Source: Gammaproteobacteria bacterium (GTDB taxonomy: Bacteria > Pseudomonadota > Gammaproteobacteria > Pseudomonadales > Azotimanducaceae). From it: a DNA stretch of 32,486 bases. Shown here piece by piece: positions 1 to 32,486 of the stretch. The stretch lies in contig JABHYO010000021.1 of assembly GCA_018656865.1 (NCBI GenBank), positions 1 through 32,486 of the forward strand, written 5' to 3'. The notes below the pieces were generated by a model. That model was not told the origin of the DNA. It worked only from the letters and a program-made list of their open reading frames with translations, and did no database searches. The position numbers and the translations under genes are program-made. Each line of letters begins with the position of its first letter. The first letter of the stretch is position 1.

Positions 1-915
1 CTTCTCGACCAGCGCCCGGTTCAATTCGACTTCTGTCTTCACGGCGGCAAGTTCGTAGCGGGTGTTCTGAAAGTTCGCCAGCGATACACCAAACGCCTTT
101 CTGTCAGCGACATAGGCAATGGTCTGATCGAGAATGCCATCTGCTGCGCCGACACAGCCCACGCCGAGTATGAGGCGCTCTCTTGGCAATTCATTCATGA
201 GGTTGGCAAAGCCCTTACCAAGACCACCGAGAATTTCCGTGGCAGGCAGTCGAACGTCAGTGTATGACATCTCCGAGGTATCGCCGGAGTGGAGCCCCAT
301 TTTCTCCAGGTTTCGACCTCTGCTGAATCCCGGAAGGCTGCAATCCATGGTGAAGAGTGTCATACCCCTCGCCCCGGCTTTCGGATCTGTTTTCGCCGCG
401 ACGATAACCACATCGCAGTGTTGGCCATTGGTGATAAATGTCTTGGCACCATTGATGATGTAGTCATCGCCGTCTTTGTCTGCGGTCGATCGAATACTCT
501 GAAGATCGCTGCCAGCCCCCGGCTCCGTCATCGCAATCGCGCCGACAATTTCACCTGTCACCATCTTCGGCAGGATTCTTTGCTTCTGTTCCTCGCTGCC
601 AAGATGAAGGATATAGGGGCCGACAATGTCGGAATGTACCGAAATACCGGATGCCAGCGCACCGAATCCCGCCTTCGCTATCTCACTGACGATGATGCAG
701 CTCAGCTCAAAGGATGCGCCGTAGCCACCATACTCGACCGATTGGTCTACACAAAGGAATCCTGCATCCCCAAATTTGTTCCAAAGTTCCCGAGGCCAGA
801 TCTCATCCCGCTCCCACTGGTCGTACCAGGGTGCCACTTCCTTCTCAAGAAACTTGATCACGCTGTCTCTGAACAGTTCTTTTTCACTAGCGGACAAGGT
901 CTCATGTGAACTCAT
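1..915 (-). CDS. Acyl-CoA dehydrogenase, 3' part cut off by window edge
   Basis: This is a flavoprotein acyl-CoA dehydrogenase, which oxidises acyl-CoA to trans-2-enoyl-CoA in beta-oxidation-type pathways and passes electrons to ETF. The reading frame is open from the ATG at 915 to base 1, so 305 codons are visible and the C-terminal end is missing. The typical N-terminal helical domain is followed by the middle-domain motif AMTEPGAGSD (residues 128-137) and a DDYIINGAKTFITNG segment, both hallmarks of the family. The usual C-terminal catalytic Glu would lie outside the window. The start is supported by an AGGGAAAA ribosome-binding sequence just upstream. The gene is divergent from the MBL/cNBD gene at 1048, across a 132-base spacer. 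The chain-length specificity cannot be told. It is separate from the acyl-CoA dehydrogenase pair at 11030-13368. Confidence 0.93.
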   Translation of the reverse strand, partial: MSSHETLSASEKELFRDSVIKFLEKEVAPWYDQWERDEIWPRELWNKFGDAGFLCVDQSVEYGGYGASFELSCIIVSEIAKAGFGALASGISVHSDIVGPYILHLGSEEQKQRILPKMVTGEIVGAIAMTEPGAGSDLQSIRSTADKDGDDYIINGAKTFITNGQHCDVVIVAAKTDPKAGARGMTLFTMDCSLPGFSRGRNLEKMGLHSGDTSEMSYTDVRLPATEILGGLGKGFANLMNELPRERLILGVGCVGAADGILDQTIAYVADRKAFGVSLANFQNTRYELAAVKTEVELNRALVEK

Positions 916-1047
916 TGGATTTTCCCTGGAGAATGAGGAGTAAATTCTATTCATATTGCTCTCATAGGTCGATTACAGGCGAACTAAAACCTTTAAGAAT
1001 TCTCCAAGACCACTTACACTGCCTCGAAGACCTTGTGATAAATCGTC

Positions 1048-3210
1048 ATGAGCAAGCCCGTCGTGCAAACACCCGCTCAGGGTAGTCGGATCGTCAATGG
1101 CGGCGATGATGTCATTCTGTTCGGACAACCTCCGGAAGTTCTAAAAGGTCTCCTGGTCAACAATGTGACGGGGTTCGAATCGCTGGTTCTGACCGATATT
1201 CGGGAGAAAGATGGCTCGCTGATCAACAACCTCGAGTTCCCTATCTACTTCTTCCTCTTTGTCATGAACGGTCTCAGTCAAGGCAAGAAACTGAATCTCG
1301 TAGGGGAAGCCGATGATATCAGCCAGGCCCTACGACTGTTGCGATTCACATTGATGGGGCCGACGAGGCAGGAACTGGATAGCTGGAACACCGAAACTCC
1401 CCTAAAGGAAGAATGGCTGGCCGTTGCCGACGCCATCGCTCTCAAGTACGAAAACGGAAACACGATTCCGGTTGAGGAGTTCTTCACGGCAAAACCGTTC
1501 ATTGATGGTCAGGTGGAAATTGGGGAGTTGACCATTCAACATCTGGGCCAGGATCACTACCAGGTTTCTAACGCAGATGGTGACGTCGAGGTCAATCTCA
1601 ACCAGGATTTCGAAATTCAACCCTGCTACCAGGTACAGCAGGACTATATCCCGGGCGGTCTGGTTAAGCTGGGACTGGAGATTTTGGGTGGCGCATCTGG
1701 ATTTACACCGGAAGAACCCTGCACCGGTCTCGCGCTCTGTTACAACGGGGATTACATTCTGATTGATTCCATCCCCTTTCTGGACCAGCACCTTTTTGCC
1801 CGTGGGATATCGAAAAACCAGGTCTCTGCGGTTTTTCTTACCCATCTGCACGACGATCACTGCGCCATGTTTCCGCTGATGCTGATGCCTCACAAGGTCG
1901 AGGTCATCACGACACGTGAAATTTTCTATATGGCGATGGAAAAACTGGCTTGCAGTCTGGGCTGGTCAGCAAAAGCCGTATCCGAACATTTCAAACTGAT
2001 CGAAATCCACCCCGGCGAGGAACTCAACTACTTCGGCCTCAGCATCCTGCCCCACGTTACTGTTCACAGCATCCCCACCATCGGCGCCACGTTCAAGACC
2101 ATTCACAAGGGGTACGAGCGACAGATCTGCATTGTTGGCGACAATCACACCATGACGACAATCCGGGAACTGCACAAGCAGGGTCACGTCAGAGATGAAA
2201 CCATGCAGAATCTCGAACGTATCTATACCGACAGATTCAGTCTGCTGGTTGCAGATGGTGGCGCCGGAGCCATTCATGGCGACCCGGCTGACGCACTTAC
2301 TTCGGACGCCGACCGGGTGGTATTCGTCCATGTCGAGCGACTGCCAAATGAGTTCGATACAACTTTCTCTCTGGCCAGCTCGGGCAAACGATATACAGTC
2401 ATTGAAGGTGATCCCAGCGTCTACTCTTCGCAGGTAAACCACTATCTGACACACTGGCTGGGAGAATCCTTCCCCAATCGCTGGATGAGAAGCCTGCTGG
2501 CGGAAGAGGAAATACGCAAGTACAACTCTGACGATGTCATTATCGTCCAGGATGCGGAAACCCGTGGGTTTGTCTACCTCATACTCACCGGCTACTGCGA
2601 TGTAGTTCAGCATGATGGTAAACAATTCAACACCGTCGCAAGTCTGCAAGCGGGAGATATCATCGGAGAAATGGCAGTCATTACGGGTGTGGGCACCAGA
2701 AATGCCAGCGTAGTCGCACGAACGCCGGTCACTGTCTGTGTTTTTGCCGAACCGACCTTTGCTGCATTCATTGAGACTGAAGGGTTCAGAAAGAAACTGC
2801 TGAATCGCTGGGCACTCAGGCCCATCATCAAGTCGTTGCCACAGTTTTCGATGATGACCTCGACAGCTCTGGAGAAGGTCGGCAATATTGCGCGGTTCGA
2901 GCAACTTGAAGAAGGCGATGCACGCCGCTTCGATGAATCAGCCTGGTATATCCTTGTTGAAGGATCTGTGGAAGACGATGAAGGAAGGCAGGGATCCAGT
3001 ATCGAATACGGCTGGCGGCCTTTCGCCGAGTCCAATTGCCCATCAGTGATCTGCCTGGAAGATTGCCGCTTTATCAAATTTAAAAAGGAAGCATTCGAAG
3101 CTCTGACACAGACTGTTCCTCAGCTGAACTACCATTTGAGGAAGCAGCGAATCGGTCAGCCATATGCGATAGTAGACTGGTTGCTCCAGGATGTTGCAAT
3201 CTACGAGTGA
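1048..3210 (+). CDS. Metallo-beta-lactamase-fold protein fused to cyclic-nucleotide-binding domains
   Basis: This 720-residue soluble protein joins an MBL-fold hydrolase to a cyclic-nucleotide-binding (CRP/PKA-type) domain. Residues 1 to about 190 form a region I do not recognise. The MBL core carries THLHDDH, with likely metal ligands H266, H268, D270, H271, H340 (or H336), D365 in VGDNH, and H428. The cNBD spans about 490-580 and has the phosphate-binding cassette GEMAV (540-544) with a following Arg (R551 in TRNAS), so nucleotide binding looks intact. Residues about 595-705 look like a second, degenerate cNBD. I infer a cAMP- or cGMP-gated hydrolase, possibly a phosphodiesterase; the substrate is unknown. 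No strong ribosome-binding site precedes the ATG. It sits alone between a divergent acyl-CoA dehydrogenase gene and the polysaccharide locus. Confidence 0.9.
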   Translation: MSKPVVQTPAQGSRIVNGGDDVILFGQPPEVLKGLLVNNVTGFESLVLTDIREKDGSLINNLEFPIYFFLFVMNGLSQGKKLNLVGEADDISQALRLLRFTLMGPTRQELDSWNTETPLKEEWLAVADAIALKYENGNTIPVEEFFTAKPFIDGQVEIGELTIQHLGQDHYQVSNADGDVEVNLNQDFEIQPCYQVQQDYIPGGLVKLGLEILGGASGFTPEEPCTGLALCYNGDYILIDSIPFLDQHLFARGISKNQVSAVFLTHLHDDHCAMFPLMLMPHKVEVITTREIFYMAMEKLACSLGWSAKAVSEHFKLIEIHPGEELNYFGLSILPHVTVHSIPTIGATFKTIHKGYERQICIVGDNHTMTTIRELHKQGHVRDETMQNLERIYTDRFSLLVADGGAGAIHGDPADALTSDADRVVFVHVERLPNEFDTTFSLASSGKRYTVIEGDPSVYSSQVNHYLTHWLGESFPNRWMRSLLAEEEIRKYNSDDVIIVQDAETRGFVYLILTGYCDVVQHDGKQFNTVASLQAGDIIGEMAVITGVGTRNASVVARTPVTVCVFAEPTFAAFIETEGFRKKLLNRWALRPIIKSLPQFSMMTSTALEKVGNIARFEQLEEGDARRFDESAWYILVEGSVEDDEGRQGSSIEYGWRPFAESNCPSVICLEDCRFIKFKKEAFEALTQTVPQLNYHLRKQRIGQPYAIVDWLLQDVAIYE

Positions 3211-3212
3211 GA

Positions 3213-3284
3213 GTCACCCCGAACGGAATAAAATGAAGTGAAGAACCCTACGACCCTTCGGCTTCCCTGTGATTTGCGGATGAC
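3213..3284. repeat. Degenerate GTCAYCCTGAG-type stem-loop repeat
   Basis: Just after the stop codon of the MBL/cNBD gene lies GTCACCCCGAAC, followed by a GAAGTGAAGAACCCT-like stretch and ending in CGGATGAC, which is inverted relative to the start. It resembles a decayed copy of the repeat at 29140-29200 and may act as a weak stem-loop between genes. The arms match only partly. Confidence 0.45.
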
Positions 3285-3323
3285 GAAGGCTTTTTCAGCG
3301 CGACAACTACCTGGATCCGCATC

Positions 3324-4268
3324 ATGAAGGTAGCCGTTGTTATTGTCTGCTACAACAGCGGGGTAATGCTGGAGAAGTGTCTGCAATACCTGCAGGAACA
3401 AACCCGGAAACCTGATCAGACAATCGTCGTCGACAATGATTCAACGGATACCGCAACAATCAATATGCTCGACAGTTTGGATGATGTTGAAGTCATGAAA
3501 CTCGGTGTTAACCTCGGCTATGGTGGCGCGATCAATAAAGCGGCCGAAAATCTGATCGACTACGACTACCTCTGCTGTCTGAATCCTGATGCCTTTGCAC
3601 AACCACTCTGGCTGGAATCGCTAATGCGCGCAGCGACCCTGCATCCAGACTGTGGTTCATTTGCTTCCCTGATGCTCAAAACGGATGACAAAACAATAAT
3701 TGATGGTGCCGGAGATGTATTGCATATCACCGGCATTCCCTGGAGACGCTTTCATGGGCGGAAAGCAGACAGGTGCCATCTACCAGCAGGTTCTGTCTTC
3801 AGCCCCTGTGCAGGTGCGGCCATGTATCAACTTAGCGCTTTTCGTGAGGTCGGCGGGTTCGATGAATCCTTCTTTATGTACGTCGAGGATATCGACCTTG
3901 GTTTCCGACTACAGCTGAGCGGCTACCCCTGTCACTTTGTCCCCGACGCCATTGTCGAGCACATAGGTTCGGCGACCACTGGTGCAAAAAGTGATTTCAC
4001 AATCTATCATGGACATCGAAACCTGGTTGCCGCCTACCTGAAGAACATGCCTCTGGCACTGCTGATTCTGACGCTTCCATTACATCTGCTGGCGATGATC
4101 TGGTCACTGCTAATAATATCAATCAGGGGTCAGGCAGCCCCGATATTCAAAGCCAAAATAGATGCGCTCACTGACGCAACTGGTCGACTAAAACAGCGAC
4201 GGAATATCATTCGCAAAGTATCAACAGGTTATATCTGGTCCGGTTTGCAGAAGCTGCCATTCCGCTAA
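3324..4268 (+). CDS. Family 2 glycosyltransferase, rhamnosyltransferase-like
   Basis: This 314-residue GT-A-fold enzyme would transfer a sugar from a nucleotide-sugar donor to a growing glycan. The N-terminus VAVVIVCYNSG begins the nucleotide-binding fold; VVDNDSTD follows, and LNPDA (about residues 90-94) occupies the place of the DXD metal motif as in WbbL-type rhamnosyltransferases. The conserved ED acceptor-site motif is in YVEDIDLGFRL. A hydrophobic segment at about 240-268 suggests membrane association. It is on the plus strand, convergent with the sulfotransferase gene at 4319 (50 bases between stops), so it is not in the minus-strand export operon, but its family fits the same polysaccharide locus. 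The sugar specificity is inference only. Confidence 0.88.
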   Translation: MKVAVVIVCYNSGVMLEKCLQYLQEQTRKPDQTIVVDNDSTDTATINMLDSLDDVEVMKLGVNLGYGGAINKAAENLIDYDYLCCLNPDAFAQPLWLESLMRAATLHPDCGSFASLMLKTDDKTIIDGAGDVLHITGIPWRRFHGRKADRCHLPAGSVFSPCAGAAMYQLSAFREVGGFDESFFMYVEDIDLGFRLQLSGYPCHFVPDAIVEHIGSATTGAKSDFTIYHGHRNLVAAYLKNMPLALLILTLPLHLLAMIWSLLIISIRGQAAPIFKAKIDALTDATGRLKQRRNIIRKVSTGYIWSGLQKLPFR

Positions 4269-4318
4269 TATTCATTCGAGCGAACGCAAACACTTCTCAC
4301 GACAGTGCACTCAAAAAC

Positions 4319-4963
4319 TCACCAGGAAATTCGGGGATAAAACCCTTTTTCGAAAAACCACCGATTCCTTTCAAAGCAAAGTTTTTCCAACTCTTCGTCA
4401 TAGATTTTTGCATATTCGTCATGGGCGCTAGAATTTACATGGGGCAGCTTGTAGCCTTCCCCCAGATAGGGTGAGAGGAAGCATTTAATGTCCTCCACAA
4501 GCCTTTCAAAACGCAGAACCACCAGATTGTCTGGCATGATCCCATTGTGATGGTAATAGAGGTCAAGACGAGGCGGATTCATGCCAAAAAAAGGTGCCTT
4601 TCGCAGATATCCCCGATAATCATTATTTAATGCAATTTCCTGTGCCTTGCCATTATCCTGCGGCAGATTCTTCCTAAGATAGGCGTAGCGGGACAATTCG
4701 AGATCGTAAGGATTCCTCATCACTGAGAAAATTTTCTCAAAGTTTTGAAGGCGCATATTCCTGTAACTAAAAAAGGATTCCGCGTCACACAATGTCTCAT
4801 GTCGACGTCCTGGAATGCAGGTCACGCCCGCTTTTTTGTGCTGGGTTTCGAACGGACCGGTTATAGAGACACTACCCTCAAAGTACTCGGTCAGCAGATC
4901 GGTCATACTCATACCTGCTGTCTTAGGAACATGAATAAAGAGTACCTTGTCATTCCAAATCAT
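4319..4963 (-). CDS. Sulfotransferase family 2-like protein
   Basis: This 214-residue protein begins MIWNDKVLFIHVPKTAGMS. HVPKTAG (11-17) is the PAPS 5'-phosphosulfate-binding loop of the sulfotransferase family 2 group that sulfates carbohydrates. A second conserved region, FSVMRNPYDLELSRYAYLR, matches the 3'-phosphate-binding Arg/Ser region. I infer that it sulfates the polysaccharide exported by the upstream ABC system. It lies 93 bases downstream of the ATPase gene on the same strand. Base composition is lower in GC than its neighbours: three sampled 60-base rows give 37-43 per cent, against 53 per cent for one row of the ATPase gene. That suggests separate acquisition. The acceptor is unknown. 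Confidence 0.85.
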   Translation of the reverse strand: MIWNDKVLFIHVPKTAGMSMTDLLTEYFEGSVSITGPFETQHKKAGVTCIPGRRHETLCDAESFFSYRNMRLQNFEKIFSVMRNPYDLELSRYAYLRKNLPQDNGKAQEIALNNDYRGYLRKAPFFGMNPPRLDLYYHHNGIMPDNLVVLRFERLVEDIKCFLSPYLGEGYKLPHVNSSAHDEYAKIYDEELEKLCFERNRWFFEKGFYPRISW

Positions 4964-4997
4964 AATTTCATCACTTCAGTTCTTCACATCCGGCGTA

Positions 4998-5018
4998 AAA
5001 AAACCAGATCTTAGGTTA
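4998..5018 (-). terminator. Possible weak terminator after the ABC export genes
   Basis: On the minus strand AACC and GGTT can pair around an 8-base loop, and the right arm runs into seven T residues. It lies between the ATPase gene and the AT-richer sulfotransferase gene. The stem is only four pairs, so it may be chance. Confidence 0.25.
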
Positions 5019-5056
5019 CAAAACAAATCATATCTTGGCGGCGCTACCAACAACAG

Positions 5057-5776
5057 TCATGGGGCTTTACCGCCTGGAAGTTGATTCTCCGGCGCGGTAT
5101 ATCCACGAAGAACTTCAGATGTACTACCTTCCATGACCATGCCGCCGTTATCGAGCCAGATAATTCGATCACATACACTGCTCAATACTTCTTCCTGATG
5201 CGATACAAGAACAACAGTTTTATCCGAACGAATCTTCTCTCTCATGGCCTCTGTTGATTTCCGTCTGAATGACCGGTCTCCAACACCTAATATCTCATCC
5301 ATCAGGATGATGTCAGGATCAGCGACAAGCGATATCGCGAAACCCAGTCGCGCTTTCATTCCTGCAGAATAGGTACGAAAAGGTTCGTCAATATCAGCAC
5401 CCAACTCAGAAAATTCAATGATTTCACCGAGTCTCGCCTGAACATCACTTCGAGCAAGCCCCATCAGCATCCCGCTCAGTATCGCATTGTCTCTACCGGA
5501 AAGATGCGGCATAAATCCCAGGTTGATCGTAAGCAACGAAGCCGTATCACAGTACCGGGTCACTTTACCCTCATCAGGCGCAAGAATGCCGGTCAGCACC
5601 TTCAGCAGAGTACTCTTACCGGCACCATTGCGACCAACAACCCCTAACGTCTCCCCGGCTTTAACATCAAAGGAGAGATGCCGAATAGCCCAGCGCCATT
5701 CACTTCGCAGAAGTGAGGTTCGTCTGCGAAAGCGAACACCAACATCTTCGAGTTTTAGGACGGTTGTATCTGACAT
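5057..5776 (-). CDS. wzt: ABC transporter ATPase for polysaccharide export
   Basis: This 239-residue ATPase powers export of a lipid-linked polysaccharide with the permease encoded just upstream. Walker A is GRNGAGKST (48-56), the signature is YSAGM (136-140, the form typical of Wzt/TagH/KpsT rather than LSGGQ), Walker B is IILMDE (156-161) and the switch His is H193. The protein ends soon after the ATPase fold and lacks the C-terminal carbohydrate-binding domain of long Wzt proteins. Export is therefore unlikely to depend on recognition of a modified chain end by this subunit. The permease stop codon TAA is followed directly by this ATG, so the two genes are probably translationally coupled. 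KpsT is an alternative name. Confidence 0.93.
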   Translation of the reverse strand: MSDTTVLKLEDVGVRFRRRTSLLRSEWRWAIRHLSFDVKAGETLGVVGRNGAGKSTLLKVLTGILAPDEGKVTRYCDTASLLTINLGFMPHLSGRDNAILSGMLMGLARSDVQARLGEIIEFSELGADIDEPFRTYSAGMKARLGFAISLVADPDIILMDEILGVGDRSFRRKSTEAMREKIRSDKTVVLVSHQEEVLSSVCDRIIWLDNGGMVMEGSTSEVLRGYTAPENQLPGGKAP

Positions 5777-6529
5777 TTACAAGACCTTGGGGTAGCGCCG
5801 GTCGAAACGAACAAGCAGCCACCAGGAGATCACAGCAAACACTATCGAGAATGACAGTACATAGATGAGCCCGGCCATGCCCGGCCAGCTACCCAACAAC
5901 AAAACTTCTCTATAACTGTCGATCAGCACCGCCATCGGATTCAGATACAGAACAGTGCGAATCGTCCCGCTCAGCCCATCGATATCGAAGAAAACACCGG
6001 ACACGAACATCAACAAAAGAAGACCATTCTCGATCACGTAACGCAGATCCGGAACGAACGGTACAAGTGCCGCGCAGAAGCTGGTCAATGACCAGACCAT
6101 CAGCAGTTGCAACGCAATTAGCAGCGGCATTGCCAGCCAGGATACCTCTATTCCATAACCACTCAACACGAGGAAAATCATCAGAATCGGCAAGATAATC
6201 AGGAATTTCACAGTATTTATGCAAACGATGATCGTCGGTAGAATGACCTTCGGCAGATAGACCTGGTGGATCATTCCCGCACCTGCCTCAATGGCCCTGC
6301 TTCCATTTGAGATCGTACTGGAAAACCACTTCCAGGGTATGAGTCCACAAAGCAGAAAGTAGACAAACCCTTCCCCACCCATGCGCAGACCGAGTCCGAA
6401 TAGGACGTAGAAGGTACCCATGTAAAGAATCGGTTCGATAAACCACCAAAGAAAGCCAATATAGGCGCGACTGGCTTCTGCTCGCAGATCAGCCCAAGTC
6501 TTGTAGAAAATAATATCCAGGTACTTCAT
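5777..6529 (-). CDS. wzm: ABC-2 type permease for polysaccharide export
   Basis: This 250-residue inner-membrane protein has six likely membrane segments and belongs to the ABC-2 permease family of O-antigen, capsule and teichoic acid exporters. The opening KYLDIIFYKTWADLRAEASRAYIGFLWWFIEP is the typical amphipathic N-terminus with the FLWW..EP signature. LRYVIENGLLLLMFVSGVFF and LNPMAVLIDSYREVLL are characteristic later motifs. It overlaps the upstream fusion gene by four bases (ATGA) and abuts the ATPase gene, which shows a compact operon. I infer that it moves an undecaprenyl-linked glycan to the periplasm. Confidence 0.93.
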   Translation of the reverse strand: MKYLDIIFYKTWADLRAEASRAYIGFLWWFIEPILYMGTFYVLFGLGLRMGGEGFVYFLLCGLIPWKWFSSTISNGSRAIEAGAGMIHQVYLPKVILPTIIVCINTVKFLIILPILMIFLVLSGYGIEVSWLAMPLLIALQLLMVWSLTSFCAALVPFVPDLRYVIENGLLLLMFVSGVFFDIDGLSGTIRTVLYLNPMAVLIDSYREVLLLGSWPGMAGLIYVLSFSIVFAVISWWLLVRFDRRYPKVL

Positions 6530-9500
6530 TTTCCTGTAATCATAAAGTCATCGGCAATGACATCCAGCACTGCACCGGTACTGAAGTTTGCCTGCACCGT
6601 CTCCCGCGCCAGCATTGAGTGTTTGCTGAGGCTTACTTCGTCGTTATAGCAGCTGGCAATCAAGCTTGCCATCCGCTCCGCATCATCAGCAATCATGAGC
6701 ACGTCTTCCGACCTGGGAATTCCTTCCGCTCCGATACGGGTTGTCACGACAGGAACTCCGCGGTCCATCGCTTCCAGTACCTTCCCCTTGATACCAGCAC
6801 CAAACCTCAGTGGCACAACACTCAGACGTACCGAGCGGTACAGTTCATCCAGTTTCTCATCGGACAGGAATCCATGCACTACGATATCCTCACCCGCCAG
6901 ATCAGTGATCTCCTGGGGCATATTCGATCCTACGATATTGAGCTTCATCCGTTGCTTTGACAGAATTTCTGGAAATACCTCATCAACAAACCAACGGAGT
7001 CCGTCAGCATTAGGCGGGTGGTTGAAACCACCTACAAAGAGCAGATCCGATCGGTCGCTAAAATTCACAGGTTGGACATCAAATTGTTCAAAAGCATAAA
7101 GCGGGATCGCTTTGACCGGCAGATCTGGTTTGCAGGCTCTGATCTCATCTACCTCAACCTGGGACGGATAGTAGATCATGTCCAGCTTGTCGAACAGGGC
7201 GTACTCTTTGCCTCGCCAGTAATCTGCCTCTGCTTTAAGTTCGCCGTCTCCAGAAATTTGCGCCTGGCGCTGCATACGCAGGTAATGAAGATCGTGGCCA
7301 AAGTATATGGTCTTCGGCTTGGGACTCAGCTGATTAATAACGTCAATATACTTCTCGGCAATATGGGGACGCATCAAATAGATGACATCCAGATAGTTCG
7401 CTTGCTCTCGCAACCACCGCTTCCAGTTTTTCTCGTACTCCCCGCCATAAAGCACCTCGATTCCCATCTGCTGGAGCGCAGTGGTATAGGGCTCATGCCG
7501 AAAAAAGTTGTCGCCCAGAAATTTAACATTACAACCAGCCTGCACCAACAACCTGAGATAAAGAAACGTCGATCGCGAACCTGCATCCTTGTCGAAATGC
7601 GGTACGTAATGATCGATCACGAGCACAGTGGTCCTGCCCTGAGATCTTTCCCTTGCCGTAAAAACCTCTTCCCCGTTGGCAAAGTGATCCGCAGTGAGAA
7701 CAGACCGCCACTTATCTTCAAATTTGTCTCGATTGGCAACCTGGTACTGCTTCAGACCGCTGCCTTCATCGGTACCGTTGGAGATACCTTCAAAGTGCAC
7801 GACCACCGAAGCCGGTTGATAGTACACCTTCTTGCCTGTTTCCCTGATCCTGAAGGCAAGATCCGTATCCTCATAGTACGCAGGCGCAAAAATGTCGTCG
7901 AACCCCCCAAGATCCAGAAACAATTTCCGCGGGAACATGATGGCGGCGCCGGAAACATAGTCCACCTCACGCAAATAGTTATATTCCGGCTTCTCCGGAT
8001 CCTGCAGCCTGCCAAAATTCCAGGCCGATGCATCCCGCCAAACTATACCCCCTGCTTCCTGGAGCTGACCGTCAGGATAGACAAGTTTTGACCCCACCAA
8101 TCCCGCATCCTCGTGCACCTCAAAAGTTTCCACAAGAGAATCGAGCCAACCCGGTTTTACCATCGTGTCGTTGTTTAATAGGAAGACATAGTCGCCTCTA
8201 CAGAAGTCTACTGCCCGATTACAGCTCCGCAGAAACTTCAAATTCTGGGGATGCCGGATCACTTTTATCCCCTCGACTCCCGCCAGCACATCACCAGTCG
8301 GGTCGGTCGAACAATCATCAGCAATGACAATTTCAAAAGAGGTATCGGGTAGATTGTGGGAGATGGATTCGAGACATTTCAACGTGTAGTCAATCTGGTT
8401 GTACACGGGAATAACGACTGAAACTCTGGGGTTTTCGTACACAGGGAATCTGAGACTCAGACCCGCCAATTCCCCGTCGGTATAGTGATGAACACTTGGG
8501 TCGGGTTCCGGTTCTGTAGGCACCAGAACTTCCTCGTAGCTCGAGATCACCTGATCGACCAGGTCCTGTCTCTTGGTCAGCAGCAGATAAAAGTTCCTGA
8601 TTCGCCTCAGCGAAAGCAGCCTGAATGTCGCTAGCGGGTGGCTGATGCAGCTTCGGAGAAAACCAATAATACGCAGGGAAACTGAGTCTTCGGGTAGGCG
8701 GGATATCACGAACGAAGTGAATGGTTTGCGTACCGGATAGGTGATGAGTCGTCCCAGGCGAAAGGACACGGAATTGAGAAGTTCCCGATGAACCCGATCA
8801 TAATCACGGATGTGCTGCTGATAACCCTCAATTTGCGCGCGGCCTTCTTCCTCCTTCTTATAAAGATCGCTGACAAGGTCGCCGAGCTGTGAAATTTCCC
8901 GAACCTGATGATTCACCGTCGATCTCGCAGCATCAAGATGATGACTGACGGCCTCCAGCTCTGAACGCTTTTCTTCCCTTTCATCAAGGATCTGCTGATC
9001 CCTTTCGGAAATAATCTGGCTACTTTGCCTGAGTGTGTCGTCAAGCTTCGCCACCTCATCCTGAAGCAGGGAGATATGTTTCTCCCTCTCCTGCAGCTGC
9101 CGGTTTCTGTCCTCGATATCAGCACCGAGTCTCTTCCTTTCCACCTTAAGAGACTCAATATCCTGCTTCAGCGCCAGCTCAATAGCCTCAGACTGCCGTC
9201 TTGACTCAACATCCCGTCTTAACTGCAATGCCAGGAGTTCCCTTTCGAGCTGCACGTCCTCCGGCAGCGACCTCACTAGCTGATTCACGGTGGCCCGCCG
9301 TCCATCAGAAAGTTCCGTCATGAGCCTGGAAATCTTCAACAGCGAAGGGAATGCAGCCGGATCTGTCTCTAAATCCTTATCGCCATATCCATAGTGCCGA
9401 AGCTGCGGGTCGACAGATTCTTTAACAAATGTTTCAAGACCCAAAGTATCTACACGGGCATCAAGGTGGGATGCTATTCGCGACAGCTCGCTGCCAGGTC

Positions 9501-10047
9501 GATCCAGGAATGCATTGTAGCCAACAACGAATACCTCATCCCCGAGAAACCTGAGCAATGTTCGATTGTAGATATAGTCAAGTAACAGGCAGTGACGTTT
9601 GTCGAAACTATTCCTACGCTCCAGTGAAGCCGCAACATCGAGCGGATTTCGGTGAACCACAATCGAAACCGCTTCAATTCCCAATGCCTTAAACTGTTCT
9701 TGCCAGAAAGGCATCAGCAGGCACATACGCGGATCTTTGACAGCCCACCGGTCGGTTTCGGCGAACTTGGTTTTCAGCAGCTCTTGTGCCCGCGCCTCCA
9801 ATTCTGGAGTACTGGTAGTTTCGCTGACAATGCCGTTGAGCGGCGAGTCCCAGGACGAATAGTTGTGTGCCAGCAGGGCATCATTGAAGGCCACCATATC
9901 CAGATCTTCGAAGAACCCTTTAGGATTGTCCCCCCCTCCCGGCATCAGATTGTCGCCCAAAGAATAGCCCAGCAAAGGCATGCTGCTGGCAATCAGGCTA
10001 GTACCGGAACGGTGCATACCTAAAATGACGACAAGCTGTTTAGGCAT
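6526..10047 (-). CDS. Sulfotransferase - coiled coil - GT2 - GT-B fusion
   Basis: This 1173-residue protein combines three catalytic modules. Residues 1 to about 250 are a sulfotransferase, with the PAPS loop GMHRSGTS (10-17), an NPKGFFED segment and a 3'-phosphate site around VVHRNPLDVAASLERR. Residues about 270-425 are charged heptad-like sequence, probably coiled coil, ending in an NSVSFRLGRLITYP motif that recurs in O-antigen glycosyltransferases. Residues about 538-770 are a GT2 domain: VSVVIPVYNQ, ADDCSTD, LLNNDT near 619, and a YYEDTDLAFR acceptor motif. Residues about 805-1173 are a GT-B (GT4-like) domain with FGAGIKGKVLEAMDRGVPVV near 1080. It overlaps the permease gene by four bases and lies 26 bases after the methyltransferase gene. 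I infer that it extends and sulfates the exported polysaccharide. No strong ribosome-binding site is seen. Confidence 0.92.
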   Translation of the reverse strand: MPKQLVVILGMHRSGTSLIASSMPLLGYSLGDNLMPGGGDNPKGFFEDLDMVAFNDALLAHNYSSWDSPLNGIVSETTSTPELEARAQELLKTKFAETDRWAVKDPRMCLLMPFWQEQFKALGIEAVSIVVHRNPLDVAASLERRNSFDKRHCLLLDYIYNRTLLRFLGDEVFVVGYNAFLDRPGSELSRIASHLDARVDTLGLETFVKESVDPQLRHYGYGDKDLETDPAAFPSLLKISRLMTELSDGRRATVNQLVRSLPEDVQLERELLALQLRRDVESRRQSEAIELALKQDIESLKVERKRLGADIEDRNRQLQEREKHISLLQDEVAKLDDTLRQSSQIISERDQQILDEREEKRSELEAVSHHLDAARSTVNHQVREISQLGDLVSDLYKKEEEGRAQIEGYQQHIRDYDRVHRELLNSVSFRLGRLITYPVRKPFTSFVISRLPEDSVSLRIIGFLRSCISHPLATFRLLSLRRIRNFYLLLTKRQDLVDQVISSYEEVLVPTEPEPDPSVHHYTDGELAGLSLRFPVYENPRVSVVIPVYNQIDYTLKCLESISHNLPDTSFEIVIADDCSTDPTGDVLAGVEGIKVIRHPQNLKFLRSCNRAVDFCRGDYVFLLNNDTMVKPGWLDSLVETFEVHEDAGLVGSKLVYPDGQLQEAGGIVWRDASAWNFGRLQDPEKPEYNYLREVDYVSGAAIMFPRKLFLDLGGFDDIFAPAYYEDTDLAFRIRETGKKVYYQPASVVVHFEGISNGTDEGSGLKQYQVANRDKFEDKWRSVLTADHFANGEEVFTARERSQGRTTVLVIDHYVPHFDKDAGSRSTFLYLRLLVQAGCNVKFLGDNFFRHEPYTTALQQMGIEVLYGGEYEKNWKRWLREQANYLDVIYLMRPHIAEKYIDVINQLSPKPKTIYFGHDLHYLRMQRQAQISGDGELKAEADYWRGKEYALFDKLDMIYYPSQVEVDEIRACKPDLPVKAIPLYAFEQFDVQPVNFSDRSDLLFVGGFNHPPNADGLRWFVDEVFPEILSKQRMKLNIVGSNMPQEITDLAGEDIVVHGFLSDEKLDELYRSVRLSVVPLRFGAGIKGKVLEAMDRGVPVVTTRIGAEGIPRSEDVLMIADDAERMASLIASCYNDEVSLSKHSMLARETVQANFSTGAVLDVIADDFMITGK

Positions 10048-10073
10048 AAGTCGGACAGTAGACTAAAGAGAGG

Positions 10074-10925
10074 TTATTTTAACACGGTGTCAGAAGACCG
10101 CGTGGCTCTGATCACCACCAACCCTGGACCACGATGACCCAGCTCAGGATCCCGGTAAAGCTCAAGACAGGCACCGTCGAAACCTACCTCGTTCATCATG
10201 TCTATCAAATCCCAACCAAAGTCAGTATAAACCAGAGATCCTTCATCTGAGATAGGGTTACCGTGATATAGAGGTGGTTCAATATATTCGATGCCTGTAC
10301 TCCCCGGTCTCGCTCTAGTCAGTGAGCTTTCCCGATCACTGTGAAAGGGAAAAGTTGCGATTATCCTACCACCGGGTTTCAGCACTCTGGCACATTCTGA
10401 AAAAGCATCGATCGGTGAAGGCACGTGCTCAAATACATCATTGCTGACAATAAGGTCGTAGTGCGCATCAGGCAGACTTAGATGGGTCGCATCCTCATGC
10501 CGGATTCCATTCGCCAGTATCATCTTCACGCCTAGCCTGAGCGAACGGTATAGCGACCTGAGTAGCTGTTTTCCGTTCACAGGCGCCATATATCGAAAAG
10601 GCATCACCCGTACACCGGGGGAAAAACTCTCTTCAAAGAATTCACTACCTGTTACATGAAGTGACGAAGAACGTAACCAGCGATAAAGCGGGGTAGTCTG
10701 TTCCATGACGTAGACCGACTCTTCACCCTTCAAGTCAGTGGCGAGGCTAGCCATAAGTCTTTGTCGATTCGACATCCGGCAACAGGGACAGATCATCACC
10801 TCACGCCAGTTAGGCCCGCTATCGGCAGTTTCACTGGCTCGATAGTCCACCAGGAACCTAACTCGTTTTGAGCAGGGTAAACAGAATCCATCGACATGAA
10901 AGGACCGACCACGTCGGTCGATCAT
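10074..10925 (-). CDS. SAM-dependent methyltransferase with Cys-rich N-terminus
   Basis: This is a class I methyltransferase of the Methyltransf_11 type. YDLIVSNDVFEHVPSPIDAFSECARVLKPGGRIIATFPF is the familiar motif II to motif III stretch, although the classical N-terminal GxGxG motif I is hard to see. The N-terminus has C15-x2-C18 and C46-x-C48-C49, which may bind zinc. I place the start at 10925 because GAGG lies eight bases before it; an in-frame ATG at 10943 would add six residues. As first gene of the minus-strand run leading into the sulfotransferase/GT fusion and ABC genes, it probably methylates a sugar of the same polysaccharide, which is inference. Confidence 0.85.
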   Translation of the reverse strand: MIDRRGRSFHVDGFCLPCSKRVRFLVDYRASETADSGPNWREVMICPCCRMSNRQRLMASLATDLKGEESVYVMEQTTPLYRWLRSSSLHVTGSEFFEESFSPGVRVMPFRYMAPVNGKQLLRSLYRSLRLGVKMILANGIRHEDATHLSLPDAHYDLIVSNDVFEHVPSPIDAFSECARVLKPGGRIIATFPFHSDRESSLTRARPGSTGIEYIEPPLYHGNPISDEGSLVYTDFGWDLIDMMNEVGFDGACLELYRDPELGHRGPGLVVIRATRSSDTVLK

Positions 10926-11029
10926 GGCCTTGTCCTCTCTCATCGAGTCAGCCGCCAGTTTGGCCTGGCATGTGACAAATTCTGCCGGGTCTGCAGTTCT
11001 AATGACGGCTTCGAGGCGCTTAACCAGCT

Positions 11030-12271
11030 TTAGCTACCCGTCGGGATCTTGTTGAATGGCACACCCTTGTCAGCACGCATGTCTTCTGGCAATCCGAGGA
11101 CTCGCTCGGAAATGATATTACGCAGGATCTGATCAGTACCGCCTTCAATTCTGACTCCGGGGGAGCGCATCAACATGGATTGAACCTTGGCGGAGCCCGC
11201 AGCGATCTCTGGGTCGAGAATGACGCCGCCAAGCCCCTGAAGATCGATCGCATACTTGGCAACATCCTGCATCATGCCGCCAGCCACCAACTTTCCGATA
11301 CTGTTCTCTGGACCCGGCGTCTCACCTTTTGATAGCGAGGTAATCGCTCTTGAAGCTGTATTACGCAGCCCAGCACTTTTGGCATACCAGTCCGCCAGTC
11401 TTGAACGAACAGCAGGGTCTTCAATCGCTTTGCCGGATGCGATGCGAAGCTGGTCAACCAGTTCATGAATTTCCGGGAAGCCAGTAGCAATCCCACCGCC
11501 TATCGCCATTCGCTCGTTCATCAGCGTGGTCAGCGACACTTTCCAGCCTTCACCGACCTCACCGAGGCGTTGAGCATCTGGAATCCTGACGTTGTCGAAG
11601 TAAACTTCATTGAAGCCACTGTCACCGTTTAGCTGTTTTATCGGCCGGATATCGACACCATCTGATCGCATGTTCAGGAAGAACATGGTCATCCCCTTGT
11701 GCTTGGGCACTTCCGGGTCCGTCCTGGTAATCAGGATGCCAAAATCACTGTTTTGGGCTCCTGAAGTCCAGATCTTTTGACCATTGATAACCCAGTCATC
11801 CCCATCTCGCTCAGCGCGTGTCCTCAATCCTGCAAGGTCCGAACCGCTGGGCGGTTCAGAAAAAAGCTGGCACCAGATTTCTTCACCACTGGCAAGTTTT
11901 GGTAAGTAGCGCTGTTTCTGCCCTTCGCTGGCATAGGCCATCATCGTTGGCCCACACATGCCATGACCGATAATAAATGTTCCACTGAGACGACCGTACA
12001 CCCCTTCTTCCTGGTTCCATATAACACTCTCAATAGGGGTTGCACCACGACCACCGCATTCCTTTGGCCACTGTAAACAGGCCCAACCGGCATCAGCTTT
12101 CTTCTTCTGCCATTTCCTGGCTTCTTCGAGCGGGTCATATTCACCAGTGCGTGTCGATCCAAATCCACTGGTCGAAAGGCTCTCAAATAAATACGTCGGG
12201 GCGTTCTCCGCAATCCAACTTCTGACTTCCTGCCGGAATGCCGCTTCTTCGGCTGTATCACTGAAATCCAT
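11030..12271 (-). CDS. Acyl-CoA dehydrogenase, catalytic subunit of a probable heteromeric enzyme
   Basis: This 413-residue acyl-CoA dehydrogenase has the family layout: N-terminal helices, the beta-domain motif FSEPPSGSDLAGLRTRA, then DDWVINGQKIWTSGAQ, and the C-terminal helical domain. The base is present: E376 in RIEGGTDQILRN occupies the place of the catalytic Glu of medium-chain acyl-CoA dehydrogenase. The start overlaps the stop of the upstream acyl-CoA dehydrogenase gene by one base (TAATG), which indicates coupled translation. Pairs of this size and order resemble the heteromeric FadE/ChsE enzymes of steroid side-chain degradation, so the substrate may be bulky. The specificity cannot be read from sequence. 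Confidence 0.93.
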   Translation of the reverse strand: MDFSDTAEEAAFRQEVRSWIAENAPTYLFESLSTSGFGSTRTGEYDPLEEARKWQKKKADAGWACLQWPKECGGRGATPIESVIWNQEEGVYGRLSGTFIIGHGMCGPTMMAYASEGQKQRYLPKLASGEEIWCQLFSEPPSGSDLAGLRTRAERDGDDWVINGQKIWTSGAQNSDFGILITRTDPEVPKHKGMTMFFLNMRSDGVDIRPIKQLNGDSGFNEVYFDNVRIPDAQRLGEVGEGWKVSLTTLMNERMAIGGGIATGFPEIHELVDQLRIASGKAIEDPAVRSRLADWYAKSAGLRNTASRAITSLSKGETPGPENSIGKLVAGGMMQDVAKYAIDLQGLGGVILDPEIAAGSAKVQSMLMRSPGVRIEGGTDQILRNIISERVLGLPEDMRADKGVPFNKIPTGS

Positions 12272-13368
12272 TACGCCACCTCCGGTAGTGCTGAAACCAG
12301 TTTGTTTTCCCAGTTTGATAGTCCACCAAGAACCACCGTCAGGAAATTCGACCGCCGATAATAAAGATGACAGTCAAATTCCCAGGTAAAGCCCATACCA
12401 CCATGCACCTGAATGTTGTCTCGACTGCAGAGTTGAAACGCCTGTGTGGCGGATACCCTGGCAGTAGCCGCCGCAAGCGGTAGATCCGCTGAATCGTTTT
12501 CCAGTGCCCAGGCTGCGTAATAACAGTTTGATTCCGCCAGCTTCAAAGCCACATACATGTCAGCCATCATATGCTTCAAAGCCTGGAATGAACCGATCGG
12601 TCGTCCGAAGGCAAAACGCTCCTTGGCGTAAGCTACGGCCATATCCAACGCCTTTTCTGCACCGCCTATTTGCTCAAAAGCGTATAGAACAGCCGCGCGG
12701 TTGTAGATATCTTCAAGTGCTGCCCAGCCGTCCGACACATCCAGTGATTCAGCGTCGGTGTTCTTGAATTCGATGGTCGCCGACGCCATGGTTGGATCGA
12801 CAGTATCGACAGCCCTTCTGTCAGAGCCGTCCAGTTCCGTCAATACCAGCGTCAATTCATCGCCACACCTGGCAACAACCACCGCGATATCCGCCACAAG
12901 GCCATGGGGCACGATCAACTTGGTTCCATTCAGCACACCGTTCGAAAAATTGGTTTCGATGTTTCCGGGTGAAACATCCTCAACGGTTTCAGTCACCGCC
13001 AGTGTGCCAATCAGCTCTCCGCTCGCTAGTTTCGGTAACCAGGTTTCTTTCTGGCTGTCGCTGCCGTATCGGGAAACCGCTTCCGCCGCCAGGTAGATGG
13101 ACGATGAGAAGGGTACCGGCGCCAGGCGTTTGCCCAATTCAAGCGCCGCCAGGCACAGTGTCAAATACCCTGCCTCAACCCCGCCATAAGCCGCCGGGAT
13201 GGCACTACCCTGTACTCCCATCTCCGAAAAACCCTGCCAGACCGCAGTCGCAAAGGCTTCCTCGCCCTCAAGCACTGATCTACAAACAGAGAGGTCACAA
13301 TTGTCTCTGAGAAAACGTGAAATCTGATCCTGGACCAGTTTCTCGTCATCGGAAAAGTCAAAATTCAA
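12271..13368 (-). CDS. Acyl-CoA dehydrogenase, probable non-catalytic partner subunit
   Basis: This 365-residue acyl-CoA dehydrogenase-family protein is shorter than homotetrameric enzymes. The family motif before the active-site loop is clear (IQVHGGMGFTWEFDCHLYYRR), but the sequence that follows, SNFLTVVLGGLSNWE, has no EGT/EGG motif, so the catalytic Glu appears to be absent. The FAD/substrate segment LAVTETVEDVSPGNIET is also altered from the usual TEPxxGSD. With the following gene, which retains the Glu, it fits an alpha2-beta2 acyl-CoA dehydrogenase. It is divergent from the P450 gene across 123 bases and may share control with it. A GGGG sequence lies upstream of the ATG. Confidence 0.9.
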   Translation of the reverse strand: MNFDFSDDEKLVQDQISRFLRDNCDLSVCRSVLEGEEAFATAVWQGFSEMGVQGSAIPAAYGGVEAGYLTLCLAALELGKRLAPVPFSSSIYLAAEAVSRYGSDSQKETWLPKLASGELIGTLAVTETVEDVSPGNIETNFSNGVLNGTKLIVPHGLVADIAVVVARCGDELTLVLTELDGSDRRAVDTVDPTMASATIEFKNTDAESLDVSDGWAALEDIYNRAAVLYAFEQIGGAEKALDMAVAYAKERFAFGRPIGSFQALKHMMADMYVALKLAESNCYYAAWALENDSADLPLAAATARVSATQAFQLCSRDNIQVHGGMGFTWEFDCHLYYRRSNFLTVVLGGLSNWENKLVSALPEVA

Positions 13369-13491
13369 CAGCCAGCCCCTTTCAATCCTAGGAAGGCGTG
13401 AACGCTACTCTGTCAGCTGAGATCAGTCAAACGACCGTGAGGCAAAACCGTCGAGAGTCCGCGCTTCCATCACGCGACGTGCTTTACTAAT

Positions 13492-14859
13492 ATGGAAATC
13501 CACTATCCAAAAATTGTCGAAAAAAAGCCTATGTCGGATATCGGAAACGACCAGACCAACAGCGATGCGCAACTCACTAACAAAGAGGCCCGAGAGAAAT
13601 GGGCAATAGATGTCGACATCGATCCCTATCAGATCCCGCTTGAGGAACTGGACCCGGCACACCCCTCTCTGTTTGAGCATGACCGGTTCTGGCCTTACTT
13701 CGAGCGTCTGCGAACAGAAGATCCGGTTCACTACACACCCCACAGCATGTTTGGCCCCTACTGGTCAGTTACCCGATACCAGGACATCATGCACGTGGAC
13801 ACACACCATCAGCAATTTTCATCCGACATCAACAACGGTGGGATCAGGATGGGTGGCCGCCCGGTTGAAAATCCAGACGATCAAGGTCAGTTCCACCTGC
13901 CTATGTTTATCATGCAAGATCCACCGAAACATGATGAACAGCGAGCAGTCGTTTCCCCCTCTTTCACACCAAAGAGACTACAACAGCTTGAGGGACTGAT
14001 TCGGGAGCGCGCCGCTGACATTCTCGACAATCTGCCACGTAACGAAGAATTTAATTGGGTAAGAAAAGTCTCGGTCGAACTGACCGGACAAATGCTGGCA
14101 ACACTATTCGGTGTTCCGCAGGAAGACCGGCACAAGCTGATTCACTGGTCCGACACTGTCGAACGGCTTGGCGACCCTGACTATTTCAAAACACCGGATG
14201 AAGGATTTCAGGAGCTTTGGAAGTGTTTCGAATACTTCGATGCCATCTGGAAGGATAGGCAGAATGACAATGAAATCGGTACGGATTTGATCTCCACTCT
14301 GGTCCATGGCGAGTCAACGAAGAACATGCCGCCAAACGAATTCCTCGGCAATATGCTGCTGCTCATTGTTGGCGGTAATGACACTACACGCAATTCAATC
14401 TCCGGTGGAGTACTGGCACTCAATCGTAACCCCGAAGAGTACGACAAGCTGAGAGCCAACCCGGCGCTGATACCCAAAATGGTGCCGGAAATCATCCGCT
14501 GGCAGAGCCCGGTTGCCCATATGTGCCGCACTGCTATGGAACCCGTGGAACTTGGGGGCAAGCAGATTCAAGCAGGTGACAAGGTGGTGATGTGGTATAT
14601 CTCCGGAAACCGCGACGAATCAACAATCGACAATCCCAACAGCTTCATCATTGACCGCGAAAACCCACGCCGCCACCTGTCATTCGGCTATGGCATCCAT
14701 CGTTGCGTCGGTAACCGATTGGGGGAAATGCAGCTGAATGTACTCTGGCAGGAGATTATGAAGCGCTTCGACAATATCGAACTGGTGGCCGAGCCGACCT
14801 ATCTGAGATCAAATTTTATCCACGGGATTACAGATTTACCGGTTCGGATTCCTGGTTAG
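13492..14859 (+). CDS. cyp153: Cytochrome P450 of the CYP153 family (alkane/fatty acid omega-hydroxylase)
   Basis: This 455-residue bacterial P450 inserts oxygen at terminal carbons of alkanes or fatty acids in characterised family members. The I-helix motif is GGNDTT (294-299), the ExxR motif lies in EIIRW, and the heme loop is FGYGIHRCVGNR with C405 as thiolate ligand. LLIVGGNDTTRNS, GDKVVMWY.SGNRD and HLSFG.GIHRCVGNRL are highly similar, from memory, to CYP153A proteins of Mycobacterium and Marinobacter. No signal or membrane anchor is present. An internal ATG at 13531 would remove 13 residues and is a reasonable alternative start. The usual ferredoxin and ferredoxin reductase genes are not beside it. 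It is convergent with the gene at 14867 (7 bases). Confidence 0.93.
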   Translation: MEIHYPKIVEKKPMSDIGNDQTNSDAQLTNKEAREKWAIDVDIDPYQIPLEELDPAHPSLFEHDRFWPYFERLRTEDPVHYTPHSMFGPYWSVTRYQDIMHVDTHHQQFSSDINNGGIRMGGRPVENPDDQGQFHLPMFIMQDPPKHDEQRAVVSPSFTPKRLQQLEGLIRERAADILDNLPRNEEFNWVRKVSVELTGQMLATLFGVPQEDRHKLIHWSDTVERLGDPDYFKTPDEGFQELWKCFEYFDAIWKDRQNDNEIGTDLISTLVHGESTKNMPPNEFLGNMLLLIVGGNDTTRNSISGGVLALNRNPEEYDKLRANPALIPKMVPEIIRWQSPVAHMCRTAMEPVELGGKQIQAGDKVVMWYISGNRDESTIDNPNSFIIDRENPRRHLSFGYGIHRCVGNRLGEMQLNVLWQEIMKRFDNIELVAEPTYLRSNFIHGITDLPVRIPG

Positions 14860-14866
14860 CGACGTT

Positions 14867-15301
14867 TCAACCACGGTTCAAGTTGACATCAAGCAGCGAT
14901 TCACTTTCACCGGGGCTGTTGCCGATCATGACCTGGTTCTTGTAGACCACCCAGGCTCGGGGTTCCGCAACTCCACTGATCTTATAAATACCGAATCGAA
15001 CTGTACTGTCGATTCCCATCAGACCCAGCAGCCACCAGAGAGTTATCGCCTGATCCAGAATTTTCGCTCGATAGGGACTACGCCGCGCTACGGCGCTGAC
15101 CATGTTCGCTATCCGCTGAACCTTGTTGACGCAAACATCCCGCGAGATCCGTTGTCTGCTCATCTTCTTCAGAATCCGTTCCGTTCGCCTGAACCCGCCA
15201 TGTTTCAACAGAAGTGAAACAACAGGCAGGCTAACGGATGAGCCAAACGCCACGATCCATTCCAAGGGCGACAATGCTGCCAACTGACGAAGAAATTTCA
15301 C
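14867..15301 (-). CDS. Lasso-peptide B2/transglutaminase-like protein with lost catalytic residues
   Basis: This 144-residue protein has the layout of the Transglut_core3 family (lasso-peptide biosynthesis B2): an N-terminal helical part, PYRAKILDQAITLWWLLGLMG, then GIYKISG and RAWVVYKNQVMIGN. In active members RAxC-L begins the helix and AHAWVE follows. Here the Cys position is I81 and the His position is R115, so the protease triad appears lost. The start is GTG, overlapping the ThDP-enzyme stop by four bases (GTGA), so the two are probably made together. No PqqD-like B1, asparagine-synthetase-like cyclase or precursor gene is nearby. I infer a non-enzymatic, perhaps binding, role. The family assignment rests on motif reading only. 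Confidence 0.72.
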   Translation of the reverse strand: MKFLRQLAALSPLEWIVAFGSSVSLPVVSLLLKHGGFRRTERILKKMSRQRISRDVCVNKVQRIANMVSAVARRSPYRAKILDQAITLWWLLGLMGIDSTVRFGIYKISGVAEPRAWVVYKNQVMIGNSPGESESLLDVNLNRG

Positions 15302-16866
15302 CCCAGTTCAGATATGTCGGAGTCGAGGACAGCGTCGATCAACCATGGTCCCGGTTCGGTCATGGCACGCAGGAACTGTTCATTGAATTCATCCGCGGTC
15401 GTTGCGCGGCTGCCCCTGACGCCCATACTTTCCGCCATGGCCGCAAAATCGAGGTCGGGGTTCGACAACTCCATCATCTCCAGTGTCTTCCTGTTCATGG
15501 ACTGAGCACCCACCCGTGCAAGTTCAATCTGGAGAATCTGATACTTTCTGTTGGAGAAAACCACCGTGCAGACATCCAGTTGTTCCCGCGCCATAGTCCA
15601 GAGCGCCTGAATGGTGTACATAGCGGCGCCGTCACCCTCGAGACAGACAACCTTGCGGTCGGGACAGGCCACTGCCGCACCAACAGCGGCGGGCAGACCA
15701 TAGCCGATTGATCCGCCAGTCAGAGAAAGCCAGTCATGTGGCTCTGCGGTTTCAGTCAAAGGGTAAGTCATGAAGCCTGCCGTGGCACTCTCATCGACTA
15801 CAATGGCATCCGTCGGCAGATACTCGGCAAAGGCTCGGGCAACGGACTCCGGACTGATCGCTCCCGTCATGATCCCTGGGCGACTTAGCCCATTTCTTCT
15901 AGGAGTAATGTCTTGTGCACCAAGTGCGGCGACCAGCCTTGTCAGCGCGTCCTCCGCATCCTCATGCACCTCAGCCAGGCAATGAATCTCGCACCCTTCA
16001 GGATAAAACTCGCTCTCCTTGCCCGGGTAGGCAAAGAAACCGACCGGCGCCTTAGTCCCAATGGTGATCAACTGTTCCGCGTCTGCCAGTTGAACCGTTG
16101 CCTGCTCCGCAAAGTAGCCAAGTCGCTCAACGCTGCATCGTCCTTCTCCCCTTGGCAGTCTTGTCGTGAACGTATCACAGAAAACCCTGGCATTCGTATG
16201 CTGATTGATCTGATCGGCAAGTTCCAAAGATTTGGCCGTCAGGGCCAAATTCGACATGAGGATGACCGTATTTCTGTCATTGGTCAGCATTGCGGTGGCC
16301 CCGGCAACAGCCTTCTCAGCGATCCGCGGAGTCTCCGGCAGTTCTCTGGCAGCAACGGGGTCAACAGACTCATCCCAGGCGCAATCACCGGGAATAATCA
16401 GAGTCGCAACCTGACCCGGCTTCTGATTCGCCGCGATGACGGCATCAACAGCATCCCGAGGAAGATCTTTTGCAGTCGCAACACTTCTGACCCAATGAGA
16501 GACCGGATTGGATAATCCGACAATGTCTGAATTAAGAGGTGCGTCATACTTCTTGTGGAAGCTTGCGTGATCGCCGATCAGATTGACGATGGGCATATTG
16601 GCCTTCAGCGCATTGTGAAGATTGGCCGAACCATTAGAGAGACCGGGCCCCAGATGTAGTAGCGTGCAAGCGGGCTTACCCGCCATTCTGGCATAGCCGT
16701 CTGCTGCGCCGGTACAGACCCCCTCAAACAGACCCAGTATTGAACGCATGGCACCGGTCTCGCCCATCGCGGCAACCATGTGCATCTCAGAAGTGCCGGG
16801 ATTGGTAAAACAGACCTCGACACCGTTGTTGACGAGGGTCTGCAGGAGACTCATGGCACCGTTCAT
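15298..16866 (-). CDS. Acetolactate-synthase-like ThDP-dependent enzyme
   Basis: This protein of about 522 residues belongs to the thiamine-diphosphate decarboxylase/acetolactate synthase superfamily. The N-terminal PYR domain has NPGTSEMH and FEGVCTGAADGYARMAGKPA, with the Glu that activates ThDP. The C-terminal PP domain has LEGDGAAMYTIQALWT followed by NRKYQIL, the GDG-to-N motif for Mg-ThDP. I chose the ATG at 16866 (MNGAMSLLQTLVNNGVEVCF) because relatives start this way. An in-frame ATG at 16932 adds 22 residues and has GAGGAA upstream at a long spacing. No regulatory subunit (ilvH/ilvN) is present, so a catabolic decarboxylase or carboligase is more likely than valine biosynthesis. It is translationally coupled to the B2-like gene downstream. 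Confidence 0.88.
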   Translation of the reverse strand: MNGAMSLLQTLVNNGVEVCFTNPGTSEMHMVAAMGETGAMRSILGLFEGVCTGAADGYARMAGKPACTLLHLGPGLSNGSANLHNALKANMPIVNLIGDHASFHKKYDAPLNSDIVGLSNPVSHWVRSVATAKDLPRDAVDAVIAANQKPGQVATLIIPGDCAWDESVDPVAARELPETPRIAEKAVAGATAMLTNDRNTVILMSNLALTAKSLELADQINQHTNARVFCDTFTTRLPRGEGRCSVERLGYFAEQATVQLADAEQLITIGTKAPVGFFAYPGKESEFYPEGCEIHCLAEVHEDAEDALTRLVAALGAQDITPRRNGLSRPGIMTGAISPESVARAFAEYLPTDAIVVDESATAGFMTYPLTETAEPHDWLSLTGGSIGYGLPAAVGAAVACPDRKVVCLEGDGAAMYTIQALWTMAREQLDVCTVVFSNRKYQILQIELARVGAQSMNRKTLEMMELSNPDLDFAAMAESMGVRGSRATTADEFNEQFLRAMTEPGPWLIDAVLDSDISELG

Positions 16867-17095
16867 ATCACGACTACTGCAAGAAATAAAAAAAGCAGTA
16901 TACACCTTAAACCCATTGGCCAATTTCACCATCTAATCGTTAAATTCCTCAAAATAATTAGCCTCGCCTGCAATCCAAGAGTGGATGGTCAAACATTTTT
17001 CTCTTTATATTCAACAGGTTAGGATTAATAGATAAAACTGGCATGGAATGTGAACTAAATATGAGCAAAGCAAGACCGGAAGCAGGGGCGGACCA

Positions 17096-17287
17096 ATGAA
17101 CAACGCGATCAGACAATTCAGACCAGCATCGAACTGGATCTCGGCAGCATTGATTTCAGTGCTTGTGATTTCGTTCGCCGCCCTGACGGAAGCCCATGTC
17201 CGACCGCAAAGTGAGAATCACATGGTCACGGAGTTCTGTACGGGCAGCAGTGATCACAGCAATCGATTTTTTATCCGCTACCACTAA
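17096..17287 (+). CDS. Small membrane or secreted protein of unknown function
   Basis: This 63-residue ORF has one hydrophobic segment (about residues 14-32, WISAALISVLVISFAALTEA), which could be a membrane anchor or a signal peptide ending at an AEA/AHA-like site. The short polar tail holds one Cys. An AGGGGCGGA ribosome-binding sequence precedes the ATG. It is followed 41 bases later by the PspC-domain gene on the same strand, so the two may be co-transcribed. I do not recognise the family. It may be a real microprotein or a chance ORF. Confidence 0.42.
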   Translation: MNNAIRQFRPASNWISAALISVLVISFAALTEAHVRPQSENHMVTEFCTGSSDHSNRFFIRYH

Positions 17288-17328
17288 GGGAATACCTGCC
17301 AGTATCAGCAGCAACGGGAGTCAATGCC

Positions 17329-17565
17329 ATGAAGCACATCTTTACCGAAGGTCGTGAAATTTATCTCGATACGGAGCACAAAAAGCTGGGCGGTGTCTGC
17401 GCGGGTGTTGCCCACTACCTGGAAGTGCCAAGGTTCTGGGTCCGGGTTGCTGCAGTAATCAGCTTAGTGGTTCATCCGCCCGCCACCCTTTTGGCCTATG
17501 GGTTGGCCTACATGATTCTCGACGAGGAACCAGAGATCATCCGCCAATACTACGACATCGATTAA
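17329..17565 (+). CDS. PspC-domain protein
   Basis: This 78-residue protein consists almost entirely of a PspC domain: KKLGGVCAGVAHYLEVPRFWVRVAAVISLVVHPPATLLAYGLAYMILDEEP. Domains of this family sit in the inner membrane and take part in phage-shock or envelope-stress sensing. The segments at about 20-35 and 42-66 would enter or span the membrane. A GGGAG sequence lies upstream of the ATG. No pspA, pspB or pspF gene is in the window, so a role in the classical Psp response is not shown. It follows the 63-residue membrane ORF. Confidence 0.88.
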   Translation: MKHIFTEGREIYLDTEHKKLGGVCAGVAHYLEVPRFWVRVAAVISLVVHPPATLLAYGLAYMILDEEPEIIRQYYDID

Positions 17566-17673
17566 GTCTGTCGCCTGGGTGCTCGTGTCCCTCTCCCGGG
17601 CTGAGCATCCGGGCATTTCTCCCAGACGCATTTCAGCCTACCATGTAGCCTTGTATTCTTCGGGATAAACCTG

Positions 17674-18552
17674 ATGACCCGACTCGGCATCGACCTTGGC
17701 GGCACGAAAATCGAAGGCGTTCTGATTTCGCCCGATGGTAAAATCATCAGCAGGTTTCGGGTACCTACACCGACGGGCGACTATGCTGCAACGCTTGATG
17801 CGGTGGACCGGCTGATCCGTGAACTCACTGACGATCCGGATATGCCCATTGGCATAGGGACGCCGGGATCGATCTCTCGTATTTCACCGCTGATGCGCAA
17901 CGCCAACAGTACCTGCCTGAACGACAAACCGTTACTGGAGGATCTTGAAAACAAGCTGGCGCGGCCGGTACGAATTGCCAACGATGCTGACTGCTTTACG
18001 CTGTCAGAAGCATCCGATGGTGCTGCCGCAGGTTCGTCCGTTGTCTTTGGCGTGATCCTCGGTACCGGCGTGGGCGGAGGTATTTGCATCAATGGCAATC
18101 TGCTATCCGGCGTCAACGGTATCGCCGGAGAGTGGGGTCACATTCCCCTGCCCGATTCGCCCGGCCAGGATCGGTCATGCTTCTGCGGTCGAGTTAATTG
18201 TGTCGAAACCTGGCTGTCCGGACCAGGTCTCGCCCGCACCTATGAACTGATGTCAGGCAGCAAGAAGAGCGCCGAAGAAATTGCCGATCTCGCATCAAAG
18301 GGAAATATGACCGCAACAAACACTCTAGACGAATACTGCAGCAGGCTTGCCGGTGCACTCGCCATTGTCGTCAACATTGTTGACCCGGATACTATTGTGC
18401 TGGGTGGCGGACTTTCGAATATTGATCTCCTGTACGACCTGCTACCAGTGAGGCTGGCCCCGCATGTTTTCTCAGATCACGTCGAGACCCGAATCGTGAA
18501 GGCAAGGCACGGAGATTCATCGGGAGTCAGGGGTGCCGCCTGGTTATTTTAA
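17674..18552 (+). CDS. mak: ROK-family fructokinase (Mak type)
   Basis: This 292-residue ROK kinase phosphorylates a hexose, most likely fructose, with ATP. The phosphate motif is IDLGGTK (6-12), catalytic D104 lies in NDAD, and the ROK zinc site is complete: H156 in EWGHIPLP plus C169, C171 and C176 in CFCGRVNC. The PGSIS, NANST and C-terminal KARHGDSSGVRGAAWL segments match E. coli Mak closely from memory, which supports fructokinase over N-acetylglucosamine kinase. It begins 108 bases after the PspC gene, and its 3' end overlaps the convergent cation channel gene by nine bases. Confidence 0.9.
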   Translation: MTRLGIDLGGTKIEGVLISPDGKIISRFRVPTPTGDYAATLDAVDRLIRELTDDPDMPIGIGTPGSISRISPLMRNANSTCLNDKPLLEDLENKLARPVRIANDADCFTLSEASDGAAAGSSVVFGVILGTGVGGGICINGNLLSGVNGIAGEWGHIPLPDSPGQDRSCFCGRVNCVETWLSGPGLARTYELMSGSKKSAEEIADLASKGNMTATNTLDEYCSRLAGALAIVVNIVDPDTIVLGGGLSNIDLLYDLLPVRLAPHVFSDHVETRIVKARHGDSSGVRGAAWLF

Positions 18553-19332
18553 TGCTTTCTCCTCCACCAGCGCCCGCAGGGCTTTCACTTCGTCATAAAC
18601 ATCCTGCAGATGCAATATGTCGGGATCTTCGTCCCGCAATTTCTGATGTTCTTCCTCCAGTACATTGACGACAACGCCAATAACCATATTTAGGAAAGCA
18701 AAGGCTGTCAGAAAGATAAACGATAAGTAGAAGATCCACGAATATTCATATACTGCCATGGTCTCATACATGACATCGGTCCAATCCTCAAAAGTCATCA
18801 CACGGAATAAAGTCAGCATCGCAATACTGACATTGCCCCAGAGCACAGGATTAATGGATTCAAAAAACAGGCTACCGATGGCAGCATAAATGTAGAAGAT
18901 GATGAACAGCATCGCCATGACATAGCCCAGCCTTGGCAGCGCCTTGAGCAGCGAGTCCATCAACATGCGAAGCTCGGGGACGATGCTGATCATTCTGAGC
19001 ACTCTAAAAACCCTGACCAGCCTCGCGACCAGTGCCATATCGGAATTCTCAATCGGAATCAGACTGATGGTCACAATGATGGTGTCAAAAACATTCCAGC
19101 CGTTTTTGAGAAAACCTGTCTTGGGATGTGTCGCCATAAATCGAATGCTCAGTTCGATCACAAAAATAACCGTGACCGCCACATCGGCGACTTCAAGAAT
19201 GCTCAATACGACGGGTGAGATATTGTAAGTCTTGGCCCCCACCGTCAGGGCCGACACCATAATCACGGAAATAATAAAAAATTCGAAAACCTTGTTGGCC
19301 AGGATTTCGTCAAATCTCGACTGCCACGTCAT
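18544..19332 (-). CDS. One-domain voltage-gated cation channel (BacNav type)
   Basis: This 262-residue protein has six membrane segments, S1 to S6, and would work as a tetramer in the inner membrane. S4 carries Arg at every third position (R104, R107, R110, R113), the voltage sensor. The pore loop reads TLFRVMTFEDWTDVMY; filter residues T180-D186 contain E182, D183 and D186. NaChBac-type sodium channels have a TLESW-type filter, so this one is more acidic and resembles the engineered calcium-selective form TLDDWSD. The C-terminal EEEHQKLRDEDPDILHLQDVYDEVKALRALVEEK region fits the tetrameric coiled coil of the family. Ion selectivity is inference. The gene is convergent with mak. Confidence 0.92.
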   Translation of the reverse strand: MTWQSRFDEILANKVFEFFIISVIMVSALTVGAKTYNISPVVLSILEVADVAVTVIFVIELSIRFMATHPKTGFLKNGWNVFDTIIVTISLIPIENSDMALVARLVRVFRVLRMISIVPELRMLMDSLLKALPRLGYVMAMLFIIFYIYAAIGSLFFESINPVLWGNVSIAMLTLFRVMTFEDWTDVMYETMAVYEYSWIFYLSFIFLTAFAFLNMVIGVVVNVLEEEHQKLRDEDPDILHLQDVYDEVKALRALVEEKALK

Positions 19333-19400
19333 CGTCTGCCTTGCTCCTTGAAAAAGGCAGGATTATACGTGTTCGCACCTGATCAGAAAGGGCAGAATCC

Positions 19401-19529
19401 AGCTAGTTTCCGTCCAGAAAAGGCAGCATTCATGGGTATTAGGCGCGACTGCCCATTACTGTTAGTTTATAAATCAACTGGTTATCAGGAAACTAGCACC
19501 GCGGCATCGATTTCTCGGACACGAACCAG
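19401..19529. repeat. 129-bp inverted repeat, left copy
   Basis: This block matches the reverse complement of 20797-20925 without gaps at 112 of 129 positions by hand count. It ends next to the stop codon (19530-19532) of the LLM oxidoreductase gene. Within it, GCTAGTTTCC (19402-19411) and GGAAACTAGC (19488-19497) are exact inverted repeats 96 bases apart end to end, and a conserved near-palindrome GTTAGTTTATAAATCAAC lies between them. It fills most of the spacer between the LLM gene and the channel gene. Confidence 0.9.
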
Positions 19530-20609
19530 CTAGTTTGCTTCCGCTGCCCGCACTGTCGGCATTACTTCGTTGGTGAACAACGCTAAGGCCTTGTCAGCAA
19601 GGTCCGGTGTTGTCAGGGGTGATGGGCTGGCAACAACAAAGCGTTCAATGCCAAGATCGACTAGCGCATTGAGCCTTTCAATACACTCATCCGCTGGCCC
19701 GATGATGGCGAAGCGATCGTAGAAATCCGCCGGGACTTCCTTGCTCTGCGGCGAGCCTTCCTGAAAGTGTGCTCGCAACTGGTAGGCGTCATGTACACTT
19801 TCATAGACTTTACGTTCGCCTTCCGAGACAGGCGCCACTGACTTACCATGCATGGCCGTAAATCGAGCCATTGATGCCGTCACGCCACTGAGCATGCGTC
19901 TGCCTGCTTCGATGTCATCAGTCACAGCGACCGGTACCCAGGCACCGAGGCTGACGGGCCGATCAACATTTCCTGCTTCACGCTCTTGTCTAACGACGTC
20001 CAGTGCCCAACCTACCCTTTCGGGATCAGCGCCGACTGCTGTTGTTATCCGGTCGGCGTAGCGAGCTGCAATAGCCAGCACTTTAGGGCCCGTCCCAACC
20101 ATGTCCAGAGGTACTGGATCGATGCCTTCCATGAACAAGCTGAATCTTGCCTCCTCTGCAGACTGGGCAAGTCCGAGCCGTTCAACGGAAGGAAAGTGGT
20201 TACCGCCGTCCAGATCCAGATCAAATGGCTGCGCCTCTTCCTGAAGGTAATTTCTGACCCTTTGCACATAGGCTTCAAAAAACTTGAGCGGCGCCGGTGA
20301 CATGCCTAGATAGGCCAATGCGGAATCACCCCGACCGAGACCGAATACAGCTCTCCCCTCTGACACCGCCTGAACGGTTTTGATCGATCCCGCAGCTGAT
20401 GCCGGCGTGTGCGATGCCGGTGTTGCAACCCAATTACCCAGTTTTATCGTACTCGTTGCCAAAGCAGCCGCTGTCATGCAGCAATAGGGATCGGGAGCCT
20501 GTAGTGGTGCATAAGGTATGCCTAAACCGTCCCAGCCCTGGGCTTCAGCCTTCTTCGCGGCTTCTGCGACATCCCCAGGCAGGCCTACTGCTGTAGTCCA
20601 AAATTCCAT
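19530..20609 (-). CDS. LLM-class (luciferase-like) flavin-dependent oxidoreductase
   Basis: This 359-residue protein belongs to the bacterial luciferase-like family, TIM-barrel enzymes that use FMN or F420. It has the typical N-terminal strand EFWTTAVGLPG, AEAQGWDGLGIPY, the GLGRGDSALAYLG loop that binds the cofactor phosphate in relatives, and a C-terminal GIERFVV element. I place the start at 20609, where AGGAGG stands four bases before the ATG; an in-frame ATG at 20639 would add ten residues. It is bracketed by the 129-bp inverted repeats, which suggests transfer as a unit or shared control. It is divergent from the SnoaL-like gene. The substrate is unknown. Confidence 0.9.
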   Translation of the reverse strand: MEFWTTAVGLPGDVAEAAKKAEAQGWDGLGIPYAPLQAPDPYCCMTAAALATSTIKLGNWVATPASHTPASAAGSIKTVQAVSEGRAVFGLGRGDSALAYLGMSPAPLKFFEAYVQRVRNYLQEEAQPFDLDLDGGNHFPSVERLGLAQSAEEARFSLFMEGIDPVPLDMVGTGPKVLAIAARYADRITTAVGADPERVGWALDVVRQEREAGNVDRPVSLGAWVPVAVTDDIEAGRRMLSGVTASMARFTAMHGKSVAPVSEGERKVYESVHDAYQLRAHFQEGSPQSKEVPADFYDRFAIIGPADECIERLNALVDLGIERFVVASPSPLTTPDLADKALALFTNEVMPTVRAAEAN

Positions 20610-20655
20610 AACGCCTCCTACTCCGATACATTGTGACAAGAGTCAGCCATCCGCC

Positions 20656-20669
20656 CTTGCTTAAGCAAG
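20656..20669. promoter_or_regulatory. 14-bp perfect palindrome upstream of the LLM gene
   Basis: CTTGCTTAAGCAAG is a perfect palindrome 47 bases upstream of the LLM start codon. Its size and position would suit an operator for a dimeric repressor, but no regulator gene is adjacent. Confidence 0.35.
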
Positions 20670-20796
20670 CTTTTCCGGAATCGGATAGATCCTGAAAAAG
20701 GCGTACGGCATATCTGCCAGGCAGTGTGGCGCGTGGCCTACTGCTGGTATCTTCTAACCAAAACCCATGCCAACAGTAATCAAAGCGAGAAGCTTA

Positions 20797-20925
20797 CTGG
20801 TTCGTGTCCAAGAAATTGATACCGTAGTGCTAGTTTCCTGATAACCTGTTGATTTCTAAACTAACAATATTGGGCTGTCGCGCCTAATACCCATGAAAAC
20901 TGCCGATTTCGGACGGAATCTAGCT
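20797..20925. repeat. 129-bp inverted repeat, right copy
   Basis: This is the reverse-complement partner of 19401-19529, about 87 per cent identical. The inner dyad is kept but with one mismatch: GCTAGTTTCC at 20829-20838 and GGAATCTAGC at 20915-20924. It ends 23 bases before the start codon of the SnoaL-like gene, so it overlaps that gene's likely promoter or leader. Confidence 0.9.
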
Positions 20926-20948
20926 AGTCTGGAAAGAGGAATCTTGAT

Positions 20949-21410
20949 ATGACAGTTGCGGACAATCGCGCCCTGATAGAACGTTGGTACCGGGCACTCG
21001 CGGAAAATGACTTTGACACCATCTATGACATGCACGATGACGATGTCATCTACAACATGCTGGGCAACACCCCGGTGTCCGGTCGAATCTACGGGAAAGA
21101 AGCCTGCTGCAACGGCATGATCGGTCAGAAACTACTCGAAAAAATGGTGCCCGGACAGATCCAATTCGCAAAGGAGTGGAAAATTGTCGCTGCCGAGTGT
21201 GATCGAGTGGTCGGCCTGATGATAGGCGGCGGTCCAACAAAAAATGGTGAGAACTACGATCAAACCTATTGCGAGATCTTTACCATTCGTGAGGGAAAGA
21301 TCGTGGAATTGCATGCCTTTCTGGATACCGTACTTGTTGAACAATGCCTGTTCAACAACCCGCTGGCCGAGCGCGAAACACCCTGCCCGGATCCCTTTCA
21401 GATAAACTAG
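20949..21410 (+). CDS. SnoaL-like / NTF2-like protein
   Basis: This 153-residue protein has the NTF2-like cone fold signature of the SnoaL and ketosteroid-isomerase-like group: NRALIERWYRALAENDFDTIYDMHDDDVIYNMLG near the N-terminus, and GENYDQTYCEIFTIREGKIVELHAFLDTVLV near the C-terminus. Members include small isomerases, cyclases, hydrolases and non-enzymatic binders, so the reaction is not predictable. A good AGAGGAA ribosome-binding site precedes the ATG. It comes right after the right-hand 129-bp repeat and 48 bases before the nitroreductase gene, with which it is probably co-transcribed. Confidence 0.85.
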   Translation: MTVADNRALIERWYRALAENDFDTIYDMHDDDVIYNMLGNTPVSGRIYGKEACCNGMIGQKLLEKMVPGQIQFAKEWKIVAAECDRVVGLMIGGGPTKNGENYDQTYCEIFTIREGKIVELHAFLDTVLVEQCLFNNPLAERETPCPDPFQIN

Positions 21411-21458
21411 CAGCCTGTGCACATTTCTCGGATGAGAATCAATTAACGGAGCCTTGCC

Positions 21459-22103
21459 ATGCCCGATATAACCGTCCACGAGGCAATTTTTACGACGCGC
21501 GCAATGCGCCACCTTAAATCGGATCCAGTGCCAAAAGCCGATCTGGAATATCTGATCGAGGCCGCTACGATGGCGCCCAGTGCCGGTAATCTACAAATGT
21601 GGGCATTCGTCGTAGTAACCGATGCCGGGCAGCGTCAGCGTATTGCAGACCTCCATCGGGAAATCGGAAATAAATACATTCGAGACACGATTCTCGCAGA
21701 TCCCGAAACAGACGATGATAGACGGCGGGTTTACACCCGTGCCATGCACAATGTTGAAAACCTGAACGAGGCACCGGTCATTATCGTCGCCTGTTTGACC
21801 ATGCCATGCCCTGACGTTGCGGGTATCGCCTCCGGTTTCTTTGGTTCAATTTTCCCCGCAGCCCAGAATCTCTTGCTGGCAGCCAGGTCAAGAGGTCTCG
21901 GCGGAGTACTGATCACACTCGGTTCCGATTACGCCCCTTTTCTCCCGGAACAAAATCCCGGGATCGGAGAGATTCTGAATCTCCCAACTGACGTCAAAGC
22001 CGTGGCTCTGATACCGGTAGGCTATCCAAAGGGAGTCTGGGATCGCCCGTGGCGTGAGCCCTGGCAGGATTGTGTGCACTGGGATCAGTGGTCAGATTCG
22101 TAG
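21459..22103 (+). CDS. Nitroreductase-family flavoprotein
   Basis: This 214-residue FMN enzyme of the nitroreductase family has the N-terminal TTRAMRHLKSDPVP motif with FMN-contacting Arg residues, and then IEAATMAPSAGNLQMWAFVVV, the second FMN-binding segment. Near the C-terminus RGLGGVLITL and ALIPVGYPKG complete the family pattern. It would reduce nitro groups, quinones or enones with NAD(P)H, or act in a catabolic step; the substrate is unknown. A GGAG ribosome-binding site lies upstream. It ends eight bases before the convergent serine hydrolase gene. Confidence 0.88.
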   Translation: MPDITVHEAIFTTRAMRHLKSDPVPKADLEYLIEAATMAPSAGNLQMWAFVVVTDAGQRQRIADLHREIGNKYIRDTILADPETDDDRRRVYTRAMHNVENLNEAPVIIVACLTMPCPDVAGIASGFFGSIFPAAQNLLLAARSRGLGGVLITLGSDYAPFLPEQNPGIGEILNLPTDVKAVALIPVGYPKGVWDRPWREPWQDCVHWDQWSDS

Positions 22104-22111
22104 GTGTTCGG

Positions 22112-23275
22112 TCAGCTAACGAGGGAGGCATGAACCAGATCCGAGACCCGCTGGCAGCGCAATATATGATCAGAGTCCTCGATGACACCGGTGGACAGGA
22201 ACACAAATGTCAGGTCCTTGTCAGGATCGACCCAGAACATCGTGGAACCGGAACCCATGCCGCCAAAGCTTTCCGGGCTCGCCATGGAGCCGAACCAGTG
22301 AGGAAAGATGCCCTCGCCGCGGAGGAAAAAACCAAGCCCAAGATTGGCGGGGAAAGTATCCCAACCCTTAGTCGCCTTGGTATAAGACCAGATGTTGTTG
22401 ACCTTTTCACCGGTCTGGTTGGTCATGATCAGATTGATCATGGCAGGAGACAGTATTCGTACGCCATTCCACTCACCACCGTTGAGCAGCATATTGGCAA
22501 AGATGTTCATATCACCAGCAGAGGTGACATAACCTCCTGCCGGTATTTCTGCAGTCTCCGTGACTAACATGTCCAGACCGATGATACCTGCCGGGTCGAA
22601 CAGCCCCTCCGATGCATAGCGGGCGACGACCGGGCAAACCCTCGACGCCAGATCGGCGCGCCTGCCTAGCGACGTCTCCTGCATACCCAGAGGTTCGAAA
22701 AGATCCCGCTGCATAATTTCACGGAAGGACACATTCTGTCCCTCCACACGACGCACCATTTCGGCGATTATTGCGTGAGCGCAAAGTGCTGAGTAGTGCA
22801 CGCTGGTTCCGGGCACGGTTTCCACCGGGCTATCGCAAATACCAGCCACCACCGCTTCCAGATTACCCATTTTTTCCGGCGACACGGGCGGCGGTCCGAG
22901 CTGGAGTCCGGCCGTGTGCGTCAACAACTGATACAGGGTGATATGCTCCTTGCCTCGACACCCGAATTCGGGAATCACTTCCGCCACCTTCATTGTCAGG
23001 CTTAGATCACCGCGCTCCACTCTGTTCAGCGCCACGACCCCGGTCAACTGCTTGGCCATGGACAGGGAGATGAATAGCCGATCAGCTTCCATGGCTGTCC
23101 CCGACGCACGATCTGCATATCCAAAGGCTTCCAGCATCGCGGTAACACCACCACGGGAGACACACAACACGGCACCGTCGTACATCTCTTGTTCAATGTC
23201 TCTGGACACGACTTCTCCGATTCGATCAAGGCGCGCCCTATCGAACCCTAGTTCTTCGGCTGATAAATCAGTCAT
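22112..23275 (-). CDS. Beta-lactamase-family serine hydrolase
   Basis: This 387-residue protein belongs to the class C beta-lactamase/esterase family. The nucleophile motif is S72-M-A-K75 in FISLSMAKQLTG, followed by LLTHTAGL and a Tyr motif in HYSALCAHAII. No signal peptide is evident at the N-terminus (MTDLSAEELGFDRARLDRIG), so a cytoplasmic esterase or lactonase such as those in aromatic and terpenoid catabolism is more likely than a periplasmic antibiotic-resistance enzyme. AAGGAG stands seven bases before the ATG. The substrate is unknown. Confidence 0.9.
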   Translation of the reverse strand: MTDLSAEELGFDRARLDRIGEVVSRDIEQEMYDGAVLCVSRGGVTAMLEAFGYADRASGTAMEADRLFISLSMAKQLTGVVALNRVERGDLSLTMKVAEVIPEFGCRGKEHITLYQLLTHTAGLQLGPPPVSPEKMGNLEAVVAGICDSPVETVPGTSVHYSALCAHAIIAEMVRRVEGQNVSFREIMQRDLFEPLGMQETSLGRRADLASRVCPVVARYASEGLFDPAGIIGLDMLVTETAEIPAGGYVTSAGDMNIFANMLLNGGEWNGVRILSPAMINLIMTNQTGEKVNNIWSYTKATKGWDTFPANLGLGFFLRGEGIFPHWFGSMASPESFGGMGSGSTMFWVDPDKDLTFVFLSTGVIEDSDHILRCQRVSDLVHASLVS

Positions 23276-23322
23276 GGTGTTACTCCTTAGGCTGGTGAGA
23301 GGTGCCCCAAGTGGGGTTTCAG

Positions 23323-24078
23323 TCAGGACGGCTGCAACAATCCCCCATTCGAATCCCGATCTGCACCCGCCATCAGAAAACGCAAAATCCAGGCCGAGAC
23401 TTCCCCGTGGGACAGTGGACCCTCCAGCGATGACATTCCTTGTTTATAAATCTCGGTGCCAATAATATCTTTGCGCCAGTTCATCAGGTCTGCGGCATAG
23501 GCGCGACTGAACTCCGGATGTCCCTGCATCGCAAGAATATGATCACCGATTGAAAACATACTATTCGGACAGAAGTCACTGCCAGCTAACAATCGTGCCT
23601 CATCAGGTAATTTTGTCACCTGATCCTTGTGCGAAACGATGAGTGAAAAGCGATCGAGTTCAGGCTTCATAAACCATGCCTGCGCGCAGACATCGCTGTT
23701 GTGAACCCCGACTCCCCAACCAATCTTTGCTGCCGTTGTCCTGCCGCCCAAAGCCTCAGCGATTAACTGGTGGCCAAAACAGATACCGACCAGCCTGACC
23801 TGTTCCTTGTGCAGCACCCTGACAAAATCAATCAGTGCAGCAATCCAGGGATCACCGTCGTAGACACTCTTTTTACTACCGGTGATGATATATCCGTCGC
23901 AGTCGCCAACAGCACCGGGATACTGGCCCTGCTCGACATTGTAGGTCAGATAGTTGACTGATATTCCAAGGCTTGCCGCCGCATCGGTCAGGATAGTTTC
24001 GATCATGCCGGGGTAGTTGCCGTGCGCTCCCTGAAACTGTTCGAGTACGGAATCCGCCTGGAGAATACCAATCTGCAT
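23323..24078 (-). CDS. Class I glutamine amidotransferase-like protein
   Basis: This 251-residue protein has the class I glutaminase triad: C100 in GICFGHQ, H187 and E189 in QGHPEFS. It resembles stand-alone GMP-synthase-type amidotransferases. I use the ATG at 24078, which overlaps the stop of the glutamine-synthetase-family gene as TGATG; the longer start at 24111 lies inside that gene. Such coupling suggests that the two act together, for example by adding and then removing a gamma-glutamyl group as PuuA and PuuD do in polyamine use. Its PuuD equivalence is only inferred from position. Confidence 0.88.
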   Translation of the reverse strand: MQIGILQADSVLEQFQGAHGNYPGMIETILTDAAASLGISVNYLTYNVEQGQYPGAVGDCDGYIITGSKKSVYDGDPWIAALIDFVRVLHKEQVRLVGICFGHQLIAEALGGRTTAAKIGWGVGVHNSDVCAQAWFMKPELDRFSLIVSHKDQVTKLPDEARLLAGSDFCPNSMFSIGDHILAMQGHPEFSRAYAADLMNWRKDIIGTEIYKQGMSSLEGPLSHGEVSAWILRFLMAGADRDSNGGLLQPS

Positions 24079-25448
24079 CAGATGATTTCGAAGTACCGTT
24101 TCAGTTGCCAATCGTTTACCGAACGCTCGTATTCACGCACTTCCCAGTCTCTGGAGGCGGAAAAATGATCGACGAAGGTATCACCAAAATATTCTCTGGC
24201 AACAGCCGATTCTGTAAAGACCCTGGTCGCGTCCCGGAGGTTGCCGCAAAGCTGGAATGCTTCCGGCTGATCATCCTGCAGCTCGTATGCATTGCCTGTT
24301 ACCTGCTCCCCCGGCTCCATCTTTTTTCTGATGCCATCCAGGCCAGCGGCGACGTTGGCCGCCGCAACGAGGTAGGGGTTGGCATCCGCTGATCCCACCC
24401 TGAATTCGACCCGCTGGGAAGTTGACGAACCGGAAATCACACGTAGTGCAGCAGTTCGGTTTTCCAGCCCCCAGGTCGCTGCGGTTGGCGCCCAGGCTCC
24501 CTTCACCAACCGGGTATAACTGTTAACGGTAGGTGATGTCATTGCCAGAAAAGATTTCATATGTGCCTGAAGACCACCGACGTAGTAACGCATGGTATCG
24601 CTCATTCGATAGGGTGAGTTCTCGTCGAAGAAAAGATTGTGGTCGGTGTTGAGGGCATTCAGAGACTGATGAAGATGCCCACTCTGCCCGGGATAGTCCA
24701 TGGACCATTTGGCCATGAATGTCGCCATCATTTCACGTCGTTGAAAAAAGGCCTTGGAAAAGGTCTTAAAAAGCACAGCCTTGTCTGCCGCAGCGAGTGC
24801 ATCGTCAACGGTAATCGCTGCTTCCCAGACACCCGGGCCGGTTTCACAGTGCAGCCCTTCCAGCGGAAAATCGTGAACTGCACAGTACTCCATAAACTCA
24901 TTGAAGAGATCGGAGAGCGTCATTGTTCTCAGAACAGAGTAACCGAAATTACCCGGTGAGAGCGGTATCAGATTCTGGTAGTTCTTGTCGCGAGCACTCT
25001 GAGCTGTTTCCCTGAAAATAAAAAACTCATATTCGAAGGCGAGCCTGGGCTGATAGCCGACATCTTCGGCCATGGCCAGTACCTGCTTCAGTCGGGTACG
25101 GGGACATATCGGATGTGCAGCACCTTTTTCACCCACGAACTCCAGCAGGAAAAACGGTATGTTGTCCTCATCAACCAGGCGACGCTCAGTGGTCAGGTCG
25201 ATCCTGGAGATTGCATCGGGAAAGGCCGTATGCCAACCCGTGAAAGTGGTATTGTCATACAGCTGATCGTCGACATCCCAGCCCAGCACACAGTCACAAA
25301 ATCCCGACGTACCTGCGGCAATACCCCGAAACTTATCGAGAGAAATGTACTTACCGCGAAGAACCCCGTCGATATCGGTAAACCCAAGTTTTACCCGGGC
25401 TACGCCTTCCCGCTCGTACTGCTGGACTAACTCGTCCGCTTCCACCAT
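24078..25448 (-). CDS. Glutamine synthetase family ligase (PuuA/GlnA-like)
   Basis: This 456-residue protein is of the glutamine synthetase fold that ligates glutamate to an amine. Metal and substrate motifs are present: FEYEFFIF with E139 and E141, CETGPGVWE, the GHLHQSL ATP-site motif and ENRTAALRV. The N-terminal beta-grasp part VKLGFTDIDGVLRGKY is typical of the PuuA-like branch, and the adenylylation-site Tyr region of GlnA is not recognisable. Together with the coupled amidotransferase and the nearby symporter, I infer gamma-glutamylation of an amine or polyamine. True ammonia assimilation is less likely. Only a weak AGAG ribosome-binding sequence is seen. Confidence 0.9.
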   Translation of the reverse strand: MVEADELVQQYEREGVARVKLGFTDIDGVLRGKYISLDKFRGIAAGTSGFCDCVLGWDVDDQLYDNTTFTGWHTAFPDAISRIDLTTERRLVDEDNIPFFLLEFVGEKGAAHPICPRTRLKQVLAMAEDVGYQPRLAFEYEFFIFRETAQSARDKNYQNLIPLSPGNFGYSVLRTMTLSDLFNEFMEYCAVHDFPLEGLHCETGPGVWEAAITVDDALAAADKAVLFKTFSKAFFQRREMMATFMAKWSMDYPGQSGHLHQSLNALNTDHNLFFDENSPYRMSDTMRYYVGGLQAHMKSFLAMTSPTVNSYTRLVKGAWAPTAATWGLENRTAALRVISGSSTSQRVEFRVGSADANPYLVAAANVAAGLDGIRKKMEPGEQVTGNAYELQDDQPEAFQLCGNLRDATRVFTESAVAREYFGDTFVDHFSASRDWEVREYERSVNDWQLKRYFEII

Positions 25449-25517
25449 TTGATTCTCTTTGCCGTCTACCAGACAGCTTCTCCCACAAACTCCAATCAGG
25501 TCCCAATCATGCTTCTA

Positions 25518-25580
25518 CTAGTAACGCTGAGGGCTCTTCTAGCAACGCTGAAGGCTCTTCTAGTAACGCTGAGGGCTCTT
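25518..25580. repeat. Three tandem 21-bp repeat units
   Basis: Three head-to-tail 21-bp units occupy 25518-25538, 25539-25559 and 25560-25580. Units 1 and 3 are identical, and unit 2 differs at two positions. The unit begins CTAGTAACGCTGAGGGCTC. They lie between the symporter stop and the start of the glutamine-synthetase-family gene, so they could be repeated operator sites upstream of the latter or a simple slipped repeat. Confidence 0.92.
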
Positions 25581-25612
25581 CGAATCTATCAAAACACTGG
25601 ATCAACCAAAGA

Positions 25613-27373
25613 TCAACGCACCCTGCCCGGTACACGGATATTCTCAACCAGAGCCTGAACCTCTTCCGGCGGTGCGGGAGTGAATCGGCAAACAACGAGT
25701 GAGACGATAAAATTTATAATCATACCGAGCGTACCAATCCCCTCAGGTGAGATGCCGAACCACCAGTGATCGGCGTTGTTATCAGCCGGGGCGATGAACT
25801 TGAAATAAACGATATACGCAAAGGTAAAAGTAAGCCCCGTCACCATTCCAGAGATGGCTGCTTCTTTGTTCATGCGCTTATAAAAAATGCCGAGCAGAAT
25901 CACCGGGAAAAAACTGGCTGCGGCCAGACCAAACGCAAAGGCAACTACCTGGGCAACAAAACCCGGTGGATATATCCCAAAGAGACCAGCTATGCCGACG
26001 GCAACGGCGGCTGCAATTCTTGCATAGCGGAGTTCCTGTCTCTCCGTAATCTGCGGCTGGAAGATCTTTTTCATCAAATCGTGAGACACGGCCGTCGATA
26101 TCACCAGCAACAACCCCGCTGCGGTAGAAAGTGCCGCTGCGAGACCACCGGCGGCGACCAGGGCGATAACCCAATTGGGTAAACCCGCTATCTCGGGATG
26201 CGCCAGCACAATGATGTCGCGATCTATGTAAAGTTCATTAGCGCTCGGCGATGCGCCATTAGCGAGCAAGCGTTCTCCTGAGACGCCGCGTTTATCCAGA
26301 AAGGCGGGTTTCGTCGGAATAAGGGCACTGCCACCACGATACTGAACGACGCCATCACTGTTTTTATCGAACCATGCAATAAGACCGGAATCTTCCCATT
26401 TGCTGAACCAGCCAGGAGCATCCTCGTAAACCATGCCATCAACATTGTTGATGATATTGATTCGCGCAAAGGCTGCGACCGCAGGCGCCGTTGTGTACAG
26501 CAGCGCAATAAAGATAAGTGCATATCCTGCCGAGATCCTGGCATCACGTACCTTCGGCACGGTGAAAAACCGGACAATGACATGCGGTAACCCAGCCGTT
26601 CCCGCCATCAGAGCAGCGGTGATACAGAACATGTCTACGGTCGATTTGGCACCGGACGTAAACGCGGCCATACCCAGTTCAGTTGTCAGGCCGTCAAGCT
26701 TATCCAGTAGATAAGTACCACTACCATCAGCCATGGTCGAACCCAGCCCCAGCATCGGCAGCGGATTACCGGTAAGGATCAGGGAGATGTAAATAGCCGG
26801 TACAAGATAGGCAAAGATGAGCACGCAATATTGCGCCACCTGTGTGTAGGTTATTCCTTTCATACCACCCAGCACCGCATAGAAAAAAACAATCGCCATG
26901 CCAATGACAACACCGGTATTGATATCAACCTCGAGAAAACGACTGAAGACGATACCAACACCGCGCATCTGACCGGCGACATAGGTGAAAGAAATAAAGA
27001 TGACGCAGACAACGGCGACCAGACGTGCCGCATGCGAATAATAGCGGTCACCGACAAAATCCGGCACGGTGAACTTGGAGAACTTTCTCAGATAAGGCGC
27101 AAGCAACAGCGCGAGCAGAACGTAGCCACCGGTCCAACCCATGAGATAGCGAGCGCCATCCGCCCCTTCAAAGGCGATGATCCCTGCCATAGAAAGAAAG
27201 GACGCCGCAGACATCCAGTCGGCCGCTGTGGCCGCACCGTTGGCAATCGGGTGCACATGACTACCCGCCACATAGAACTCGTTGGTTGAAGTGGAGCGAC
27301 TCCAGATAGCGATTCCAATATAGAGGGCAAAGGATGCGCCGACAAAGAGGTAGGTGAGAGCCTGCGCTGACAC
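25613..27373 (-). CDS. Sodium:solute symporter large subunit (VC_2705 family)
   Basis: This 586-residue inner-membrane protein has about 13 membrane segments and belongs to the SSS family, near the acetate permease ActP. Family motifs include the opening WSRSTSTNEFYVAGSHVHPIANGAATAADWMSAASF, GGMKGITYTQ and the GGLAAALSTAAGLLLVISTAV segment. A long soluble insert, about residues 320-390, contains DKNSDG (336-341), like an EF-hand or dockerin loop. The start is GTG with AGGAG in front, three bases after the DUF4212 stop. That pairing is typical of this two-part transporter type. The transported carboxylate is not known. Confidence 0.92.
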   Translation of the reverse strand: MSAQALTYLFVGASFALYIGIAIWSRSTSTNEFYVAGSHVHPIANGAATAADWMSAASFLSMAGIIAFEGADGARYLMGWTGGYVLLALLLAPYLRKFSKFTVPDFVGDRYYSHAARLVAVVCVIFISFTYVAGQMRGVGIVFSRFLEVDINTGVVIGMAIVFFYAVLGGMKGITYTQVAQYCVLIFAYLVPAIYISLILTGNPLPMLGLGSTMADGSGTYLLDKLDGLTTELGMAAFTSGAKSTVDMFCITAALMAGTAGLPHVIVRFFTVPKVRDARISAGYALIFIALLYTTAPAVAAFARINIINNVDGMVYEDAPGWFSKWEDSGLIAWFDKNSDGVVQYRGGSALIPTKPAFLDKRGVSGERLLANGASPSANELYIDRDIIVLAHPEIAGLPNWVIALVAAGGLAAALSTAAGLLLVISTAVSHDLMKKIFQPQITERQELRYARIAAAVAVGIAGLFGIYPPGFVAQVVAFAFGLAAASFFPVILLGIFYKRMNKEAAISGMVTGLTFTFAYIVYFKFIAPADNNADHWWFGISPEGIGTLGMIINFIVSLVVCRFTPAPPEEVQALVENIRVPGRVR

Positions 27374-27376
27374 CGG

Positions 27377-27637
27377 TTACTCCTCTTCCTCTACGCCGAA
27401 TTTCCGGTCGAGGGCGTTCATCCTCCAGGCGTAGATAAATATCAGGGCGACGAAGAAATAGATTGAGCCCTGCTGGGAGAACCAGAAACCGAGTTTGTAT
27501 CCAAACAGACGATACTGATCGAGGAAGTCGACAAAGACGATACCGGCCAGAAAGGAAACGGTAAACCAGACACTAAGCAGAACAAGCATCAGCTTAATAT
27601 TGGCTCGCCAATAGGCACCACTCTTGTCATCAGACAT
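27377..27637 (-). CDS. DUF4212 small membrane subunit of the symporter
   Basis: This 86-residue protein begins MSDDKSGAYWRANIKLMLVLLSVWF and has two membrane segments (about 17-38 and 54-75). The AYWRANIKLM opening and the FWFSQQGSIYFFVALIFIYA segment are typical of DUF4212, the small partner encoded before VC_2705-type sodium:solute symporters. I place the start at 27637 with AAGGAT upstream; an upstream in-frame ATG at 27715 would run into rmuC and add 26 unrelated residues. The gene is followed at once by the symporter gene and starts 22 bases after rmuC ends. Confidence 0.9.
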   Translation of the reverse strand: MSDDKSGAYWRANIKLMLVLLSVWFTVSFLAGIVFVDFLDQYRLFGYKLGFWFSQQGSIYFFVALIFIYAWRMNALDRKFGVEEEE

Positions 27638-27659
27638 GATGATATCCTTTAGAATCCAG

Positions 27660-29069
27660 CTACTTGTCTGCGGTAGATACCGACCTGGGCAAATCCCTCT
27701 GCGGCATTTCCACAAGGTTTTGAGGTAGTGATTTGCTGACTTTCGCCCCCAGTGCCTTCATATCCTCAGCCCGCTTTATCAGATTACCACGGCCATTGAT
27801 GAGCTTGTTCCTGGCATCATCATAAGCTCCCTGAGTCGACTGCAACCGAGAACCGATCAGTTCCAGGTCGGCGACAAAGCTGACGAACTTGTCATACAGT
27901 TTACCGGCACGATCGGCGATTTCTTCGGCATTCCTGTTCTGTTGTTCTATCCGCCACATGTTCTGAATGGTTCTCAAGGTCGCCAGCAAGGTCGATGGCG
28001 TCACGATGGCAATTTGTTTCGACAGTGCCTCGGCATAGAGTTCAGAATCTTCCTGTGTCGCGAGCGAAAATGCAGATTCCATTGGCACGAACATCAGGAC
28101 ATAGTCCAGTGTTCGGATCCCGTCCAGAGACTGGTAGTCTTTTACTGCGAGTTGTTTGATATGGTTCCGCAGAGACTGGATATGACCGGTCAGCGCTTCC
28201 GCCCGTGATTCATCATCCTCGGCAGAACAGAATCGTTCGTAGGAAGTCAGCGACACTTTTGAGTCGACAATAACATCCCTGCCTTCAGGCAGCCTGACAA
28301 TAACATCCGGCTGGTATCGCCCACCATCTTCAGATTTTAGTGACACCTGGATTTCGTATTCCCGACCCTTTTCAAGGCCGGAACTTTCGAGCACTCTCTC
28401 GAGCACAACTTCACCCCAGATTCCCTGGGTTTTTGATTCACCCTTGAGCGCATTAGTCAGATTGACGGCATCCTGAGCAATTCGACTATTGAGATCCTGC
28501 AGATTCTTGACCTCCTTTCGAAGGGAGAACCTTTCCTTGGCTTCCTCGTTGTAGGCCTCTTCAACCCTCTTTTCAAAAGACTTGATCCGCTCATGCAGGG
28601 GATCGAGAACGCCGCTGAGCTGCTCTTTGCTCTGGACCTTAAATTCCTTCTGCTTGGACTCAAAGATTTCGTTGGCAAGATTCTTGAATCCCTCCTGTAG
28701 CGTGTCCCTTGCCTCGTTCAGCAACTTCAATTTTTCTTCCGAGTGCTGCTCTTGTTCCTTAAGGCTGGTTTGCAGGCGAGAGATTTCTTCTCGCCGGAGG
28801 GTCAGACTGGATCGCTCTTCTTCGAGAGTCAGGTTGAGGCGGCTGACCTCGGCTTCAAGTTCCAGGATTCTAGCTTCCCGCGCCTGCACGCGTTCTGAGA
28901 GAGAGGCATTATTGACCTGAAGCCCGGTGATGTCTTGCTGGGCCGCGGCTCTTGATGTGTCAATCTGATCTCGCATCCGACGGTGGTTGATCTGACTGGA
29001 AACCAGCCAGGTCATTATGACCGAGATAACAATACCGGCGATCAGGATAGCGGTAAGTTCGAGGGTCAT
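27660..29069 (-). CDS. rmuC: DNA recombination protein RmuC
   Basis: This 469-residue protein has one N-terminal membrane helix (about 3-25), a long coiled coil (about 40-200) and the RmuC nuclease-like domain, with KTQGIWGEVVLERVLESSGL, RYQPDVIVRLPEGRDVIVDSKVSL and LDYVLMFVPMESAFS. RmuC limits inversions between short inverted repeats in E. coli and has a restriction-endonuclease-like fold; the D..DSK pattern is visible in the domain. The ATG at 29069 is preferred over the GTG at 29072. A predicted LexA box lies 48 bases upstream, which suggests SOS control. Its link to the following transporter genes is probably only positional. Confidence 0.95.
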   Translation of the reverse strand: MTLELTAILIAGIVISVIMTWLVSSQINHRRMRDQIDTSRAAAQQDITGLQVNNASLSERVQAREARILELEAEVSRLNLTLEEERSSLTLRREEISRLQTSLKEQEQHSEEKLKLLNEARDTLQEGFKNLANEIFESKQKEFKVQSKEQLSGVLDPLHERIKSFEKRVEEAYNEEAKERFSLRKEVKNLQDLNSRIAQDAVNLTNALKGESKTQGIWGEVVLERVLESSGLEKGREYEIQVSLKSEDGGRYQPDVIVRLPEGRDVIVDSKVSLTSYERFCSAEDDESRAEALTGHIQSLRNHIKQLAVKDYQSLDGIRTLDYVLMFVPMESAFSLATQEDSELYAEALSKQIAIVTPSTLLATLRTIQNMWRIEQQNRNAEEIADRAGKLYDKFVSFVADLELIGSRLQSTQGAYDDARNKLINGRGNLIKRAEDMKALGAKVSKSLPQNLVEMPQRDLPRSVSTADK

Positions 29070-29116
29070 CACGTAAAAGCCTTAGATTCAAGAACTGACC
29101 CTGATTTTATCAGTTA

Positions 29117-29132
29117 CTGTAAATATGTACAG
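29117..29132. promoter_or_regulatory. Predicted LexA box upstream of rmuC
   Basis: CTGTAAATATGTACAG fits the CTGT-N8-ACAG LexA pattern and agrees with the E. coli consensus at 14 of 16 positions. It lies 48 bases before the rmuC start codon, where a repressor would block transcription on the minus strand. Confidence 0.65.
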
Positions 29133-29139
29133 CCGGACA

Positions 29140-29200
29140 GTCATTCTGAGCATACCGAAGAATCTCGACGAGATCCTTTGACTTTCAGTCTCAGGATGAC
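29140..29200. repeat. GTCATTCTGAG...CTCAGGATGAC stem-loop repeat
   Basis: GTCATTCTGAG (29140-29150) is inverted at 29190-29200 as CTCAGGATGAC with one mismatch. Between them ATCTCG-A-CGAGAT forms a second, inner stem. It resembles a dispersed intergenic stem-loop repeat common in proteobacterial genomes. It lies between the ybbN stop and the rmuC LexA box and may end the ybbN transcript. Confidence 0.75.
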
Positions 29201-29220
29201 ATTTCTATCGCCAGGATGAG

Positions 29221-30075
29221 TTAATGAAGCAGACCAAACATCTTCCGCCGATAACCGGTCGCTACCTCATCGCCTTTGCCCAGCATGTTGAACACTTTAA
29301 TCATGGTCATCCTCGCCAGTTCTTCCTGCCAGGTTTTATCGATCCGCATGATGCTCAGCAAAGCTTCCAGGCCAGCCTCGACCTGATCTTCGACGACCAG
29401 ACGTATCGCCAGATCGTATTTCGCCTGCAGGTTGTCTGGTTCAGCTTCCGAACTTGCCTGCAACTCGACCAATGGTGCCAGATCCCCAGCCAGATCAAGA
29501 AACTCCAACCGGCTCACCGGCTTCTCCACTCCGGCTGTATCCTCAGGGATTGCATCCAGAATCTGCCTGGCATCGTCGATTTGACCTTCCATGATCAGCA
29601 GGTCGCAGAGCTCAACATGCAACCCGAAGTTCTTGGGTTCCTCAGCGATTACCTGCTGCAGCATCTGAATCGCCTGTCCCCTTTCACCCTGGGCTATAAG
29701 AAAATCAATCTGTTCCCGTACCCTTTCCATGGGGCTCATGGTCAACTGATCGAGTACTTCCCGCAGCTTCTGTTCGTCTGCAGGCCCCTCCATATCTCCC
29801 GCCATCTGGCCCTGGAAGACAATCTTGACCGTTGGCAAAGCACGGATACCCAGTTGTTGTACAAGTTCAGGGTTTTGCTGGACTTCCACTCTCGCCAGCG
29901 TGAACTTGCCATGAAATTCTGCCGCGAGTTTCTGCAGCAGTGCACTGGTCGGCTGGCACTGTTCTGCCCCTTCCGCATAAAACTCCATCAGAACAGGCAT
30001 CTGCTTGGATTTTTCCGCGACCTCGGCCTGAAAATTCTCGGCAGTGACGTCAACCATAAAGGACTCGGCGTTCAT
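29221..30075 (-). CDS. ybbN: YbbN/CnoX-like thioredoxin-TPR co-chaperone
   Basis: This 284-residue protein has an N-terminal thioredoxin domain (1 to about 108) and a C-terminal helical TPR region (about 115-284). The redox motif is degenerate: C40-Q-P-T, with one Cys in EQCQPTS, as in YbbN/CnoX of E. coli, which is a chaperedoxin rather than a dithiol reductase. ALPTVKIVFQGQ has the cis-Pro of the fold. I chose the ATG at 30075 because GGAGG lies nine bases before it; an ATG at 30093 adds six residues. The upstream spacer is long and holds predicted LexA sites about 380 bases away. Confidence 0.9.
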   Translation of the reverse strand: MNAESFMVDVTAENFQAEVAEKSKQMPVLMEFYAEGAEQCQPTSALLQKLAAEFHGKFTLARVEVQQNPELVQQLGIRALPTVKIVFQGQMAGDMEGPADEQKLREVLDQLTMSPMERVREQIDFLIAQGERGQAIQMLQQVIAEEPKNFGLHVELCDLLIMEGQIDDARQILDAIPEDTAGVEKPVSRLEFLDLAGDLAPLVELQASSEAEPDNLQAKYDLAIRLVVEDQVEAGLEALLSIMRIDKTWQEELARMTMIKVFNMLGKGDEVATGYRRKMFGLLH

Positions 30076-30122
30076 TCGTTTACTCCTCCGCATCCCACCT
30101 TGGGTGCGTGAAAATCGGCTAG

Positions 30123-30149
30123 CCTACCACAATCATCACAGGTGGTAGG
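30123..30149. repeat. Inverted repeat upstream of ybbN
   Basis: CCTACCAC (30123-30130) and GTGGTAGG (30142-30149) pair perfectly over eight bases around an 11-base loop. It lies 48 bases before the ybbN start codon. It could be an operator, a leader hairpin, or a terminator for transcripts from the upstream spacer, though no long T-run follows. Confidence 0.45.
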
Positions 30150-30241
30150 AACCAGAATAGTCGAATGGATCGCGACTCTATTTAGACAGAGCCAAAAGTC
30201 AGAAGCTAACCCGAACCGGTTAACTCAATTTCTGCACAACG

Positions 30242-30388
30242 TCAGGCGGCAATCTTCAGGCCTTCGCGCCGCAATGCCACTTTCAGGACTTTTTCCGATT
30301 GCCAGGGACTCTTATGCCCGCGATAAAGCACACGATTACCCTTGCTCAATAACCAAATATCCAGTGACCTTATATGTCTGATTTTCAT
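30242..30388 (-). CDS. Possible 48-residue SOS-controlled small ORF
   Basis: An ATG at 30388 opens a 48-residue basic protein (MKIRHIRSLDIWLLSKGNRV at its start, ending LRREGLKIAA) with no membrane segment and no family that I recognise. It lies 65 bases downstream of the double LexA-like palindrome on the strand that the predicted promoter would transcribe. Its own ribosome-binding site is poor. A competing reading uses TTG at 30434, which has GGGAGG five bases before it and gives a 32-residue peptide ending at 30336 in another frame. Either, both or neither may be real. Confidence 0.28.
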   Translation of the reverse strand: MKIRHIRSLDIWLLSKGNRVLYRGHKSPWQSEKVLKVALRREGLKIAA

Positions 30389-30399
30389 CTTTGTTTCTC

Positions 30400-30410
30400 G
30401 TCATCCTGAG
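30400..30410. repeat. Half-copy of the dispersed repeat
   Basis: GTCATCCTGAG matches one arm of the stem-loop repeat at 29140-29200. The sequence that follows can form only a poor hairpin (GAGC...GCTC), so this looks like a remnant. Confidence 0.45.
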
Positions 30411-30452
30411 CGCCGGGTTACCCCCTGGGCTCAAAACAACCTCCCTGTATGA

Positions 30453-30468
30453 CTGTTTGGATATACAG
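30453..30468. promoter_or_regulatory. Predicted LexA box 1 of a tandem pair
   Basis: CTGTTTGGATATACAG fits CTGT-N8-ACAG, with 13 of 16 positions as in the E. coli consensus. It lies two bases from the second box and is its mirror image apart from one base. Confidence 0.6.
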
Positions 30469-30493
30469 TACTGTATATCTAAACAGCAATCAA
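30465..30493 (-). promoter_or_regulatory. Possible sigma-70 promoter under the LexA boxes
   Basis: On the minus strand TTGATT (30493-30488) and TACTGT (30470-30465) are 17 bases apart. The -35 is fair and the -10 is poor. Both LexA-like boxes overlap it, the arrangement expected of an SOS promoter reading toward the small ORF and ybbN. Confidence 0.33.
30471..30486. promoter_or_regulatory. Predicted LexA box 2 of a tandem pair
   Basis: CTGTATATCTAAACAG fits CTGT-N8-ACAG, with 14 of 16 positions as in the E. coli consensus. With box 1 its centre-to-centre distance is 18 bases. Confidence 0.65.
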
Positions 30494-30506
30494 GCGAGAA
30501 TCAGTT

Positions 30507-31274
30507 TTAACTGAGGCTGGTCCAGACTATTCCTTCATGCTGATCGGCGACGATCAGTTCCCCGGCCCAGTCCACGAGATGGGGTTCGACCGCAGAAACG
30601 GCTAGTTCAGCCAGGTTGTTCTGCTCGCTGACGTGCGAAATCACAAGTTTTTGAAGTCCACCAAGATTCATATCGGTAAGAAGTTCAGCGGCCTGCTGGT
30701 TATTGAGATGACCATAGTCACCACTGACCCTCTGCTTCAACGGATAGGGATAGGGTCCGTTCTGCAGCATCTCAAGGTCATGATTGCACTCCAGCAGCAG
30801 AGCGTTGCAATCCCGGTAACAGGCCTTCACATGAGGTGTCACATGACCGAGATCCGTCAAGACTCCGACCGAAAATCCGCATGACGACAACACGTACTGG
30901 CAAGGTTCCTTGGCATCGTGTGGAACGGCGACCGGCGATACCTGAAAACTACCCAGGGCAAAAGGTTCATGACAACTGATCAGGTTGAGTTTCGGCAATT
31001 CGCCCATCTGCTTTGGCTGATAAGTCCCATGAGTCAGATATACAGGTGTTTTGAATTTTCGGGCAAAGGCCGCAACACCGTGAATATGATCGGCATGTTC
31101 ATGGGTAACCAGAATGGCATCAATATCGGATGGGGTTTTCTCAAGTCTGGCGAGACGCCTGACGGATTCCTTCAGTGAAAAACCGAGATCGATAAGAACA
31201 CAGGTATCGCCGTCATCAATGAGTGTACTGTTACCCTTGCTACCACTACCTAAAGACGCGAACCGTACGGCCAT
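30507..31274 (-). CDS. MBL-fold hydrolase of the YycJ/WalJ type
   Basis: This 255-residue metallo-beta-lactamase-fold protein has the opening RFASLGSGSKGNSTLI that is characteristic of the YycJ/WalJ group, and the metal motif H58-E-H60-A-D62-H63. Later ligands lie in VPHDA, LTDLGH and VISHVSEQNN. YycJ-type proteins are thought to be exonucleases linked to DNA repair in Firmicutes; the role in gammaproteobacteria is less clear. It starts three bases after the bamC stop and so belongs to the dapA-bamC operon. In Pseudomonas this position is followed by purC, which is absent here. Confidence 0.92.
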   Translation of the reverse strand: MAVRFASLGSGSKGNSTLIDDGDTCVLIDLGFSLKESVRRLARLEKTPSDIDAILVTHEHADHIHGVAAFARKFKTPVYLTHGTYQPKQMGELPKLNLISCHEPFALGSFQVSPVAVPHDAKEPCQYVLSSCGFSVGVLTDLGHVTPHVKACYRDCNALLLECNHDLEMLQNGPYPYPLKQRVSGDYGHLNNQQAAELLTDMNLGGLQKLVISHVSEQNNLAELAVSAVEPHLVDWAGELIVADQHEGIVWTSLS

Positions 31275-31277
31275 TAC

Positions 31278-32390
31278 CTATGTAGAGTATTCTTTGATCA
31301 GTTTAAGTAGACGCTCACGCAGGATGAGGTTTTCTGTTGTGTCATCAAGCTGGTCATCCTCCATTGCGATGGTAACCAGCACTTCAGCTCCTGCATCCTT
31401 GAGATAAACCCGTAATCGCTTCCCGTCTGCCGGAGCGTCCTTATCCCCACCGTTACGACCCAACAGGCGACTGAAAAAACCTGGATCGGGATCGTGACCT
31501 GACGAATAAGTTACATAATAGATCGAATTGGTTCGATCGAGATCATCGACGGTTACCCGAGCATCCTCCAGGGCTGACCCGACTGTCGCCCACGCCCGAT
31601 TAAAGTCCAATTTGTAGCTCAGCATCATGCCATCTGATTCTGTAACGAGGCTCGCCTTGCTCTCCTGCAATCCAGCCGCAAGCAGGGAAACCTTGGGACC
31701 TTCTGCAACGCGATCTCCCAGATAATAGGCGATGGTTGAGAGCAATTTGCCTTCAAGCTCCTGATTGTCCGACGAACCATCCCAACTAACCTCAAGCTCG
31801 TCGCCAAGCGCACGCTGTTTCTGCTCCACAAAGAGTTCCGTGCTGCCATTTCTGACACCGGGTTCAACTCGAACCCGAAATTTGAACTGTTGCGCACTGT
31901 CCCTATCTGACCAGGCAGAACCGCTTATCAGGCTCTCATAAATCTCATCGGGATTGCCGGTGGAACCGACCAGCCATTCGCTTTCCAGAACGCCAATACG
32001 CGGGTCCAGCTTGGCAACTGGCAGATGGTTCTCTTCCCAGAAGAGCACAACCTGCGGCCAGATAGTTGCTGTCGGCAGATCCAGGAAAACCCATCGGTCA
32101 TCCCCGAGGCGCCGGATAACGATCTGTTCGACTCCAAAACGAGTACTGAGTGCCTGTGGCAGACCGACTTCAATGGTCTGACCGGAAAGCCCTCGGTAAT
32201 CGACGACATCCGGTATCGGCATCAGATCGACAAACTCAGGTTCATCCAGATCTTCAGGGACCTCTGTTGGCGCAGAAGACCCGCTTTCGAGTCTCTTCTG
32301 CTCCTCACTGATGCCGAAATAACGGTCCAGTCCAATCCAACTGCAACCACCAATCAGGCTCAAAGTTACTGTTAATACCATCCAGCGCAT
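31278..32390 (-). CDS. bamC: Outer-membrane assembly lipoprotein BamC
   Basis: This 370-residue lipoprotein would be part of the BAM complex that inserts beta-barrel proteins into the outer membrane. The N-terminal signal MRWMVLTVTLSLIGGCSW has a lipobox LIGGC with the lipidated Cys at 16. An unstructured linker follows, with the conserved VDYRG segment, and then two helix-grip domains; DDLDRTNSIYYVTYSSG is a recognisable part of the NlpB/DUF799-type region. Its ATG overlaps the dapA stop codon (TGATG), the classical dapA-nlpB arrangement of gammaproteobacteria. The gene symbol nlpB is a synonym. Confidence 0.92.
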   Translation of the reverse strand: MRWMVLTVTLSLIGGCSWIGLDRYFGISEEQKRLESGSSAPTEVPEDLDEPEFVDLMPIPDVVDYRGLSGQTIEVGLPQALSTRFGVEQIVIRRLGDDRWVFLDLPTATIWPQVVLFWEENHLPVAKLDPRIGVLESEWLVGSTGNPDEIYESLISGSAWSDRDSAQQFKFRVRVEPGVRNGSTELFVEQKQRALGDELEVSWDGSSDNQELEGKLLSTIAYYLGDRVAEGPKVSLLAAGLQESKASLVTESDGMMLSYKLDFNRAWATVGSALEDARVTVDDLDRTNSIYYVTYSSGHDPDPGFFSRLLGRNGGDKDAPADGKRLRVYLKDAGAEVLVTIAMEDDQLDDTTENLILRERLLKLIKEYST

Positions 32391-32486
32391 CAGTTGAGAA
32401 CTCCAGCCTTGCGCATCGCCGCGCGCAGCTCTTCGTGATATTGCTCGGAGAAGGCTGTTAATGGCAGGCGGATGCCCGAACCAATA
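32390..32486 (-). CDS. dapA: 4-hydroxy-tetrahydrodipicolinate synthase, 3' end only
   Basis: The last 31 codons and stop of dapA are visible. The translation reads GIRLPLTAFSEQYHEELRAA and then MRKAGVLN, the standard C-terminal helix of DapA, the lysine-biosynthesis aldolase that joins pyruvate and aspartate semialdehyde. The catalytic Lys lies outside the window. The stop overlaps the bamC start by one base, and this position next to bamC supports the call. Confidence 0.88.
   Translation of the reverse strand, partial: IGSGIRLPLTAFSEQYHEELRAAMRKAGVLN

Follow-up and report, generated by a model that had tools for sequence, protein, structure and literature searches.

The inverted repeats and the LLM locus

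The window, by which we mean the whole 32,486-nucleotide stretch of DNA that was analysed, contains a luciferase-like monooxygenase (LLM) gene enclosed by two 129-bp blocks in opposite orientation. As the preliminary description had stated, the block at 19401-19529 and the reverse complement of 20797-20925 are identical at 112 of 129 positions without gaps, the first block touches the LLM stop codon (overlap with 19530-19532, minus strand), and the second stops 23 bases short of the next gene (ORF at 20949), with no transposase-like gene seen between the blocks. The enclosed gene belongs to the Bac_luciferase family. A repeat search of the window extends the inverted arms to 136 nt at 85% identity, and the match between the partner blocks (BLAST, E 2.9e-39) is far beyond chance. 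The inner dyad described for each block is present, with the pattern CTAG(T/A)TTCC...GGAAACTAG, and spans 94 bp, not about 96 bp. The LLM start is likely the ATG at 20609, which by reading lies behind AGGAGG; the mechanical ORF begins at TTG 20639. The features of the locus are the following.

19399-19405, plus strand: left target-site duplication of copy 1, CCAGCTA; register backed by permutation tests
19403-19496, plus strand: inner dyad of copy 1, CTAGTTTCC ... GGAAACTAG; three-base overlap with the target; pairing counts from 33 sequences
19406-19525, plus strand: element copy 1, 120 bp; BLAST and profile matches, boundaries deduced from the duplicated target
19526-19532, plus strand: right-hand duplicate of the copy 1 target, CCAGCTA, with the LLM stop codon in its last three bases (19530-19532; minus-strand TAG)
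19530-20609, minus strand: LLM gene (PF00296, E 1.3e-37); context, outside the element
20794-20800, minus strand: right-end flank of copy 2, CCAGTAA; either a degenerate duplication or not a duplication at all
20801-20920, minus strand: element copy 2, 120 bp, identical to copy 1 at 103 of 120 positions; BLAST and profile matches
20830-20923, minus strand: inner dyad of copy 2
20921-20927, minus strand: left-end target of copy 2, CTAGCTA
20949-21410, plus strand: SnoaL-like gene (Pfam); context
21459-22103, plus strand: nitroreductase family gene (Pfam); context
22112-23275, minus strand: beta-lactamase family gene (Pfam); context

We compared the locus with seven relatives that have a full-length orthologue of the ion-channel gene. 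In six of the seven, some 46-91 bp separate the channel gene from a gene that matches 23323-24111 (in G013 the latter was not found), and around the orthologue none of the seven has a match to the LLM, SnoaL, nitroreductase or beta-lactamase family genes (tblastn, 1e-4). Because the relatives' neighbours are adjacent and the four genes have no match there, the window has about 4 kb of extra DNA, with copy 1 near one edge of it and copy 2 in the middle. The comparison with relatives lacking the LLM gene that the preliminary description had proposed thus yields adjacent flanking genes in six of seven cases, and what is extra here is four genes rather than the LLM gene alone. Gain of a four-gene segment of about 4 kb would be a simpler reading than its loss. 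The same genome has two LLM paralogues (44% and 41%), and the best match in another genome, ranked by E-value, is 33% over residues 22-202. Elsewhere in the window, positions 25514-25581 hold three tandem units spaced 21 bp apart, and 30441-30498 contains an imperfect 30-bp palindrome (80% complementary) that lies between the ORFs 29221-30093/29224-30111 and 30507-31274.

The element family, its duplicated target and the origin of the pair

We found that the repeat is a multicopy sequence. The check for further genomic copies, suggested at the outset, gave 42 BLAST matches to the first block in the 3.71-Mb draft genome, and a sequence-only profile built from 33 copies gave 68 own-genome matches, fragments counted. 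Across 81 copies the core is 116-143 bp long (median 119) and has no coding capacity, the longest methionine-started stretch within a copy being 41 aa. The terminal inverted repeats are imperfect (GTTTCCGTCCGA / TTCCTGTCCGA), and the ends of the aligned copies read TARCTAG-TTTCCGTCC...GGACANGAAC-TARCTA. The outer dyad is paired in 83.5% of cells in 33 sequences, compared to 17-42% after sliding by 1-3 columns; it has no covariation beyond that of shuffles. The element's interior is conserved above what a simple MITE needs.

The counts over 81 copies go back to 97 profile matches, of which 82 were carried into the boundary analysis. We left out L172, L173 and L174 (junction identical to L171), L229, a third, partial match in L005, and ten partial matches (L018, L215, L225, L226, L227, L235, L236, L183, L191 and L231); L023, at a contig edge with an unreadable left end, was then dropped to give the 81 copies of the later counts.

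Copies also occur in head-to-tail arrays with 127-bp spacing (contigs C25 and C150), and there are short forms of 53-55 bp without the element's middle that form arrays as well. Adjoining array units have one target copy in common, the element thus nesting in its own target. On C25, after two tandem copies, the last ~33-bp module alone is repeated once more (43800-43834; L005 1756-1790), which suggests module-wise expansion. Contigs C160 (L099, 15300-15900) and C221 (L100, 51600-52256) end inside arrays of one 55-bp short form and have the flank TAGCATAACTAG in common, so that they may join there. Copies at a contig end were also seen in C83, C203 and C167; with copies or arrays at several contig ends, the repeats seem to break assembly.

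Beyond the own genome, diverged copies are present in six other genomes of the genus (9 each in G001, G005 and G011, 10 in G014, 5 in G004 and 2 in G009), while G018, which belongs to another genus, has four weak copies and G058, an Acidobacteria-titled MAG, has one. The profile search covered 26 of the 59 genomes known at that stage, and the remaining 17 of the 26 have no match at E 0.001. Among 293 genomes of the order, searched with stricter filters and with only 11 candidates per genome scored, the own genome is the sole match; the genus members with copies are absent from the genomes listed in that search. The exact core AGGAAACTAGCACCKCGGT occurs in two stretches of the GTDB 220 contigs, from which records near the own genome were possibly excluded: one (L120), in an Acidobacteria-titled MAG, is a full element, and the other (L121) was rejected, being by reading a chance match in coding DNA. 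Viral contigs have 0 matches to the exact core, and plasmid and phage records have 0 matches to window copy 1.

If the target was duplicated upon insertion, the two flanks of one copy should agree more than the flanks of different copies. We employed this logic in a permutation test of 46 own copies (an earlier test had 34 copies). Flank identity over seven positions is 214/322, compared to 185.7 +/- 4.9 when permuted, a value that none of 1000 permutations attains; of six shifted registers, the best gives 64/1000. The signal is strongest at positions 1 and 3 (0/1000 each) and weaker at positions 4, 0 and 6 (23, 48 and 60 of 1000, respectively), while position -4, beyond the proposed duplication, gives 35/1000. 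This correlation at one register therefore delimits an element of ~120 bp with a duplication, YTARCTA, of roughly 7 bp, the exact length being uncertain by a base or two. The preliminary description had found no target-site duplication, which does not hold: copy 1 has a perfect CCAGCTA on both sides (19399-19405 and 19526-19532), and the left and right flanks of own-genome copies are correlated at exactly that register. Copy 2 has no clean duplication (CTAGCTA on one side, CCAGTAA on the other). At 18 older sites of other genomes, where copies were grouped by eye from their flanks, the overall correlation is not significant (84/126 versus 81.5 +/- 2.5; 225/1000) and a signal appears at position 1 only (10/1000); decay may explain this.

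The data supports, with high probability, a mechanism whereby the two window repeats arose by independent insertion of a non-autonomous, MITE-like mobile element of about 120 bp. A pair of separately inserted MITE-like elements was among the options listed at the outset, and it is the one upheld by the multiple copies, the terminal inverted repeats, the target duplication and the empty sites elsewhere. The two window copies are not each other's closest relatives. Their mutual similarity ranks only 12th of 45, from which we conclude that they inserted separately, and copy 1 is 94% identical to a copy on contig C28. With 42-68 copies in 3.71 Mb, 0.6-1.5 copy pairs within 1,253 bp in any orientation are expected by chance; that the two repeats are paired is unremarkable.

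Two other explanations of the pair give the enclosed LLM gene a larger part. The copies could bound a non-autonomous composite cassette that brought the gene into the genome, as the preliminary description had also proposed; the gene has no close counterpart in the genus, the relatives read lack it at this locus, and cassettes flanked by MITEs are described in the available text of a review (PMC10969869). We consider this highly improbable, since copy 1 carries a perfect duplication of its own whereas the one sought at the pair's outer ends is missing, the DNA absent from relatives comprises four genes with copy 2 in mid-segment and with three of them (SnoaL, nitroreductase and beta-lactamase family) lying beyond the pair, and chance alone would be expected to place two copies this near each other. 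The surroundings of the two LLM paralogues (4.5 and 5.5 kb) contain one match only to the repeat ends, which has 5 mismatches and is not convincing. Alternatively, the segment between the repeats could invert by recombination and switch LLM expression, a proposal that inverted arms of 129-136 bp with 85-87% identity might invite. Yet 17 of 129 positions are mismatched between the arms, the enclosed segment holds no recombinase, and each window copy resembles copies elsewhere more than it does its partner, leaving inversion with almost no likelihood. Neither an invertible segment nor paired regulatory elements, the two remaining options of the preliminary description, found support in the analysis. 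Under independent insertion, the LLM gene would lie between two copies by coincidence, copy 1 having probably inserted on the LLM stop codon with the gene already in place. The lead of an LLM gene in a mobile cassette of its own is thereby removed.

Stop codons in the target and empty sites in relatives

In 39 of 47 own rows the target is followed by A or G, and the extended target YTARYTAR is its own reverse complement. It contains TAA or TAG in two frames of each strand, that is in four of six frames, and is therefore hardly possible inside genes. With the long copies set aside, we counted 11 occurrences of YTARYTAR in 218 kb of own DNA (4 at gene stops, 0 in genes and 7 elsewhere); this DNA was chosen around copies with short forms unmasked and is not a random sample.

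Of the 46 own copies that we classified with mechanical ORFs, 27 have a neighbour's stop codon within the duplicated target. By side, the stop is that of the gene entering the left end in 22 copies and that of the right-end gene in 8, while 19 of the 46 have no stop codon in the duplication. In other genomes, the same holds for 28 of 35 copies (16 of 18 sites, grouped by eye). Duplicated along with its target, a native stop codon stands on each side of the inserted element, and the adjoining genes therefore stay intact. However, the left end of the element has stops in two of three frames, so that truncation of a gene by the element would give a similar picture.

The empty sites in relatives argue against such truncation. 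A copy separates dnaK from dnaJ here, and the element is absent from that junction in all 10 relatives read; likewise, the trpB-trpA junction has a copy here and is without the element in all 11 relatives read (gene names from NCBIfam). Neither the end motifs nor the middle motif of the element were found at the relatives' dnaK-dnaJ or trpB-trpA junctions. The DnaK end coincides with that in the present genome in 6 of 10 relatives and lies 1-6 residues further on in four; for TrpB, the end coincides in 10 of 11 and comes one residue earlier in one. These counts come from 16 relatives, of which six had no match to the DnaJ query and four none to the TrpA query at the cut-offs used, and one had an unreadable trpB end. 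The rsxE and nth genes are also separated by a copy.

The family is new, of a known kind (MITE-like), and its target is unusual. According to PMC6382973, the 16-bp terminal inverted repeats of MITEAba12 are also those of a resident IS, and its 9-bp duplications have no sequence trend beyond AT richness. It resembles the present element in size (about 110-120 bp), imperfect terminal inverted repeats, target-site duplication and tens of copies, and differs in having a resident IS partner, where we found none, and in the target, which here is a palindromic consensus. The nearest precedent found for modular small repeats at gene stops, compared by description only, is BOX of Streptococcus pneumoniae. 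There, as far as the accessible text goes, 36 of 58 overlapping annotated genes, dnaJ included, end in a stop encoded by the repeat (PMC3049150), whereas here the stop sits in the duplicated target. ERIC (also IRU or RU-1), a 127-bp intergenic MITE-like repeat, is similar in its target duplication and its location inside operons, where its effect on mRNA depends on orientation; it differs in its 7-bp terminal inverted repeats and in having TA at its termini (PMC2229807). As an indirect test, one full copy was compared with 20,395 E. coli records and gave no match (blastn, E 0.01). In its available main text, a 2024 review of prokaryotic MITEs does not contain the term "stop codon" (PMC10969869). 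Among the titles and abstracts listed, mostly outside subscription journals, we found neither a MITE with a stop-codon or palindromic target nor the present family.

Mobilisation and possible roles at gene junctions

A DDE-type transposase making a staggered cut in the target would probably have mobilised the element in trans, either by cut-and-paste or by copying, and this enzyme may now be lost, unassembled or linked to ends too diverged to be seen. The search for an IS partner covered a draft genome of 221 contigs with end patterns of up to 3 mismatches. In 16 stretches (isolated ends, arrays and contig ends), no convincing long pair of matching ends was found that would mark an autonomous partner, the few end-pair hits with 3-4 mismatches being at about chance level. 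None of 20 neighbouring proteins is a transposase; two of them have no Pfam match. Integron attC sites are bounded by RYYYAAC and GTTRRRY core sites, and this candidate was rejected because 0 of 81 copies have them at both ends.

Alternatively, the family could be of REP/BIME type, spread by a RAYT, a single-strand HUH transposase. The copies are palindromic, lie mostly at gene ends and form head-to-tail arrays. Strong folding was found for a short-form array (z -5.1), and the genome has one RAYT-like gene (NF047646, 53.7 bits, below the cut-off of 80). The likeness to REP/BIME and to the TIR families of RAYT/TIRYT extends, in the portion of the source available (PMC3733652), to short palindromic intergenic repeats that are often clustered; the present element differs in having no GTAG head, in that no copy was seen linked to a transposase, and in its target duplication. 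In particular, a GTAG head lies within 12 nt of the edge in 0 of 81 copies, and 9 kb around the single Y1 gene contain only 6-mismatch hits to the end and core motifs. A HUH transposase would not ordinarily duplicate its target, yet a duplication is seen here. We therefore regard spread by a RAYT as very unlikely.

The RAYT-like Y1 transposase gene itself (L119 3786-4625, contig C124) encodes 279 aa with an extra C-terminal part. By reading, H-Y-D stands in this protein in place of the usual HxH, and it may therefore be inactive.

We also weighed whether operons retain the copies for a regulatory or RNA function, for example as processing sites or ribosome-binding spacers, rather than carrying them as plain parasites. 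Several relatives keep copies at the same junctions, and in own codirectional junctions one orientation prevails (15 copies versus 3), a bias not seen at the sites of other genomes (5 versus 8). The inner dyad has 4 pairs changed on both sides, compared to 0.6 in shuffles, but RNAalifold returned no consensus structure and no pairs for 33 copies; helices named by hand have modest covariation only. Both window copies fold no better than shuffles, Rfam gave no match up to E 1 at 15 loci, and one copy that was scanned has no promoter- or terminator-like matches.

At 29 element ends, a gene start, taken mechanically, lies -1 to +2 bases from the element edge (several of these ends are orthologous, and two copies are counted at both ends). 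The mean anti-SD pairing at these ends is -5.2 kcal/mol, compared to -4.45 kcal/mol for 65 ordinary ATG ORFs and -1.64 kcal/mol for 1000 random places; the element interior gives -1.3 kcal/mol. Shuffled ends, however, already reach -3.6 kcal/mol, and this control partly undermines the ribosome-binding (SD) hypothesis. In the own genome, start-adjacent ends are no better than other ends (-3.62, n=9, versus -4.29, n=83). In other genomes they are stronger (-5.87 versus -3.73), but most of them are left ends, and left ends pair more strongly in any case (-5.55). Taken as a whole, a regulatory or RNA role that maintains the copies seems unlikely.

We propose tentatively, as a possibility that we favour less than its converse, that the inserted element is adapted to gene junctions, with the target's stop codons serving each neighbour and with outward-facing AGGAA/GGGAA motifs in its ends that resemble ribosome-binding sites. 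The duplicated target would give each neighbour its own stop codon, and AGGAA/GGGAA, outward on both ends, stands at a distance that would suit a start codon just beyond the target. At one junction, secA-argJ by reading, five genus genomes have a diverged copy (L031-L035, e.g. L032 1439-1571), and its left end touches the ATG of the next gene.

Gene-dense genomes offer little neutral ground for mobile DNA, and the family suggests a simple solution: a target that is rarely possible in reading frames and that already contains stop codons. It is a testable case of how an element can spread through operons, even into dnaK-dnaJ and trpB-trpA, with the genes unbroken, and of how such spacers can be retained at the same junction across related species. 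If the adaptation to gene junctions is true, the element could split tightly packed or overlapping cistrons with both still translated, and in some relatives it would be a standing ribosome-binding spacer of an operon.
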